This document shows positions 1-64,000 of a DNA stretch of 64,000 nt, piece by piece. The stretch spans positions 4,526,001 to 4,590,000 of the forward strand of contig NC_014217.1 of assembly GCF_000092925.1 (NCBI RefSeq). The letters are read 5' to 3'. Numbering within the stretch: position 1 is the first letter of the stretch; every line of letters begins with the position of its first letter. The position numbers and the translations under genes are program-made. The stretch is from Ancylobacter novellus DSM 506. GTDB taxonomy: Bacteria > Pseudomonadota > Alphaproteobacteria > Rhizobiales > Xanthobacteraceae. Under the pieces are notes generated by a model, which was not told the origin of the DNA, ran no database searches, and saw only the letters and a list, made by a program, of their open reading frames with translations.

Positions 1-461
1 GCGCGCCGGAGACCCGGCTTGCGCTCGCCCGTGACTTCGGGGCGACGCACACCTTCACGATCGAGGGCACGACCCATGACGAGCGCCTCGCGGCATTGCG
101 CGAGGTCACGGACGGACGCGGCCCCGATATCGTGATGGAGTTCACCGGCCATCCGAATGCCTTCGGCGAGGGCCTCGACCTGGTGCGCAAGGGCGGACGC
201 TACCTCACGGTCGGCCAACTCGGCAGCGGCACCACCACCTTCAGCCCTTCCACGATCGTGAAGAAGAACATCCGCGTCATCGGCTCGTTCTCCGGCGACG
301 TGAAATCCTATTGGAAGGCGCTGCAGTTCGCCTCCGCGCATATCGATCGCATCCCCTTCGGCAAGATGATCACCGGCCGCTACAGCCTCGACGAGGTCAA
401 CACGGCACTCGAGCGCATGCACGCGTTGCAGGAGATCAAGCCGCTCATCGTGATGGATTGA
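1..461 (+). CDS. Zinc-type alcohol dehydrogenase (MDR family), C-terminal part
   Basis: The frame is open from base 3 and runs in from outside the window, so only about 152 C-terminal residues are visible. They carry the end of a Rossmann fold (GRGPDIVMEFTG, then GGRYLTVGQ) and the usual closing segment of medium-chain dehydrogenases (YSLDEVNTALERM). The catalytic zinc ligands and the GxGxxG motif would lie upstream. It is followed after 14 bases by a CoA-transferase with a strong AGGAGGT ribosome site, so the two are probably co-transcribed. An oxidation step feeding the CoA-transferase/lyase pair is plausible, but the substrate cannot be read from this fragment. Confidence 0.85.
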   Translation, partial: APETRLALARDFGATHTFTIEGTTHDERLAALREVTDGRGPDIVMEFTGHPNAFGEGLDLVRKGGRYLTVGQLGSGTTTFSPSTIVKKNIRVIGSFSGDVKSYWKALQFASAHIDRIPFGKMITGRYSLDEVNTALERMHALQEIKPLIVMD

Positions 462-475
462 GGAGGAGGTCGGTC

Positions 476-1678
476 ATGCCCCGAACCATTCCTTTCGCGC
501 CCGACGGGCGCGGCCCGCTCGACGGCGTGCGCGTGGTCGACCTGTCCCGCCTCGTCGCGGGCAACATGACGACGCATGTGCTGGCCGACTACGGCGCCGA
601 CGTCATCAAGATCGAGCGTCCCGGCAAGGGCGACGACCTCAGGAACTGGCGCGTCGAGGGCGTCGAGGTGTTCTGGAAGGTCTATGCCCGCAACAAGCGG
701 AGCGTCGCGCTCGACATCCACGCCGCCGACGGGCGCGAGATGCTGCTGCGTCTCGTCGATACGGCGCAGGTGCTCGTCGAGAACTTCGTACCGGGCACGC
801 TGGAGCGCTGGGGGCTCGGGCCGGACCAACTGCTCGCCCGCAACCCCAAGATTGTGATCCTGCGCGTCTCGGGCTGGGGGCAGACGGGCCCCTGGCGGCT
901 GCGTCCGGGCTTCGGCACGCTGGTCGAGGCGATGTCGGGCTGGGCCTTCATGAACGGGCATGCCGACAAGCCGCCGACGCTGCCTCCGCTCGCCATGGCA
1001 GACATGGTGGCCGGCCTCTACGGCACGGCGGCGATCCTCGCAGCGCTGCGGGCGGTCGAATTGGGCGATGCGCCGGGGCAGGTGCTCGACCTGTCGCTGT
1101 TCGAGCCCATCCATTCGCTGATCGGCGCCGAAGCGGCGCAGATCCGCCTCACCGGGGAGCCGACGCCCCGCGCCGGCAACCAGTCGTCGCACACCGCGCC
1201 GCGCAATGTGTACGAATGCGCGGATGGCGCCTATGTGGCCTTGTCCGGCTCGATGCAGTCCATGGCCGAACGCATCTTCGACACGATCGGCCGACCTGAG
1301 CTCAAGACCGACCCGCGCTTCGTCGATAATGCGGCGCGTGTCGCCCATCGTGACGAGCTGGACGCGATCATCGCCGCTTTCATCGCTGGCCGCGACCAGG
1401 CCGAAAACCTTCTCCTGTTCGAAGCCGCCGGGGTGACCGTTGGGCCGGTCTGCTCGGTGGCCGACCTCATGGACCACCCCTTCGTGGAGGGTCGCGAGGC
1501 AATCGTCGAGATCCCGGACCGCGATCTCGGCTCCGTGCCGATGCACAACATCATTCCGCGCTTCTCCGCCACGCCCGCCCCGTTCCGCCGCGCCGCTCCC
1601 GAAATCGGCGAGCACACGGAGGAGCTCCGGCGGGAGCTCGGGATGGCGACAACCCCGCAGCCGGCAGAGGTTTCCTGA
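476..1678 (+). CDS. CaiB/BaiF (class III) CoA-transferase
   Basis: A 400-residue protein of usual family length. It opens with GPLDGVRVVDLSRLVAGN and ADYGADVIKIERPGKGD, the standard N-terminal signature of formyl-CoA-transferase relatives. The conserved aspartate that carries the acyl group in this family is probably the D of MADMVAGLYG. I chose ATG 476 because AGGAGGT lies 8 bases upstream; the longer open frame from 311 overlaps the dehydrogenase. The stop overlaps the next start (TGATG), which implies translational coupling to a CitE-type lyase. The pair suggests activation of an organic acid to its CoA thioester followed by carbon-carbon cleavage. The acid is unknown. Confidence 0.9.
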   Translation: MPRTIPFAPDGRGPLDGVRVVDLSRLVAGNMTTHVLADYGADVIKIERPGKGDDLRNWRVEGVEVFWKVYARNKRSVALDIHAADGREMLLRLVDTAQVLVENFVPGTLERWGLGPDQLLARNPKIVILRVSGWGQTGPWRLRPGFGTLVEAMSGWAFMNGHADKPPTLPPLAMADMVAGLYGTAAILAALRAVELGDAPGQVLDLSLFEPIHSLIGAEAAQIRLTGEPTPRAGNQSSHTAPRNVYECADGAYVALSGSMQSMAERIFDTIGRPELKTDPRFVDNAARVAHRDELDAIIAAFIAGRDQAENLLLFEAAGVTVGPVCSVADLMDHPFVEGREAIVEIPDRDLGSVPMHNIIPRFSATPAPFRRAAPEIGEHTEELRRELGMATTPQPAEVS

Positions 1679-2583
1679 TGACGAATTCTCCATCGGCATG
1701 GCGTTCCATGCTGTTTGTTCCCGTCCTCAATGAACGCTTCCTCGCCCGTGCGGCGGAACGCGATGCGGACTGCATCCAACTCGACTTGGAGGATGCCATT
1801 CCTCCGGGCCAAAAGGAGGAGGCCCGCCGCGCCGTGGCGTCGGCGGCCGCGCGTCTCGCCGGGCAGGGGGTGGATGTGGTGGTGCGCATCAACCGGCCAT
1901 GGCGGCAGGCGACGGCCGACATCGAGGCCTCGATCTGCCCGCATGTCTGCTGTCTCACCCTGCCGAAAGTCCCCGATGCCTCCCATGTGCGCGCCATCGC
2001 CGAGATCATCGACGAACTGGAGCGCGAGCGTGGCATGGCGTCGGGCCACACGCGGCTCGTGGTGATGATCGAGACCGCGGAGGGCCTGCTCAACATGCCG
2101 GCGATCGCCGCCGCCCATCCGCGCGTCACCGGCATGATCGTCGGGGCCGAGGATCTCGCCGTCTCGCTCGGCGCCTCGCCCACCTACGACACGCTCTACA
2201 TCCACAACGCGCAGGCGGTGGTCGCCGCGCGCAATGCCGGCATCCAGCCCATCGGCTTCGTCGGCACGGTCGCCGACTATGCCGACGAGGCGAAGTTCCG
2301 CCGCACCATCCAGCAGGCGCGGGAAATGGGCTTTACCGGCGGCTTCTGCATCCATCCCAGTCAGGTGCCCATCCTCAACGAGGTGTTCGCGCCTTCGCCG
2401 AGCGAGATCGACTGGGCGCGGGGGGCGCTCGATGTGTTCGAGCAGGCGCTCGCCGAAGGCCGGGGAGCGGTCACCTTCCGCGGCGCGATGGTCGATCTGC
2501 CCGTGGCAGATCGCGCCCGCGCCATTCTTGCCCGGGCGGCAAGTCTGGCTGATATGAGGGTGCAAAGAGCGCGAGTCGCATAG
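1678..2583 (+). CDS. HpcH/HpaI aldolase / citrate lyase beta (CitE-like) family protein
   Basis: A 301-residue TIM-barrel lyase. The sequence shows SMLFVPVLNERFLARAAE at the start, the acidic metal-site segment DCIQLDLEDAIPPGQK, then VVMIETAEGLLNM, GAEDLAVSLG and the C-terminal GGFCIHPSQVPILN. These match the stand-alone CitE group that cleaves or forms malyl-, citramalyl- or related hydroxyacyl-CoA. Its start overlaps the CoA-transferase stop, so the two very likely act in sequence. There is no CitF/CitD partner, which argues against a true citrate lyase complex. Confidence 0.88.
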   Translation: MTNSPSAWRSMLFVPVLNERFLARAAERDADCIQLDLEDAIPPGQKEEARRAVASAAARLAGQGVDVVVRINRPWRQATADIEASICPHVCCLTLPKVPDASHVRAIAEIIDELERERGMASGHTRLVVMIETAEGLLNMPAIAAAHPRVTGMIVGAEDLAVSLGASPTYDTLYIHNAQAVVAARNAGIQPIGFVGTVADYADEAKFRRTIQQAREMGFTGGFCIHPSQVPILNEVFAPSPSEIDWARGALDVFEQALAEGRGAVTFRGAMVDLPVADRARAILARAASLADMRVQRARVA

Positions 2584-2598
2584 CGGGCCTGAAGCGAT

Positions 2599-3558
2599 AT
2601 GGACCTTCGTGATCTGCGTGCCTTCGTAGCGATCGCCGAAACCGGCTCGCTCGCAGCCGCCGCGAAGGTTCTGCATAGCAGCCCTCCCTCGCTGAGCGCC
2701 CGGCTGAGGGATCTCGAGGACGAACTGGGCGCGGCGCTGTTCGAGCGGTGGGCGCGCGGGCTCACGCTCACCGAGCAGGGGCGGGAGTTTCTCTCCCATG
2801 CCTATGCCATTCTCAAACAGGCGGAGGATGCCAAGGCGAGCATGCTCAGCCGCGAGAAGCCTCCGGTCGGCACCGTTCGTTTCGGCGTGCCCGGCTCGCT
2901 GGTCGGGCTGCTGACCACACAGCTTATCGAGACCTGTCTCGCGCGCTTTCCGCAGGTCCGCCTGCGGGTGGTCGAGAGCATGTCCGGCTATATTACGAGT
3001 TGGCTGCGCGAGGGCACGCTCGACGCTGCCGTGGTGTTCGGGGGTGGTGCCGCGAGCGATCGCAGTGCCTCGCTGCGCCCTATCGCCGAGGAGGAGCTCT
3101 ATATCGCCACGTATGATCGGGCCGTGGTTGCTCCCTTCCTGAGCGACAGGGACGAGATCCGCATGCGCGACGTGCAGCATCTGAAACTGGTGATGCCGGG
3201 TCCTGAGCATGGTCTGCGGGTGCTCGTCGAGGCGACGGCACGGCGCCACGCCGTCCCCCTGAATATCGCCATCGAGATCGATGCCTCGCCGCAGATCTTC
3301 GAACTGGTGCGTCGCGGCCACGGCGCGACGATCTGTTCCCTGGCGGCCCGTCATCCCGGATCGATATCGAGCCTGGCGGGCAGGTTGCCGATCCATACGT
3401 TCCGCATTGTCGATCCGGGCTTCCGTCGTACCGTCTACCTGGCGACGCCGCTGAACCGGCCGTCTTCGCGGGCCACGATGGCGGTTGCCGAGGTGGCGGT
3501 GGAAACACTGCTGTCGCTGGCAGCCACCGACGAGTGGAAAGCCAGACGCCTGAGATAG
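2599..3558 (+). CDS. LysR-family transcriptional regulator
   Basis: A 319-residue protein with the LysR winged helix at residues 1-60 (MDLRDLRAFVAIAETGSLAAAA, then SARLRDLEDELGAALFER) and a substrate-binding domain behind it (RFGVPGSLVGLL, LRVVESMSGY). It starts 15 bases after the lyase on the same strand, so it may be the last gene of the dehydrogenase/CoA-transferase/lyase operon rather than divergent as is usual for LysR genes. Family knowledge suggests a small effector binds the C-terminal domain. Control of the upstream operon is an inference from position. Confidence 0.88.
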   Translation: MDLRDLRAFVAIAETGSLAAAAKVLHSSPPSLSARLRDLEDELGAALFERWARGLTLTEQGREFLSHAYAILKQAEDAKASMLSREKPPVGTVRFGVPGSLVGLLTTQLIETCLARFPQVRLRVVESMSGYITSWLREGTLDAAVVFGGGAASDRSASLRPIAEEELYIATYDRAVVAPFLSDRDEIRMRDVQHLKLVMPGPEHGLRVLVEATARRHAVPLNIAIEIDASPQIFELVRRGHGATICSLAARHPGSISSLAGRLPIHTFRIVDPGFRRTVYLATPLNRPSSRATMAVAEVAVETLLSLAATDEWKARRLR

Positions 3559-3643
3559 CTAGGGCCTCGGCGCCTGCAAACGCATCAATCCCGTCCGCCC
3601 CCCACGGCATGGTTCCCTTCAAGCGAGAACCGGAGATCGACCG

Positions 3644-3944
3644 ATGACGGCTGAGCCGCTACGTGTTGTTTCTCGACCGCTCGACCTTCCTGAACGACAT
3701 GTCCTTGCCGTCCTTCGCCCTCCAGCGAGGTAGTTCTTCGCGTTCCAGCGAGGTAGTTCTCCATCAGGCGTCCGCGCCCGAGGAGGTCAGCGCGCACATC
3801 GAGCGGGCGGACGTCGTCATCACCAACAAGGTGCCCGTCATCGCCGCCGCGCTCGCGAAGGTGCGGCGGCTGCGGTTCATCGCCGTCGTCGCGACCGGCT
3901 ACGACGTCATCGAGCGCGAGGAAGCGCAGGACGTTCTCCGCCAA
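3644..3944 (+). pseudogene. Broken D-2-hydroxyacid dehydrogenase (N-terminal remnant)
   Basis: The start MTAEPLRV at 3644 continues in another frame as LFLDRSTF (from about 3665), so one base has been lost. Later the frame reads APEEVSAHIERADVVITNKVP and LRFIAVVATGYDVIE, the classic N-terminal third of glycerate/hydroxypyruvate-type D-2-hydroxyacid dehydrogenases. Homology stops near 3944; the NAD-binding domain and catalytic His/Glu/Arg are missing. A short direct repeat sits inside. It is a decayed fragment left at the edge of the AT-rich patch. Confidence 0.75.
3721..3760. repeat. 17-bp direct repeat with 23-bp period
   Basis: TCCAGCGAGGTAGTTCT occurs at 3721-3737 and again at 3744-3760. 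The 23-base period is not a multiple of three, so it shifts the reading frame of the dehydrogenase remnant in which it lies. It looks like a slippage duplication. Confidence 0.7.
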
Positions 3945-3989
3945 AAGGAGAGAAAAGCCAGGAGGTGCTTTGCTAATTTTTGGGCTCTG

Positions 3990-4270
3990 GAGCCATCACC
4001 GCATCAGCGGAATGTAACAGTCAACGTCTCTAGAAAGATACGCGTGACATATGCGAATATGCGTTTATCTTTATCTAAATGGATCGAGAATATTGATATT
4101 ATCTAAATATACTTCTGGATTATTTATGTTAGCATAGAATATAAGGCACGGAATTATGTGGTATAATGTCCTGGTTGGTAGGGAGGCGCAGATATTTAAA
4201 CTATGAAATTCTATTTCATTTATCCAAGTATCATTATTTTGATCAATTTGCGAAAGAACAGTTTCCAAGC
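3990..4270. other. AT-rich patch between modules
   Basis: Composition drops sharply here: 4081-4140 has 15 G/C in 60 bases by direct count, against clearly GC-rich flanks. The patch covers the 3' end of the epimerase gene on the minus strand and the spacer to the hydroxyacid dehydrogenase relic. No gene of its own is evident. It may be foreign DNA or a recombination scar. Confidence 0.7.
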
Positions 4271-5258
4271 TTCGCGCCGCTAAGGTGCGGCGGTCATTTT
4301 TTCCGTCCAAGGTCGCAGCTGCGAGGGATGCCTTCGCCAATTCGACCGTGGGCCAGAATGGGCGGCGGGCCGACGTGAACGTACCCCAGGCGTCGATGGA
4401 ATTCGGGATCGTTTGATCTGGTCCTGTGGCAGGAACTCCGGCGGCTTTGAGGCCGAAGTCGAACAGACGCCAAGCCAGGTGAGTTGCGCGTGTCGAGCCG
4501 GTTTTCGTGGCATAGACGAAGAGGAGCCAAGCCCATTCGAAATGATGGCCGATCTCCCTCTGCCGCCTTTTGGGCTCGACGGCATCCCATTGGGGGCCGA
4601 ACCACTCATCGATCGCGCCGTGTTCGTCCACGAGGCGCGCCGCGAGGTCGACGATCCGTTCTGCACGTCCGAGCCATCCACCATTCGAATCGGCAGCGGC
4701 GAGCATTTGAAACGCCTCGAACAGGTGCATCTGGGGATATTGCAGACGGAGAAGCTCCGCCCCCGAAGGCTCACGATAGCCTCCCAGAGGGTCGAGCCAT
4801 TCGCTGTCGAGACGAACGGCGATCTCTTCGGCGACCGTTAGCACTTCCGTCTTTCCGGTCGCCGCGCTGTAGCCGCCAAGCGCCAGAAGGACAAAGGCGA
4901 GATCGTACAGATCGCCGCGCGGATCGACGACCCGCCCGTCGCTGCCCACGCGATGCGCAAAATGCCCCGTTGTGAGACGGCAGCTATCGAGGAGAAAAGC
5001 GAGCCCATGCTCGGCGCCACGCAGCGTTCCCGGCGCCTTGTCGAACCGATATGCCATGCTGAAGGTGTAGACGAGCCGGCCGGTCACCATGGTGGTGTGT
5101 TCGCTCGGCAGGGGCTGCCATTGCTCGCTCGCGCGATACTCCTCCACATATCCGCGGAGGCCCGGTCGGCAGGTGCGCTCGACCCAGCGAGGGATGAATC
5201 GGCCTTTCAGCCATGCCGAAAGGTCGGTGGCCTGTGCAGGGGCGAAAATAGCGGTCAT
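4071..5258 (-). CDS. N-acylglucosamine 2-epimerase / aldose-ketose isomerase (AGE) family protein
   Basis: A 395-residue alpha/alpha-barrel enzyme of normal family length. AGE landmarks are visible in order: TGRLVYTFSMAYRF, DLYDLAFVLLALGGY, LRLQYPQMHLFEAF, EIGHHFEWAWLL and the closing LPTRTLYHI. The histidines of QMHLFEAF and GHHFEWAW are the expected catalytic ones. It follows the UxaA-type dehydratase by 25 bases on the same strand, so the pair forms an operon within a hexuronate locus. It probably isomerises a hexose or related sugar; the exact substrate is uncertain. The last 60 or so codons are AT-rich, unlike the rest, yet still encode recognisable family sequence. Confidence 0.85.
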   Translation of the reverse strand: MTAIFAPAQATDLSAWLKGRFIPRWVERTCRPGLRGYVEEYRASEQWQPLPSEHTTMVTGRLVYTFSMAYRFDKAPGTLRGAEHGLAFLLDSCRLTTGHFAHRVGSDGRVVDPRGDLYDLAFVLLALGGYSAATGKTEVLTVAEEIAVRLDSEWLDPLGGYREPSGAELLRLQYPQMHLFEAFQMLAAADSNGGWLGRAERIVDLAARLVDEHGAIDEWFGPQWDAVEPKRRQREIGHHFEWAWLLFVYATKTGSTRATHLAWRLFDFGLKAAGVPATGPDQTIPNSIDAWGTFTSARRPFWPTVELAKASLAAATLDGKNDRRTLAARSLETVLSQIDQNNDTWINEIEFHSLNICASLPTRTLYHIIPCLIFYANINNPEVYLDNINILDPFR

Positions 5259-5283
5259 TGAGCGGGTTCTATCGTGACGCCGC

Positions 5284-6822
5284 TCACATCACCGCGCCGA
5301 TCTGCCAGGGTACGAACTCGGCGTCTCCATAGCCGAGCCGCTCCGATTTGGTCCGCTCGCCGGATGCCACGCGCAGCAGGGCATCGAATATCTCGCGGCC
5401 CTTTGCCTCGAGCGAGACGCCCTCGAGTATCTCGCCGCAGTTGATGTCCATGTCATCTGTCATGCGGTGGTACATTTCGCTGTTGGTAGCAAGCTTCAGC
5501 GAAGGCACCGGCTTGCAGCCAAATACCGAACCCCGCCCGGTCGTGAAGCAGATGAGGTTGGCTCCTCCGGCGACCTGGCCGGTGGCCGAGACCGGATCAA
5601 AGCCGGGCGTGTCCATGAAGACGAGGCCGTGCGAGCGCACCGGCTCCGCATATTCATAGACCGCCTGCAGTACGGCTTGGCCACTCTTCGCGACGGCGCC
5701 GAGGGACTTCTCCAATATGGTGGTGAGCCCGCCGGCCTTGTTGCCGGGAGAGGGGTTGTTGTTCATCTCGGCACCGTTGCGCGCGGTGTAGCCCTCCCAC
5801 CAGCGCAGCCGCTCCATCAGCCGGTCTCCGACGCGGGGAGATGCGCGGCGCACCAGCAGATGCTCGGCGCCGTAGATCTCCGGGGTCTCGGAGAGGATCG
5901 AGGTGCCACCGTCGCGCACCAGAAGGTCCGAGGCGAAGCCGAGCGCGGGATTGGCGGTGAGAGCGGAGTAACCGTCCGAGCCGCCGCATTGCAGGCCGAG
6001 CATGAGTTCGCTGGCGGGGCGCGTCTCGCGCCGTGCGGAGGCTGCGCGCGGCAGCATCTCGCGGATGGTGCCGGAGATCTGGTCCACGGTACGGCGCGTA
6101 CCACCGGTCTCCTGGATCGTCAGCGTCCGAAAGCCGTCGCTTTCCTCGACCCCACATTCCTTCTTCATCCGGGCGATCTGCAGCACTTCGCAGCCGAGGC
6201 CGACCATCACCACGGCGGCGAAATTGGGATGACAGGCATAGCCCCACTGCGTCCGGCGCAGAACCTCGTAGCCCTCGCCCCGCTCGGCGAGGCCGCAGCC
6301 CGTGCCATGGACGATCGGCACGATGCCGTCGATGTTCCGATAAGAATCCAGAAGACCCGAGCGCTCTATCGCTTCGGCGGCAAAGCGCGCAACCGAGGCC
6401 GAGCAATTCACGGAGGTGAGGATGCCGATGTAGTTGCGCGTGCCGGTACGCCCGTCGCTGCGGCGGTACCCCTGAAAGGTCGAGGGAACGCCGAAGGCGG
6501 GCTGATCGACCGCGAGCGTGGCTGCGTCGAAGTCGCCATGGGGCAGGGTGGTCGCGCTCACATTGTGGACGTGCACCCATTCGCCGGGCGCGATGTCGGC
6601 GCTCGCCACGCCGATCGGCTGTCCGAATTTTATGAGCGGCTCGCCAGCGCTGATCCGGCGCAGGGCCATCTTGTGCCCGCGAGGAATCCTGTCGCAGGCA
6701 AGGACCCCGCTCGTGCGGTCGCCCGGCTGGATCGCGTCCACCGCGACGACGACATTGTCAGCCCCGTCGAGCCGAAGGATGCGCGGCTCTGCCCGAAATG
6801 AGGATAGGGATACGTCGCTCAT
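5284..6822 (-). CDS. UxaA-family dehydratase (altronate/galactarate dehydratase type)
   Basis: A 512-residue protein combining an N-terminal SAF domain (about residues 15-95, GDNVVVAVDAI-like start) with a UxaA catalytic domain that begins at YRRSDGRTGTRNYIGIL. Further family marks are VNCSASVA, VHGTGCGL, LQCGGSDGYSALTANPALG and GCKPVPSLKLATNS. The length suits fused altronate dehydratase (UxaA about 495 residues) or galactarate dehydratase (GarD). Together with UxuA and UxuB-like enzymes on the other side of the GntR gene, removal of water from D-altronate to give 2-keto-3-deoxygluconate is the most likely reaction. It is divergent from the GntR regulator and should share its operator. Confidence 0.87.
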   Translation of the reverse strand: MSDVSLSSFRAEPRILRLDGADNVVVAVDAIQPGDRTSGVLACDRIPRGHKMALRRISAGEPLIKFGQPIGVASADIAPGEWVHVHNVSATTLPHGDFDAATLAVDQPAFGVPSTFQGYRRSDGRTGTRNYIGILTSVNCSASVARFAAEAIERSGLLDSYRNIDGIVPIVHGTGCGLAERGEGYEVLRRTQWGYACHPNFAAVVMVGLGCEVLQIARMKKECGVEESDGFRTLTIQETGGTRRTVDQISGTIREMLPRAASARRETRPASELMLGLQCGGSDGYSALTANPALGFASDLLVRDGGTSILSETPEIYGAEHLLVRRASPRVGDRLMERLRWWEGYTARNGAEMNNNPSPGNKAGGLTTILEKSLGAVAKSGQAVLQAVYEYAEPVRSHGLVFMDTPGFDPVSATGQVAGGANLICFTTGRGSVFGCKPVPSLKLATNSEMYHRMTDDMDINCGEILEGVSLEAKGREIFDALLRVASGERTKSERLGYGDAEFVPWQIGAVM

Positions 6823-6854
6823 CGCCCGCCGATCAGTTTGCCTTTTGTGATATG

Positions 6855-6866
6855 CTAATATATTAG
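6855..6866. promoter_or_regulatory. Perfect palindrome, probable GntR operator
   Basis: CTAATATATTAG is a perfect 12-bp palindrome. It lies between the divergent dehydratase (start 6822, minus) and the GntR gene (plus), in the only AT-rich stretch of the spacer. FadR-subfamily regulators usually bind such short inverted repeats in their own promoter. Confidence 0.55.
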
Positions 6867-6873
6867 TTTGGAC

Positions 6874-7674
6874 ATGCCAACCATGAAGAGTCCAGAGCCG
6901 CAGCTCTCCTCATCGCCGATCTCCGGAGTCTCGATGCGGGCTATCCCCGCCTCGGCGCGCATCTATGAGCTGCTGCGTGAGCGCATCGTCGGCGGCGAGA
7001 TGCTGCCGGGTGCGCCTGTGTCGGAGAAAGAGCTGGCCGAGCGCTATGGCGTTAGCCGTACGCCGATCCGCGAGGCGCTGCTGCGTCTCGCGGATGAGCG
7101 GCTCATCGACATCTTCCCGCAGCGCGGCACCTTCGTGTCGCATATCAGCGTCGAGGCGCTGCGCGACGGTATGGTGATCCGCGAAGCGCTGGAACGCGTG
7201 GCGGTCCGCCACGCCGCCGCGAAGGTGACGGATGCTGACATCTCCGAACTGCGTCTCATCCTCGACCGGCAGCAGGCCAGCGAGCAGGCGAGCGACTGGG
7301 CCGGCTTCCACGCCGAGGATGAGGAATTCCATCGGCGCATCGCAATATTGTCGGGTCATCCGAACCTCTGGCGGGTGGCGCGGCAGGAGAAGGTGCAGGT
7401 CGATCGCTGCCGCGTGCTTCACCTGCCCATCTCCGGCCGCCGCGAAATGGTGATGGGCGAGCACCGCGCGATTCTCGCCGGCCTCGCTGCCCGCGACCCC
7501 AACGCCGCCGACCGGGCGATGGCGGAGCATCTCGGCAACGTGTTGCCTGGCCTCGACGAATTGCTACGCGCGCGCCCTGACTATTTCGACGCCGATGTGC
7601 GCACGACCTCGGAAGGCGAGCCGGCCGCGGTGCCGCTTCGCACCGTGCGGCATAAGGACAGGCCCACGCGATGA
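6874..7674 (+). CDS. GntR-family (FadR/FCD) transcriptional regulator
   Basis: About 266 residues. The GntR winged helix is at residues 25-90 (SARIYELLRERIVGGEMLPG, then ELAERYGVSRTPIREALLRL), followed by an all-helical FCD effector domain (EDEEFHRRIAILSGHPNLW, with the conserved histidines of GEHRAILAGL). TTG 6868, ATG 6874 and ATG 6883 are all possible starts, and no clear ribosome site decides among them. Its stop overlaps the start of the UxuB-type gene (ATGA), so it heads the plus-strand hexuronate operon. By analogy with ExuR/UxuR, a hexuronate or derivative would relieve repression. Confidence 0.87.
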   Translation: MPTMKSPEPQLSSSPISGVSMRAIPASARIYELLRERIVGGEMLPGAPVSEKELAERYGVSRTPIREALLRLADERLIDIFPQRGTFVSHISVEALRDGMVIREALERVAVRHAAAKVTDADISELRLILDRQQASEQASDWAGFHAEDEEFHRRIAILSGHPNLWRVARQEKVQVDRCRVLHLPISGRREMVMGEHRAILAGLAARDPNAADRAMAEHLGNVLPGLDELLRARPDYFDADVRTTSEGEPAAVPLRTVRHKDRPTR

Positions 7675-9188
7675 ATTCGCTGCCAAGGCTCTCGGTGCCA
7701 AGGCTTTCGGCTGCGTCGCTGGGGCGACTCGCGCCAGGCATCGCGTCGCCGGCCTATGATCGCGCCGGCCAGAGTGTCGGCATCGTTCACCTGGGTATCG
7801 GGGCCTTTCACCGGGCGCATCAGGCCGTCTTCGTCGACGACCGCATGGCGGCCGGCGAGCGCGACTGGGCGATCCTTGGCGCGAGCCTGCGCTCGCCCGA
7901 GACGCGTGACGCGCTGGCGCCACAGGACGGCCTCTACACGCTGGTCGAGCGCGACGAGGAGGGCGAGCGCGCGCGGATCGTCGGCTCGGTGTCCCGCCTT
8001 CTGGTCGCACCGGAAGCGCCCGCGGCCCTGCTTGAGGCGATGAGCGCCCCGCAGGTGCGAATCGTGTCGCTGACGGTGACGGAGAAGGGCTATTGCCATG
8101 ATCCTGCGACCGGCGAATTGCGCGAGGACCATCCCGACATCCTCCACGATCTCGCAACGCCCGACCAGCCACGCAGCGCGCCGGGTTTCCTGGTCGAGGC
8201 GCTGGCACGCCGCCGCGCGGCTGGCATCGCCCCCTTCACCGTGCTGTGCTGCGACAATCTCCCGGCCAATGGCAGGCTCGTCCGGCGCGTCGCCAGCCGT
8301 CTTGCCGATCTTCGCGACGCCGGTCTCGGCCACTTTGTGGAGAACGAGGTGGCGTTCCCCTGCACGATGGTCGACCGCATCGTCCCGGCGACGACGCAGG
8401 CCGACCGCGAAGCCGTGGATGCACGGCTTGGACTGACCGATACGTGGCCGGTGGTGACGGAGCCTTTCCGGCAGTGGGTCATAGAGGACGACTTCACTGG
8501 CGGCCGTCCGCGCTTCGAGGAGACAGGCGCCGAGCTCGTCGCCGATGCGGCGCCCTATGAGACGATGAAGCTGCGCCTGCTGAACGGCTCGCACTCTTCG
8601 CTGGCCTATCTCGGCTATCTCGCCGGTCACGATACGGTGGCGGAGGCGATCGCGGCACCGGGCTTCAAGACCTTCATCCGCGGCCTGATGGACCGCGAAG
8701 TGACCCCGACACTCCGTGTGCCGGTCCAGACCGATCTTGCCGCCTACAAGGCAGCGCTGCTCCGTCGCTTCGCCAATCCCGCGCTGCATCATCGGACATG
8801 GCAGATCGCGATGGACGGCTCGCAGAAGATACCCCAGCGGCTGCTGGCGACCATCCGCGCCCGCCTCGCCGACGGCGCGCCCATCGCGCGCCTCGCTCTG
8901 GCGCTCGCCGCCTGGATGCGCTTCGTGAGCGGGATCGACGAGCAGGGGCGGGCCATCGATGTGCGCGACCCACTCGCCGCGCGCCTGCGCGCCCTCGCCG
9001 ATGCGGCGGGGCCGTCGCCGGATGCGCTGGTTCCCAGCCTGCTCGGCACGCGCGAGATCTTCGATACCGATCTCGCGGCTGATCCACGCCTTGTCGGCGC
9101 CGTCCGTGAGGCGCTGTCGACCCTCTACCGCGTCGGCGCCGGACGCGCCGTCGCGGAATTCGAATTCAAGCCGGAGGCAGGACGATGA
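7671..9188 (+). CDS. uxuB: Mannitol dehydrogenase family: fructuronate/tagaturonate reductase type
   Basis: A 505-residue polyol-specific long-chain dehydrogenase. Visible signatures are IVHLGIGAFHRAHQAVFVDD (nucleotide-binding start), TVTEKGYC, CCDNLPANG, LNGSHSSLAYLGYLAG and the catalytic-lysine segment SQKIPQRLL. The setting between GntR and uxuA points to D-fructuronate reductase (D-mannonate oxidoreductase). With an altronate-type dehydratase also present, tagaturonate could be an alternative substrate. Coupled by ATGA overlaps to both neighbours. Confidence 0.85.
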   Translation: MNSLPRLSVPRLSAASLGRLAPGIASPAYDRAGQSVGIVHLGIGAFHRAHQAVFVDDRMAAGERDWAILGASLRSPETRDALAPQDGLYTLVERDEEGERARIVGSVSRLLVAPEAPAALLEAMSAPQVRIVSLTVTEKGYCHDPATGELREDHPDILHDLATPDQPRSAPGFLVEALARRRAAGIAPFTVLCCDNLPANGRLVRRVASRLADLRDAGLGHFVENEVAFPCTMVDRIVPATTQADREAVDARLGLTDTWPVVTEPFRQWVIEDDFTGGRPRFEETGAELVADAAPYETMKLRLLNGSHSSLAYLGYLAGHDTVAEAIAAPGFKTFIRGLMDREVTPTLRVPVQTDLAAYKAALLRRFANPALHHRTWQIAMDGSQKIPQRLLATIRARLADGAPIARLALALAAWMRFVSGIDEQGRAIDVRDPLAARLRALADAAGPSPDALVPSLLGTREIFDTDLAADPRLVGAVREALSTLYRVGAGRAVAEFEFKPEAGR

Positions 9189-10399
9189 GACAGGGCTGGC
9201 GCTGGTTTGGTCCGAGCGATCCCGTGACGCTCGACCATGCCCGGCAGGCGGGAGCGACCGACATCGTCTCCGCGCTCCATCACGTGCCGCCGGGAGTCGC
9301 CTGGACCCGCGGACAGGTCGAGGAGCGGCGCGCCATCATCGAGGACGCCCCCGGCGACCGCACGAAGCTGCGCTGGTCCGTCGTCGAGAGCATCCCCGTC
9401 GCGGACGAGATCAAGCGTGAGGGACGGGCCGCACGCGTCGCCATCGAGGCCTGGATCGCCAGCCTCGAGGCCGTGGCCGCGGTCGGGCCCCGGATCGTCT
9501 GTTACAATTTCATGCCTGTGCTCGACTGGACGCGCACCGACCTCGATTGGCCGCTGCCGACCGGCGCCACGGCGCTGCGCTTCGACCAGAAGCGCTTCGC
9601 GGCCTTCGATCTTCATGTCCTCAAGCGTCCCGGCGCCGAGGCCGACTACAGCGCGGAGCAGCGGGCCGAGGCGCGCAGAACCGCGGACGGGTTCGGCGAG
9701 GAGGACGTGGCGAGCCTTATCCGCACCGTGCTGGCGGGCCTTCCCGGCGGGACGACCAAGGGGCTCAGCATCGACGAGTTTCGCGACTATCTCGCCGCCT
9801 ATGCCGGCACCGATGCCGCGCGCCTGCGCAACAACCTGATCGCCTTCCTCGACATCGTCGCGCCGATCGCGCAGTCGCTCGGGGTCCGCTTGACGATCCA
9901 CCCGGACGATCCGCCGCGCCCGATCTTCGGCCTCCCGCGCGTCGCCTCGACGGCCGAGGATTTCGAAGCGCTGTTCACCGCTGTGCCGTCACCGGCAAAC
10001 GGACTGTGCTTCTGTACAGGCAGCCTCGGCGTGCGCCCGGATAATGATCTGGCGGCCATCGCCGCCCGCTTCGCCGACCGGATCTATTTCACCCATCTGC
10101 GGGCGACGCGGCGCGACGACGATCAGCTCGGCTTCCAGGAAGCCGACCATCTCGACGGCGATGTGGACATGCCCGCCGTGCTCGCCATGCTGATGGCCGA
10201 GAACCGCAAGCGGCCGGAGGATCGGAAGATCGTGCTGCGGCCTGATCACGGCCATCGTATGCTGGTCGATCTCGAATCCGACAAGGTGGTCAACCCCGGC
10301 TACACCGCTGCCGGGCGCCTGAAGGGCCTCGGCGAGTTGCGCGGCATCATGCGCGTGCTCGACCGCCTGCCCGACGAGATGCTCGCCAGCTTCCGCTGA
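9185..10399 (+). CDS. uxuA: Mannonate dehydratase
   Basis: A 404-residue enzyme, close to the usual length of about 395. Motifs seen are WRWFGPSDPVTL at the start, VCYNFMPVLDWTRTDL, LTIHPDDPPRPIFGLPR, FCTGSLGVRPDNDL, the metal-site FTHLRATRRDD and LRPDHGHRML. UxuA dehydrates D-mannonate to 2-keto-3-deoxygluconate using Mn2+ or Fe2+. It overlaps the reductase by ATGA and ends the operon 18 bases before a strong terminator, so the plus-strand unit is GntR-reductase-uxuA. Confidence 0.95.
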   Translation: MRQGWRWFGPSDPVTLDHARQAGATDIVSALHHVPPGVAWTRGQVEERRAIIEDAPGDRTKLRWSVVESIPVADEIKREGRAARVAIEAWIASLEAVAAVGPRIVCYNFMPVLDWTRTDLDWPLPTGATALRFDQKRFAAFDLHVLKRPGAEADYSAEQRAEARRTADGFGEEDVASLIRTVLAGLPGGTTKGLSIDEFRDYLAAYAGTDAARLRNNLIAFLDIVAPIAQSLGVRLTIHPDDPPRPIFGLPRVASTAEDFEALFTAVPSPANGLCFCTGSLGVRPDNDLAAIAARFADRIYFTHLRATRRDDDQLGFQEADHLDGDVDMPAVLAMLMAENRKRPEDRKIVLRPDHGHRMLVDLESDKVVNPGYTAAGRLKGLGELRGIMRVLDRLPDEMLASFR

Positions 10400-10417
10400 G
10401 CGTTTCCCGCTTCAAAG

Positions 10418-10453
10418 AAAAGGCCCCGCTCCAGTCCGGAACGGGGCCTTTTT
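10418..10453. terminator. Rho-independent terminator, probably bidirectional
   Basis: An 11-bp perfect stem (AAAAGGCCCCG at 10418-10428 with CGGGGCCTTTT at 10442-10452) and a 13-base loop, with T runs on both strands. It sits between the convergent uxuA and ABC-permease genes and can serve both. Confidence 0.9.
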
Positions 10454-10470
10454 CGTTGCCCGTGGAGCCG

Positions 10471-11301
10471 TCAGGCGGGTGCCTTCTTCACCCGGGCCAC
10501 GATCTGCGTCGGGTTGACGAAGCGCAGAGCGACGATGAGCCAGATCAGCGTGCTCAGCATGTAGATCACCGCCATAGCGTCGATCGACTGGCCGGCACGC
10601 ACGCCCGCCGCGAAGACGGAATAGTAGAGCGACACGACGAGGGTCTGGCTGGTCGGACCGGCGGTCAGGAAGGTCAGCTCGAACATCGACACCGTGCGCA
10701 CCATGGCGAGCAGCGTCGCCGCCAGGATGCCGGGCACCAGCAGCGGCACCAGCACGTGGATGAACAGGCGCCTGGTGCCGGCGCCGAACACCCGCGCGGC
10801 CGCCTCCACCCGGGGATCGATCTGCTCGATGAACGGGATCATCAGGATCACCGTGAACGGCACCGTCGGTACGAGATTGGCGATGATGACGCCCCACATC
10901 GTGCCGGCGAGCCCGACCTTGTAGAGCACCGTCGCCAGCGGCACGCCGAAGGTGATCGGCGGCACGAGCAGCGGGAGCAGGAACAGCAGCATCACCAGCG
11001 GCTTGCCGGGAAAGTTGCGCCGGGCCAGCGCGTAAGCCGCCGGGACGCCAATCAGCGCCGAGATGAGCACCACAGCCCCAGCGATCTGGAAAGTGACGAG
11101 CAGCACGTCGCCGAGCTGGAACTCCTTCCACGCCGCGGCGTACCAGCGGAAGGTGAAGGCGGCCGGCAGCCACGAATTGAGCCATCGCGTGCCGAAGGAG
11201 TTGACGACGACCGTCGATATCATCGCGATCACATTGACCACGAAGAAGACGACGAAGGCCCAGATAAGGGTCCGCCAGAGGCGTTCCAGCGCGCTTTCCA
11301 T
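10471..11301 (-). CDS. ABC transporter permease (second inner-membrane subunit)
   Basis: A 276-residue permease with about six membrane segments and the BPD-type EAA loop EAAARVFGAGTRRLFIHVLVPL. The start ATG at 11301 lies 8 bases after the stop of the first permease. A longer open frame that runs upstream through the first permease in another register is not real. It is the last gene of the LacI-NagB-ABC operon. The permease type belongs to the polyamine/iron-like group, although the neighbour NagB suggests an amino-sugar cargo. Confidence 0.88.
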   Translation of the reverse strand: MESALERLWRTLIWAFVVFFVVNVIAMISTVVVNSFGTRWLNSWLPAAFTFRWYAAAWKEFQLGDVLLVTFQIAGAVVLISALIGVPAAYALARRNFPGKPLVMLLFLLPLLVPPITFGVPLATVLYKVGLAGTMWGVIIANLVPTVPFTVILMIPFIEQIDPRVEAAARVFGAGTRRLFIHVLVPLLVPGILAATLLAMVRTVSMFELTFLTAGPTSQTLVVSLYYSVFAAGVRAGQSIDAMAVIYMLSTLIWLIVALRFVNPTQIVARVKKAPA

Positions 11302-11309
11302 GGCCGTGC

Positions 11310-12191
11310 TCAGCCCTTTCCGCCGCCCGCGGGGCCCTTGTAGAACAGGCCGCGCAGCGTCAGCACCAATCCGACGAAGCCGAACTGCACCACGGCCATT
11401 ATCATCGCGATGGCCGAGGCGTAGGAGTAATCGTATTGCTCGAAGGCCGCTTGCGCCGCCGCGAAGGAGATGACGCGGGTCTCGCCGGCCGGCGCGCCCA
11501 GCATCACCGCCGAGGGAAACACCGAGAAGGCGTCGACGAAGGCGAGGCAGAACGTCACCGCCAGGCCGGGCACGATTAGCGGCAGTACGATGTGACGGAA
11601 GCGCTGTCGCGCGCGAGCCCCGAGGGTCGCGGCCGCCTGCTCCAGCGCCGGATCGATGCCCGAGATCATCGACAGGGTGAGCAGGAAGGTGAAGGGGAAG
11701 CCCGTGATCACCAGCGAGATGAACACGCCCCAGTAATTGTGTACGAGGCGAATCGGCCGCTCGATCAGGCCGAACAAGATCAGCGTGCGGTTCAGCCAGC
11801 CCTGTGGGCCGAGATAGTTCAGCAGCCCCTCGGCGACGAGCACCGTGCCGAGGGTGATCGGCAGCACTAGAATGGTCGTCAGCAGACGCTGATGCTTCAT
11901 GTGCCGCACCTGCATCGCGATCGGCACCGACAGCGCGATGTTGAGCAGCGTCACCGGCAGGGCGAGGCGAAGCGTCAGCCAGATCGTCCCGTACATGTAC
12001 GGGTCGGAGAAGAAGCGGGTGTAGTTGCCGAGAAGGCCGCCTTCCTTCGGCGCGAAGGACAGCAGCAGCCCGTAGAGGAACGGGTAGACGAACAGCAGCA
12101 CCACGAAGAGCGCGGCGGGCAGGACGAGGAGCGTCACCCCGTCTATGCCGCGGTCTGCGAGCGTGGGCCGTCGTGCGGGAGGGGCCGTCAT
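11310..12191 (-). CDS. ABC transporter permease (first inner-membrane subunit)
   Basis: A 293-residue protein with a membrane segment soon after the N-terminus (VTLLVLPAALFVVLLFVYPF) and further hydrophobic segments. It carries the coupling loop EQAAATLGARARQRFRHIVLPL that contacts the ATPase. It overlaps the ATPase stop by four bases and precedes permease 2, the standard order for PotBC-like pairs. It forms the translocation channel with the second permease. Confidence 0.9.
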   Translation of the reverse strand: MTAPPARRPTLADRGIDGVTLLVLPAALFVVLLFVYPFLYGLLLSFAPKEGGLLGNYTRFFSDPYMYGTIWLTLRLALPVTLLNIALSVPIAMQVRHMKHQRLLTTILVLPITLGTVLVAEGLLNYLGPQGWLNRTLILFGLIERPIRLVHNYWGVFISLVITGFPFTFLLTLSMISGIDPALEQAAATLGARARQRFRHIVLPLIVPGLAVTFCLAFVDAFSVFPSAVMLGAPAGETRVISFAAAQAAFEQYDYSYASAIAMIMAVVQFGFVGLVLTLRGLFYKGPAGGGKG

Positions 12192-13258
12192 CCTTCGTTC
12201 CCCGCGGCATAGACCAGCGTCCGATCTGCGGGTGCGCCGAGCCGCACCGCCTCGCCGACCGCCAGCGGCTCGTCGGTGCGGAAGTAGAGTTCCTGGCCGG
12301 CCGGGCCGGTCGCCGTGCCGTAATAGGCCTCGCCGCGATATTCGAGACCGGTCACCTCGGCATTGATGGGACCATCAGGTATTGGGACGAGATCGGCGGG
12401 GCGGATGGAGACGATGATCCGGTCGCCGGCGACGTCGACCGCCTGGCCGCGAAGCGGTGCCGTGAAGCCGCAATCGACCTCGATCCCGCGGCCTTCGCGC
12501 CGCACCACGTTGCCGCGCAGGGCGTTGCGGAAGCCCATGAACTCCGCGACGTCCGCGTGCAGCGGCTGGCGATAGAGTTCCTGCGGCGTGCCGATCTGCC
12601 GGACCTCGCCGTCGCGCAGCACGACGATGCGGTCGGCCAGCGACAACGCCTCGTCCTGGTCATGGGTGACGTAGATGGTGGCCGAGCCCAGCAGGCGATG
12701 GATGCGGCGGATTTCCGCGCGCATCTCCAGCCTCAGCTTGGCGTCGAGATTGGACAAAGGCTCGTCCATCAGCACGAGCGGCGGCTCGATGGCGATGGCG
12801 CGGGCGATGGCGACGCGCTGCTGCTGGCCGCCGGAGAGCTGGCCGGGCAGTTTCGCCGCCTGCGAGCCCAGACGAACCACGCCGAGGGCCTCGTCGACCC
12901 GGCGCGCAATCTCGCTCTTGGAGACGCCGTGCATCTGCAGGCCGAAACCGACATTGCGGCGCACATCCATGTGCGGGAACAGGGCGTAGTTCTGGAACAC
13001 CATGCCGAAGCCACGCTCTTCCGGCTTCAACGTGTCGATGCGCCTGTCGTCGAGCCAGATCGACCCGTCGCTGAGCGACAGCAGCCCGGCCAGGCAGTTG
13101 AGCGCGGTCGACTTGCCGCAACCGGAAGGACCAAGCAGGGCGATGAACTCGCCGCGCTGCACGGTCAAGCTGATTTCCTTCAGCGCGTTGTGCGCTCCGA
13201 AATTCCGGCTCATGCGGTCGAGCCGCAGCTCACGAAAGCCGGCGGAAGCTATCGCCAT
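12188..13258 (-). CDS. ABC transporter ATP-binding protein
   Basis: A 356-residue ATPase with Walker [10 protein letters not shown], signature LSGGQQQRVAIARA, Walker [13 protein letters not shown] and switch YVTHDQDEALSLADR, followed by a C-terminal TOBE-like domain (about residues 240-356) as in PotA/UgpC/FbpC proteins. I chose ATG 13258, preceded by CAGGA, over the longer open frame to 13378. It energises the two permeases downstream. Confidence 0.9.
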   Translation of the reverse strand: MAIASAGFRELRLDRMSRNFGAHNALKEISLTVQRGEFIALLGPSGCGKSTALNCLAGLLSLSDGSIWLDDRRIDTLKPEERGFGMVFQNYALFPHMDVRRNVGFGLQMHGVSKSEIARRVDEALGVVRLGSQAAKLPGQLSGGQQQRVAIARAIAIEPPLVLMDEPLSNLDAKLRLEMRAEIRRIHRLLGSATIYVTHDQDEALSLADRIVVLRDGEVRQIGTPQELYRQPLHADVAEFMGFRNALRGNVVRREGRGIEVDCGFTAPLRGQAVDVAGDRIIVSIRPADLVPIPDGPINAEVTGLEYRGEAYYGTATGPAGQELYFRTDEPLAVGEAVRLGAPADRTLVYAAGNEG

Positions 13259-13338
13259 CGCGCGTAAATCCTGCTGGTGCAAAGGAACGGTCGAAAGAGT
13301 TCCGGCGGGCCGCCTCTCGACGGCCCGCCGGAAACGCC

Positions 13339-14502
13339 TCACTTCTTCATCTTGGCCGCGCCGATCTCGCGGTCCCACTTGTCGAACATCGCGACGAGGG
13401 GCTTGGCATCGAGCGGGGCTTCGGTCGGGTTGTCGGCGATCAGGCTCGCATATTCGGGACGGCCGAACTTGGCGATGGTCTCCTGGCTGTCCTTCGGCGC
13501 CATGTCGAGCGTCACGCCCTTGATGGCCGGGCCGGGATACATGTAGCCGTGGTCATACATGTAGGCCTGCTGGGCGGGCTTGAGCAGGTAGGCCATAAGC
13601 TCGAGCACGACCTTGAGCTTGGCTTCGGAAACACCCTTCGGCACCGCCATGTAGTTGGCGTCGCCCACCCAGGTGAAGTTCTTGAAGGCACCGATCTTGT
13701 ACTCCTCCGGGACGATGCCAAGGTAGCGGGGATTGATGTCCCAGCCGGTGGTGGTGGCGATGATGTCGCGCGTGCCGTTAGCCAGCTCCTTCATGGAGGC
13801 CGTGGTGCCGGCCGTGTAGTACTCGATGCAGCTGTCGAGCTCCTTCAGATAGGCCCAGGTCTTGTCCCAACCGTTGATCGGATCTTTCGGATCCTTGTCG
13901 CCGAGCAGGTAAGGCAGGCCCATCACGAAGGTGCGGCCGGGGCCGGAGTTGGCGGGGCGGGCATACATGAACTTGCCCGGATTGGCCTTGCAGTAGGCCA
14001 TAAGCGCCTCGGGGGTGTTCGGCACGTCCTTCACGCGATCGGGCGCGTATTCGAGCAGCGGGCCGGACGGATACCAGTCGATGACGAAGGCCTGGCCGCG
14101 CGCCATCTCCTGCATCAGATAGGCGCCGGGGATGTAGAGTTCCTTCAGGTTAGGGAACTTGTCGGCGTATTTCGGCAGGATCTCCATCCAGAGGCCCTGC
14201 TCCATGCCGGCGGCAAGCGCGTCATTGCCGGTCAGCACGAAGTCGATGTCGACCCGCCCGGCATCCTGCTGCGCCTTGAGCTTGCCGGCGAGCTCGGGAG
14301 CGGTCGCCTGGGTGAAGACGAACTTCGAGACGAGGTCGGGGTGCTCGGCCTGGAACTTCTCCAGCGCCGGCCCACTAACCTCAAGGTCGCCGGCGACGTC
14401 GATGACATTGATCACGACCGGTTCGGCCATGGCGCCGAAGGTCGTCGAGACGAGCACGGCGCCCGCCGCCAACAGGCTGGATTTCCAGCTCATGCAAGAC
14501 AT
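13339..14502 (-). CDS. ABC transporter substrate-binding protein
   Basis: A 387-residue periplasmic protein. The signal peptide is about residues 1-27 (WKSSLLAAGAVLVSTTFGAMA, cleaved before EPVV). The mature part looks like the PotD/FbpA-type cluster (DIDFVLTGNDALAAGMEQG, GRTFVMGLPYLLG). Start 14502 has GGAGAG eight bases upstream. It stands between nagB and the ATPase, so an amino sugar or a conjugate is a reasonable cargo. That is unusual because GlcNAc importers normally use carbohydrate-type (CUT1) binding proteins. Confidence 0.87.
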   Translation of the reverse strand: MSCMSWKSSLLAAGAVLVSTTFGAMAEPVVINVIDVAGDLEVSGPALEKFQAEHPDLVSKFVFTQATAPELAGKLKAQQDAGRVDIDFVLTGNDALAAGMEQGLWMEILPKYADKFPNLKELYIPGAYLMQEMARGQAFVIDWYPSGPLLEYAPDRVKDVPNTPEALMAYCKANPGKFMYARPANSGPGRTFVMGLPYLLGDKDPKDPINGWDKTWAYLKELDSCIEYYTAGTTASMKELANGTRDIIATTTGWDINPRYLGIVPEEYKIGAFKNFTWVGDANYMAVPKGVSEAKLKVVLELMAYLLKPAQQAYMYDHGYMYPGPAIKGVTLDMAPKDSQETIAKFGRPEYASLIADNPTEAPLDAKPLVAMFDKWDREIGAAKMKK

Positions 14503-14554
14503 TCGTTCTCTCCACTCTGGCTGTTGTTGGTGATCGGCACTGAGGCAGGAAGGT

Positions 14555-15319
14555 TCACGCGTTCGCAGGCGCCGGCTTCTTGGCGAGCTGGCTTGCCGCG
14601 GCGCGGTCGAGGAAAAGGTGGCAAGAGGGGTGCTGCTGGAGGATCGAAGCCGGCCACATATTGGTGACGGGCCCCTCCAGCACGTGGCGGACGGCCTCGG
14701 CCTTGCGCTCGTCCGGCACGGTGAGCACGACAACGGCGCTCGACATGATCCGCCGGACGGTCATCGAGATGGCTTCGGTCGGCACATCGTCGAAGGTCGG
14801 GAACCAGCCTTCGCCGAACTGCTGGCGACGGCAGCGCTCTTCGAGCTCGACCACCTTGTAGGCGGCGGCGGTCTCGAAATCGGCCGGCGGATCGTTGAAG
14901 GCGAGATGGCCGTTCTCGCCGATCCCCGCGAACATCACGTCGATAGGATGCGCGTCGAGCAGCGCGTTCATGCGGGCCAGTTCGGCATCCAGATCCGGCG
15001 CATCGCCGACGACGAAGTGGAAGGCACCGAGCGTCGGCAGCTTACCGGTGAAGCGCTCCTTCAGGTATTTGCGGAAGCTCGCCGGATGCGTCTCGGGCAT
15101 GCCGATATATTCGTCGAGGTGGAAGGCGGTGACCTTGGACCAGTCGATTCCCGGCGCAGCGACCAGCGCTTCCAGCATCTCGAACTGGCTGGCGCCCGTC
15201 GCGATAACGACATTGGCCTTGCCCTTTGCGGCGATGGCGCTGCGGATGGCGGTCGCGCCGAAATCGGCAGCCGCCTTGCCGTTCGCCGTTTTGGTCTCGT
15301 AGAGGTGGATGTCGATCAT
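14555..15319 (-). CDS. nagB: Glucosamine-6-phosphate deaminase
   Basis: A 254-residue protein with the NagB core: [13 protein letters not shown] (sugar-phosphate loop), [31 protein letters not shown] with the active-site histidine, and a C-terminal [20 protein letters not shown]. It converts glucosamine-6-phosphate to fructose-6-phosphate and ammonia. No nagA is visible in the window. It starts 3 bases after the LacI stop and precedes the transporter genes. The SIS-like deaminase fold could also act on another amino-sugar phosphate, so the substrate is likely rather than proven. Confidence 0.85.
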
Positions 15320-15321
15320 GT

Positions 15322-16401
15322 TCACTTCCTGCTGGACGGATCGGGTTCGGTCGGCGCCGCCTTCCGGCCGCGGGCCTTGCCGCCGAGTGCCGGCGCAAGG
15401 GCGGGTGCAGGCCCGGTCGAGCCGCGGATGATGAGTTCGCCCTTGATGATGTGGCTCTCGATCGGCGGGGTCGGATTGGCAAAACCGTTGAGCAGCAGAT
15501 CGACGGCATTGGCGCCCGCAAGCGCACAATGGGCGTTCACGCTGGTCAGCGGCGGATAGGTGGTGGAGGCGATGACGTCGTCGCAGCCGACCACGCTGAA
15601 GTCACGCGGTATGGACAGACCGCGCTCGGCAAGGCCGGCCATGATTCCTTGAGCCACCACGTCGTCGACGGCGAGCGCCGCGGTGGCGCCGCTTTCCAGC
15701 AGACGCGCCACGCAGGAGCGTCCTGCCTCGTGGCTCGGGCGGCCCGCTGCTATCTCGACGACGCGCAGCCCGTGGGCGGCACCGGCGGTGGCGACGGCGC
15801 ATGCCCGTTGCTGGCTCGACCAGGACGAGACCGGCGCGCCGACATAGGCGATCGTGCGGTGTCCGAGCTCTGCCACCAGGCCGACGGCGGCTTCGAAACC
15901 GCTGGCGGTGTCGACCAGCACGCGGCCAATGCCATCGAGATCGCGATTGATCACCACGACGGGCCGGCGGGCGGCATGCTTGCGGATGACCTGTTCGTCA
16001 AGACGGGGAGAGGCGAGCACGAAGCCGTCGACCTGGGCCGCGAGCTTGCCGAGCAGGACTTCCTCGAGATGCGCGGTCTCGTCCGAGTCGCCGAGGAAAG
16101 TGGCATAGCCGCGCTTGTAGGCCTGCGCCTGCGCACCACGCATGAGCGTGGAGAAGAAGGGATTTGCCACGTCCGGAAGGATCAGAGCGATGTTGCCTGC
16201 GCGTCCCGTCGAAAGCGCCCGCGCCACCTGATTGGGCACGTAGCCGAGACGTTGTGCCGTTCCGAGGACCTTCTGCACCGTCGTGGGCGTCAGCAACTCG
16301 GGTTGCGAGAAAGCCCGCGACACCGTGGCCTGAGACACGCCTGCTTCACGCGCGACGAGGCGGATGGTGGGAGCGGACGTGTGTGACGGTGGCTTGGCCA
16401 A
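15322..16401 (-). CDS. LacI-family transcriptional regulator
   Basis: A 359-residue repressor. The helix-turn-helix at residues 12-60 ([21 protein letters not shown], then [16 protein letters not shown] with the hinge helix) is followed by a periplasmic-binding-like effector domain ([48 protein letters not shown]). It is the first gene of the nagB/ABC operon. Two perfect operators lie immediately upstream of its start, so autoregulation and control of the whole operon are strongly suggested. The effector is probably an amino-sugar phosphate. Confidence 0.92.
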
Positions 16402-16413
16402 AGTTTCGCACCA

Positions 16414-16429
16414 ATGAAACCGGTTTCAT
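16414..16429. promoter_or_regulatory. LacI-type operator O1
   Basis: ATGAAACCGGTTTCAT, a perfect 16-bp palindrome with the central CG typical of LacI-family operators. It lies 13 bases upstream of the LacI start codon on the minus strand. Confidence 0.85.
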
Positions 16430-16436
16430 GATGAGA

Positions 16437-16452
16437 ATGAAACCGGTTTCAT
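16437..16452. promoter_or_regulatory. LacI-type operator O2
   Basis: A second, identical copy of ATGAAACCGGTTTCAT. The two centres are 23 bp apart, roughly two helical turns. The site sits between the LacI operon and the divergent binding-protein gene at 16559, which could also be affected. Confidence 0.85.
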
Positions 16453-16558
16453 TTCGTGTCAATGTCGTTGTCAGCCTGTTTGCCATGCAAGGTCCAAGCT
16501 GCTTTGGTCCTAGCGCCACGAGCACACCCTCGTGCTTGTGGGCTGACGGAGTGGATGC

Positions 16559-17935
16559 TTGGCCGGAAACATCCTCAGGAACGGGTTGTTCGTTGCCGGG
16601 CTATGCATCCTCGGCTGGACGATGGCGTGCGAGGCGCGTCCCCTGCGGGTCGTTACCTCCTTCCCTCCGTCGATGATCGAGGTCTACCGCAACGCCTTTC
16701 GCTCTGCGCATCGTGACATTGAAATCGAGTTCATCCAGCGCAAGACCACCGCCGCTGTTGCCCAGCTCGCGGGCGGCGATCGGCTCAATGCCGACCTGTT
16801 CTGGGCCTCGGCGCCAGACGCCTTCGAGCTTCTGAAACTGGAAGGCCTGCTCTTGCCGCTCGCCCCGCGCGACACCGGCGCCCCAGCGACCGTGGCGGGC
16901 TATCCGGTCAACGACCCGGATGGCCATTATCTGGGCTTTGCGCTGTCCGCCTACGGGCTCGCTTGGAACGAAGCCTATCTCGATCGCCACCGGCTTCTGG
17001 TTCCGCGCAGCTGGCGGGACCTGACAGCACCGATTTATGCCGGCCATGTCGGCATCTCCTCGCCCTCCCGCTCCGGCACGACGCATTTGGTGGTCGAGGC
17101 GCTCTTGCAATCTGAAGGCTGGGAGCAGGGCTGGCGGACCTGGCGCCAGATCGGCGGCAATCTCGCCACCGTCACGGCGCGCAGCTTCGGCGTATCGGGA
17201 GGCGTGGCGCGCGGGCGTTTCGGCATCGGCATCACCATTGATTTCCTGGCCCAGCCAGCGGGGCTCGATGCTGGCCCCGTGCGCTTCACCGTGCCTGACC
17301 CCGAGATCTTCGCCCCCGCTAGCATTGCGTTGCTGCGGCAGGCGCAGAACCGCGAGGCGGCGGATGCCTTCGTCGATTTCCTGCTCTCGGTAGCGGGCCA
17401 GCGGCTGCTGCTCGATCCGGCGGTCGGCCGGCAGCCGATCCGGCCGGAATTTTATGCCGAGGGTCGGAGCGACGGACCGAACCCGTTCCAGACTGCCGAC
17501 GGCGCCGATGATTGGCGCTTCGACGCCGGCCGTTCCGCCGCGCGCTACGAGCTGATCAATCTGATGTTCGACGAACTGGTAACCTTCCGTCTCGCCGATA
17601 GCGCCACGATCTGGCGAACGGTGAACGAGGTCGAGGCGAGCCTGGCGCAGGCGCCGGACGAGGCTGCCGCCAAGGCGGCGACGCAGGCCCGCGCCCTGCT
17701 CGGTGCCGTTCCCTTCTCGGAGGCGGAAGCGGCCCGAATCGTAGAGGAGACGCGGCTGGCAAGGGTGCCGCGTGGCCTCCAGCCGCCAGAAGCGCAGGCG
17801 AAGCTGATGGCTCGGCTGCGCGACTGGATCGGCGACAACCTCGCCGCGGCGAAGGCGGCCGCCGCCGGTGCGCGCACCCGGCTGGTGACGCTCGGCCGGC
17901 TGCCGGAAGGCGAAACGGGAACTGCCGCGCCATGA
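16559..17935 (+). CDS. PgtC-like periplasmic binding protein (sensor component)
   Basis: A 458-residue protein with an N-terminal signal segment (LFVAGLCILGWTMACEA). The TTG at 16559 is the start that includes it, with GGAG a few bases upstream. It is clearly paralogous to the transporter binding protein at 21416: both share VVTSF at the mature start, LFWASAPDAFE, SPSRSGTTHL or SPARSGTTHL and DAFVDFLLS or QAFVDFLLS. Unlike that protein it is ATGA-coupled to the histidine kinase. This is the arrangement of PgtC-PgtB-PgtA, where a periplasmic protein informs the kinase. It most likely detects the substrate that the adjacent ABC system imports. Confidence 0.82.
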   Translation: MAGNILRNGLFVAGLCILGWTMACEARPLRVVTSFPPSMIEVYRNAFRSAHRDIEIEFIQRKTTAAVAQLAGGDRLNADLFWASAPDAFELLKLEGLLLPLAPRDTGAPATVAGYPVNDPDGHYLGFALSAYGLAWNEAYLDRHRLLVPRSWRDLTAPIYAGHVGISSPSRSGTTHLVVEALLQSEGWEQGWRTWRQIGGNLATVTARSFGVSGGVARGRFGIGITIDFLAQPAGLDAGPVRFTVPDPEIFAPASIALLRQAQNREAADAFVDFLLSVAGQRLLLDPAVGRQPIRPEFYAEGRSDGPNPFQTADGADDWRFDAGRSAARYELINLMFDELVTFRLADSATIWRTVNEVEASLAQAPDEAAAKAATQARALLGAVPFSEAEAARIVEETRLARVPRGLQPPEAQAKLMARLRDWIGDNLAAAKAAAAGARTRLVTLGRLPEGETGTAAP

Positions 17936-19871
17936 CCGCGCCGGACACGCTGCCGACCGATCCTCCGCAACCGCTGCGCTTCGGCATTGGCGGGCGGCTG
18001 CTGACCGCCTTCATCGGCGTCGGTGCGCTGGCGGTCGGCGCCTGCATCGTCGGCTGGCTCTCCTATGCGCGGCTCAGCGCCGAGCTGGAATCGACGGCGC
18101 GCGGGCATGTGCCGGCGCTCGTCTTCGCCGCGCGCCTGTCGGAGGCCGGCGGACGGCTCACCGCTGCCGCCACCGAGCTCGCCACCGCCGAGCGGCGCGA
18201 GGCCCATGCCGGCGCCATGGCCCGTGCCCGCGCGCGGCTGGACGATTTGCGCGGCCTGCTCGACACGGCTCCGGCCGCCGGGGCGGCGACCGGCTTCGGC
18301 GCGCTGCGCCGGCAGGCCGAGTCCCTCACCGCCAATCTCGACGCGGTGGACCGGACTGCGACGGAGCGTTTCGACATAGAGGGTCGCACCCGCACCATCG
18401 TCGAGGAGTTGCGCTGGCTACAGGCCGATCTCGTGGACGAAGTCGAGCCGCTGGTGGACGACGCCCGCTTCAACATCCACGCCGCGCTGGAGCAGGTCGG
18501 CGAGCCTGACGCCGCCTCCAACGCGCAGAAGGTGCTGCGCGACGAGAATGCCAAGACCGAGGCCATCCTCGTGCTCAACGCACAGGCGCACCTTACCGTT
18601 GGCATATTGGGTCGCGTCGCCACGGTGCGCGCGGTCGAGGATATGAAGCAGACCAGCCATTTCCTCGGCGAGGCGGCGGACGAACTCGCCGTTGAGGGCA
18701 AGCGGCTGGAGGTCTGGCCCGACAGCATCACCGTGCGCCAGATCGTCGAGCGCCTCGTCGCGCTCTCCAACATAGAGAGCGGCCTGCCGAACCTGCGCGC
18801 CGCCGAGATCGCCGCCGCCGATGACGGCCAGCGCCTGCTGGCCGAGAACCGTGAGATCGTCGGCGAGGTCGGCCGCACCATCGCCGAGGTCGCCCGGCGC
18901 ATCGAAGGCGAGGCGCGCGACGCCGCCGCGCGGGCGGCCGAGGCAATCGAGATCGGCCGCGGGCTGCTGCTCGGCATCGCGCTGCTGTCGCTGGTGGTCG
19001 CCGTGCTGGTTGGCTGGTTCTATGTCCGCCGCAGCCTGATCGCGCGCCTGGAGCGGCTCACCGTCGCCGCCGACGCCATCGCCGAGGGCGGGCCGGTGGA
19101 GCTTGCCCTGCCGCCGGCGCGTACCGGCGGCGATGAGCTCGACCGGCTCTCCCATGCGCTCGCCGTGTTCCGACAGACCCGCGACGAACTGGTGCAGGCG
19201 GCCAAGCTCGCCGCGCTCGGCCAGATGGCCGCCGGCATCGGCCACGAACTGAACCAGCCGCTCGCCGCCATTCGCTCGCACGCCCATAATGCCACGGTGC
19301 TGCTCTCGCGCTCGCGTCCGGCCGAAGCGGCGGAAAGCTTGGGGCGGATCGAATCCCTGACCGCCCGCATGGCGCAGAGCATCAGTCACCTCAAGCGTTT
19401 CGCCCGCCGGCCGGAGCCGGCCATAGGACCGGTCGATCTCGGTGCGGCAGTGGAAGGGGCGCTGTCGCTGTTCACCCGCCGGATCGCCGAGGAGCGCATC
19501 GTCTTGGAACGCGACATCCCGGCGGAGCTGAAGGTGCTCGCCGAAGAGGTGCGGCTGGAGCAGGTGTTGGTCAATCTCGTATCCAACGCACTCGACGCGC
19601 TGGACGGCGCCGGGGAGCGCCGCATCGCCATCTCCGCGCGGCGCGATGGACCGCATGTGCGCATCGACGTACGCGACACCGGAACGGGCGTCGGCGAGGG
19701 AATGCGCGCCCAGATGTTCGATCCCTTCGTCACCAGCAAGCCGCCGGGGCAGGGGCTCGGCCTCGGCCTGTCGCTGTCCTTCAACATCGTGCGCGACTTC
19801 GGCGGGCGGCTTATCCTGGTGGAAAGCTCGCCGCAGGGCAGCACCTTCGCCATAGAGCTGCGCGAGGCCGC

Positions 19872-19875
<4 letters not shown>
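17932..19875 (+). CDS. Sensor histidine kinase (PgtB/TorS-like)
   Basis: A 647-residue membrane kinase. TM1 is about residues 22-45, a long helical periplasmic domain follows to about 340, and TM2 is at 345-365 (LLGIALLSLVVAVLVGWFYV). A HAMP linker comes next, then HisKA with H438 in GIGHELNQPLAAIRSHA. The HATPase_c domain shows the N box NLVSNALDAL, G1 DTGTGVGEG and G2 GQGLGLGLSL. It overlaps its neighbours by ATGA on both sides. With the upstream binding protein it forms a periplasmic-signal input that phosphorylates the sigma54 activator encoded next. Confidence 0.92.
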
Positions 19876-21218
<1,343 letters not shown>

Positions 21219-21265
21219 TGTTACCGTCCTGACCCATCGGGCCGTACCGAAGGTTACCCGCACGA

Positions 21266-21288
21266 CCCATGCAAGGTGCCGGCATGGG
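21266..21288. promoter_or_regulatory. Candidate enhancer (upstream activating sequence)
   Basis: CCCATGC at 21266-21272 and GCATGGG at 21282-21288 are perfect 7-bp inverted arms with a 9-base spacer. The dyad lies roughly 60-80 bp upstream of the -24 element, a sensible place for a response-regulator dimer. Confidence 0.5.
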
Positions 21289-21344
21289 ACTGCCTGTCTT
21301 TCCATCCATTTGAATTTATAGGCATTTCCTTTCCGATCCCCCGC

Positions 21345-21359
21345 TGGCACGGGCGTTGC
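21345..21359 (+). promoter_or_regulatory. Sigma54 (-24/-12) promoter
   Basis: TGGCACGGGCGTTGC matches the consensus TGGCACG-N4-TTGC exactly. It lies 56 bases upstream of the ABC binding-protein start and directly after the gene for a GAFTGA-type activator. Confidence 0.92.
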
Positions 21360-21415
21360 CAAACAGGGCGCAGCAGCCTCACGGCCGCCAAGAACCCTTT
21401 GTGGAGGAAATGCCC

Positions 21416-22735
21416 ATGATCCGCTCCGCCGCCTTCGCGGCCACCCTCGCGCTCGCCTCGTTTACCGCCACGGGCGCCTTTGCCCAGGGCAAGGTGACGG
21501 TCGTCACCTCCTTCTCCAAGGACGTCACCGACCCGATCAAGGGCGCGTTCGAGAAGACCAATCCGGGCATCACGCTCGACGTCCAGAACCGCAACACCAA
21601 TGCGGGCGTGAAATATCTCGACGAGACCAAGTCCAACCCGCAGGTCGACCTGTTCTGGGCCTCGGCGCCGGACGCCTTCGAGGTGCTGAAGGGCAAGGGC
21701 CTGCTGCAGAAATACACCCCGAAGGCCGAGGGCATCCCGGCCAAGATCGGGGCCTATCCGATCAACGACCCGGACGGCTTCTATTTCGGCTTCGCCGCCT
21801 CCGGCTACGGCATCATGTGGAACACCCGCTACCAGCAGGCCAACGACCTGCCGGAGCCGAAGGAATGGGGCGACCTCGCCACCGCGCCCTATTACGACCA
21901 CGTCGCCATCGCCTCGCCGGCGCGCTCCGGCACTACGCACCTGACCATCGAGACGATCCTGCAGGGCGAGGGCTGGGATAAGGGCTGGGCCACCATCAAG
22001 AACATGGCCGGCAACTTCCAGACCATCACCGAGCGCTCCTTCGGCGTGCCGGAGGCGGTCAATTCCGGTCAGGTCGGCTACGGCATCGTCATCGACTTCT
22101 TCGCCTTCTCGGCGCAGGGCTCGGGCTTCCCGGTCAAGTTCGTCTACCCGACCGTGACCACGGTGGTCCCGGCCAATGTCGGCATTGTCGCCAACGCGCC
22201 GAACACCAAGAACGCGCAGGCCTTCGTCGATTTCCTGCTCTCGCCCGCCGGCCAGGAAGTGCTGCTTGAGCCGTCCATCCGCCGTCTGCCGGTCAATCCG
22301 GCGGTCTATGCCAAGGCGCCCGAGGGCTATCCCAACCCATTCAAGGATCCGCGTTTCGCCTCGATGACGCTGTTCGACGTCGACAAGTCCGGCGCGCGCA
22401 CGGACGTCGTCGACACGCTGTTCGACCAGCTCATCTCCTTCCAGCTCGACAACCTCAAGGGCGTGACCAAGTCGATCCACGAGGTCGAGGGCAAGCTCGC
22501 CAAGAAGGACAACCCGCAGGCCCGCGCCTTGATCAAGGAAGCGCGCGACCTCATCGCCGCCATGCCCGTCGCCGAGGCGGATGCCTCCAGCGAGGCCATT
22601 CGCGGCGCCTTCACCGGCTCAAAGGAGAAGGGGGCGCGCCAAGCCGAGCTCGAGCAGAAATGGGCGACCTTCGCCAAGGAGAACTACGCCAAGGCCAAGG
22701 CCAAGGTGGACGAGGCGGCGAAGCTCGCCAACTGA
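21416..22735 (+). CDS. ABC transporter substrate-binding protein (FbpA/phosphonate-type)
   Basis: A 439-residue periplasmic protein. The signal peptide is about residues 1-22 (AAFAATLALASFTATGAFA, cut before QGKVTVV). The core shows LFWASAPDAFEVLKGKG, NDPDGFYFGFAASGYGIMW and SPARSGTTHLT. Start 21416 is set by GGAGG 8 bases upstream; an in-frame ATG at 21410 is too close to it. It has a longer C-terminal region than FbpA, shared with the PgtC-like paralogue. It is transcribed from the sigma54 promoter and delivers substrate to the fused permease. The cargo is likely a small anionic or phosphorylated compound, which is inference only. Confidence 0.9.
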   Translation: MIRSAAFAATLALASFTATGAFAQGKVTVVTSFSKDVTDPIKGAFEKTNPGITLDVQNRNTNAGVKYLDETKSNPQVDLFWASAPDAFEVLKGKGLLQKYTPKAEGIPAKIGAYPINDPDGFYFGFAASGYGIMWNTRYQQANDLPEPKEWGDLATAPYYDHVAIASPARSGTTHLTIETILQGEGWDKGWATIKNMAGNFQTITERSFGVPEAVNSGQVGYGIVIDFFAFSAQGSGFPVKFVYPTVTTVVPANVGIVANAPNTKNAQAFVDFLLSPAGQEVLLEPSIRRLPVNPAVYAKAPEGYPNPFKDPRFASMTLFDVDKSGARTDVVDTLFDQLISFQLDNLKGVTKSIHEVEGKLAKKDNPQARALIKEARDLIAAMPVAEADASSEAIRGAFTGSKEKGARQAELEQKWATFAKENYAKAKAKVDEAAKLAN

Positions 22736-22750
22736 CGTCCGCCGACGCCG

Positions 22751-22779
22751 GGGACGCGGCCGCCGCGAGGTCGCGTCCC
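22751..22779. terminator. Intercistronic hairpin after binding-protein gene
   Basis: GGGACGCG at 22751-22758 pairs with CGCGTCCC at 22772-22779. There is no T run. Such hairpins between a binding-protein gene and its permease commonly protect the upstream mRNA or attenuate read-through, giving excess binding protein. Confidence 0.55.
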
Positions 22780-22819
22780 TACTTCGCTTGATCCTTCCGC
22801 ACAGATTGGAGCGCCGTCC

Positions 22820-24544
22820 ATGTCGCTCGCCCTCTCCGGTGCTGCCCGCACGCCCGCGCGGCGCTGGCGCCTGCCCGGCACGCCGGGACAGATCGCCCTC
22901 GCGCTCGGCATCGGCGCGTTCCTGCTCGCCTTCCTGATCGTGCCCGTCGCCTCGGTGATCTATGTCGCCTTCACCGAGAAGGGGACCGGTGCCTTCACCC
23001 TGGTGAACTTCGCCGACTTCTTCCGCACCGACCTGTTCCTGCGCTCGTTCTGGAACTCGTTCTACGTGTCGGCGGCGACCGTGGTGCTGGCCTCGGTCTT
23101 CGCGCTGCCGCTCGCCTACATCACCACGCGCTTCGATTTCCGCGGCGCGGTGATCGTGCAGACGCTCGGCTTCCTGCCGCTGATCATGCCGCCCTTCGTC
23201 GGCGCGGTGTCGATGCAGCTGCTGTTCGGGCGCAACGGCACGGTCAACCTCTTGCTGATGGACTGGTTCGGCTTCCGCATCCCCTTCATGGAAGGGTTGA
23301 ACGGCGTCATCTTCGTCCAAGCCATCCACTATTTCCCCTTCATCCTCATCAACCTCTCGGCGGCGTTGCGCAACATCGACCGCTCGATGGAGGAGGCGGC
23401 GCAGAATCTAGGCTCCTCCGGCATGCGGCTGTTCCGGCGCATCGTGCTGCCGCTCGCCATGCCCGGCTATGTGGCCGGCGCCTCGCTGGTCTTCGTGAAG
23501 GTGTTCGACGACCTCGCCACGCCGCTGCTGCTGAACGTGAAGGACATGCTGGCACCGCAGGCCTACCTGCGCGTCACCTCGATCGGCATCGCCGACCCGA
23601 TGGGCTATGTCATCTCCGTGGTGCTGATCGTCGTCTCCGTAGCCGCCATGTGGATCTCGGCACTGGCACTCAAGGGCCGCGACTACGCCACCACCCAGCG
23701 CGGCGGCGGCGGCCTCGCCCGCCGCAGGATGCGCCCGTGGGAAAGCGCCGTCGCCTATGGGGTCGTCGGCCTGATCCTGCTGCTGGTGCTTGCCCCGCAT
23801 ATCGGCCTGCTGCTGCTCTCCTTCGCCACCATCTGGTCCTATAGTCCGCTGCCGGACGGCTTCACCGTCGCCCACTACGGCCGGGTGTTCGGAGAGAGTT
23901 CGCTCTACATCAAGAACACGCTGATCTATGCCACGCTCGCTGGCAGCATCGACGTCGTGCTTGGCGTCGCCATCGCCTATCTGGTGCTGCGCACCAAGCT
24001 CGTCGGCCGGCAATGGCTCGACTGGGCGGCAATGGCCGCGCTCGCGGTGCCGGGCGTGGTGCTCGGCATCGGCTACCTGCGCACCTTCTTCGGCGTTCAC
24101 CTGCCGAACGGCACGCCGCTGGCGACGCTGTGGATCGTCATCGTGCTGGCGCTCGCCATACGACGCCTGCCTTATGCGCTGCGCGCCTGCTACGCCGCGC
24201 TCCAGCAGATCTCCGAATCGCTGGAGGAGGCTGCCGAGAATCTCGGCGCTACCAAGGCGCGCACGGTGCGGCGCATCGTGGTGCCGTTGATGACGGGCGG
24301 CATCCTCGCCGGCTTCGTCACCAGCTTCGCCACGGCGGCGGTCGAGCTCTCGGCCACGCTGATGCTGGTGCAGTCCAACGCCGACGCGCCGCTGGCCTAT
24401 GGCCTCTACGTCTTCATGCAGTCCGCCGCCGGCCGCGGGCCGGGCGCGGCGCTCGGCGTCATCGCCGTGCTGCTCGTCGCCGCCTGCACGCTGCTGTCGC
24501 AATACATCCTCGACCGTAACCAGAAGAACCGGGGAGCCGCCTGA
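22820..24544 (+). CDS. ABC transporter permease, fused two-domain (FbpB-like)
   Basis: A 574-residue permease made of two homologous halves, about 12 membrane segments in all. Each half carries an EAA loop: EEAAQNLGSSGMRLFRRIVLPL and EEAAENLGATKARTVRRIVVPL. This single-chain layout is typical of iron(III)- and 2-aminoethylphosphonate-type importers. It is followed by the ATPase with an overlapping TGATG. Confidence 0.93.
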   Translation: MSLALSGAARTPARRWRLPGTPGQIALALGIGAFLLAFLIVPVASVIYVAFTEKGTGAFTLVNFADFFRTDLFLRSFWNSFYVSAATVVLASVFALPLAYITTRFDFRGAVIVQTLGFLPLIMPPFVGAVSMQLLFGRNGTVNLLLMDWFGFRIPFMEGLNGVIFVQAIHYFPFILINLSAALRNIDRSMEEAAQNLGSSGMRLFRRIVLPLAMPGYVAGASLVFVKVFDDLATPLLLNVKDMLAPQAYLRVTSIGIADPMGYVISVVLIVVSVAAMWISALALKGRDYATTQRGGGGLARRRMRPWESAVAYGVVGLILLLVLAPHIGLLLLSFATIWSYSPLPDGFTVAHYGRVFGESSLYIKNTLIYATLAGSIDVVLGVAIAYLVLRTKLVGRQWLDWAAMAALAVPGVVLGIGYLRTFFGVHLPNGTPLATLWIVIVLALAIRRLPYALRACYAALQQISESLEEAAENLGATKARTVRRIVVPLMTGGILAGFVTSFATAAVELSATLMLVQSNADAPLAYGLYVFMQSAAGRGPGAALGVIAVLLVAACTLLSQYILDRNQKNRGAA

Positions 24545-25650
24545 TGACCGCCACTGCCCAGAAGAGCGCGCCCGAGGCGGCGCTGCACACCGAGGCGCTC
24601 GACGTGCGCATAAAGGGGGTCAACCTCTCCTACGGCAGCAACCATGTGCTGAAGGACATCGACCTCGACATCCACGCCGGCGAGTTCTTCGCCTTCCTCG
24701 GCCCGTCCGGCTGCGGGAAGACGACGCTGCTGCGCCTGATCGCCGGCTTCAATACGGCGGATACCGGCACGGTGAGCGTCGGCGGGCGCGACATCGGCAA
24801 CCTGCCGCCTTGGAAGCGCGATGTCGGCCTCGTGTTCCAGAGCTACGCGCTGTGGCCGCATATGACGGTCGCGCAGAACGTCGCCTTCGGGCTGGAGGAG
24901 CGCGGCGTGCCACGCGCCGAGATCAAGCGTCGCGTCGGCGCGGCGCTGGAGATCGTAGGCTTGAGCCATCTGGCCGATCGGCGACCCTCGCAGCTCTCCG
25001 GCGGCCAGCAGCAGCGCGTGGCGCTGGCCCGCACCGTGGTGATCGAGCCGAAGGTGTTGCTGCTCGACGAGCCGCTGTCCAACCTCGACGCCAAGATGCG
25101 GGTGCAGGTGCGCCGCGAGCTGCGCGACCTGCAGCAGCGGCTCGGCCTCACCACCATTTTCGTCACCCACGACCAGGAGGAGGCCAACACGGTCTGCGAC
25201 CGCATCGCGGTGATGAGCGACGGTATCGTGCAGCAGGTCGGCACGCCGATGGAGCTCTATGAACGCCCGGCCAACCTGTTCGTGGCCAATTTCCTCGGCA
25301 CCGCCAATGTGGTCGAGGGTAAGATTGCCGGCAGCGGCGCCGAACGCGTCTTCGAGACCGCGAGCGGCTGGAAGCTGCCGGTAGCGAGTGGGATCGATGT
25401 GCCGGCGGGTGCCCGGCTGGTCTTCCGGCCGCAGGTCGCCCGCATCGTCGAAGGCAAGACGAGCGTGCCTTCGTTGAAGGGCGAGGTCGTGCGCCGCGAG
25501 TTCCTCGGCAGTCTCATTCGCTACGGCGTCGTCTCGGGCGGGCAGGAGATCACGGTCGACGAGCCCTTCCGGCCCGGACAGGGCCAGCACGAGATCGGCA
25601 CGCATGTCACGGTCGACGTCCCGACATCGGCCGCGCTCTGGCTGGCGTGA
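24544..25650 (+). CDS. ABC transporter ATP-binding protein
   Basis: A 368-residue ATPase with Walker A GPSGCGKTT, signature LSGGQQQRVALARTV, Walker [13 protein letters not shown], switch FVTHDQEEANTVCDR and a C-terminal TOBE domain from about residue 250. It is translationally coupled to the fused permease and completes the sigma54-controlled import operon (binding protein, permease, ATPase). Confidence 0.93.
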   Translation: MTATAQKSAPEAALHTEALDVRIKGVNLSYGSNHVLKDIDLDIHAGEFFAFLGPSGCGKTTLLRLIAGFNTADTGTVSVGGRDIGNLPPWKRDVGLVFQSYALWPHMTVAQNVAFGLEERGVPRAEIKRRVGAALEIVGLSHLADRRPSQLSGGQQQRVALARTVVIEPKVLLLDEPLSNLDAKMRVQVRRELRDLQQRLGLTTIFVTHDQEEANTVCDRIAVMSDGIVQQVGTPMELYERPANLFVANFLGTANVVEGKIAGSGAERVFETASGWKLPVASGIDVPAGARLVFRPQVARIVEGKTSVPSLKGEVVRREFLGSLIRYGVVSGGQEITVDEPFRPGQGQHEIGTHVTVDVPTSAALWLA

Positions 25651-25689
25651 GACCTGCCCCGATCCGCATGACGAGAGCTGCCACCGGGA

Positions 25690-25893
25690 ATGTCCAAGAA
25701 GAAGTCCAAATCCGTCAATAATGGCCGCCCGCGAGCGCAGGTCGACGCGCTTCCTTTTCGCATCTCCGGCGGACAGCTGGAGATTCTCGTGCTGACGTCC
25801 CGGCAGACCCGCCGCGCCGTCGTCCCCAAGGGCTGGCCTATGAAGAACCGGAAGCCCTGGAAGGCCGCGCAGGTCGAGGCCCGCCAGGAGTAA
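25690..25893 (+). pseudogene. Truncated NUDIX hydrolase (N-terminal fragment)
   Basis: A 67-residue frame contains the N-terminal strand block of alphaproteobacterial NUDIX proteins: QVDALPFRISGGQLEILVLTSRQ, TRRAVVPKGWPMKNRKPWKAAQVEARQE. It stops exactly where the Nudix box (GX5EX7REUXEEXGU) should begin, so the metal-binding catalytic helix is absent. It is therefore a broken gene, possibly cut by the event that brought in the DNA downstream. Confidence 0.7.
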
Positions 25894-26334
25894 GGATCGA
25901 GCCAGGGATGCCCCTCTCAAACGAGATTCTCGGCTGCCCGAGAAAGCGCTTGCACCGCTAGATCTTTTCGCAGCGCGCCACTATCTGACTCTGGCTCCGC
26001 TCCAGAAATCGGACGTTCCTGAGAATCCGACGATCGACCGCTGCGACCCGGAGCGGCGCCAGAGGGCGGCAACCGAAAAGCAAACACACTACGAACTATG
26101 TGAAGCGGTTGCTTTGCTTCGGAGATGCTCGACGCGTTGGAGCAAGAAGCTGGGGAGTGGTCCAGCCGTCTCCCCGGCACGCAGATCGACCGCGCGGGCG
26201 CGAGAGCTTAGGCCGCATGTGCAATGACGGTGGGGTGCATAGAGTTGTACGGCTCCCACTTGCGGCCGGCGCTCTCGTCGGTACTATATTCCGGTCGGTC
26301 ACGCAGGGGTGGCGGAACCGACGGGAGTTAGGCA
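25894..26334. other. Spacer before the autotransporter
   Basis: About 440 bases without a recognisable gene. One plus-strand frame stays open from about 25,900 to 26,225 but has no start, no ribosome site and no familiar sequence. A GGGAG ribosome site at 26,322 serves the autotransporter. Confidence 0.5.
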
Positions 26335-29232
26335 ATGAGCATTCCTGTCGTTTCGCCACGAAAGGCGGGGCGTGGCGCTGCCCCGCGCGCGACTTCATTG
26401 CTGCGGTCCACCGCGCTGTGCGGCGTTGCCGGGCTGGCGCTGCTCGCGCTTCCCGTCGGCGCGCGGGCGCAGGAGAGCGCGACCATCCCGCTGCATACCG
26501 GCTCGGACACGCATCATTTCAGCAACCAAATCTATGTCGCCGTCGGCGGCGGCGAGGCGAGCCGTGTGCTGATGGATACGGGCTCGACCGGGCTGTACCT
26601 GCATCGCGACCTCATCGGTCCCGACAGCACGATCATCATGTCCGGCGGCGAGCCAATCAGCTTCAAATACGGCTATTCCAGCGGCAACGAGCTGAAGGGC
26701 TATTACGTCTCCGCCCCGGTCGCGTTTCCCGAGGCCAGCACCGCGCTGTCGACCGGGGCAATCACCGTCGGCGCGGTCACGCAGATCGACTGCAAGGACG
26801 ACAGCGACTGCCCCGGCTGGCCGGATGGTCAGCACGGCGTGATGGGCGTCGCGTATTCCGCCGAGCCGGCGGCGGTGTTCAACCCCTTCGCCCAGCTGGC
26901 CGGCAATTACGGCAACGGCTTCATCGTCGTCTCCAACGATCTCGGCGATCCCGGCGTGACGCCGCATGTCGTCGTCGGCCTGACGCCTGAGAACACCGCC
27001 GGCTTCGTCTGGTCGCAGTTCCAGCCAGATACCGGCGGTACCCAGCCGGCCGGGCTGAACGCGTGGAACACCAAGACCATCAACACCTGCTTCTCGGTGA
27101 ACAACGGCTCGCCCGGCTGCTTCATCACCGTGTTCGACACGGGCGCCGCGCTCGGCGCGTTCGAGACCGGCACGTCCGGCGAGCAGCGCGGGGAGGTCGC
27201 GCCGGGCTCCACCGTCACCACCACGATCCCGGGCGTGATCTCCTTCACCAATGTGGCCGGCACCAAGCTGAACGAAAACGTCTATGTCTATGATCCCGCC
27301 CATGGAGGCACGCCGGGCTATAATTCCGGGGCCGGCGTGTTCCGCTATTATGTCGTCGCCTATGACGCGGTGAACGGGCGCATCGGATTCGCGCCGCTGC
27401 AGAACGTGCTGCTCGGCACGATCTATGCCGACAGCGACGCCGATCTCGGCGTGCCGGGCGGCGGCGTACTGCTGGCCGGCCAGCTCGTCACCTTGCACGG
27501 CTTCTCGACCGACCGCAGCATCGCCTTCGGTACCAATGCCGGACTGTCGGTGTTCGGTAGCGCCAGCTTCGGCGGCACGCTGTCGGGCGGCGTCAACATG
27601 GATGTCGCCATCGCGCCGGGCGGTGTGCTCGCGCTCTCGGGCACCAATCTCTATTCCGGCATCATGACCGTGTCCGGGGGCGCCCTCGTGGTGAATGGCC
27701 AGCTGCCGGCAACGCTGCTGTTGGACGGAACAAGGCTGTCCGGCTCGGGCACCATCGGCGCCGTGGCGGCCGCGAGCGGCAGCATCGTCGCGCCGGGCAA
27801 TTCAATCGGTACGCTCAGCGTGCTGGGCAATGCGATCTTCGCGCCGGGTGCGACCTATGCCGCCGAAATCGGTGCTTCCGGCAGCAGCGACCTCCTCGCC
27901 GTCGGCGGCACCGCCTCCCTCGCCGGCACGCTCGCAATCGTGCCCTATGGGCCGGGCACGCCGGTGCTGGGCAGCCGCTACACGCTGCTGAGCGCGGCGG
28001 GCGGCCTCAACGGCCAATTCCAGTCGGTGCAGGCGGCCGATTTCGGCGCGGCCGGCACCGCCTTCCCCTTCCTCGAACCGCTGGTGAGCTATTCCGCCAC
28101 CACGGCGGAACTCACCATGGGCCGCAGCGCGGTGAGCTTCACCAACGCCGCGCGCACCTCCAACCAGTTCGCCATGGCGCGCGCCGCCGACAGCGCCAGC
28201 GCGGCGAGCAATGCGGTGGTCGCCCTCTCCGGGCTGAACACGATCACGGCGACGCCGGCGCTGCAGGCGCTATCGGGTGAGATCTACGCGTCTACACAGA
28301 GCGTGATCCAGCAGCAATCGGCCTATCTGCGCGACGCCGTCGGTGCGCGCCTGCGCCAGGCCGCCGGCGAGCCCGCCGCCGTCGGCCCGACCACCGCCAC
28401 TACTTCCGGGCTGCCGCTGTCCTTCTGGGTGCAGGGCTTCGGCGGCTGGGGAGACACTTCCTCGAACGGCAATGCCGCCTCGGTGTCGAACACCATCGGC
28501 GGCGCGGTATTCGGCCTGGACACGCCGATCGGCCAGGACTGGCGCGCCGGCCTTGTCGGCGGCTACAGTCGCTCCTCCTTCTCGCAGGCTAACGGCTCGG
28601 GCGACAGCGACAACTACGATGTCGGCCTCTATGCCGGCGGCAGCCTCGGCACCGCCCGCCTCGCCCTCGGCGCCGCCTATGGCTGGCACGATGTCGCGGT
28701 CAGCCGTAGCGTCGCCTTTTCCGGCTACGCCTCAGGCGCCGCAGGCGACTACGATGCCAACAGCTTCCAGGCCTTCGGCGAGCTCAGCTACGACCTCGTC
28801 CTCGACCGGCTGACCCTTACACCCTTCGGCGGCCTCGCTTATGTCGGTGTCGATGGCGCCGAACTCGCGGAGAGCGGCACCGGCGCGGCGCTCGATGTCG
28901 CCACCGCGGACATGGATGCGCTCTATTCCGCACTCGGCCTGCGCTTCAGCCTGCCCCTCGCCGTCAATGGCCACGACGTGTGGCTCGGCGGCACGCTGGG
29001 CTGGCAGCACGCCTTCGGCGACGTGACGCCGTCCACCACGGTCGCTTTCGCCACCGGCTCCAGGGCAGTCGCGCTCGGCGGCGTGCCCATCGCCGAGAAT
29101 GCCGCGCTGCTCGGGTTGGAACTGGCCTATGCGCCGTCCGACACCACGCGGCTGGCGCTGAAATATGCCGGCCAGCTCGCCAGCAGCGCCAACCAGAACG
29201 CCATCTTCGCCGAGCTGGTGGTGAAGTTCTGA
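26335..29232 (+). CDS. Autotransporter with pepsin-like (A1) aspartic protease passenger
   Basis: A 965-residue secreted protein. The extended signal peptide spans residues 1-46 (LCGVAGLALLALPVGARAQ). Residues 50-360 follow pepsin landmarks in order: first catalytic motif LMDTGSTGLYL (D81), a flap-like ISFKYGYSSGNELKGYYVS, GVMGVAYS (compare pepsin GILGLAYP), second motif VFDTGAALG (D268) and a closing YVVAYDAVNGRIGFAPL. The two aspartates are 187 residues apart (183 in pepsin). Cysteine pairs occur at CKDDSDC and CFSVNNGSPGC. Residues 380-610 are beta-helix/PATR-like repeats (SGSIVAPGNSIGTLSVLGN). Residues 695-965 are an autotransporter beta-barrel ending in a terminal Phe (ELVVKF). Likely role: cell-surface or released protease. 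Activity is inferred. Confidence 0.85.
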   Translation: MSIPVVSPRKAGRGAAPRATSLLRSTALCGVAGLALLALPVGARAQESATIPLHTGSDTHHFSNQIYVAVGGGEASRVLMDTGSTGLYLHRDLIGPDSTIIMSGGEPISFKYGYSSGNELKGYYVSAPVAFPEASTALSTGAITVGAVTQIDCKDDSDCPGWPDGQHGVMGVAYSAEPAAVFNPFAQLAGNYGNGFIVVSNDLGDPGVTPHVVVGLTPENTAGFVWSQFQPDTGGTQPAGLNAWNTKTINTCFSVNNGSPGCFITVFDTGAALGAFETGTSGEQRGEVAPGSTVTTTIPGVISFTNVAGTKLNENVYVYDPAHGGTPGYNSGAGVFRYYVVAYDAVNGRIGFAPLQNVLLGTIYADSDADLGVPGGGVLLAGQLVTLHGFSTDRSIAFGTNAGLSVFGSASFGGTLSGGVNMDVAIAPGGVLALSGTNLYSGIMTVSGGALVVNGQLPATLLLDGTRLSGSGTIGAVAAASGSIVAPGNSIGTLSVLGNAIFAPGATYAAEIGASGSSDLLAVGGTASLAGTLAIVPYGPGTPVLGSRYTLLSAAGGLNGQFQSVQAADFGAAGTAFPFLEPLVSYSATTAELTMGRSAVSFTNAARTSNQFAMARAADSASAASNAVVALSGLNTITATPALQALSGEIYASTQSVIQQQSAYLRDAVGARLRQAAGEPAAVGPTTATTSGLPLSFWVQGFGGWGDTSSNGNAASVSNTIGGAVFGLDTPIGQDWRAGLVGGYSRSSFSQANGSGDSDNYDVGLYAGGSLGTARLALGAAYGWHDVAVSRSVAFSGYASGAAGDYDANSFQAFGELSYDLVLDRLTLTPFGGLAYVGVDGAELAESGTGAALDVATADMDALYSALGLRFSLPLAVNGHDVWLGGTLGWQHAFGDVTPSTTVAFATGSRAVALGGVPIAENAALLGLELAYAPSDTTRLALKYAGQLASSANQNAIFAELVVKF

Positions 29233-29743
29233 CGCCGTTTCAGCAGTAGATCGGGCAGCGGGCGCTGCACCAGATCGGCATCGCGCGCTAAACGGCGCGG
29301 CGGGAAATTCCGTACTGGAAAATTCGGCCGAGAGAGAAAGCGCGATTTCCGCGCCCTGAGAGCCCAAATTCCGTACCGCAGAGAGAAATGCATCGCCCGG
29401 AAACCCGCAGACACGCGGGGTTTGCGGGCTCAAGCCAAGGCGCGACGGTTTTCGGCAGACTGAATGGCGGAGTGCGTAGTCGTCTGCGAACCCGTCTCCA
29501 CTCGCCCCTGCTGTGAGGGTGATTAGCAAGGGGCGGCAGAGGCAATTCTTCGAGCGCGGCTGCCACAAAGAGCCGTTGACGGCCATTTACCGAATCGGTG
29601 AGTATTCGCGCGTCACCTTAGCAGCAGCGCACTCGTGGGCATTTGCCGAGGGATGGCTTCGTTCAATCGCGCCGTAGGCGGATTGTTCAGCGTCGGGAAT
29701 GACCCCGGCGCGAAGAAGTCGTCCTCGCCCAGAGGCCGCAACC
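29233..29743. other. Spacer at the left edge of the accessory segment
   Basis: About 510 bases with no supportable gene on either strand. An imperfect hairpin (CGCCCCTGCT with AGCAAGGGGCG, about 29,508-29,545) and short direct repeats are present. No tRNA could be folded by eye. Confidence 0.4.
29305..29376. repeat. 11-bp direct repeat
   Basis: AAATTCCGTAC occurs at 29305-29315 and 29366-29376, each followed within about 20 bases by GAGAGAAA. It lies in the spacer between the autotransporter and the methylase cassette. Function unknown. Confidence 0.45.
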
Positions 29744-31186
29744 ATGAGCTGCAATCCCCCTGTTCAGCCCGCTGTCGCTTCGATCGTCTCCAATGCTCCA
29801 ATCGTGCCGGAGGAATATCGGAACCTAGAACTTCTAATTAGATGTATTCCAATTGAGCACATCAAGTCCTACGAACACAATCCTCGTACGCATTCGAAGC
29901 ACCAGATTGATCTCATTTTTGATTCAATCCGGACATTTGGATTCGTCTCTCCGGTTACAATCGCCAATGATGGGACGCTAATCGCGGGCCACGCGCGTGT
30001 AATCGCGGCAAAGTCGCTCGGCTACACCTCTATTCCCGCGATCTGTCTCAGTCATCTAACCCAAGCCGAGCAACGCGCGCTTCGCATTGCGGACAACAAA
30101 ATTGCAGAGCGTGCCGGCTGGAACGATAAGTTCCTTGCCGAAGAGTTCGCCTTTCTAACCACCGATCTAAGCGTCGATTTTGATGTCGCGGTTACAGGCT
30201 TCGAAAACCCTGAAATCGATGGGCTTATTGCTGGTCTCGACGATGATGAAGCTTCCGCAGACGAGCGCGATGTTGTTCCCGAAGTCTCGTGGGGGAGCCC
30301 GGTCTCACAATTCGGCGACCGCTTCGATCTCGATGAACACAGCATTATTTGTGGTGACTCGACTGACTCTGGAACGTTCGGCGAGCTTATGGGCGACGAG
30401 CGCGCCACCGTGGTCAGCAGTGATGGGCCCTATAATGTCGCGATCAATGGGCATGTAAGCTCTACAGGTCGGCATCGAGAGTTCGTCGCTGGTGTCGGCG
30501 AGATGGACGCTGACGCCTTTACGGCTTTCAATGCAAGTTATCTCAACAACTGTCTAGCTTATAGTGTACCCGGTGTTCTCATCTATGCTTTCATGGATTG
30601 GAGGCATATGGAGGAAGTGCTTAGCGCGGGCAGGCTGGCGAAGCTGGATCTACAAAATCTCTGCGTGTGGAACAAAGGCTCGGGAGGGATGGGGTCTTTC
30701 TACCGCAGCCAGCATGAACTCGTTTTCGTGTTCAAAGAGCCCTCGGCCAGCCACGTCAATAATGTGAAGCTCGGCAAGTTTGGGCGCAACCGTACGAACG
30801 TCTGGAACTATCCCGGAGCCAGTAGTCTGCGCAAAGAACTTGAGCTTCATCCGACGCCTAAGCCGGTTGCGCTCGTCGCCGACATCATCCGTGACGCCTC
30901 CAATCGCGGCGATGTCGTCCTCGATCCATTCTCGGGCTCCGGCACCACGATCATCGCTGCTGCGAGCACCGGCCGTCGGGCCCGGGTGATTGAGCTCGAC
31001 CCACACTACGTCGACGTCGCTGTCCGGCGGTGGGAGGAGTGGTCTGGAGGGGTAGCCCGCCACTCGGCAACGGGACTGACCTTTGCCGAGCTGGCCCAGC
31101 GTAGGCGTCTATCCAAGGAGCGTGCGGCCCCAAAGGCCACCCGCATTCGCGTTCGTCGCAGCACCACACTCATCGGTGAGGAGTGA
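29744..31186 (+). CDS. ParB-domain DNA methyltransferase (N4/N6 type), variant motif IV
   Basis: A 480-residue fusion. Residues about 30-115 form a ParB/Srx nuclease-like domain (IRCIPIEHIKSYEHNPRTHSKHQI, GTLIAGHARVIAAKSLG). The methylase domain has motif IV before motif I (beta order): SSDGPYNVAINGH at about 225-237 and LDPFSGSGTTIIAA with the AdoMet site. Motif IV is DGPY where the family has DPPY. The start ATG 29744 has AGAGG upstream; an in-frame ATG at 29699 lacks spacing. The gene is visibly less GC-rich than its flanks. It is followed by DUF5681 and terminase genes, as in prophage-derived cassettes. Confidence 0.87.
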   Translation: MSCNPPVQPAVASIVSNAPIVPEEYRNLELLIRCIPIEHIKSYEHNPRTHSKHQIDLIFDSIRTFGFVSPVTIANDGTLIAGHARVIAAKSLGYTSIPAICLSHLTQAEQRALRIADNKIAERAGWNDKFLAEEFAFLTTDLSVDFDVAVTGFENPEIDGLIAGLDDDEASADERDVVPEVSWGSPVSQFGDRFDLDEHSIICGDSTDSGTFGELMGDERATVVSSDGPYNVAINGHVSSTGRHREFVAGVGEMDADAFTAFNASYLNNCLAYSVPGVLIYAFMDWRHMEEVLSAGRLAKLDLQNLCVWNKGSGGMGSFYRSQHELVFVFKEPSASHVNNVKLGKFGRNRTNVWNYPGASSLRKELELHPTPKPVALVADIIRDASNRGDVVLDPFSGSGTTIIAAASTGRRARVIELDPHYVDVAVRRWEEWSGGVARHSATGLTFAELAQRRRLSKERAAPKATRIRVRRSTTLIGEE

Positions 31187-31191
31187 TGGGC

Positions 31192-31665
31192 ATGGCGACT
31201 AACAACAAGCCCCAGCAAAAGATCGGTGAGCCGCAGCATGAGAGCGGCAAGGGCAGCTATCGCTGCCCTCCCGTTGAGACCCGCTTTAAGCCTGGTCAAA
31301 GTGGAAACCCCGGAGGCCGAAGGAAGGGTAGTCGCAACGTCAGTAGTGTTCTCGATGATGTGCTTGGCCAAGAAGTCACGATCCAGGAGGGCGGCAAGCG
31401 CAAGAAGGTCACCGTACTCAAGGCCGTTCTTCTCTGTCTGGCTCGGGAAGGCCTGAAGGGGAATATCCGTGCCATCGACAGCCTCCTCGATCGTGCCCAG
31501 CGGAGCGAGAGCAAATCGGAAGCGACGGGCACAGATGATCTGCCGGCGGAGGATAACGGCATCATCGAGAGGGCGCTCGACCGTCAAACGCGTAAGTCAG
31601 CGACGACGCAGCGTGGCCCAAAGAACGTCAAGCGCGACAACGGGGGAGGGGACGATGAGAGATGA
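31192..31665 (+). CDS. DUF5681 domain-containing protein
   Basis: A 157-residue basic protein with the DUF5681 hallmark RFKPGQSGNPGGRRKGSRN at residues about 37-55, then VTVLKAVLLCLAREGLKGNIRAIDSLLDR and a charged disordered tail. The role is unknown; the family recurs directly before terminase genes, so it may act like a small-terminase or DNA-packaging accessory. GTGAGGAG eight bases before ATG 31192 supports this start; ATG 31186, overlapping the methylase stop, is the alternative. Its end overlaps the terminase start by 11 bases. Confidence 0.75.
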   Translation: MATNNKPQQKIGEPQHESGKGSYRCPPVETRFKPGQSGNPGGRRKGSRNVSSVLDDVLGQEVTIQEGGKRKKVTVLKAVLLCLAREGLKGNIRAIDSLLDRAQRSESKSEATGTDDLPAEDNGIIERALDRQTRKSATTQRGPKNVKRDNGGGDDER

Positions 31666-33091
31666 AGCCCGTCTGCTCCGCGCTTTTCTTCGCCGAGATC
31701 TTTGTGCCTTTATGGAGAAGGTCTTCGCCGAGCTCGAACCTGGCACGGTCTATCAGCCGAACTGGCACCTTGAGCATCTCGCCTACATGCTGTCGCGGGT
31801 GGCGAGCGGCGAGATCCGACGGTTGATCATCAACGTGCCACCAAGGTCCGGGAAGTCGCTCCTCGCGAGCGTCGCCTTCCCCATGTGGTGGCTCGGTCAT
31901 GATCCAACGAGGCGCATCATCTGCGTCTCACATACAGAGAGCCTGGCGAGGAAGTTCAGCCAGGATCGCCGCCTCGTCGCCGAGTGCGCCTGGTTCTGGC
32001 GGGCGTTTCCGCGCTTCCGGCTTGATGGCCGGGGGCAGCGGAGCCTGGAACTTATCACCGATCTCCGAGGGTCGATCTTCGCGGCGGGCGTCGGCGGCGC
32101 CATCCTGGGTCGCGGCGCGGATCTCATGATCGCGGACGATCCACTCAAGGGCATGGACGCGCTGTCGAGCGCCAAACGCAACAGCCTGAACGACTTCTTC
32201 GACAACACGCTTGTCACGCGCCTGAACGATAAGAAGACGGGCGCGATCATCATCATCATGCAACGCCTGCACGAGGACGACCTGGTCGGCCATGTCCTAC
32301 GCAAGGAAGGGTGGGAGGTCGTCTCCCTCCCCGCCATCGCCACCGAAGCCGGCTCCTTCGCGTTAGGCTCTGACCCCAGGGACAAATATGTTCGCCGGAT
32401 TGGGGAGGTACTGGACGCCAACCGAGAACCTCTCGAGGTGCTCGAGGCATTGCGCCGGACCCAGGGAAGTCTGATCTTCTCGGCGCAGTACCAACAAAAC
32501 CCCATCCCCGCCGAGGGCAACCTCGTCCGCCGCGAGTGGCTGCGTCGCTATGACCGGCCACCTTCCTTCGACCGCCTGGTGGTCTCCTGGGACACCGCCT
32601 CCACCTTGGGAGAGGCCAGTGACTGGTCGGTAGGCACCGTATGGGGTGCACGCGGCGTCGACTTCTACCTGATCGATGTTGTGCGAGGGCGGTTTGAAAG
32701 CCCGGAGCTCCGGCGCCAGATACTCGCTCTCCACCGGCGCTACGAGGCCGACGCCACGTTAATCGAGGACACCGAGCTTGGCCGAGCCATGGAGCAAGAT
32801 CTGCGCAGCACAGGCGAGTTGCGCGCCCTTAAAATGAGGCCCAGGTTCGATAAGGAGGCGCGTTTTCTCGCCCAGTCGGCACGGTTCGAAGCCGGGCAAG
32901 TGCACGTTCCTGAGGAAGCGCCATGGCTCGCTGATTACATCAGCGAACTGCTCGCCTTTCCGAACGGGCGTCACGACGATCAGGTCGACAGCACCTCGCA
33001 GGCGCTGCACTACCTCACTCTGAGCACCGCAAGGGAGCGAGAGCTGATCCGTCGGGAAATTCCTCGTCGGAGCATCACACGGCGAAGCTGA
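31655..33091 (+). CDS. Terminase large subunit (phage DNA packaging ATPase/nuclease)
   Basis: A 478-residue protein. The ATPase part has Walker A INVPPRSGKSLLA and Walker B LMIADDPLKG. The RNase-H-like nuclease part shows acidic motifs VVSWDTASTL, ATLIEDTELG and HDDQVDSTSQAL. Start ATG 31655 follows GGGAGGGG. No portal, protease, capsid, integrase or lysis gene is found nearby, so it is not part of an intact prophage. The arrangement with DUF5681 and the ParB-methylase is a compact three-gene cassette. Confidence 0.88.
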   Translation: MRDEARLLRAFLRRDLCAFMEKVFAELEPGTVYQPNWHLEHLAYMLSRVASGEIRRLIINVPPRSGKSLLASVAFPMWWLGHDPTRRIICVSHTESLARKFSQDRRLVAECAWFWRAFPRFRLDGRGQRSLELITDLRGSIFAAGVGGAILGRGADLMIADDPLKGMDALSSAKRNSLNDFFDNTLVTRLNDKKTGAIIIIMQRLHEDDLVGHVLRKEGWEVVSLPAIATEAGSFALGSDPRDKYVRRIGEVLDANREPLEVLEALRRTQGSLIFSAQYQQNPIPAEGNLVRREWLRRYDRPPSFDRLVVSWDTASTLGEASDWSVGTVWGARGVDFYLIDVVRGRFESPELRRQILALHRRYEADATLIEDTELGRAMEQDLRSTGELRALKMRPRFDKEARFLAQSARFEAGQVHVPEEAPWLADYISELLAFPNGRHDDQVDSTSQALHYLTLSTARERELIRREIPRRSITRRS

Positions 33092-33097
33092 TACGTC

Positions 33098-33132
33098 GCG
33101 GTGATGGGGCGTCTGCGGACGTCCCTCACCGC
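33098..33132. terminator. Candidate terminator hairpin after terminase
   Basis: GCGGTGATGGGGCGTC can pair with GACGTCCCTCACCGC (one bulge, one G-U pair). It lies 7 bases after the terminase stop but lacks a T run. Confidence 0.4.
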
Positions 33133-33195
33133 ATCGCCCGGAAAGATTACCCTTATGGTTTCGGCCGCTCCTCTCTCCGCTCCACTTCGGGTTGC

Positions 33196-33714
33196 TCAAT
33201 CAGTCGAGGCTGTTACCTCCACCACCTCGCGCGTCTCGAGGTCGTAATAGCATTTAAGTTTGACGCGCTGCATGGCGCCATAAACATTCTGGAAGCGCGC
33301 ATCCTCCTCAATGAGGCTGATCTTGCCGCTCTTGGCGGATCCCTCATAGGGAAAATAGGTCCCGAAGGCGAAGAATGGGATGTCAGCATCGCCAAAGCGC
33401 GCCAGCTTTCTTGCGGCCCGTTTGCAACTTGTCTGCGCCTGCGTCATCCCCTCGTAGATATCCACTAATTGTTCTTGTGAAGCGCAGCTCTTGTAGTCCT
33501 TGCGACATGCCTCGTCTGAGCCGTGAGGAGGTGCTGCGACGGGTCGAGCGTCGTGCTTCCATCCCGCACCCACCAGGACCATCAGGCCCAAAGGGACCAG
33601 CCATTTGGCCGCTCTGAGTGGCGACCGCCCGAAAATCAGAAACGCGACGCCCGAGAGTAGGGTCCCTATCAGCGCAATGAAGAGGATAAAGAAGAACGTG
33701 GACGCAGCCATCAT
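33196..33714 (-). CDS. Hypothetical membrane-anchored protein
   Basis: A 172-residue protein I do not recognise. Two membrane segments lie close to the N-terminus (FFFILFIALIGTLLSGVAFLIF and KWLVPLGLMVLVGAGW). A soluble part with four cysteines follows (CRKDYKSC, CKRAAR, KCYYD), presumably periplasmic and disulfide-bonded. ATG 33714 puts the membrane segment at the start; a longer frame begins at 33786 without a ribosome site. It is convergent with the terminase gene and may be cargo of the same accessory segment. Confidence 0.55.
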   Translation of the reverse strand: MMAASTFFFILFIALIGTLLSGVAFLIFGRSPLRAAKWLVPLGLMVLVGAGWKHDARPVAAPPHGSDEACRKDYKSCASQEQLVDIYEGMTQAQTSCKRAARKLARFGDADIPFFAFGTYFPYEGSAKSGKISLIEEDARFQNVYGAMQRVKLKCYYDLETREVVEVTASTD

Positions 33715-33859
33715 GCCCTCTGCCGATCCGGTACAGGACCCGACAGGTCGCTCCTGTGCCAGGGCAAGTCCAGTCATATCCGACAATTAGATATCCGATT
33801 TTTGAATATATTGTCTATGCGCCTACGCAACGAGCCGGTCTTTCCCGCCCCGGCTCGCC

Positions 33860-34108
33860 ATGCCCAGCTCGTTTCGCTCCGGCCGCCATAAACGTCTCGC
33901 GGAACTGCTTGAGCGGTATCGGCGGGAGGCGGATATGAAGCAGGCCGATGTCGCGAAAAGGTTAGGGCGTCATCAGCCGCTCATCACCAATATGGAGAAC
34001 GGTCAGCGTCGGATCGACGTGATCGAGCTTCTTGAGCTTGCAGAGATCATTGGCTTCAATCCCCACGATGTGCTGGATGAGCTGCTGAAGGTGCCGAAGG
34101 GCGATTGA
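33860..34108 (+). CDS. Small Xre-family helix-turn-helix regulator
   Basis: An 82-residue protein that is essentially one Cro/C1-type HTH (LAELLERYRREADMKQADVAKRLGRHQPLITNMENGQRRIDVIELLELAEIIG, residues 12-65). Such single-domain regulators are common on mobile DNA and in toxin-antitoxin or restriction-modification control. No toxin partner is evident. It is divergent from the membrane protein at 33714, whose promoter it could control. Confidence 0.8.
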   Translation: MPSSFRSGRHKRLAELLERYRREADMKQADVAKRLGRHQPLITNMENGQRRIDVIELLELAEIIGFNPHDVLDELLKVPKGD

Positions 34109-34331
34109 GCTAATCTGCTAACGCGGCTGCCTGCCGCAGGCTGAAAGGAGGCGGCATGTCGCGCTTATGGCGCGTGGCGGGGCACCCTTTGCCGTTTCAA
34201 CTCGGCATCCAGTGATTTACGACGCCCGAGAACGCTGGCGAGAGGCTGCTTTGAGCTCGCGGCTGCTCCGATCCCAGCGTCGTTTGCTGCGCATAGCTAC
34301 TCGCGCGCAGAGCTCCCATACTCGGCGACAA

Positions 34332-34470
34332 TCACCGACCGATATAGGCGGCGAGCTCGTCAGCCGTCCCGTTGGGAAAGGCGCGCTTGAGATGATCGAG
34401 GAAGGCTGAAACCCGGGCGTTCACGCTCACGTCAGGCCTCTGCTCGTTCTTGAATCGGACAGTGGCACAG
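34332..34470 (-). pseudogene. LysR-family regulator, C-terminal remnant
   Basis: A minus-strand frame ending at TGA 34332-34334 reads KNEQRPDVSVNARVSAFLDHLKRAFP and ends AAYIGR. This resembles the closing helix of LysR effector domains (pattern RVRAFIDFL). The rest of the gene is absent. This is a short decayed relic. Confidence 0.4.
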
Positions 34471-34523
34471 GGATGTGGGTGTGATCCTCAGTGGCACATA
34501 GGCCGCCGCCCCCTCGACTGGAG

Positions 34524-34690
34524 TCACGTCACATCCGGCGGCACAATATCGTCGATCCGATCCTGCACGTCATCGGCCAACACGATCTCAACGCCCGCTA
34601 GCAGGCCGTCAAGTTGCACGGTGGTGCGGGGGCCGACGATCACGGCGATGGGCCTCTCGTCCCAAGTCATTACCGCTGGCGATCCTCTGC
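34524..34690 (-). pseudogene. Aldo/keto reductase, C-terminal remnant
   Basis: The minus-strand frame contains IAVIVGPRTTVQLDGLLAG and VEIVLADDVQDRIDDIVPP, which match the C-terminal end of AKR proteins (typically PIVGPRT..QL...L, then LD..ID.IVPPG). The barrel and catalytic tetrad are missing. It neighbours the LysR relic, suggesting a former LysR/AKR pair. Confidence 0.6.
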
Positions 34691-34797
34691 CTGTTGCCTT
34701 GATGCTGGCTCCTGGCGTCGACTGGCGCAGTGATGCAGCCACGATGATATGGAAATGTCTTGCGCAACCAGCGTTTGTGAAAGATGGTGCTGCCGAC

Positions 34798-35040
34798 ATG
34801 ATATCCGCTCAGCATTGGAGAACGCGGTTTCCGCGGCCGATCCATCTTCAGGATGGAACGACGCTGCGGACGCTGCTCGACGGCTACCATGAGATGCGTA
34901 GCCACCTTCACCCTAACGGACAAAGCATCTTCGTCCTCTCGACGATCGACTACCTCGCCCGCGCCGCCCAGAGCGGCACTGCGGGGGACGTCCGGACCGC
35001 CGCAAGTCTCCTGGAGCGCTTCGCAGCCCAGGCGCGATAA
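34798..35040 (+). CDS. Small conserved-looking hypothetical protein
   Basis: An 80-residue protein: WRTRFPRPIHLQDGTTLRTL near the start, then a helical LLERFAAQAR tail. The first block resembles a small, uncharacterised family I recall from Alphaproteobacteria (pattern W..RF..PI.L.DGRTLRTL), often found on mobile DNA. The frame is open further upstream, but the part before ATG 34798 lies opposite the aldo/keto reductase relic and is not convincing. No function can be assigned. Confidence 0.5.
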   Translation: MISAQHWRTRFPRPIHLQDGTTLRTLLDGYHEMRSHLHPNGQSIFVLSTIDYLARAAQSGTAGDVRTAASLLERFAAQAR

Positions 35041-35119
35041 CGTGATGCAGGTCTATGCTGGGCTCAGGCTTGGACGTTCGATCTCGACAAGTGTCACGGG
35101 ACAATATTAGGTCAGTGCC

Positions 35120-35362
35120 ATGAGTCGTCCTCCCATTCGCCGGTTCTCCGGTTCCGCTCGCGACACCGCTGAAGCTGCATTCAAATCCGCGACCACGAAG
35201 CCTCCAGCAACGGGCGAGCGCCCGAAGGCGCCCCAGTTGCCGGGTGCCAAGGAGATGGTGAGCATCCGGCTTGACCGGGATGTGCTTGATCATTTCCAAG
35301 ACGATGGACCGGGCTGGCAGGATCGCATCAATGCTGCGCTCCGCAAGGCAGCGGGACTGTAG
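35120..35362 (+). CDS. BrnA-like antitoxin (orphan)
   Basis: An 80-residue protein. Its C-terminal half (VSIRLDRDVLDHFQDDGPGWQDRINAALRKAAG) matches the ribbon-helix-helix region of BrnA antitoxins (pattern V..RLD.DVL..F...G.GWQ.RIN..LR). No BrnT-type toxin gene precedes it, so it is an orphan, or a DNA-binding regulator derived from a toxin-antitoxin pair. Confidence 0.65.
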   Translation: MSRPPIRRFSGSARDTAEAAFKSATTKPPATGERPKAPQLPGAKEMVSIRLDRDVLDHFQDDGPGWQDRINAALRKAAGL

Positions 35363-35433
35363 CGGAAGGCCTCTGCGTCAGGTCGGACACCCGTGACGTT
35401 GATTGTCGCCGTCCGCTACGTTAATCGACCGTC

Positions 35434-35610
35434 ATGACCGAAAAACTCGAAGCCCTTCGCGCCCGTCTGGTGTTGGCACAACGCGAACTCATCAAGGCTG
35501 CCGCCGAGGCGGGCACTGTCCCCTCCGACAACGCGCTGCGCAAGATTGCGGACCTGGAGGTCACCATCGGCGCCGTCGAGACGATGATCGACGAAGAGCG
35601 GACGAGATAG
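35434..35610 (+). CDS. 58-residue coiled-coil protein
   Basis: ATG 35434 to TAG 35610 encodes a short, highly helical protein: MTEKLEALRARLVLAQREL, then IADLEVTIGAVETMIDEE. The heptad-like leucines suggest a coiled coil. It lies 71 bases after the BrnA-like gene on the same strand. Function unknown; it could be a small regulator or a leftover of mobile DNA. Confidence 0.45.
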   Translation: MTEKLEALRARLVLAQRELIKAAAEAGTVPSDNALRKIADLEVTIGAVETMIDEERTR

Positions 35611-35790
35611 CTCACGGACGACGCGCCGAGGATAACCGGGCAAGGTTATACGTCGAGCCCAGAGCCGACTTTTGCAACGGTATCGGTCAAAAGCGGCCTT
35701 TCAGCCACGGCCGAAGACCGGACATTGGAGGCGGCACCTGTCTTCGGCGGCCCAACCTCTACATTGACAACTGATCTGCCCAGCGCGCGA

Positions 35791-35976
35791 GGCTACCTGC
35801 CGTTCAGCACCTCGGGCGGCGCCTTGCTGTTCCACCTGCTGAGCAAGCTCTATGAGCGCACCAGTGTGATCATCACGGGCTACCGTCTTCGGCGATGCAA
35901 AGATGACCACGGCTCTCCTCGACCGGCTCACCCATCACTGCGACATCATCGAGACCGGCAACGAGAGCTGGCGCTG
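35791..35976 (+). pseudogene. IstB (IS21-family ATP-binding protein) fragment
   Basis: The frame reads [29 protein letters not shown], loses the usual NLAFGEWP segment, shifts frame, then continues as [31 protein letters not shown]. Both blocks are characteristic of the C-terminal half of IstB. The IS21 transposase gene and element ends are not present. It is a decayed relic. Confidence 0.8.
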
Positions 35977-36215
35977 GCGAACGCGGCTTTTCCGATGGCG
36001 CGGCGTCGGGCGAGCTTTGCGATGCGGGCGCGGATGAGTTGCTCGTCGATGAGAGCCGGATCGAATGGCGCACCGTACCAGCGCATGAGGTCTTCATGCT
36101 CCTCTTGGTTCGGATCAGCGATGGCTTCGAGGAAGATTTCAAAGCCCGGAATACCGCCGACATCCTCGGGCGGCGCGCGGCGCTCACCATCGATGTAGCG
36201 AGGATAATCTATGGC
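35946..36215 (-). pseudogene. Plasmid pRiA4b ORF-3-family protein, C-terminal fragment
   Basis: The minus-strand frame encodes YIDGERRAPPEDVGGIPGFE, then FLEAIADPNQEEHEDLMRWYGAPFDP, the C-terminal signature of pRiA4b ORF-3-like proteins (PPEDVGG..G...FL.A..DP.HPEH..L..W.G..FDP). The N-terminal part is missing and the sequence abuts the IstB relic. Such genes often travel with IS elements and plasmids of rhizobia. Confidence 0.7.
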
Positions 36216-36569
36216 GGGATCCGCCGCGGCGGTCGCCTCGATCGTGATCGTTGTGGAGCAACCCACTCGGCGGTGCAATGTCCTGATCGTGCAAGAATTT
36301 TTCTGCCGTTGAACATGAGAGGGGACGGCAATAGGGGGCGGTAGGAATCGCTCGTTTGTGATCGTCACGCAACTTCACAATGCATCCGATCGAGCGAGTT
36401 TCGAGCACACCGGATCAGTGGTGTCACGTACGCTTCACCTCCAAGAGCTGCCACAGGAACCGGACACGGTCGATGTCGCACAAGCGCCACGAATGTGGAT
36501 GTGGCCAAGAGGCGCCTAAATCCCATCCAGCAGAACGATCGCGAAACTTCCCGCGGCCGGATGCGGTTC
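36216..36569. other. Non-coding stretch
   Basis: About 350 bases between the pRiA4b relic and the SDR gene. Neither strand shows a convincing gene. Confidence 0.5.
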
Positions 36570-36593
36570 CGCGCGGCGCGGACCCGCCGCGCG
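36570..36593. terminator. GC-rich hairpin after SDR gene
   Basis: CGCGCGGCG at 36570-36578 pairs perfectly with CGCCGCGCG at 36585-36593, directly 3' of the SDR stop on the minus strand. No T run follows, so termination is only possible. Confidence 0.4.
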
Positions 36594-36595
36594 CG

Positions 36596-37357
36596 TTACC
36601 CGATTGCGACGCTCATGCCGCCATCGGCCATCACTACCGAGCCGACGATGAAGCTCGCACGGTCCGAAGCGAGGAAGGCGACAATCTCGGCAATCTCTGC
36701 GGGATCGGCCGCACGGCCGATTGGCGCCTTGGCGCCGTGCTCGGCGAGGAAGCCGCGGCCGTCTTCCATGAAATGGTTGAGGAGGTTCGTGACCACGTCG
36801 CCAACGCCGATCGCGTTGACGCGAACTCCGTGCTGAATTGCCTCAAGCGCCTGGGTACGGGTCAATTGAGCCAGGGCGCCCTTCGATGCCGTGTACGCCG
36901 CAATGCCCGGAAAGGCGAAATAGGACGCGTAGGAGGCGATATTGATGATCGCTCCCGATTTCTTCGTCATCATCACTTTCGCGGCCTCCCGCGAATGCAG
37001 GAAGGCGCCGGTGACATTCGTATCCATCTGCCAGTTCCAGTCGTCACGCGTCATCTCGACGAGTTCCTTGTAGAGGATGCGGCCTGCATTGTTCACGAGG
37101 ATGTCTAGGGCGCCGAAGGTCTCGACGGCGAGCGCGACCGCCTTTTCGGCCGTGCCGTCTACGGTAATATCGCCGACAAAAGCCACGAGCCCGTCCCGCT
37201 TCAATTCTTCGACGGCGGGATCGATGTCCTCGGCCACCACTTTGGCGCCGCGGGCATGTAGCAGTTCTGCGATGGCGCGCCCGATGCCGCTGGCAGCCCC
37301 CGTCACGAGGGCGACCTTGCCCTCAACTTCATTCACTGACGATGCGATGTTCGACAT
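36596..37357 (-). CDS. Short-chain dehydrogenase/reductase (SDR)
   Basis: A 253-residue classical SDR: cofactor motif TGAASGIGRAIAE, NNAG at about residue 95, and the catalytic set S...YTASK (NIASYASYFAFPGIAAYTASKGAL). The C-terminus has the common GSVVMADGGMS ending. The acidic residue in VVAEDID after strand 2 favours NAD(H). Start 37357 has GGAGATA seven bases upstream. An AraC-type regulator lies 178 bases upstream on the same strand and probably controls it. Substrate unknown. Confidence 0.9.
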   Translation of the reverse strand: MSNIASSVNEVEGKVALVTGAASGIGRAIAELLHARGAKVVAEDIDPAVEELKRDGLVAFVGDITVDGTAEKAVALAVETFGALDILVNNAGRILYKELVEMTRDDWNWQMDTNVTGAFLHSREAAKVMMTKKSGAIINIASYASYFAFPGIAAYTASKGALAQLTRTQALEAIQHGVRVNAIGVGDVVTNLLNHFMEDGRGFLAEHGAKAPIGRAADPAEIAEIVAFLASDRASFIVGSVVMADGGMSVAIG

Positions 37358-37535
37358 GGGATATCTCCTGACGGGATCACCGGAAATTGGCCGAGATCGC
37401 CGACCCCAAAGGCGAGCCGGTCCCGTCTCGACGACGTGAAACCGATATGCCATCGGGCCGCGCGTCCTTCTCTCGGGCGATCGACGAACCTGTCGGAGTC
37501 TTGCTCATAAGGAGCATGTCGTGCGAGCGACCATG

Positions 37536-38432
37536 CTATCTGCCGCGATAGTCTCCGGGGGAGACGCCCGTTTCCTTGCGAAAGACCTGTGAGAAATGGC
37601 TCGGACTCGAATAGCCGATATCCATCCCAATCAAGATGATCGACCGATCAGTCTCACGCAGGAGTCGGCGCGCGACCGTCATCCGCATCCCGATGAAATA
37701 CTTCGAGGGTGTAAGCCCGGTGGACCGCTTGAATTGCCTGCTGAAATGGGCCTCGCTCATCCCCGCTGCGCGCGCATAACGACCGAGATCGAACTCGCTC
37801 GCTAGGGTCTGCTGCATCAGGTCGGTCACTCGCCGCAGACGATAGGCCGGAATGGCGCTCCGGCGTCGCACGGTGGAGCGCTGAGGGTCTACGTAGCGCC
37901 GCACCAGTTGGATCGACACAGCCTGCGCAACGCTTTCAAGTAGCAGCGCGCTCGGCTGAGTCTGGCCCGAAATCTCGCGTGCCAGCGTCTCGATCAGCGG
38001 ACTCAACTCAGCATCATTCACCCCAGACACATCGCGCAGGGTCAATCGGCTGACCGTTCCATAAATCTCCTGAGTCGCGCGGGCGAGCAGCGGGAGTCCG
38101 AGATAGAGGTGCATCACCTCGAAGGGCAGCCCGTCGTGGGATCGCCAGCGCAGTTCATAGGGCTCGTCGGAATCGGTAAGGAAGAAGTCACCTGCCTTCA
38201 CGTCGCTGGCAAGCCAGTTGCCGCCGATGTCGCGCTCCTCTACCGTCGCAGATCCCTTGAGTATCCACACGATCAAGGGCTCGGCAACTGCCGGCACGAT
38301 GAAGCTTTCCTGGACGGAATTTCGCGCAAATATCTGGACGATGACGTCCCTGGACGGGTGGCGGCCGCCGTCAGCGATGAGACGGCCAGCAATATGTGTC
38401 TTCAGCATCTCGGCTGACGTCTTGTCGGTCAC
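37536..38432 (-). CDS. AraC-family regulator with cupin N-terminal domain
   Basis: A 298-residue protein. The N-terminal cupin-type effector domain covers about residues 15-190 (VIVQIFARNSVQESFIVPAVAEPLIVWILKG-like core). The two-HTH AraC domain is at 200-298 (FDLGRYARAAGMSEAHFSRQFKRSTGLTPSKYF, and IGYSSPSHFSQVFRKETGVSPGDYR). The start at 38432 is GTG; ATG 38408 is an alternative. It probably activates the SDR gene downstream. Confidence 0.85.
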   Translation of the reverse strand: MTDKTSAEMLKTHIAGRLIADGGRHPSRDVIVQIFARNSVQESFIVPAVAEPLIVWILKGSATVEERDIGGNWLASDVKAGDFFLTDSDEPYELRWRSHDGLPFEVMHLYLGLPLLARATQEIYGTVSRLTLRDVSGVNDAELSPLIETLAREISGQTQPSALLLESVAQAVSIQLVRRYVDPQRSTVRRRSAIPAYRLRRVTDLMQQTLASEFDLGRYARAAGMSEAHFSRQFKRSTGLTPSKYFIGMRMTVARRLLRETDRSIILIGMDIGYSSPSHFSQVFRKETGVSPGDYRGR

Positions 38433-38898
38433 GTGCAGGCCTCGTTCGATGAGCCACTGCCGGTTTGGTGGACACGCACCTTAAGCAGACGCTGCATTCC
38501 GCTCAAAATCCGGGCGTTCGGCTGAGAACGGATCAAGACCCAGGCATGTCGATTCCACGCCACGTTTGGCATGACTACGCCAGTTTACGCTAAACTTGGA
38601 CGGCAGATCGGGCGGAATTCGAACGTTACGTGGAAGCAATCGGCTGGCGCTTGGACGGTTGATAGGCGGTGTGCGCTTTTGGAAGTAGGCCAACGTAGGT
38701 TTGACGGCCGACATGCGGCGCGGAGCACGTCAAGACGATCGCCTAACCGTATCTCGAGTGGCAATGCCGCAGCGTTTCATAGGTCTCCACGCCAGACCTC
38801 TGTTCCATACTGCCTCTTATGCGACTTTCGAAGCACAGATCCTGAACATGAAGAGCGCACCGATGTGTCTGGCGTAGACCGCCTTGAGGTCGGTTTCG
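38433..38898. other. Degenerate spacer with no clear gene
   Basis: About 465 bases of intermediate GC between the AraC gene and an IS3-type end. Short frames on both strands show no recognisable protein. It is probably worn mobile DNA. Confidence 0.4.
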
Positions 38899-39048
38899 CG
38901 AGCCACCTCCGCAACCGGATAGCCCCGCTCGGTGATCTGAACGACCGCCTCGCGCTTGAAGTCCTCGGTGAAGGTCGCTTTGCCCAACGGTGGCCTCCTT
39001 GCCTCCAAATTTAGGGAAGAAGGCGTCCAGAAATCTAGGGGCGGTTCA
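38899..39048 (-). mobile_element. IS3-family element, left-end remnant (copy A)
   Basis: Reading on the minus strand from 39048, the sequence begins TGAACCGCCCC and then encodes the start of an IS3 OrfA (KATFTEDFKREAVVQITERG, YPVAEVA). Homology stops near 38,899. The first 60 or so bases are nearly identical to the left end of copy B at 51049, which lies in the opposite orientation on the other side of the catabolic island. Confidence 0.8.
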
Positions 39049-39165
39049 AAGGTTGCAGCGAGAGCAACGACTGCCGCGGAGTTTTGTTGGGTCTTTTCGG
39101 AGCGTAGGGCGACCCGCTTGAAGCGCTTGAGCTTGCCGACGGTCTGCTCGATGCGGGCGCGCCCT
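39049..39165 (-). pseudogene. IS5-family transposase, C-terminal remnant
   Basis: Minus-strand reading gives RARIEQTVGKLKRFKRVALR, SEKTQQNSAAVVALAATF, the C-terminal block of IS5-type DDE transposases (RIE..VGKLK.FKR.A.R.EKT..N....VALA). It is cut off precisely at 39048/39049, where the IS3 end begins, so the IS3 element appears to have inserted into it. Confidence 0.7.
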
Positions 39166-39356
39166 GCACCTATGTGAGTACCAAGGCGTTTCTGGCGTAC
39201 TTCGGCTTCGACACGCTGCGCGACCTGCCGGAAATGGAGGCGCTCAAGGATGCCGGCCGGCTCAGCAAGGACATGCTGCTGGCGGGGGATATTCCGTTCG
39301 GGCTCGGGGGTGGTGAGGAACCGAGGACATCGACCGGGACGACGGAGTTTGATTGA
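39156..39356 (+). pseudogene. ScpB (segregation and condensation protein B) C-terminal fragment
   Basis: The frame TYVSTKAFLAYFGFDTLRDLPEMEALKDAGRLSKDMLLAGDIPFGLG matches the end of ScpB (TYVTTKAFL.YFGF..LRDLP..EAL.DAGLL). Only the last 60 or so residues are present, and the winged-helix domains are missing. It is an out-of-place housekeeping-gene scrap, presumably moved by IS activity, and marks the left border of the sugar island. Confidence 0.7.
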
Positions 39357-39396
39357 TCGGCATGCCGAATCAGGTGATCGGCGAAGCGACCCTCTT

Positions 39397-39416
39397 GCAT
39401 GAATTCGTATTCATGC
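39397..39416. promoter_or_regulatory. LacI-type operator upstream of the island regulator
   Basis: GCATGAATTCGTATTCATGC, a near-perfect 20-bp inverted repeat with central CG, 48 bases upstream of the LacI start. Confidence 0.7.
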
Positions 39417-39463
39417 TAGAAATCCTACAACCAATGGGTACCTGGCGCGAAGGTCATCGTCGC

Positions 39464-40489
39464 ATGAATACGAATTCACAACCCGCGACGAGCCGAGATA
39501 TTGCCCGGCTCGCCAAGGTGTCTCAGGCCACGGTGTCTCGTGTGCTCTCTGGTCACCCCAGTGTGCAGCCCGAGACAAGGGACCGGGTGTTGGCCGCGGT
39601 CCGCCAGCTGAACTATCGGCCCAACGGAATGGCGCGAGCCATGCGGACCAATCGTACCGGCAATATAGGCGTGGTCGTCTCCCGCCTCGCCAATCCCCTT
39701 TATCCTCAAATGCTGCAGATTTTGGGTCAGCACCTGGCCGAGGCCGGCTTGCGAATGATGGTGTGGAGCACCTCGGAAGCTGATGAAATGAACGCGTTGT
39801 CGGCAGCGCGAGAGAGTCTGGTCGACGGCATCATCATGACCACCGCAACGACCAACTCGTCACAGCTCTACGACGCATTGAAGTTGAACGTCCCGGTTGT
39901 TCTGATCAATCGCGTGGTCGAGGGCTGGCCCTGTGATCAACTCAGCAGTGACAATTATGATGGCGGGCGCCAGGTCGCTGACTACCTCGTTAAGGCTGGG
40001 CGTCGCCGTTTGGGCCTTATTGGGGGGCCTGCGGTGGCCAGCACAATCCGCGATCGCTTGGCCGGATTCCGGGATGGGCTTGCCTCTTTGGGTGTGGCCC
40101 TTGATCCGGGTTGCTGTGTCGATGCGCCAATGTTTTCACATCAAAACGGCTTCGCAGCAGCGAGCGCATTGCTTGATCTCGCCGACGCGCCGGATGCGAT
40201 TTTCTGCGTCAACGACGTGCTGGCCTTGGGCGCTTGTGATGCGGCAAGGACCCGGGGACTGAATGTCCCGAACGATTTCTGGCTTGTGGGGTACGACGAT
40301 ATCGAGATGTCGGCGTGGCCCGCCTTCGACCTGACGACAGTCAGGCAGCCACTAACGCGTATGACGGCGGATGCCGTCTCGCTGCTTCAGGACCGCATCA
40401 CCGGCGTGATGCGCGAACACTCCATCAAAGTGCTGCCTAACGACCTCATGGTGCGCGGGTCGACGGCCGGATTTCGGCCGGCAGCTTGA
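39464..40489 (+). CDS. LacI-family transcriptional regulator
   Basis: A 341-residue regulator. The HTH is at residues 9-30 ([22 protein letters not shown]), the hinge at LNYRPNGMARAMRTNRTG, and a sugar-binding-type effector domain follows (NIGVVVSRLANPLYPQML, DAIFCVNDVLALG, FWLVGYDDIEMSAWPAFDLTT). I preferred ATG 39464 over the longer frame because the operators and AAGGT lie immediately upstream. It heads the island operon and most likely represses it until a sugar or sugar acid is present. Confidence 0.92.
   Translation: MNTNSQPATSRDIARLAKVSQATVSRVLSGHPSVQPETRDRVLAAVRQLNYRPNGMARAMRTNRTGNIGVVVSRLANPLYPQMLQILGQHLAEAGLRMMVWSTSEADEMNALSAARESLVDGIIMTTATTNSSQLYDALKLNVPVVLINRVVEGWPCDQLSSDNYDGGRQVADYLVKAGRRRLGLIGGPAVASTIRDRLAGFRDGLASLGVALDPGCCVDAPMFSHQNGFAAASALLDLADAPDAIFCVNDVLALGACDAARTRGLNVPNDFWLVGYDDIEMSAWPAFDLTTVRQPLTRMTADAVSLLQDRITGVMREHSIKVLPNDLMVRGSTAGFRPAA
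39465..39478. promoter_or_regulatory. Second LacI-type operator, overlapping the start codon
   Basis: TGAATACGAATTCA is the exact reverse complement of the core of the upstream site (TGAATTCGTATTCA at 39400-39413). The centres are 65 bp apart. It begins at the second base of the regulator's own ATG, suggesting tight autorepression. Confidence 0.65.
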
Positions 40490-40506
40490 AAGCAGGCTTA
40501 AAACCT

Positions 40507-41874
40507 ATGGCGATCATCGAAGAAACGGCTCGTATCACTCCGGTTCGTCATACCGCCGACGTGCTCGTCGTCGGCGGCGGCGCGGCGGGAATGGCAGCCG
40601 CCGTAGCAGCGCGCCGCCTCGGTGCGGATGTGCTCCTCGTCGAGCGCAATGGCTATCTGGGGGGCACGCTCTCCATGGTAACTCTCGGCAGCATCTGCGG
40701 CCTCTACGCCGTAACCCCGACGGAGGTGATCCCCGTAGTTGCGGGCTTCGCGAGTGAGTTTGTCGAGCGGATGCAACGCCTTGGCGGTTCAAAGGGGCCG
40801 CTTCGTTGGCTGGAAACGGCGTCTCTTCCGTATGATCCGACAATAGCGAAACTCGTCGGCGATGAGATGGCGAGCGAGGCGCAGCTCCGTGTCGCTTTCC
40901 ACTCTCAAGCGGTAGACGTCGTCTGCGAGGAAAACCGCGTCAACGGCGTCATTTTTGAATCCCGCGACGGACGATGGGCCTGCCTTGCGAAGGTAATCAT
41001 CGACTGTACCGGCAACGCCGACATCGCGTCTCTCGCGGGGGCCGAATTCGAGCACGACCCCGCAGAAATCCAGGCACCCACAACTATGTTCAGGTTTGGC
41101 GGTGTCGATACAGAGCGGACCGCGCGGATGACGCGTGATGAGCTGCGGCGTTTCTTGGAGGAGGCTGTGGCGGCTGGGATGCCGTTACCGCGTACGGCGG
41201 GAGGCATGTTCTCACCTCACCCCGGTTCCATGCACCTCAACATCACACGTGTGCTGAAAGACGGTCGTTCGCCTGATCCCCTCAATACGGCAGAGCTGAC
41301 CGAGGCAGAGATGGAAGGCCGGCGTCAGCTGCGCCTTTATTTGGAGGCATTCCGTCGCTTCGTGCCGGGATACGAGAATGCGTACATCGCGGATGTGGGT
41401 GCCGAGATCGGTGTGCGCGAAAGCCGGCGGATTGTCGGGGACTACCGACTGACGCTGGAGGATGTTCTTGGCGAGGCGCGTTTCGAGGATTCGATCGCCT
41501 GCAGCGCCTGGCCGGTAGAGGAACATGGCGCCGGTCGGGCCACCCGCTGGGTATTCCTTAAACCGGGTACCTTCTATGAGCTGCCATATCGCATGATGCT
41601 GCCGGCGTACGTCGACGGCCTGCTGGTGGCGGGCCGGTGCGCGTCAGCAACCCATGATGCTCACGCTTCAATGCGCGTCGCCGGAGTATGCATGGCGCTC
41701 GGCGAAGCCGCAGGTGTTGCAGCAGCTCAGGCCGTCTTAGCGGGCGCGAACGCACCAGATCTCCGCAAGCTCGACATTGGCAAGCTCCAAGCCCAGCTCG
41801 GAAAGCAGGGTGCGATCGCAGGAGCTCACGCCGTCCAATCCATCACCGCGACAGCCGAAAAGGTCGTGTCATGA
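40507..41874 (+). CDS. FAD-dependent oxidoreductase (FAD_oxidored family)
   Basis: A 455-residue flavoprotein. The dinucleotide-binding motif is VLVVGGGAAGMAAAVAARRLGA, followed by LLVERNGYLGGTLS. Further blocks are VIIDCTGNADIASLAG and AGRCASATHDAHASMRVAGVCMALGEAAG, typical of FAD-dependent oxidoreductases with a CoA-disulfide/succinate dehydrogenase-like fold. A TTG at 40486 could extend it by seven residues. It overlaps the dehydratase start by ATGA and is inside the island operon. It probably oxidises a sugar-derived intermediate; substrate unknown. Confidence 0.85.
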   Translation: MAIIEETARITPVRHTADVLVVGGGAAGMAAAVAARRLGADVLLVERNGYLGGTLSMVTLGSICGLYAVTPTEVIPVVAGFASEFVERMQRLGGSKGPLRWLETASLPYDPTIAKLVGDEMASEAQLRVAFHSQAVDVVCEENRVNGVIFESRDGRWACLAKVIIDCTGNADIASLAGAEFEHDPAEIQAPTTMFRFGGVDTERTARMTRDELRRFLEEAVAAGMPLPRTAGGMFSPHPGSMHLNITRVLKDGRSPDPLNTAELTEAEMEGRRQLRLYLEAFRRFVPGYENAYIADVGAEIGVRESRRIVGDYRLTLEDVLGEARFEDSIACSAWPVEEHGAGRATRWVFLKPGTFYELPYRMMLPAYVDGLLVAGRCASATHDAHASMRVAGVCMALGEAAGVAAAQAVLAGANAPDLRKLDIGKLQAQLGKQGAIAGAHAVQSITATAEKVVS

Positions 41875-43541
41875 CCAAGAAACTGAGATCCAATTTCGAT
41901 CCCGGTACCACCCGCTGGGCGATCCGCCGGGCGCAATGGCGGGCTCTCGGCTTGAGCGACGCCGACATGCTGAAGCCGAAGATCGCGGTGGTGAACTCGT
42001 CATCAGAGCTTTCGATTTGCTTCAGCCATCTCGATGAAGTGGCAGCCCTGGTTAAGGACGGAATTCGCGAAGCCGGCGGGATTCCTTTCGAGGTGCGCAC
42101 CTCCGCTCCGAGTGATTTCATCACCGGCGCAGGACGCGGCGGACGTTATCTGATGCCGACGCGGGACCTGCTCGTTAACGACATCGAGGTTGCTGTCGAG
42201 GGTGCCGTGCTTGACGGCATGGTTTGCCTGAGCAGCTGCGACAAGACGGCGCCGGCCCATATGATGGCCGCCGCCCGCCTCAACCTTCCTTCGCTGCTCG
42301 TTATCGGAGGCTATCAGGCGTGCGGGCGTCTGCACGATGAGCCGGTCGACATTGAAGACGTGTTTGAGTCCGTAGGCGAGCTCGCAACGGGCGGCACGAG
42401 CATTCGTCATATTGAGGAACTCTGTGAAGTCGCCGTCAAAAGCCCGGGCGTGTGCGCTGGCATGGGCACAGCCAACACCATGCACATTATGGCCGAAGCG
42501 GTAGGCATGACCTTGCCGGGGAGCGCTCCCGTCGCGGCTTATGGAACGCGTATGCGAGAGATGGCCTTTGCTGCCGGGCGCCGCATCGTCGGCATGGTGG
42601 CCGAGGACTTACGACCGCGGGACATCCTCACGCCTGGTGCTTTCGCCAATGCCATTGCCGTTGGTCTGGCGGTGTCGGGCTCGATCAACATGCTGCGCCA
42701 CCTCCAGGCTGTCGCTGAAGAGGGGGGGGTGCCTGTCGACGTCTATCGTCTCATTGACCAGCTTGGCGCAGTCGTCCCCCTGCTGTGTGCGATCAAGCCC
42801 AATGGGCCGGGACGCATTGAGGATCTCGAGCGTGCAGGCGGCACGCTATCGGTCATGAAGCGGCTCGAGCCTATTTTGCAGGGTGATGCCATCACCGTCT
42901 CCGGTCGTTCGGTCCGCGACGTTCTGGCGGACGTGAGGATAGAGGCTGACACCGTGGTCGGAACGATGGATCGCCCGGCGGCGCCCGGACCGTCAGTGGT
43001 TATCCTGCGCGGTACTCTCGCGCCGGAAGGCGCGATTATGAAACTCGGCAGTGGCAAGAAGGACGTTTTCCAGGGCCCGTGTCGTGTTTTCGAGTCTCAG
43101 GAGGACGCGCTTGCCGCGCTTGGGCGTGGCGAGATCACCGGAGGCCAGGTGATCGTTTTGCGTGGGCTAGGAGCACGCGGGGGGCCTGGCGTCGCCTCGG
43201 CCTCGTGGTTCGTCGCCGCCGTGAATGGGGCGCATCTCGGAGAGGATATCGCAGTGATCACGGACGGACAGCTCTCCGGTCTCAACCGCGGAATGACCGT
43301 CGGACAGGTCATGCCCGAAGCCGCAGATGGTGGCCCGATCGGCGTGGTCAGTGATGGGGATGAGGTCATCATCGACATCCAGGCGCGTCGCATCGATCTG
43401 CTCGTCGATGCAGTCGAGGTCGAGCGCCGCCTTTCGGCCCTGCCGAGCTTTCGCTCGACAGAAAAAGCCGGCTGGCTCGCGCTGTACCAGGACCTTGTCC
43501 AGCCGCTCACGAAGGGTGGCGTGCTCAGACCGAAATCCTGA
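41871..43541 (+). CDS. IlvD/Edd-family sugar-acid dehydratase
   Basis: A 556-residue dehydratase. Cluster-ligand cysteines are visible at SICFSHLDEVA, CLSSCDKTAPAHMMAAARLNLPS and GVCAGMGTANTMHIMAEA. The C-terminal half has LGSGKKDVFQGPCRVF and ITDGQLSGLNRGMTVG. This pattern is that of the [2Fe-2S] branch that dehydrates sugar acids (xylonate, arabonate, gluconate) as well as dihydroxyvalerate. Its place among sugar transport and oxidation genes favours a sugar-acid substrate over branched-chain amino-acid synthesis. Confidence 0.88.
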   Translation: MTKKLRSNFDPGTTRWAIRRAQWRALGLSDADMLKPKIAVVNSSSELSICFSHLDEVAALVKDGIREAGGIPFEVRTSAPSDFITGAGRGGRYLMPTRDLLVNDIEVAVEGAVLDGMVCLSSCDKTAPAHMMAAARLNLPSLLVIGGYQACGRLHDEPVDIEDVFESVGELATGGTSIRHIEELCEVAVKSPGVCAGMGTANTMHIMAEAVGMTLPGSAPVAAYGTRMREMAFAAGRRIVGMVAEDLRPRDILTPGAFANAIAVGLAVSGSINMLRHLQAVAEEGGVPVDVYRLIDQLGAVVPLLCAIKPNGPGRIEDLERAGGTLSVMKRLEPILQGDAITVSGRSVRDVLADVRIEADTVVGTMDRPAAPGPSVVILRGTLAPEGAIMKLGSGKKDVFQGPCRVFESQEDALAALGRGEITGGQVIVLRGLGARGGPGVASASWFVAAVNGAHLGEDIAVITDGQLSGLNRGMTVGQVMPEAADGGPIGVVSDGDEVIIDIQARRIDLLVDAVEVERRLSALPSFRSTEKAGWLALYQDLVQPLTKGGVLRPKS

Positions 43542-43595
43542 GCCCGCCCCTAGGTCTTAACGATCAAAATCAAACAAAACGAAGGGAGCAACGCC

Positions 43596-44900
43596 ATGAA
43601 TCTATCCCGCAAGGAGTTCTTGAGACTCGCGATCGCCAGCGGAGCCTCCGCTGCCTTTGGCTTGCCGCGTGCGAGCCTCGCCGCCGGCCTCACCGGCACC
43701 GTCAGCTACCTCACCTATGAGGCGCTTCCGACGACAAAGAAGGTGACCGGCGAATTGGTCGCGGCCCTCGAGGCAGCCAATCCTGGACTGAAGATCAATG
43801 TGCTCTTCACGTCGCCGGAAGCCGTGCGCAAGCAGGTATCGTCCATGTTGCAGAGCGGATCGGCGCCCGATCTCGTCAACCTCGATCTGGAGGACGCGGT
43901 TCTCTACGGCCATGCGGGTTTGCTGGAGCCGGTAACGTCGATCGTCAGCAAGATCGAGAACCTTCCCGACCGTTGGCGCGCTCGCCTCGACGGACAGGAC
44001 TTTTTCGTGCCGATGGGCGTGAAGTTCACCTACAGCTGGTATCGCTCGGACCTGTTGGAGAAGGCTGGCCTTACTCCGCCGAAGACCTGGGACGAGTTTC
44101 AGTCCGCAGCTGCTAAACTGACGGGCAACGGACAGTATGGTTACGTCGTCAACTCCAATGAAACTGGCGACCAGCCGGTTAGCACGCTGTTTAGCTACGC
44201 GTTCTCGAATGGCGTGAACTTCATCGATGACGACGGGAATATCCTGTTCGCCGAAGGTGACAACAGGGCGGCCCTTGCCGATACACTTCGCTTCTTGGCA
44301 GCAATGTCGAAATTCTCGCCAAGTGGCGCCGGATTTACCTGGGGCGACATCATCAATTCGTTCGCCTCGGGCAAGGTCGCGATGGCCGATTATATCGGCT
44401 CGCGTCTGTACTCCGTGGTTGCGCAGAATAATCCCGCTCTCGCGCAGTTCACAAAACCGTTCGTCCAGCCTTATGGGAAGTCACCTGCAAATCGCCTTTC
44501 GGCCGAAGGCTTCATGGTCTTCCGCAACGCGCCCAATAAGGAAGCCGCGAAAGCCATAGCCGTCTATCTGCGCGAAGGGCGTCGCTACTTCGACTATCTT
44601 TGGTCAATCCCTCTCCACGTGCTGCCGACGACCAAAGAGGCGTTCCTCGGCGATTTTCAGCAGGACCCGTTCGTGCGGGACCATCAGGACATCGCCAAGG
44701 TGGTGGAAGCCTCGTGGGATGTGGCGCGCAATCCGGTCTATGACCTCAACGGCAAGAAGGCTGCCTGGCAGCGCGCGCGGATCTACACCAGCACGGTCTA
44801 CAACAAGATGCTGGCAACGGTCATTCAGGCCGGCGGCGATCCCAATGCAGCCATCGAGCAGGCGGCAAAATCAGCCAAGTCACTTCTGAAAAACGGCTGA
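43596..44900 (+). CDS. Carbohydrate ABC transporter substrate-binding protein
   Basis: A 434-residue periplasmic protein. The N-terminal signal (SRKEFLRLAIASGASAAFG) resembles a Tat signal with an RK instead of RR pair, cleaved near LAAGL. The mature part shows the family-1 pattern (LEAANPGLKINVLFTSPEAVRKQ, SAPDLVNLDLEDAVLYG, EGFMVFRNAPNKEAA). Its ribosome site GAAGGGAGC is strong. It supplies substrate to the two permeases that follow. Confidence 0.9.
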   Translation: MNLSRKEFLRLAIASGASAAFGLPRASLAAGLTGTVSYLTYEALPTTKKVTGELVAALEAANPGLKINVLFTSPEAVRKQVSSMLQSGSAPDLVNLDLEDAVLYGHAGLLEPVTSIVSKIENLPDRWRARLDGQDFFVPMGVKFTYSWYRSDLLEKAGLTPPKTWDEFQSAAAKLTGNGQYGYVVNSNETGDQPVSTLFSYAFSNGVNFIDDDGNILFAEGDNRAALADTLRFLAAMSKFSPSGAGFTWGDIINSFASGKVAMADYIGSRLYSVVAQNNPALAQFTKPFVQPYGKSPANRLSAEGFMVFRNAPNKEAAKAIAVYLREGRRYFDYLWSIPLHVLPTTKEAFLGDFQQDPFVRDHQDIAKVVEASWDVARNPVYDLNGKKAAWQRARIYTSTVYNKMLATVIQAGGDPNAAIEQAAKSAKSLLKNG

Positions 44901-44904
44901 CGGC

Positions 44905-45801
44905 ATGACGAATCTTTCCGTTTCAAAATGGCGGCGACCCGACTTTACGACGGTTGCTTTCGTGTCGGTCGCTGGCCTCTTTCTTGCGGTGATGATCGTT
45001 CCGGTCACCTGGGCGATCATCCTTGGATTTACGAACAGCGGGCCGTTCAGTGCACGCCTGACCTATGCTGGCCTCAGCAACTTCGTCGACACCTTTGCCG
45101 ACGAAGCCTTCTGGCGGGCGCTGCTGATCGGCACAATCTACGCGGTCGTTTGCACCGTTCTGGAGGTGGTTCTCGGAGTTGCCATCGCCATCCTGATCTT
45201 CAGGTACGGACATGCGGCCGCGACGACGTTCGTCCTGATGCCCTACATGATCCCAACAGTGACGACCGCCCTCGTTTGGCGCTGGATGACCGACAGCCTC
45301 AACGGTATCTTCAACGTCATGTTGATGAAATGGGGGCTGGTAGGCGCACCTATAGAGTTCACAAGTTCCGGTGCACTTGCAATGTCACTGGTAGTGGTGG
45401 CGAGCGTATGGCAGTTCACGCCGTTTGTCGTGCTGGTTATTCTAGCTAATCTCGGCACCATTTCCTCTAGTATTTACGAGGCTGGCAAAGTAGATGGCAC
45501 GAATTGGTGGCAGGAGCTCATCTACATTACCCTCCCCATCATTCGGGCGTCGATCTTGCTGGTCATCCTCCTGCGCGGCATCTGGATGTTCAATCGGTTC
45601 GATGTGATTTGGCTTCTCACATCGGGTGGGCCGCTGGGGTCAACTACCACGTTGCCGCTATACGCTTACGTCCAGGCCTTCGGCAACAATGACTATGGCC
45701 TTGCCGGAGCGGCATCTACTATCATTTTCATGATCTTGCTGGTGTTCGGAATCATTTACATCCGCGTATTCCAGCCAGAAAAGGAGGTCGCTCGTGGCTA
45801 G
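44905..45801 (+). CDS. Carbohydrate ABC transporter permease (MalF/UgpA type)
   Basis: A 298-residue permease with six predicted membrane segments, starting at VAFVSVAGLFLAVMIVPVTWAIIL. The coupling loop is YEAGKVDGTNWWQELIYITLPI. The gene starts 4 bases after the binding-protein stop and overlaps the second permease by 8 bases. Confidence 0.92.
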   Translation: MTNLSVSKWRRPDFTTVAFVSVAGLFLAVMIVPVTWAIILGFTNSGPFSARLTYAGLSNFVDTFADEAFWRALLIGTIYAVVCTVLEVVLGVAIAILIFRYGHAAATTFVLMPYMIPTVTTALVWRWMTDSLNGIFNVMLMKWGLVGAPIEFTSSGALAMSLVVVASVWQFTPFVVLVILANLGTISSSIYEAGKVDGTNWWQELIYITLPIIRASILLVILLRGIWMFNRFDVIWLLTSGGPLGSTTTLPLYAYVQAFGNNDYGLAGAASTIIFMILLVFGIIYIRVFQPEKEVARG

Positions 45802-46615
45802 CACGCGACGTTCCATTCTGCCGACGGTCCTTATTGGGCTCTATCTGATCCCCGCCGCCTTCCCGTTCTACTGGATACTTAAGTCTGCGCTGGAGCGGCC
45901 CGAGGATGTGTACAATCCCCACCTCCTGCCGCGCGGTTTTTCGCTCAACAACTTCGCAGAACTTATTCATTCCACTAGTTTTGCGACCAACGCGCTTAAC
46001 AGCCTGCAGGTAGCCCTCATCAGCAGCATTCTCGTCGTCTGTTGTAGTGCATTGGGAGGCTACGCGCTGGCTCGGGGAAATCTGCCCCATAAGGCGCTCA
46101 TCGCTAAGGTGGTGCTGTTTTCCTACATGTTCCCCGAGGTTCTCTTGGGTATCCCCTTCTTCGCCATGTTTCAGAAGATGGGGCTTATCAATTCCCTGGG
46201 GGGACTTGCTGTCGCACACATCACCCTCAGCCTCCCATTCGGGCTTTGGCTTATGTGGCAATTCTATCAGTCCTTGCCTCAGTCTTACGAAGAGGCGGCG
46301 GAGATAGATGGCGCTAGCCGATTTCAGGTCTTTCTCCTGGTCATGGTGCCTCTTTCATTACCGGCGCTGGCTGCGGTCTTTATCTTCGCTTTTGCGGCGT
46401 CATGGAACGACTACGTTCTGGGGCTGATGCTTATCCGCGACGACAAAAACTTTACCTTGCCGATCGCGATGAGCCTTTTCGTCCAGCAAACAGAGCTCAA
46501 CTGGGCCGTCATACAGGCCGCCAATTTCCTGCTTGCCGTTCCCGGACTGCTTCTTGTGCTGTTTGGGCGCAAGTACCTGGTTCGCGGCTTCCAGACGAGC
46601 GGACTGGCCAACTGA
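45794..46615 (+). CDS. Carbohydrate ABC transporter permease (MalG/UgpE type)
   Basis: A 273-residue permease with GTG start 45794, chosen because AAGGAGG lies 6 bases upstream inside the preceding gene. The EAA loop is YEEAAEIDGASRFQVFLLVMVPL and the C-terminus has the usual KYLVRGFQTSGL ending. It pairs with the upstream permease. Confidence 0.92.
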   Translation: MASTRRSILPTVLIGLYLIPAAFPFYWILKSALERPEDVYNPHLLPRGFSLNNFAELIHSTSFATNALNSLQVALISSILVVCCSALGGYALARGNLPHKALIAKVVLFSYMFPEVLLGIPFFAMFQKMGLINSLGGLAVAHITLSLPFGLWLMWQFYQSLPQSYEEAAEIDGASRFQVFLLVMVPLSLPALAAVFIFAFAASWNDYVLGLMLIRDDKNFTLPIAMSLFVQQTELNWAVIQAANFLLAVPGLLLVLFGRKYLVRGFQTSGLAN

Positions 46616-46662
46616 ATCAGCGCCGTCGTTTGTGGCGCGCATGTTCTGAACAGAGCAGCCAA

Positions 46663-48291
46663 ATGGAAAAAGAGACTTACGATTACATCATCGTTGGCGC
46701 AGGGTCGGCAGGGTGCGTCATGGCCGACCGGCTTTCTGAGGACGGCAAGCATTCCGTCCTCGTGATTGAGGCCGGCGGCAAAGACCGGAATATTTGGATC
46801 CATATCCCGTTGGGGTATGGACGGACCTTCTTCAACCGCAATGTCAACTGGATGTTCGAGACCGAACCCCAGCCCGGTATGCAGGGGCGACGTATTGCAC
46901 AACCGCGTGGCAAGGTCGTCGGCGGGTCAAGCTCGATAAACGGGCTGCTGTATGTCAGGGGTCAGAAAGAGGACTATGACGGTTGGCATGATCTCGGCAA
47001 CGAGGGGTGGCGGTATGAAGATGTGTTGCCCCTGTTTCGACGCAGCGAAGACCAGCAACGCGGCGAAAACGCCTGGCACGGTGTAAAAGGGCCGCTGCCA
47101 GTCTCGAGCCTGCGAGAGCCGCATTTGATCGCTGATGCGTTCATTGAAGCAGGTGTGGCGGCTGGAATCCCACGCAATGATGACTTCAACGGCGCCGAGC
47201 AGGAAGGCATTGGTCATTTCCAGGCAACCGCCCGCAACGGCCTCCGCAAGAGTACCGCCCGGACCTTCCTCGCGCGGGCACTTCGCCGCGGGAACGTGAC
47301 GCTTGCCACCGAAGCCCGCGTAACCCGTATTCTTTTTGATGGTTTGCATGCCGATGCGGTGGTGTTCCGCCGCGATGGCAGGGATATCACCGTAAGGGCT
47401 CGATGCGAGATCGTCGTGGCTGCAGGCGCGATCCAGTCGCCCCAGATCCTGCAATTGTCAGGCGTAGGCCCGGGCAGCCTTCTGAAGCGTCATGGCATCG
47501 ACGTAGTGAAAGATCTCGGAGGTGTCGGCGCCAATCTCCAGGATCATCTGCAGGCACGGCTTCTGTTTGAGACTCGCGGCAAGATCACCATCAACGACGA
47601 CCTGGCCAGCTTTGCCCGGCAGATCAAAATGGGTCTCGATTATGCGTTGTTCCGCAAGGGGCCGCTGGGATGGTGGGCGGGCCTTGCGGGAGCTTTTATC
47701 CGCACCCGGCCAGATCTCACTCGCCCCGATGTGCAGTTTCACCTGTATCCCTTCTCGACCGACCGTAAAGATCGGCCGGAGTTGCACCCCTTCTCTGCTT
47801 TTACCCTTACCGTCTGTCAGCTGAGGCCATACTCTCGCGGCGAGGTGACGATTCAGTCGAGCGATCCCTTGGCGGCTCCGCTCATCAATCCGCGGTACCT
47901 GACCGATCCTCGAGATGGGCAAACGATCGCAGTTGGCCTGCGTGTCGCGCGGCTGGTCGCGCAGACCCAACCTCTGGCCAAACTCATAAAGTGCGAGCGC
48001 GACCCTGGACCGGACGTTCAGAGCGACGAGGATCTGCTCAGCTTCCTGAAGGCAAAGGCGATGTCGGTCTATCATCCCGTGGGCACCTGCATGATGGGAC
48101 ACGGTCCGGACGCAGTCGTCGACGACAAACTTCGGGTTCATGGCGTTTCTGGGCTTCGGGTCGCTGATGCGTCCATCATGCCAACGCTGATCTCAGGAAA
48201 TACCAACGCGCCTTCAATCATGATTGGCGAGAAGGCCTCTGATCTGCTCCGTGAGGCGCAGTCACAAAACAATTTGCGCGCGGCATCCTGA
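46663..48291 (+). CDS. GMC-family FAD oxidoreductase (choline/alcohol dehydrogenase type)
   Basis: A 542-residue flavoenzyme. FAD motif YIIVGAGSAGCVMADRLS, first GMC signature RGKVVGGSSSINGLLYVRG, second signature AGAIQSPQILQLSGVG, and the C-terminal catalytic block YHPVGTCMMG with a further NTNAPSIMIGEKASD. It oxidises an alcohol to an aldehyde and lies directly upstream of an aldehyde dehydrogenase, an arrangement like BetA/BetB or polyol oxidation pairs. I chose ATG 46663; upstream open frame overlaps the permease. Confidence 0.92.
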   Translation: MEKETYDYIIVGAGSAGCVMADRLSEDGKHSVLVIEAGGKDRNIWIHIPLGYGRTFFNRNVNWMFETEPQPGMQGRRIAQPRGKVVGGSSSINGLLYVRGQKEDYDGWHDLGNEGWRYEDVLPLFRRSEDQQRGENAWHGVKGPLPVSSLREPHLIADAFIEAGVAAGIPRNDDFNGAEQEGIGHFQATARNGLRKSTARTFLARALRRGNVTLATEARVTRILFDGLHADAVVFRRDGRDITVRARCEIVVAAGAIQSPQILQLSGVGPGSLLKRHGIDVVKDLGGVGANLQDHLQARLLFETRGKITINDDLASFARQIKMGLDYALFRKGPLGWWAGLAGAFIRTRPDLTRPDVQFHLYPFSTDRKDRPELHPFSAFTLTVCQLRPYSRGEVTIQSSDPLAAPLINPRYLTDPRDGQTIAVGLRVARLVAQTQPLAKLIKCERDPGPDVQSDEDLLSFLKAKAMSVYHPVGTCMMGHGPDAVVDDKLRVHGVSGLRVADASIMPTLISGNTNAPSIMIGEKASDLLREAQSQNNLRAAS

Positions 48292-48314
48292 AGAGATCAG
48301 CGAGGAAACAGCCG

Positions 48315-49739
48315 ATGTATACCCAGCTGGGATTATTCATCGACGGGGAATGGATTTATGACGCCGATGTCTTGGAGGCGGTGATCGATCCAGCCACGGG
48401 AGAGGCATTGGGTCATCTTCCGCATGCAAGTGGAGCGGATCTTGATCGTGCACTTGCTGCCGCGGACCGCGCTTTTGCCTCGTGGCGCAAGGTGTCAGCG
48501 TATGATCGGGCACGGATTCTGCGCGATGCCGCCGACATTGTGCGAAAGCGCAGAGACACCATCGCCCGCATAATGACGCTGGAGCAGGGTAAAGTTCTCA
48601 CCGAGTCGCGCGCGGAGGTTGATGCTGCCGCGGACATCATTGAATGGGCGGCAGAGGAAGGGCGCCGGGCTTATGGCCGGGTCATCCCGGGCCGAAGTGA
48701 CAACATCCGCCAGCTCATGATCCAGGAGCCCGTGGGTGTGGCGGCGGGGTTCACGCCCTGGAACTTTCCCGCAACTACCCCAGCGAGGAAGCTGGCAACG
48801 GCGTTGGCGGCCGGTTGTACGGTCATCGTCAAGGCTTCAGAGGAAACCCCGGGTACAGCGGTCGAGATCCTGCGGGCTTTCGAAGAGGCCGGCATCCCAA
48901 AAGGAGCTGCCAACCTCGTCTTTGGCATACCCGCCGAAGTTTCGGGACACCTGATCAACAGCCCGATCGTTCGCAAGATTTCCTTCACGGGTTCGGTCCC
49001 GATCGGCCGGCATCTCGCTACTCTCGCTGCGGGTGGCCTCAAGCGTGCGACGTTGGAGCTGGGAGGGCATTCACCCGTCCTCGTGTTTGACGATGCGGAT
49101 CCTGTGGCCGCCGCGAAAACGCTGGTCGCGGGCAAGTTCCGCAACGCGGGCCAAGTGTGCATCGCGCCGACCCGGTTTTTTGTCCAACGAGGCATTGAAA
49201 AGCCATTTCTCGACGCGTTTCTCGCTGAAACCGCACGTATCCGGCTCGGAAGTGGCCTCATCCCCGAAACGACAATGGGTCCTTTGGCAAATGCCCGGCG
49301 AGTGTCGGCCATGGAGGCGTTTGTGGACGACTGCCGGACGCGCGGCGCCGATGTTCTCTGTGGTGGCTCACGCTCGGGAAACGCCGGCTTCTTTTTTGAG
49401 CCTACGGTTGTTTGCGGCCTCAGCGACGATTCGCGTGTCATGACAGAGGAGCCATTCGGTCCCATCGCGCCTCTCGTCGCCTTTGACAGTTTTGACGAGG
49501 TCATCGGCCGAGCCAACGCCTTACCGTTCGGTCTTGCGGCCTATGTCTTCACGAAGAGCACGCAGACGGCGCTTGCGGCCAGCGCGGCTCTGGAGGCGGG
49601 CATGGTCGCTGTGAACAGCCTTTCCTTGGCGCTTACCGAGACGCCAATGGGAGGCGTTAAAGATAGTGGCTCCGGGCACGAGGGCGGCGTTGAGGGTTTG
49701 GAAGGCTACACAGTCAAAAAATACGTAAGCTTGACGTAA
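48315..49739 (+). CDS. NAD(P)-dependent aldehyde dehydrogenase
   Basis: A 474-residue ALDH: FTPWNFPATTPARKLATALAA (substrate/cofactor tunnel), FTGSVPIGRHL, catalytic Glu in LELGGHSPVLVF and catalytic Cys in RNAGQVCIAPTRFF, then EEPFGPIAPLV. It resembles the succinate-semialdehyde/ketoglutarate-semialdehyde dehydrogenase group. The latter would fit after an IlvD/Edd-type sugar-acid dehydratase (the oxidative pentose/Weimberg-type route), or it may act on the GMC enzyme's aldehyde. It starts 23 bases after the GMC gene. Confidence 0.92.
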   Translation: MYTQLGLFIDGEWIYDADVLEAVIDPATGEALGHLPHASGADLDRALAAADRAFASWRKVSAYDRARILRDAADIVRKRRDTIARIMTLEQGKVLTESRAEVDAAADIIEWAAEEGRRAYGRVIPGRSDNIRQLMIQEPVGVAAGFTPWNFPATTPARKLATALAAGCTVIVKASEETPGTAVEILRAFEEAGIPKGAANLVFGIPAEVSGHLINSPIVRKISFTGSVPIGRHLATLAAGGLKRATLELGGHSPVLVFDDADPVAAAKTLVAGKFRNAGQVCIAPTRFFVQRGIEKPFLDAFLAETARIRLGSGLIPETTMGPLANARRVSAMEAFVDDCRTRGADVLCGGSRSGNAGFFFEPTVVCGLSDDSRVMTEEPFGPIAPLVAFDSFDEVIGRANALPFGLAAYVFTKSTQTALAASAALEAGMVAVNSLSLALTETPMGGVKDSGSGHEGGVEGLEGYTVKKYVSLT

Positions 49740-49783
49740 AGCTGCCATCGCTCATCGCCGACAAAAAACAATAGGAGGACGCC

Positions 49784-50863
49784 GTGGCAAACGTCACGAT
49801 CAAGGAAGTTAAAAAGGCATATGGATCTACTCAGGTAATCCATGGCGTCAACGTTGATATTGAAGACGGAGAGTTTGTCGTTCTCGTCGGTCCGTCCGGT
49901 TGCGGTAAATCAACCTTGCTGCGGATGATCGCTGGCCTGGAAGATATATCGGGTGGCGAGATCCGAATTGGCAGCCGCGTCATCAATGACGTGGCGCCCA
50001 AGGATCGTGACATCGCCATGGTGTTCCAGAATTACGCGCTGTATCCGCATATGACCGTCGCGGAGAACATGGCCTTCTCCCTCAAGCTGCGGAAAGCGCC
50101 AAAAGATGAGATCAAACAGCGTGTTGAGCGTGCTGCGCAGATCCTAAGTCTGTCCCATCTGCTTGACCGCTATCCGCGTCAGCTTTCCGGTGGACAGCGC
50201 CAGCGTGTGGCGATGGGGCGTGCAATCGTACGCGACCCGCAGGTGTTCCTTTTTGATGAGCCTCTTTCGAACCTCGACGCTAAGCTGCGCGTTCAGATGC
50301 GGGCCGAAATCAAGGCACTGCACCAAAGGCTCAAGACAACGACGGTCTATGTCACGCACGACCAGATCGAGGCGATGACAATGGCTGATAAGATCGTGGT
50401 CATGCGCGATGGGATTGTCGAGCAAGTTGGAGCGCCGCTTGATCTATACGACCGTCCTGCAAACCAGTTTGTGGCCAGCTTTATCGGGTCACCGTCGATG
50501 AACTTCATCAAGGGCAAGGTCGGATTGCAGGGCGGCCCCCGTGTCGAAATCGCTCACGGTATCCACTTTCCCTTACCAGAGGCTCGTGGTGTTCAGGACG
50601 GGCAGAATGTCAGCTTTGGCATTCGGCCCGAGCATATGCGGCTTGATACATCCGGCATCTCTGCGCGTGTCGTCGTAACCGAGCCGACAGGTTCGGAGAT
50701 ACTCGTTGTCGCGAGCCTGCTCGATGAGCGGGGCGTGGCGGGACAAGACATCACCTGTTTGTTCCGTGAGCGGCTCGCTTTCACTCCCGGTGAAACCATT
50801 CGCGTTAGCCCATACCCGGGACAGTCCCATCTCTTTCACGATGGCTCTGGGCAGCGGATGTGA
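49784..50863 (+). CDS. Carbohydrate ABC transporter ATPase (UgpC/MalK type)
   Basis: A 359-residue ATPase with Walker [10 protein letters not shown], signature [17 protein letters not shown], Walker [13 protein letters not shown], switch [15 protein letters not shown] and a C-terminal MalK-type regulatory domain ([15 protein letters not shown], then FGIRPEHM). GTG 49784 follows AGGAGG by 5 bases. It completes the sugar importer begun at 43596 and ends the island operon. Confidence 0.94.
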
Positions 50864-50990
50864 AGCTCGGAGTGAAGCCGGCATTCGCCTTCAACGATGA
50901 CAGGCCCCGCGGCGGGTTGCTGATGGCAAGTGTAGCGGTTCGCGATTGAAGCCAGCGCCGTCCATATCGGAAGGGCGCACAGCAATATAG

Positions 50991-51022
50991 CGGCAGGCTT
51001 CTATTCGAAGCCTGCCGTTTTT
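50991..51022 (+). terminator. Rho-independent terminator of the sugar island operon
   Basis: A perfect 10-bp stem (CGGCAGGCTT at 50991-51000 with AAGCCTGCCG at 51008-51017), a 7-base loop and a TTTTT run. Confidence 0.92.
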
Positions 51023-51048
51023 GTCTGTTGAGGGGGTATGATTCCGAG

Positions 51049-51590
51049 TGAACCGCCCCTAGATTTCTGGACGCCTTCTTCCCTAAATTTGAGGCAAGGA
51101 GGCGCCCGATAGGCAAAGCGAACTTCACCGAGGACTTCAAGCGCGAGGCGGTCGTTCAGATCACCGAGCGGGGCTATCCGGTTGCGGAGGTGGCTGCGCG
51201 GCTGGGGATCAGCAAGTACTCGCTTTACGAGTGGAAGAAATGGTACGGCAAGGGTCGTGTGCTGGTGCATTCGGATCAGGGGAGCCAGTTCATCAGCATG
51301 GAGTGGGCTTCGTTCCTGAAACACCACGATCTGCAGCCTTCCATGAGCCGTCGTGGCAACTGCCACGACAATGCCTGGCCGAGAGCTTCTTCAACCTGCT
51401 CAAGCGCGAACGCATCCGCCGCAAAGTCTACCGCACGCGCGACGAGGCACGCCGGGACGTGTTCGATTACCTCGAGATGTTCTACAACCCCACCCGGAAG
51501 CACGCACGCAACGGGATGCTGTCGCCCATCGAGTTCGAACGGCAGCACAAAGCCAAAGCCGAGGGCGTCTAGAAAACGCGGGGCGGTTCA
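51049..51590 (+). mobile_element. IS3-family element with internal deletion (copy B)
   Basis: Terminal inverted repeats TGAACCGCCCC (from 51049) and GGGGCGGTTCA (to 51590) bound a 542-bp element. The left part encodes the OrfA start (KANFTEDFKREAVVQITERG, then ISKYSLYEWKKWYG). It is fused directly to the OrfB end (VLVHSDQGSQF, NCHDNA, then in a shifted frame AESFFNLLKRERIRRKVYRT and KHARNGMLSPIEFE). The middle of the transposase, including the first catalytic Asp, is gone, and a frameshift lies near 51,378. It cannot transpose alone. Confidence 0.85.
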
Positions 51591-51871
51591 CCATGTGAGT
51601 TCTCCTCGGCCTTGATTGGCCTAGGGCCAAACGTCGAGGGGCGCTACTGCTCAGGGCCGGTGGCGGACTATTCGCTATTGGGGGACTTCAAACGAGAAGC
51701 GGACATATTGCCGACGAGCGACCGTGGCAAAAAATCTGGCCCGCAGCGGACCGTGGGAACGTCGGTTTTGGGGCCTGCTTATAGACCGGGTCGCGCGAAC
51801 GGTGTGGGGCCGAGAGCGGAACGGTGGCTTCAGTTTTCGGGGTCAGACCACGGCACTTACGGCTAATTGGC
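51591..51871. other. Spacer with IS-end-like sequence
   Basis: No gene seen. ATTGGCCTAGG occurs as a direct repeat at 51615-51625 and 51866-51876, bracketing the stretch. An IS-end-like 20-mer lies within it (next entry). Confidence 0.45.
51831..51850 (+). repeat. Solo IS3-type right-end remnant
   Basis: CAGTTTTCGGGGTCAGACCA closely resembles the reverse complement of the left end of the IS3 element at 60044 (one gap, one mismatch). It is consistent with a leftover right terminus of a related element. Confidence 0.45.
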
Positions 51872-52840
51872 CTAGGACGAGATCGACCGGCCTCGAAGCG
51901 CCATGTGCTTTTCCGAATCAGGTTGCGTATTGCGGGCACGCACCTTCAGCGTGCTAAGCTCTTCGAGATGCTGTTTCATGAACTCCGCCGCCTCGACGCG
52001 CTTGCCGGCGAGCAACATATCGACCAGGACGAGATGCTCCTGACATCGACCGCGGGCGCTGTCACGATCGAGCATCTGCCGATAATCGATGAGGCGACGG
52101 AGTCGGTCGATCCGCTTGAGCGCGTCGATGAAGAAACTGTTGCGGCTGCACTCGACGATGGCCTCGTGCAGCCCGCTGTTGAGCTCGAAAAGCCGCGCAT
52201 CCGACACTTCATAGATCGCGCCGTCGACCAGCCACTGCTGCTGGTCGCGGCAATGCTCCAGCACCGGGCGGTTGAGAAGGAAGCGCGGTTCCAGGATGGC
52301 CGCTGGCTCGATCAATAGCCGGAACCGGTAGCTGTCCTCATAGGCCTGAAGTGACGTCAGCACCGGCAGAAATTCCCAGCCATGGCCGGGCAGACGCTCG
52401 ATCCATCCTTCGTTCGCCATGCGCCGAAGAATGTGAGCCAGCCGCGCCCGCGTGAGCTTATAGCGCCGCAACAGCTCGTTTTCGGTGACGCGATCAGGTA
52501 GCCGACCAGATACGCGATCATCCGCGATATCGAGATAGATCTGGTCATCGTCATAGTTCGGGACGTGATCGATCTTGTGGAAGTTCTCCGCGTCCGGCCG
52601 GGCGATTACGAAACCACCGCGCTCGCCCGGTCGCACGATCCCAGACCTCTCCAGCAGCTTGAGCGCGGCCCGCACTGGCGAGCGCGAGACCTTGAACAGT
52701 TCGCCCAGCCCGCGCTCGGTGAGGTGCGCTCCCTCTTCCAGACGCTCGGCGCGAATGTGCTCGGCGATCTGGGCCGCCAGTTGTTGGGTCAGGGGTGTGA
52801 TCTGCATCGCCGTGGAATCCTTCGGGCCCCTTTTTGCCAT
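51872..52840 (-). CDS. GntR-family regulator with apparent double winged helix
   Basis: A 322-residue regulator. The first GntR HTH is at about residues 12-75 (QLAAQIAEHIRAERLEEGAH, LGELFKVSRSPVRAALKLLERSGIV). A second winged-helix-like segment follows (DRVTENELLRRYKLTRARLAHILRRMANEGWIERLPGHGWEF, about 110-155), then an FCD-type helical effector domain (RFRLLIEPAAILEPRF, LFELNSGLHEAIVECSRN, CQEHLVLVDMLLAGK). ATG 52840 is preferred; the open frame to 52933 overlaps the operator. It is divergent from the organic-acid operon and very likely represses it. Confidence 0.85.
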   Translation of the reverse strand: MAKRGPKDSTAMQITPLTQQLAAQIAEHIRAERLEEGAHLTERGLGELFKVSRSPVRAALKLLERSGIVRPGERGGFVIARPDAENFHKIDHVPNYDDDQIYLDIADDRVSGRLPDRVTENELLRRYKLTRARLAHILRRMANEGWIERLPGHGWEFLPVLTSLQAYEDSYRFRLLIEPAAILEPRFLLNRPVLEHCRDQQQWLVDGAIYEVSDARLFELNSGLHEAIVECSRNSFFIDALKRIDRLRRLIDYRQMLDRDSARGRCQEHLVLVDMLLAGKRVEAAEFMKQHLEELSTLKVRARNTQPDSEKHMALRGRSISS

Positions 52841-52870
52841 AGACCGCCCAAGGCATAAATCCCATTTGGT

Positions 52871-52897
52871 ATTTTTGGCTTGCAAAGTGCCAAAAAT
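52871..52897. promoter_or_regulatory. Inverted repeat, probable operator of the GntR regulator
   Basis: ATTTTTGGC (52871-52879) and GCCAAAAAT (52889-52897) form perfect 9-bp arms with a 9-base spacer. The site sits midway in the 107-base gap between the divergent GntR gene and the dehydrogenase operon. Confidence 0.65.
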
Positions 52898-52947
52898 GAC
52901 CCTATGAGGTATTTCAACAAAATAAAAGACCAAGCGATGTGGGAGGA

Positions 52948-54039
52948 ATGGCGGTGCAGCTGCTCGTTTTGCCGGGTGATGGAATCGGGCCTGAGATCAC
53001 CGCCGCGACGCTTCGCGCGCTCAATGTGTTGAACGATCGTTGCGCCGTCGATGTCCGCTGGAGCGAGGCCGACATCGGACTGAAGTCGCTGCGCGAGCAA
53101 GGCACGACCTTGCCGGGCGCCATTATCGATGGTGTCCAGACCGCCGATGGTGTGCTGCTCGGTCCCGTGTCACACTACGAGTACCCGTCACGGCAGGAAG
53201 GCAGCATCAACCCTTCCGGCGAACTGCGCACCCGCTTCGAGCTGTTCGCGAATATCCGCCCCTGCCGCTCCCTCAGCGATCTCAGCATTCTTCGCCGGCC
53301 GATGGATCTCATCATCGTGCGCGAGAATACGGAAGGGTTCTACTCCGACCGCAGCATGGCGGCCGGCACCGGCGAGCTCATGCCGGACGAGAACATGGCG
53401 CTCTCGGTGCGCAAGATTACTGCGCGCGCTTCCGGGCAGGTAGCCCGCGCCGCGTTCGAACTCGCCCGTGGGCGACGGAAGAAGGTCACGGCGGTTCACA
53501 AGGCGAACGTACTGAAGCTTTCCGACGGCCTGTTCCTGCGCGAGGTGCGCAAAGTCGCGGCCGACTATCCGGACGTTGCGCTCGAAGAGCTGATCGTCGA
53601 CGCCACCGCCGCGCATCTGATACGCACGCCGGACAGCTTCGACGTCATCGTCACCACCAACATGTTCGGCGACATCCTCTCGGATGAAGCGTCCGAGCTC
53701 TGCGGCAGCCTCGGCCTCGCCGGGTCCATCAGCATCGGCGACGGCGTCTGCGTGGCGCAGGCACAGCACGGCTCGGCACCGGATATCGCCAGCCGGGGCA
53801 TCGCCAATCCGACGTCGCTCATGCTCTCCGCAGCCATGCTGCTGGATTGGCGTGGACGCCGTGATGGCAGCAAGCCGCTGATCGACGCTGCGGCGGCACT
53901 CGACCAGGCGGTCAGCAAAGTCCTTGTCGATCCCGCGACCCGTACCCCCGATCTCGGCGGCACGCTCTCCACGGAAGCCTTCACCGACGCAGTGCGCGCG
54001 GCCATTACACGCTCGTCAGCCGCTGGTCGGGCCGCCTGA
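52948..54039 (+). CDS. Isocitrate/isopropylmalate/tartrate dehydrogenase family protein
   Basis: A 363-residue beta-decarboxylating dehydrogenase: LLVLPGDGIGPEITAATLRAL at the start, IIVRENTEGFYSDRSMAAG, VTAVHKANVLKLSDGLF (catalytic Lys), and IVTTNMFGDILSDEASELCGSLGLAGS with the metal-binding aspartates. The family oxidises (2R)-2-hydroxy acids with a 3-carboxylate. The neighbouring tricarboxylate-type transporter and absence of leucine genes suggest D-malate, tartrate or a relative. GGGAGGA sits only one base before ATG 52948 but seven before GTG 52954, so the true start may be the GTG. Confidence 0.87.
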   Translation: MAVQLLVLPGDGIGPEITAATLRALNVLNDRCAVDVRWSEADIGLKSLREQGTTLPGAIIDGVQTADGVLLGPVSHYEYPSRQEGSINPSGELRTRFELFANIRPCRSLSDLSILRRPMDLIIVRENTEGFYSDRSMAAGTGELMPDENMALSVRKITARASGQVARAAFELARGRRKKVTAVHKANVLKLSDGLFLREVRKVAADYPDVALEELIVDATAAHLIRTPDSFDVIVTTNMFGDILSDEASELCGSLGLAGSISIGDGVCVAQAQHGSAPDIASRGIANPTSLMLSAAMLLDWRGRRDGSKPLIDAAAALDQAVSKVLVDPATRTPDLGGTLSTEAFTDAVRAAITRSSAAGRAA

Positions 54040-54067
54040 GTTCCACGTTCAAACTGACGGTTCCGAA

Positions 54068-55444
54068 ATGCTCGTATCGATCAACCCCGCCGATGGCGCC
54101 GAACTGGCGCGCTATCCGCTCCACACCGCGCAGGAAGTGGAAGACGCGTTGGCCAACGCCGCGACCGCACAGGCGGCATGGCGGCAGGTGCCCATTTTCG
54201 AACGCGCCGGTCTGCTGCGACGGATGGCGAGCGCGCTGCGGGCGAACAAGGCAACCTATTCCCGGATGATCACCAAGGAGATGGGCAAGCCGCTGGTCGA
54301 GGCGGAAGGCGAGATCGAGAAGTGTGCGTGGAACTGCGACTTCTATGCCGATGAAGCGCCAGTCTTCCTCGCCGATGAAATCATCGCCTCGTCCGCCTCT
54401 CACAGTGCTGTCGTGTTCGACCCGCTCGGCGTCGTGCTGGCGATCATGCCGTGGAACTACCCGTTCTGGCAGTTCTTCCGTTTCGCGGCGCCGGCGCTGG
54501 CGGCGGGCAACGGCGCCATTCTCAAGCACGCCAATAACGTGCCGGGCTGTGCGCTGGCCATCGAAGAGGTGATGTGCGAGGCGGGCTGTCCCAAGGACTT
54601 GTTCCGCACGCTGCTCATCGAGCCGAGTTCCGTCGCGGGCCTCATCGCGGATGACCGCATCGCCGCCGTCACCTTGACGGGCTCGACCGAAGTCGGCGCG
54701 ATCGTCGCGGCGCAGGCCGGCAAGGCACTGAAGAAGCAGGTTCTGGAGCTCGGCGGCTCCGATCCCTTCATCGTGCTCGCCGATGCCGACGTGAAGGCCG
54801 CCGCCGCCATGGCGGTGAAGGCGCGTTATGTGAATGTTGGGCAGAGCTGCGTGAACGCGAAGCGCTTCATCGTCGACAAGGCGGTGGCAGACAGCTTCGT
54901 GGAGGCGTTCTGCCGCCATGCCGCGGCACTCCGGATGGGCGACCCGCTCCAGCAGGGCGTGTCCATTGGCCCGATGGCGCGCGCCAATCTGCGCGCCACG
55001 CTTCACGATCAGGTCGAGCGCAGCATCGCCGCCGGCGCCACCCTCAGGATGGGCGGTCAGATCGTCGACGGACCGGGCTTCTATTATCCGGCCACCGTCC
55101 TCGACGATGTCACGCCGGAGATGGCGGCTTTCCGCGAGGAAACCTTTGGCCCGGTCGCCGCCATCATCCGCGTCGATGGGCCGGAAGAAGCGATCCGTTT
55201 CGCCAACGACACCGAGTTCGGCCTCGGCGCGGCGCTCTGGACCGGGGATGTCGAGCAGGCGCAGCGTTTCGCACGACGCATCGATGCCGGTGCCGTTTTC
55301 ATTAACGGCATGGTCGCGTCCGATCCCCGCCTGCCCTTCGGCGGCATCAAGCGGTCCGGCTATGGCCGGGAGCTCGGTTCGTACGGCATCCGCGAATTCG
55401 TGAACCTCAAGACCCTCTGGGTCGGTCCCGTGAAGGCAGCCTGA
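54068..55444 (+). CDS. NAD-dependent semialdehyde dehydrogenase (ALDH family)
   Basis: A 458-residue ALDH with IMPWNYPFWQFFRFAAPALAAGN, LTGSTEVGAIVAAQ, catalytic Glu in LELGGSDPFIVL, catalytic Cys in NVGQSCVNAKRFIV and EETFGPVAAII. It resembles the short succinate-semialdehyde dehydrogenase group. ATG 54068 lies 28 bases after the dehydrogenase stop; the longer frame from 53924 overlaps that gene. It presumably removes an aldehyde formed in the same acid-degradation pathway. Confidence 0.9.
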   Translation: MLVSINPADGAELARYPLHTAQEVEDALANAATAQAAWRQVPIFERAGLLRRMASALRANKATYSRMITKEMGKPLVEAEGEIEKCAWNCDFYADEAPVFLADEIIASSASHSAVVFDPLGVVLAIMPWNYPFWQFFRFAAPALAAGNGAILKHANNVPGCALAIEEVMCEAGCPKDLFRTLLIEPSSVAGLIADDRIAAVTLTGSTEVGAIVAAQAGKALKKQVLELGGSDPFIVLADADVKAAAAMAVKARYVNVGQSCVNAKRFIVDKAVADSFVEAFCRHAAALRMGDPLQQGVSIGPMARANLRATLHDQVERSIAAGATLRMGGQIVDGPGFYYPATVLDDVTPEMAAFREETFGPVAAIIRVDGPEEAIRFANDTEFGLGAALWTGDVEQAQRFARRIDAGAVFINGMVASDPRLPFGGIKRSGYGRELGSYGIREFVNLKTLWVGPVKAA

Positions 55445-55445
55445 A

Positions 55446-55862
55446 ATGACAGATACTCGTCCGACCGGCGCGGTGCTGCGTCCCTCCGAGATCAAGCCCC
55501 GCGAGCGCGGTGGCGGCGCACGCACCGTGCCGCTCGTGACACGCCGCATCGGCTCGACCAGCCTGATCAACGGCATCACCGCTTTCGAAGGTGGCGCGTC
55601 AATCCCGACCCACACCCACAACTGCGAAGAGAGCGTGATGGTACTGGAAGGCCATGCCATCGCAACGCTCGACGGCGTCGAGCACCATCTCGGTCCGCAG
55701 GAGACAACCTGGATCGCGGCCAACGTGCCGCACAATTTCCGCAACGCCTCGGCAACCGAGCCGATGAAAATCTTCTGGACCTACGCTTCCGTGGACGCGA
55801 CCCGCACCATCGTCGCGACCGGCGATACCCGCACCATCGACGCGGAACACGACGCCAAATAG
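55446..55862 (+). CDS. Cupin-domain protein
   Basis: A 138-residue single cupin. Motif 1 is THTHNCEESVMVLEGHAIATLDG with the metal-binding His-His-Glu set, and motif 2 is VPHNFRNASATEPMKIFWTY. Start is two bases after the ALDH stop. It may be a small isomerase, epimerase or sensor of the pathway substrate. The fold alone does not define the reaction. Confidence 0.85.
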   Translation: MTDTRPTGAVLRPSEIKPRERGGGARTVPLVTRRIGSTSLINGITAFEGGASIPTHTHNCEESVMVLEGHAIATLDGVEHHLGPQETTWIAANVPHNFRNASATEPMKIFWTYASVDATRTIVATGDTRTIDAEHDAK

Positions 55863-55946
55863 GCGCGCTGAAGGAGGTCGGTCCAGCTGGCCTCCCAACT
55901 AACAAAACGCCAATCTGAACAAGCACATATTCCCTGGGAGGGAACA

Positions 55947-56924
55947 ATGATCATTCTCGATCGCCGCCAGTTTGCCTTTCTCACCGCTGCCGCCATCTCG
56001 ACGCTGACCATCGGCATGCCGCCGCTTCTCGCCGATGAGGTGAAAGGGCTCGAGCTGCTCGCGCCCAGCGCCCCGGGCAGCGGCTACGACCAGCTCGCGC
56101 GCAGCATTCAGGCCGTGCTTCAGGAGAAGAAACTTGCTTCCGGCGTTCAGGTCCAGAACGTTGCCGGCGGCGGCGGCACGGTCGGCCTGTCGCAGTTCAT
56201 CACCAGCCGCAAGCGCGCGCCGAGCATTCTGGTGTTCGGCTTCGCGCTGGTCGGCGGCATCATCACCACCAAGTCGGCGGTGAATCTCGATCAGGTCGTG
56301 CCGCTTGCGCGCCTGATGGGCGAAGCCAATGTCATCGTTGTTCCCGAAAGTTCGGACATCGAGACGCTCGCGGATCTCATCGCCAAGCTGAAGGCCAATC
56401 CGCAGGCGGTGTCGTGGGCGGGCGGTTCCATCGGCGGCATCGACCATGTGATGGTGGGCCTGATCGCCAAGGCCGTGGGTGTCGACCCGACGAAGGTCAA
56501 CTACGTCGTCCATGCCGGCGGTGGCGAAGTGCTCGCCTCCACGCTCGGCGGCCATGCCACCGTGGGCATCAGCGGTTTCGAGGAATTCCGCAGCCAGATC
56601 GAGGCAGGCAAACTCCGCGCATTGGCGATCTCGTCAGGCGAGCGCACGCCGGGCATCAATGTCCCTACGCTGAAGGAAGGCGGGGTCGATCTCGCCATCA
56701 TGAACTGGCGCGGCCTCGCGGTTCATGCGTCCACCTCGGAGGAGGAGAAGAAGTCGCTCGCCGAGATGATCGCTGCGATGGTCAAGACCGAGGAATGGAA
56801 GGCGGTACTGCAGAAGCGCGGCTGGGTCGACACCTACCTTCCGCCCGCCGAGTTCGCGAGCTTCCTGAAGCAGGAACAGGTCCGCGTGGCGACGGCGCTC
56901 AAAGACGTTGGCCTCACCCATTAG
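55947..56924 (+). CDS. tctC: Tripartite tricarboxylate transporter substrate-binding protein
   Basis: A 325-residue periplasmic receptor. The N-terminus contains a twin-arginine type signal (DRRQFAFLTAAAISTLTIG). The mature part has the TctC/Bug family pattern (LLAPSAPGSGYDQLARSIQ, VQNVAGGGGTVGLSQF, SWAGGSIGGIDHVMVG, GHATVGISGFEE). GGGAGG lies 8 bases upstream. It heads the tctCBA set and delivers a carboxylate. Confidence 0.93.
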   Translation: MIILDRRQFAFLTAAAISTLTIGMPPLLADEVKGLELLAPSAPGSGYDQLARSIQAVLQEKKLASGVQVQNVAGGGGTVGLSQFITSRKRAPSILVFGFALVGGIITTKSAVNLDQVVPLARLMGEANVIVVPESSDIETLADLIAKLKANPQAVSWAGGSIGGIDHVMVGLIAKAVGVDPTKVNYVVHAGGGEVLASTLGGHATVGISGFEEFRSQIEAGKLRALAISSGERTPGINVPTLKEGGVDLAIMNWRGLAVHASTSEEEKKSLAEMIAAMVKTEEWKAVLQKRGWVDTYLPPAEFASFLKQEQVRVATALKDVGLTH

Positions 56925-56944
56925 TCCGGTCAGGGAGTACTGGG

Positions 56945-57436
56945 ATGACGACGGATAAGAGCCTGCGCCTTGGTGAAGTCGCCTTCGGCCTGGCGGTACT
57001 GGCGCTCGGCGTCTTCATCGCCTTTGAAACCTGGACGATGCCTGTGGTGGGGGCCGCGACGACGGTTGGCCCCCGCCTGTTCCCCGGCCTGATCGCCACG
57101 GGACTGATCTTTGTCGGCCTTTGGCTGCAGCTTGAGGCCGTCACCACCGGGCCGGTCGACGCCGAAGGCATCGAGATCGACTGGCCCGCCTTCTCGCTGG
57201 TAGCGAGCGGCCTGCTGCTGCAGATCGTGCTGCTGGAAACGCTCGGCTGGATCGTTGCGGGCACACTGCTGTTCGTCATGACGGCGCGCGCCTTCGGCAG
57301 CCGTCGCTATCTCGCGAATATCCTGATCGGAGTGGCGCTGACGACGCTCACCCTTCTGGTGTTCGACCTGGGTCTGGATCTTGAGCTTCCCGTCGGTTCG
57401 CTTTTCGAGCCGCTGTTCGACGGCCTTCAGAAGTAG
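56945..57436 (+). CDS. tctB: Tripartite tricarboxylate transporter small membrane subunit
   Basis: A 163-residue protein with four hydrophobic segments (EVAFGLAVLALGVFIAFETW, LFPGLIATGLIFVGLWLQL, FSLVASGLLLQIVLLETLG, ILIGVALTTLTLLVFD) and the TctB-type GPRLFPGLIA. It is 20 bases after tctC and 6 before tctA. ATG 56945 is supported by GGGAG; the longer frame from 56414 overlaps tctC. Confidence 0.92.
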   Translation: MTTDKSLRLGEVAFGLAVLALGVFIAFETWTMPVVGAATTVGPRLFPGLIATGLIFVGLWLQLEAVTTGPVDAEGIEIDWPAFSLVASGLLLQIVLLETLGWIVAGTLLFVMTARAFGSRRYLANILIGVALTTLTLLVFDLGLDLELPVGSLFEPLFDGLQK

Positions 57437-57442
57437 ATCATC

Positions 57443-58939
57443 ATGGATACGCTCAGCGCCCTGTTCCACGGCTTCTCCGTGGCGCTCACGTCTTACAATC
57501 TGATGTGGTCGGGGATCGGGGTGACGCTCGGAACTGCGATCGGCGTCCTGCCCGGCATCGGTCCGGCGCTTACCGTCGCCCTGTTGCTGCCCGTCACCTA
57601 CAATCTCGATCCCACCAGCGCCTTCATCATGTTCGCCGGCATCTTCTATGGCGCCATGTATGGCGGATCGACCACCTCGATCCTGCTGAACACTCCCGGC
57701 GAAAGCGCCTCCATCGTCACCGCGCTCGACGGGCACGCGATGGCTCGCAAGGGACGCGGCGCGCAGGCGCTAGCGACCGCGGCGATCGGCTCCTTCGTCG
57801 CCGGCACCATCGCGACGGTTGCGCTGACTTTCGTCGCACCGCTGATGGTGCGCATCGCACTCTCTTTCGGACCAGCGGAATACTTCGCCCTCATGGTGCT
57901 GGCATTGACGACCGTCACCGCCGTGCTGGGCGACTCCCTGCCGCGTGGGCTCGCCAGCCTGTTCTTCGGCCTCGCGCTCGGCCTCGTAGGCATCGACCTG
58001 CAAACCGGGCAGGCGCGCTTCGCGCTCGGCGTACCCGAACTGCTCGACGGCATTGACGTGGTCGTGGTGGCGGTCGGCCTCTTCGCCGTCGGCGAGACGC
58101 TCTACAATGCCGCGCGGCATCGTTACGAGCCTGAGGAGATGTACGATCTCAAGGGTTCCAAATGGATGAGCAAGGAGGACTGGGCACGCTCATGGAAGCC
58201 ATGGCTGCGCGGCACGCTGATCGGCTTTCCCATCGGGGCGCTACCTGCGGGCGGCAGCGAAATCCCGACCTTCCTGTCCTATCTGACAGAAAAGCGGCTC
58301 TCCAAGCACCCCGAGGAGTTCGGCCATGGCGCGATCGAGGCCGTCGCCGGACCCGAGGCGGCCAATAATGCGTCGGCCGCCGGCGTGCTGGCGCCGCTGC
58401 TGTCGCTCGGCCTGCCGACCTCGGCCACCGCAGCCATCATGCTCGCCGCGTTCCAGCAATATGGCCTTCAGCCCGGCCCCCTGCTGTTCGAAAACAATTC
58501 GAGCCTCGTCTGGGGCCTGATCGCCAGCCTCTATATCGGCAACGTTCTGCTGCTGGTGCTGAACCTGCCCATGGCCGGCGTATGGGTGAAGCTGCTCGCG
58601 ATCCCGCGCCCCTGGCTCTATGCCGGCATCCTGATCTTCGCGACCATGGGTGCCTACACGCTCAATAACAATCTGGTCGACCTCGTGATCCTCTGGGTCA
58701 TCGGGCTGATCGGCTTCGGCATGCGCGTGCTCGACATCCCCGTCGCGCCCTGCATTGTCGGCCTGATCCTCGGCCCGATGGCGGAGCAGCAGTTCCGCCG
58801 TGCGCTGGCGATCAGCCAGGGCGACCTCTCGGTCTTCGTCACCCACCCGATCTCGCTTGGGCTGCTGCTGACCGGCCTTCTCCTCGTCGTCGTGCCGGTG
58901 CTGCTGCGTCGGCGACGGGCGAAACAGATCACGGCTTGA
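57443..58939 (+). CDS. tctA: Tripartite tricarboxylate transporter large permease
   Basis: A 498-residue polytopic protein with the TctA hallmarks [21 protein letters not shown] and [18 protein letters not shown], and the repeated [32 protein letters not shown] segment. It provides the transport channel, driven by the membrane potential or proton gradient. The set tctC-B-A is complete. Confidence 0.95.
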
Positions 58940-58947
58940 GACCTGCC

Positions 58948-60018
58948 ATGCCCAATTCCCACACCATCAAGGTCGCCGAGCTGCTCGACTTCTCGACGGC
59001 GATCTACATGGCGGCCGGCCTGAACCGGGCAGACGCCGAACTCTGCGCGGATACACTGGTGCAGGCCGATCTCTGGGGGCACCAGTCCCACGGCGTGATG
59101 CGGCTGCCCTGGTATGTGGCGCGGCTGAAATCGGGCGTGGTGAAGGTCGATGCCCGGCCGGAGCTTGTTGTCGATGCCGGCGCGGTCGCCGTCGTCGATG
59201 GTCGGGACGCCATGGGTCAGGTCGTCACGGCTTTCGGCATGAAAGACGCGATCCGGCGCGCCAAACTTCACGGTGTCGGTGCCGTTGCCCTGCGCAATTC
59301 CAATCATTTCGGCACGGCGATGTACTTCACGCTGGAGGCGGCACGAGCCGGCTGTGTTGGCTTCCTGTCGACCAATGCCAGTCCGGCCATGGCGCCCTGG
59401 GGCGGGCGAGTGAAGACGGTAGGCACCAATCCATGGTCCTGGGCCGCCCCTGCCGGCCAGCACGCCCCGATGGTGCTCGACATCGCCAATACGGGGGTTG
59501 CGCGCGGCAAGATCTACCTCGCCCGACAGAAGAAGCTGGCGATCCCGCAAGGGTGGGCCATCAACGCGGCGGGCGAGCCGACGACCGATCCCGAGGAGGC
59601 GCTCGGCGGCGTGACCCTGCCGATGGCCGAACATAAGGGCTATGCGATCGCCGTGATGATGGACATGCTCTCTGGCGTGCTCAGCGGCAGTGCGTTCGGC
59701 ATCGGCGTCACCGGCCCGTATCAGGCGAAAAAGCGCGGCGGCACCGGCCATTTCATCATCGCACTCAACATCGCGGCGTTCCAGTCGCTGGATGCCTTCG
59801 GCAAGCGCATGGAACAGTTGATCGCCGAACTGAAAGCCGTGCCGCTGGCAAAGGGATATGACGAGATCGTCTATCCGGGCGAACTTGAAGCCCGCAATGA
59901 CCTGTGCGACCGCCGCGATGGCCTGCGCCTGCCGGACGACACAATGCGCGACCTTACAAAGCTCGCCGATGCGTTCGGCTGCGCATCGCAACTCCCGACG
60001 AAAAATGTCAGCTCTTAG
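58948..60018 (+). CDS. Ldh2-type malate/L-lactate (sulfolactate) dehydrogenase
   Basis: A 356-residue NAD(P)-dependent 2-hydroxyacid dehydrogenase of the MDH2/YlbC fold: HQSHGVMRLPWYV (catalytic His), VALRNSNHFGTAMYFTLEAA, STNASPAMAPWGG, PLAKGYDEIVYPGE. It starts just after tctA, as the operon's last gene. It would interconvert a 2-hydroxy acid and 2-keto acid, complementing the decarboxylating dehydrogenase at the operon start. Confidence 0.9.
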   Translation: MPNSHTIKVAELLDFSTAIYMAAGLNRADAELCADTLVQADLWGHQSHGVMRLPWYVARLKSGVVKVDARPELVVDAGAVAVVDGRDAMGQVVTAFGMKDAIRRAKLHGVGAVALRNSNHFGTAMYFTLEAARAGCVGFLSTNASPAMAPWGGRVKTVGTNPWSWAAPAGQHAPMVLDIANTGVARGKIYLARQKKLAIPQGWAINAAGEPTTDPEEALGGVTLPMAEHKGYAIAVMMDMLSGVLSGSAFGIGVTGPYQAKKRGGTGHFIIALNIAAFQSLDAFGKRMEQLIAELKAVPLAKGYDEIVYPGELEARNDLCDRRDGLRLPDDTMRDLTKLADAFGCASQLPTKNVSS

Positions 60019-60124
60019 ATTGCGACGGTAGAGCGCCGAACGTTGATCTGATCCCCGAAAACTGGACCGTTTGAAGCTGGAGTTTTCCGCGTCAAAATCC
60101 CTGGGCTGGGAGGAGCGGAAGACA

Positions 60125-60391
60125 ATGAAGGCATCGAAGTTCTCGGACGCGCAGAAGGCGTTCATCCTGAAGCAGGGAGCAGACGGCGTGCCGGTGGCGG
60201 ATATCTGCCGGCGGGCTGGGATCAGCCAGGCGACCTACTTCAACTGGAAGAAGAAGTATGAGGGGCTCGCCCCCCTTGAGATGCGGCGGTTGAAGCAGCT
60301 CGAGGACGAGAACACGAAGCTGAGGAAGCTCGTTGCCGACCTGTCGCTCGACCGGGAGATACTGCAGGACGTCATTCGCCGAAAAATCTGA
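60125..60391 (+). CDS. IS3-family transposase OrfA
   Basis: An 88-residue protein with the HTH of IS3 OrfA (FSDAQKAFILKQGADGVPVADICRRAGISQATYFNWKKKYEG) and a leucine-zipper tail (LKQLEDENTKLRKLVADLSLDREILQDVIRRK). It ends in GCCGAAAAATCTGA, where a -1 slip on the A run (at about 60,383) would continue into OrfB (frame reading LRPGRKRELV), the normal IS3 strategy for making the fused transposase. Confidence 0.85.
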   Translation: MKASKFSDAQKAFILKQGADGVPVADICRRAGISQATYFNWKKKYEGLAPLEMRRLKQLEDENTKLRKLVADLSLDREILQDVIRRKI

Positions 60392-60420
60392 GGCCTGGTC
60401 GCAAGCGCGAGCTCGTCGGC

Positions 60421-61074
60421 ATGATGTGTGGTGAGTGGCAGGTGTCGATCCGCCGGGCCAGTGCGGCTCTGGAGTTCGACAGGTCCACCTACCACTACCA
60501 GTCCTGCCGACCCGACCAGGCCCTTTTGGCGGCCCGCATCAAGACGATCCGCGAAACCCGAGTGCGCTATGGCTATCGGCGCGTGCAAGTGCTGCTGCGC
60601 CGGGAGGGCTGGGTGATCAAGCAGAAGCGAACCCGTAGGATCTACAATGAGTTAGGTCTGCAGCTGCGCAACAAGACGCCGAAGCTTCGGGTCAAGGCGA
60701 AGCTGCGGGAAGACCGGGCACCCGCCACCCGGCCGAATGATGTCTGGGCGATGGACTTTGTCCACGATCAGCTTGCCACCGGCCGCAAGATCCGCGTGTT
60801 GACCGTGATCGACACCTTCTCGCGTTTCTCGCCGGTGGTCGATCCGCGCTTCAGCTATAGGGCCGAGCATGTGGTGGCGACCTTGGAAAGGGTCTGCGCG
60901 AAGGTCGGCTACCCGCGGACCATCCGGGTCGACCAGGACAGCGAGTTCATCTCCCGCGACCTCGATCTGTGGGCCTACACGAAGGGGGTGACGCTGGACT
61001 TCTCCCGTCCCGGAAAGCCCACCGACAACGCCTTCATCGAGGCGTTCAACGGCGCTTCCGGAGCGAATGTCTGA
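60421..61074 (+). pseudogene. IS3-family transposase OrfB, frameshifted near the C-terminus
   Basis: The integrase core is visible: WAMDFVHDQL (first D), TIRVDQDSEF (second D) and GKPTDNAFIEAFNG (E). After FNG a one-base loss sends the frame to an early stop, whereas the family continues with FR.ECLN.HWF. The frame is open upstream of 60421 back to the -1 slip site. The catalytic triad is intact but the C-terminal part is lost. Confidence 0.8.
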
Positions 61075-61110
61075 ACGCCCACTGGTTCCTGGCGCTTGCG
61101 GACGCGGCCG

Positions 61111-61328
61111 GAGGTCATTTGGTTTAAGTCTGGCCTCCATTCGCTTCTCCTTGAGCGTGGCGTAGTAGCGCTCCTCCGCATACAGCCTTGTCGAGGAATA
61201 GGGACGCCGATCCTCCCTACGCTCCGCTTCGCTGGCGAGGATCTTTAAGATTACAAATCGAGCGCTTTGACCTAACCTGCTGCCAATCTTGGTCGCCCTC
61301 ATGGACGAACGCAGCGTTGGGATCGAAA
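61111..61328. other. Spacer between the IS remnant and LysR gene
   Basis: About 220 bases in which I recognise no gene. The right end of the IS3 element is expected here but not found. Confidence 0.4.
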
Positions 61329-62243
61329 TTAACCCGACGCCGCGACCGTGAGCTTCGCCGCTACATCGCTAATCAACGACCTTAGCCAGCGGTGGGCCGG
61401 ATCATGGCGGTAGCGCACATGCCAGGCCATCTCAACCGGAAAGGTTCCGAGGTCGATCGGGGCCGGCAACACCTTCAGCCGAGGATCAAGGGCGAGCCTG
61501 TGGCAGATCAGCTTGGGCAGCGTTCCGATATGGTCCGTCACGGCGACCATCTCGGCGACCGCGAAGAAATTGGTGACCGAGATTGCGACCTCGCGCGTGA
61601 CCTGTTGTTGCGCCAGAACCTGAAATAGCCCGGCGCGCATGCGGCCGGGTGAAACGACATTGATGTGCTTGAGCCGCTCGAACTGATCGCGAGTGATGGT
61701 CTCGCCGATGTCGGGGTGATCCGCCCGAACCACGCAGGCGAGGCCCTCGTCCATCAGGTGCTGCACAACCAGATTGTCCGGCGGATCGACGATGCGCCCG
61801 AGCGCCAGTGCCGTGGTACCCGAGACGACGCCGGTATCCACCAGATCGTTGCCGTAGGGAGTAAGGCTGAGCTGGATGCCGGGCGCGGCTTGCTGGAGCC
61901 TTGACGCTATGGCGGGGACCAGCACGAACTCCACATAACCGTTCGGCGCGATCGTCAACAGACGCTCGGCCTTGGCCGGATCGAAGTCCTGCTGGCCAAT
62001 GACCGCATCATCGAGCCGCGACAAGGCGTCCGCGATGAACGGGGCAAGCTCCAGGGCGATCGGCGTCGGTTGTATACCGTAGCGCTCACGGACGAACAGC
62101 TGGTCCTGCAGCAGGGTGCGCAGCCGCCCGAGTGCATTGGAGAGCGCCGGCTGCGTCATGCCGACCCGCTCTGCCGCACGCGTGACGCTACGCTCCTCCA
62201 TAAGGGCGATGAAGATTGGCAGAAGGTTCAGATCGTAGCGCAT
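61329..62243 (-). CDS. LysR-family transcriptional regulator (NodD-like group)
   Basis: A 304-residue regulator starting at MRYDLNLLPIFIALMEERSVTRAAERVGMTQPALSNALGRLR (HTH residues 1-60), with an effector domain that includes TIAPNGYVEFVLVPAI and VRADHPDIGET. Start ATG 62243 matches the family's usual beginning; the open frame to 62345 would add 34 residues. It is divergent from the DJ-1/PfpI gene, with AT-rich AGATATATCT-type repeats in between that may be its binding site. Confidence 0.88.
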   Translation of the reverse strand: MRYDLNLLPIFIALMEERSVTRAAERVGMTQPALSNALGRLRTLLQDQLFVRERYGIQPTPIALELAPFIADALSRLDDAVIGQQDFDPAKAERLLTIAPNGYVEFVLVPAIASRLQQAAPGIQLSLTPYGNDLVDTGVVSGTTALALGRIVDPPDNLVVQHLMDEGLACVVRADHPDIGETITRDQFERLKHINVVSPGRMRAGLFQVLAQQQVTREVAISVTNFFAVAEMVAVTDHIGTLPKLICHRLALDPRLKVLPAPIDLGTFPVEMAWHVRYRHDPAHRWLRSLISDVAAKLTVAASG

Positions 62244-62356
62244 CAGATATACTGCCGAAGATATATCTGAAATCAAGGAAATAAAGTTCTGGAATATATC
62301 TCCAGGGGCCATGTTGTTCTCGTCCTCAGCGGACATAGCAGACAACGGAGGCTCAA

Positions 62357-63157
62357 ATGACCAAGGGTACGGTGCTCGTGATCGGCTCCAACGCGACGCG
62401 GATCGAGCTGCAGGGCGGCGGCTCCGCCGCGATCGGCCAATATCTCAATGAAACCGTGGTGCCCGCGATGGCCCTGATCGACGCCGGCTACGAGGTCGTG
62501 CTCGCCACGCCGAACGGAAGCAAGCCGCATATCGACGAAGCGTCGGACTCCGCGCAGCATTTCGGCGGGGACGAGGACGCCTATGCGCGCGCCAGGAGCT
62601 TCTATGCCGACCATCCCTCGATGAACGAGGTGCGCACGCTGCGCTCCGTGATCGATGATGGGCTCGATGGTTATGCCGGCCTGTTCGTGCCCGGCGGCCA
62701 CGCTCCGGTCGTCGACCTGATGCAGGATGACGCGCTGGAAATCATCCTTCGCCACTTCCATGAGGCAGCGAAGCCGACCGCGTTGCTCTGCCATGGCCCG
62801 GTCGCTATCGTCGCGGCGCTGCCCGCCGCCCGCGAATTCCGTGCGGCACTCGTCGCCGGCGACGAGGCGAAGGCCGTGGACCTGGCAAAGGGGTGGGCAT
62901 ACGCCGGCTACCGGATGACGGTTTTTTCGGCCAGCGAAGAGACAGCGGCGGAGAACAACCTTCTCGGCGGCAAGCTGTACTTCGACATGCCCAAGGCCCT
63001 GCGGCTCGCCGGTGGGCAGGTGACGACCAACCCGGTCGATTTCGCACCCAATGTGGTGGTCGATCGCGAACTGATCACCGGTCAGAACCCAGGCTCGGAT
63101 CACCTGCTCGCGACGAGCCTGGTCGAGGCGCTTGATCTCGACCGCGAAGCCGCCTGA
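62357..63157 (+). CDS. DJ-1/PfpI-family protein (class I glutamine amidotransferase-like)
   Basis: A 266-residue protein. The nucleophile elbow is ALLCHGPVAIVAAL with the reactive cysteine, preceded by GLFVPGGHAPVVDL with the conserved glycines and followed by a family-typical ITGQNPGSDHLLA. This pattern matches the Hsp31/YhbO-related group that acts as glyoxalase III, deglycase or chaperone. The role here is unknown. It is controlled probably by the divergent LysR protein and followed by a small monooxygenase gene. Confidence 0.88.
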   Translation: MTKGTVLVIGSNATRIELQGGGSAAIGQYLNETVVPAMALIDAGYEVVLATPNGSKPHIDEASDSAQHFGGDEDAYARARSFYADHPSMNEVRTLRSVIDDGLDGYAGLFVPGGHAPVVDLMQDDALEIILRHFHEAAKPTALLCHGPVAIVAALPAAREFRAALVAGDEAKAVDLAKGWAYAGYRMTVFSASEETAAENNLLGGKLYFDMPKALRLAGGQVTTNPVDFAPNVVVDRELITGQNPGSDHLLATSLVEALDLDREAA

Positions 63158-63228
63158 GCACGGGCATGGCCGCCGGCGACGCTCCGTCGGCGGCCCACCG
63201 GGACCGCTCTCTGACAAGGAACATTACC

Positions 63229-63477
63229 ATGTCCAATCGCGTGAAGGTCATAGCCATTCTGGTCGCGAGGCCGAACAAGAGCGAAGAACTCCGAAGCCTG
63301 ATCGACGGCATGGTCGCCTTGAGCCGCAAGGAGCCGGGCAATCTGCGCTACGACCTCTGGCGGGACCCGACCGATCCCGATCGGTTCGTTCTCGATGAGC
63401 TCTATGCCGATACCGACGCAGTCGCCGCGCATCGCGCGACGCCGCATTTTCAGAACTACGCTCCGCCTATCCAGTGA
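63229..63477 (+). CDS. Antibiotic biosynthesis monooxygenase (ABM)-fold protein
   Basis: An 82-residue ferredoxin-like protein: VKVIAILVARPNKSEELRSLI, then EPGNLRYDLWRDPTDPDRFVLDELYAD and HRATPHFQNY, the ABM pattern seen in YgiN-like quinol monooxygenases. AAGGA upstream supports ATG 63229 over the longer frame. Co-transcribed with the DJ-1-type gene, perhaps for reactive electrophile or quinone defence. Confidence 0.87.
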   Translation: MSNRVKVIAILVARPNKSEELRSLIDGMVALSRKEPGNLRYDLWRDPTDPDRFVLDELYADTDAVAAHRATPHFQNYAPPIQ

Positions 63478-63795
63478 GCAGATTCTCGCACTCTACGAGA
63501 ATGGCACGGAGCCGCAGCTTCGGTGGGCACCAAATCGACCTCACCCAGGACTGTGAATCTGCAATGACGTCAGTGCGCCAGAAGCCGACCCTCCAGGTGA
63601 GTTTCTGAACGCCGATATGGGGCCGGAAGCGGACTGGCCTGTTCGCTGTCGCTGTGCAGATAGCCGCCGTTCTGCAGCCGACCCCATTGCGGACGTTGGC
63701 CAGCTCTCCTCTCGGGTATGTGGGCGTTGCCCGCTGGCCCGCGCGGCTCGGTTCGAACGCACGTGCGCCGACGCCGTAGGCGTCGGCGCCAGGCT
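63478..63795. other. Non-coding stretch with hairpin
   Basis: No supportable gene. GCGCCGACGCC (63765-63775) and GGCGTCGGCGC (63779-63789) form a perfect 11-bp stem with a 3-base loop, just downstream of the minus-strand glutathione S-transferase stop. It may end that transcript although no T run follows. Confidence 0.5.
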
Positions 63796-64000
63796 TCACA
63801 GTGCGATGCCGGCCGCGTCGAGCGCGCCGTCGATGCGGGCATCGACCTCCTGTTTCGTGGCGGCCCAACTCGGCGCGGTCTTCAGCAGTCGCTGTTGCCA
63901 GGCCACCAGGTTGGGGAATTCATTGAGCGGGATTTTGGTCCGCTCGTTCTGGGAGAAGGGGCCCGCAATGTCGAAGTCGGCCAGCGTCAGCCGATCGCCG
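63796..64000 (-). CDS. Glutathione S-transferase, C-terminal part
   Basis: The minus-strand frame runs in from beyond the window and shows 67 C-terminal residues: RLTLADFDIAGPFSQNERTK, then FPNLVAWQQRLLKTAPSW and a helical tail. The T/S-L-A-D-F motif is the conserved N-capping box of the GST C-terminal helical domain. The thioredoxin-like glutathione-binding domain lies outside. Substrate unknown. Confidence 0.82.
   Translation of the reverse strand, partial: GDRLTLADFDIAGPFSQNERTKIPLNEFPNLVAWQQRLLKTAPSWAATKQEVDARIDGALDAAGIAL

Follow-up and report, generated by a model that had tools for sequence, protein, structure and literature searches.

The gene at positions 26335 to 29232 (+ strand) of the window, a 64,000-nucleotide stretch of the Ancylobacter novellus DSM 506 genome, encodes a 965-residue protein that we consider, with a probability of about 80%, to be a classical autotransporter protease with a pepsin-like (PF20729) aspartic protease as its putative catalytic unit. 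The open reading frame is as given in a preliminary description of this DNA, and the landmarks listed there were all found: DTGSTG with D81, YGYSSG (residues 112 to 117), GVMGVAY (168 to 174), DTGA with D268, GRIGFAPL (348 to 355) and a Phe at residue 965, with 187 positions from D81 to D268. The core of that description, a pepsin-like fold fused to a type V barrel with conserved catalytic aspartates, is supported by a structural model, by homologues and by a PF03797 match; the catalytic activity of the fused passenger is predicted. The parts of the protein are collected in Table 1.

Table 1. Features of the pepsin-like autotransporter gene, with positions in the window and the evidence for each
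Feature	Positions	Strand	Evidence
Pepsin-like autotransporter gene, whole, 965 aa	26335..29232	+	ORF; at least 17 homologues of like architecture
Signal-peptide-like start, residues 1-45	26335..26469	+	By eye: hydrophobic core at about 22-41, ARA|QE; hydropathy; A45
Two-lobed pepsin-like aspartic protease domain, residues 46-358	26470..27408	+	PF20729; model pLDDT 93.2; 4EHC, pepsin and renin matches
DTGSTG, first catalytic motif (D81)	26575..26592	+	D in 18/18 and 96/96 alignment rows
Flap motif FKYGYSSGN, residues 110-118	26662..26688	+	Profile alignments with cod pepsin and mouse renin
C153 and C159, lobe 1, probable disulphide (putative pairing)	26791..26811	+	Cys in 96/96 rows at both
GVMGVAY, residues 168-174, hydrophobic-hydrophobic-Gly of lobe 1	26836..26856	+	7/7 residues invariant in 18/18
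C252 and C262, lobe 2, probable disulphide (putative pairing)	27088..27120	+	Cys in 92/96 and 88/96 rows
DTGA, second catalytic motif (D268)	27136..27147	+	D in 18/18; 93/96 rows; 29/29 fused rows
Closing segment NSGAGVFRYYVVAYDAVNGRIGFAPL, residues 330-355	27322..27399	+	Aligns with C-termini of mucoropepsin, cod pepsin and renin
Stalk, residues 368-690, one weak PATR (430-453)	27436..28404	+	Homology with autotransporter serine protease stalk
Autotransporter beta-barrel, residues 691-965, terminal Phe	28405..29229	+	PF03797; TIGR01414

The N-terminal signal was judged by eye, apart from a hydropathy scan that placed its 15-residue maximum (2.31) at residues 27 to 41; A45, the putative last signal residue, was the same in all 18 aligned proteins. 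At the other end, a Pfam scan of the full-length protein found PF03797 on residues 697 to 944 (E = 1.3e-57), and a TIGR01414 match (E = 4.4e-39) reached the last residue. The C-terminal part is thus a barrel of the classical type V kind, ending in F965, as had been described. Of the PATR repeats proposed for the passenger, one copy was matched, at 17.9 bits against a curated cut-off of 27. Residues 427 to 598 of the stalk matched an extracellular serine protease in the PDB (8e7f; E = 1.1e-18), and the EprS model NF051851 matched residues 429 to 958 (E = 9.3e-102). At 341.7 bits this match falls short of the equivalog cut-off of 1700, and it begins only at residue 429, so that the protein does not belong to the EprS-type serine peptidases. 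Homology to EprS extends through stalk and barrel, and that to 8e7f through the stalk, so that these proteins have a common secretion chassis and differ in their catalytic unit: both known proteins likewise place a protease at the N terminus and a barrel at the C terminus, but the protease is a serine peptidase there and a pepsin-like domain here. To our knowledge, the well-characterised autotransporter proteases are serine enzymes.

The protease domain was assigned by profile and by structure. Residues 45 to 367 taken alone matched PF20729 (PE-PGRS C-terminal aspartyl peptidase-like) with 39.2 bits, above the cut-off of 33, along model positions 2 to 139 of 265, i.e., the first half; PF20729 was absent from the Pfam scan of the full-length protein and was seen only with the domain alone. 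PF00026, the Pfam model that the preliminary description had put forward, gave no match at E values up to 10 with either the full-length protein or the domain, and we therefore file the protein as PF20729, pepsin-like, and not as a PF00026 member. One genomic copy of a class II relative (see below) did exceed the PF00026 cut-off (20.8 versus 19.9 bits). Membership in the PecA family fails, with 22.5 bits for model NF038019 against a cut-off of 150. A single-sequence prediction of the full protein (pLDDT 32.1) was discarded; the predicted model of the protease domain (pLDDT 93.2) has the bilobed pepsin fold, with the two A1 lobes that had been anticipated, and matches 4EHC, pepsin and renin. 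Identities in the structural alignments were 20% to 4EHC, 16 to 17% to pepsin over 267 to 271 residues, 16 to 18% to human renin and 20% to mouse renin. By sequence profile, the second lobe compared with 4EHC was not significant alone. From the whole-domain match of the model to pepsin and 4EHC, we infer that D81 and D268 face each other. The assignment to the pepsins thus stands as far as pepsin-like goes, with the difference that, among solved structures, the mycobacterial PE_PGRS16 domain (4EHC, Pfam PF20729) is the closest.

The domain has one catalytic Asp per lobe in a D-T/S-G motif (D81 and D268), as in family A1, and Y114, which pairs with the flap Tyr in profile alignments to cod pepsin and renin, is probably the equivalent of pepsin Tyr75. 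The hydrophobic-hydrophobic-Gly of the psi loop reads V169-M170-G171 in lobe 1 and N330-S331-G332 in the sequence-aligned place of lobe 2. A retropepsin (A2) reading was ruled out by the presence of both motifs on one chain and by the whole-domain match to bilobed enzymes. The lack of a PF00026 match would suit a protein that is no relative of pepsin and resembles it in its motifs by chance, within a beta-rich passenger; this is extremely improbable, as the predicted fold, the profile matches and the conservation contradict it, the models strongly so. At least 17 homologues of like architecture and a confident pepsin-fold model set the observation beyond chance.

The survey for the same fusion that had been proposed returned, from a large protein database, these homologues with the whole architecture, all with PF03797 and with protease domains 42 to 94% identical to that of the window protein. 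A search from the most divergent homologue gave at least 25 rows including itself, nine of them new and all with PF03797. These searches scored the roughly 8000 candidates with the most shared words, and the counts are lower bounds. D81 and D268 were the same in the 18 proteins aligned first, and the remaining nine also have both motifs (27/27 including the window protein); with relatives from further genomes, in an overlapping set, Asp stood at both sites in all 29 fused rows. Conservation of the two aspartates, on which the original proposal had been made to depend, therefore held. At least 76 stand-alone proteins of 174 to 430 residues were also found, the named ones mainly from Xanthobacteraceae and other Hyphomicrobiales, together with a few weak fungal matches; one of them (P0077) is named by NCBI as a pepsin/retropepsin-like aspartic protease family protein. 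In a 96-row alignment (A4) made up mostly of such stand-alone relatives, the first Asp was invariant and the second was present in 93 rows, the exceptions being P0039, which has Asn, and the short P0062 and P0067, which have gaps. Cys was found in 96, 96, 92 and 88 rows at C153, C159, C252 and C262, respectively; the Y114 column held Y in 90 rows, F in 4, V in 1 and a gap in 1; and the Ala of DTGA, in the place of pepsin Thr218, was kept in 72. Three proteins that carry DUF3443 (PF11925), namely P0018, P0067 and P0071, align with the pepsin-like domain, and for this reason DUF3443 may be an aspartic peptidase family.

Some features count against activity: the N-S-G of lobe 2 in the aligned place of the A1 hydrophobic-hydrophobic-Gly, and departures among relatives, namely, the TAG in the Ancylobacter radicis gene, a fused protein (L086) with DTGE as second motif and no YGYSSG flap, the Asn of P0039, and GTGS as second motif in 1 of the 15 stand-alone proteins of class I used for the trees. 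The passenger could then be a pepsin-fold pseudoprotease serving binding or adhesion on the cell surface, much as PE_PGRS16, the closest solved relative, with a like fold and motifs, showed no proteolytic activity according to the accessible text of PMC6819658. The loss of the flap motif in L086 and of the second Asp in the stand-alone P0039 would fit such a role. We nevertheless regard it as unlikely, because both aspartates persist in every fused row even though paralogous fused domains are just 28.7 to 38.7% identical, and because PecA, a relative by fold, is described as active in the same source.

The fusion is real but no singleton: by sequence, its occurrences fall into three classes. 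The window protein typifies class I. In class II, PF11925 was detected in 4 of the 9 members listed first (P0018, P0095, P0097 and P0101, the last a Segnochrobactrum protein). Class III consists of divergent frames of 1077 to 1160 residues (L087 to L091) and of four more distant ones of 1111 to 1148 residues (L112 to L114), each with a barrel; its profile aligned with that of classes I and II along 285 columns (E = 2e-19), which brought both DTG motifs into line. Against the PDB, the class III profile (A5) matched best the CD177 antigen (9igp, E = 8e-5), probably by chance, and 4EHC at E = 0.017. L086 is a further divergent fusion.

Genomes were surveyed in overlapping samples with the class I/II profile, which also counts stand-alone proteins and weak class III-like matches. 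It found a relative of any kind in 16 of 30 genomes of the genus, and matches in 23 of 149 genomes of the family, at least 14 of 397 of the order and at least 6 of 398 of the phylum; the class III profile had matches in at least 9 of 385 genomes of the class, including weak cross-matches such as the window gene. In the order, class and phylum searches, up to five candidates were scored per genome, and the counts are lower bounds. Within the genus, the fusion was present in 5 of the 30 genomes, those of the window, G120 (with an internal TAG), G1249, G1252 and G1241, and the barrels of the last three were confirmed on excised loci. A named genome collection had fusions at 3 of 26 loci, in Xanthobacter agilis, a Rhodovastum MAG and Ancylobacter radicis; the G120 stretch falls inside the A. 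radicis locus. In the A. radicis gene (L017:7851-10895) the TAG is in frame and lies inside the protease domain, and P0067, a 259-residue protein named DUF3443, is only the first part of it. A. novellus itself has a stand-alone pepsin-like protein of 357 residues with a signal-like start (L062:1279-2349; C1, at about 662 kb), which carries DSGST and DTGV motifs, scores 21 bits with PF20729, below the cut-off, and is class III-like by profile.

In a tree of the protease domains (71 rows, quick method, without bootstrap), classes I and II formed one superclade and class III another, each holding fused and stand-alone proteins. A barrel tree made in the same way (34 rows) required five label changes for the nine class III barrels, at least two of them forced by starred branches. 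G231 has a tandem of three genes on the same strand (L087:3942-11593), which encode a stand-alone protease, a fusion of class III and a fusion of class II. The barrels of this fused pair are 91.4% identical (254/278), the stalks 47.5% and the protease domains, which belong to different superclades, 28.7% (83/289). For two adjoining class III copies in G889, identity is 98.2% in the barrel, 68.3% in the stalk and 38.7% in the protease domain, and for two copies on separate contigs in G812 the values are 68.1%, 52.9% and 33.1%. On these comparisons, the two neighbouring pairs would be read most simply as barrel exchange or gene conversion accompanied by divergence of the proteases; a slower change of the barrels following duplication accounts for some of the pattern and may account for the G889 pair. 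Gains are indistinguishable from losses without a root, and several class III rows are long branches; the fusion may have arisen once or more than once. We give an even chance to a wider view in which the alphaproteobacteria would possess a modular repertoire of neutral, renin-like aspartic proteases displayed by type V secretion: pepsin-like domains from two superclades would have been fused to stalks and barrels on more than one occasion, and adjacent genes would exchange or homogenise their barrels while the proteases diversify, one chassis thus carrying changing specificities.

The surroundings of the gene were searched for partners. Upstream lie genes for a solute-binding protein, an ABC permease and an ABC ATPase. 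Downstream, ParB/N6-N4 DNA methylase and terminase genes (29699-33091) start about 470 bp past the autotransporter gene, and the G+C content drops from 0.653 (28 to 30 kb) to 0.589 (30 to 32 kb); this is probably the edge of a prophage or phage remnant. No tRNA genes were found in the window. The autotransporter gene has the G+C content of the upstream side, and no ties between it and the phage-like genes were found. One promoter-like and two terminator-like signals, versus 0.5 and 1.9 in shuffles, are not above chance, and none fits the gene. When 16 window proteins were compared by tblastn with six loci (L009, L010, L017, L086, L087 and L092), the only shared neighbour besides the gene itself was the ABC ATPase (26 to 42% identity); as this is a ubiquitous type, we claim no partner. 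No linked gene that would indicate a substrate was found at the six loci.

Two uses of an active enzyme were weighed against these data. It may break down foreign proteins outside the cell, for nutrition or in competition, as its patchy spread through the genus and the divergent protease domains on similar barrels, which suit changing external substrates, would suggest; no cluster for the uptake or catabolism of peptides was found linked to it, however, and the upstream ABC genes may serve some other substrate. We favour this reading tentatively, at a little less than even odds. It may instead mature the surface proteins of its own cell, i.e., itself and the other autotransporters of the genome, in the way that PecA acts on PE_PGRS proteins, cutting itself and its sister proteins (accessible text of PMC6819658). 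Five other barrel-matching loci are present in the genome, with PF03797 in 4 of the 5 frames scanned and the fifth barrel in an overlapping frame, but the window contains no autotransporter linked to the gene, and in the L087 tandem both fused neighbours are themselves pepsin-like. We consider maturation possible, at odds clearly short of even. In the A. novellus genome, a passenger frame (1014 residues) and a barrel frame (293 residues) overlap in different frames (L069:1196-4970), which suggests a frameshifted gene or a sequencing error.

In the established type V pathway, export is followed by folding of the passenger outside the cell. For the autotransporter protease that we favour, the precursor would be exported through Sec and the barrel inserted into the outer membrane, and the passenger would be threaded out unfolded, fold outside on its stalk and be displayed on the surface. 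A pepsin-type prosegment would have no room, because only residues 46 to 48 separate the by-eye cleavage site (A45) from the first strand of the model (residue 49), and folding outside the cell probably stands in for zymogen control. Once folded, the bilobed enzyme would use the D81/D268 dyad beneath the YGYSSG flap to cleave proteins on the surface of the cell. Ala in the place of pepsin Thr218, as in renin, suggests an activity optimum near neutral; the pH effect of Ala versus Thr at this position is described in the accessible part of PMC2761423. Most likely it would serve to cleave proteins on the surface or outside the cell, perhaps its own chain among them, in the manner of PecA.

In the literature searched by title and start of abstract, with subscription papers and preprints mostly outside it, we found no description of a pepsin-like or aspartic protease fused to an autotransporter and no papers on DUF3443 or PF20729. 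The combination of PF03797 and PF20729 in one protein is already visible in protein databases. No such fusion is described in the accessible parts of PMC4618607, on a subtilase, PMC10414592, on a lipoprotein peptidase of Rickettsia, PMC13271334, on gut proteases, or PMC12237847, on a plant aspartic peptidase reported to cut a rhizobial autotransporter. A passenger of this kind, recurring and with its pepsin-like dyad conserved, would bring a class of aspartic enzymes to type V secretion, would link the mycobacterial surface protease PecA with Gram-negative relatives and would make a direct pepstatin test possible. It would also suggest a natural route for making such enzymes without a prosegment and give a lead to the function of proteins now named hypothetical, autotransporter or DUF3443.

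Among known systems, pepsin and renin (A1) are alike in their two lobes, two D-T-G motifs, flap Tyr and closing G-x-I/V-G-F/L-A-P, but the window protein would have no room for a prosegment and reads N-S-G in the aligned place of the lobe 2 hydrophobic-hydrophobic-Gly. Pepsin has three disulphides, and the Cys positions of the window protein differ. The bacterial pepsin homologues of Rawlings and Bateman (2009) are also bilobed but, as given in the accessible part of PMC2761423, they have no signal peptides and are taken as intracellular, whereas the window protein has a signal-like start. Amuc_1434 of Akkermansia, compared here by description alone, is a bacterial aspartic peptidase placed in A1 by a review (PMC13271334), the accessible part of which calls it secreted and does not mention a barrel. 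In Rickettsia, the retropepsin-like aspartic protease APRc (as proposed) and RapL (as reported) process autotransporters, but both are separate proteins and not autotransporter passengers in the accessible parts of PMC10414592 and PMC4140852.

The closest parallel by family is the PF20729 group, with a related pepsin-like domain in PecA and PE_PGRS16 (4EHC). In the accessible text of PMC6819658, PecA is surface-associated in mycobacteria and exported by type VII secretion, whereas the window protein is fused to an outer-membrane barrel; PecA whose first catalytic Asp had been changed was not cut, and its activity was much lower in E. coli or in vitro. As PecA is already known on the mycobacterial surface, what is new here is secretion by the type V pathway and not surface exposure itself. 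The fusion and the kept catalytic residues together point to a putative surface-displayed kind of bacterial protease.
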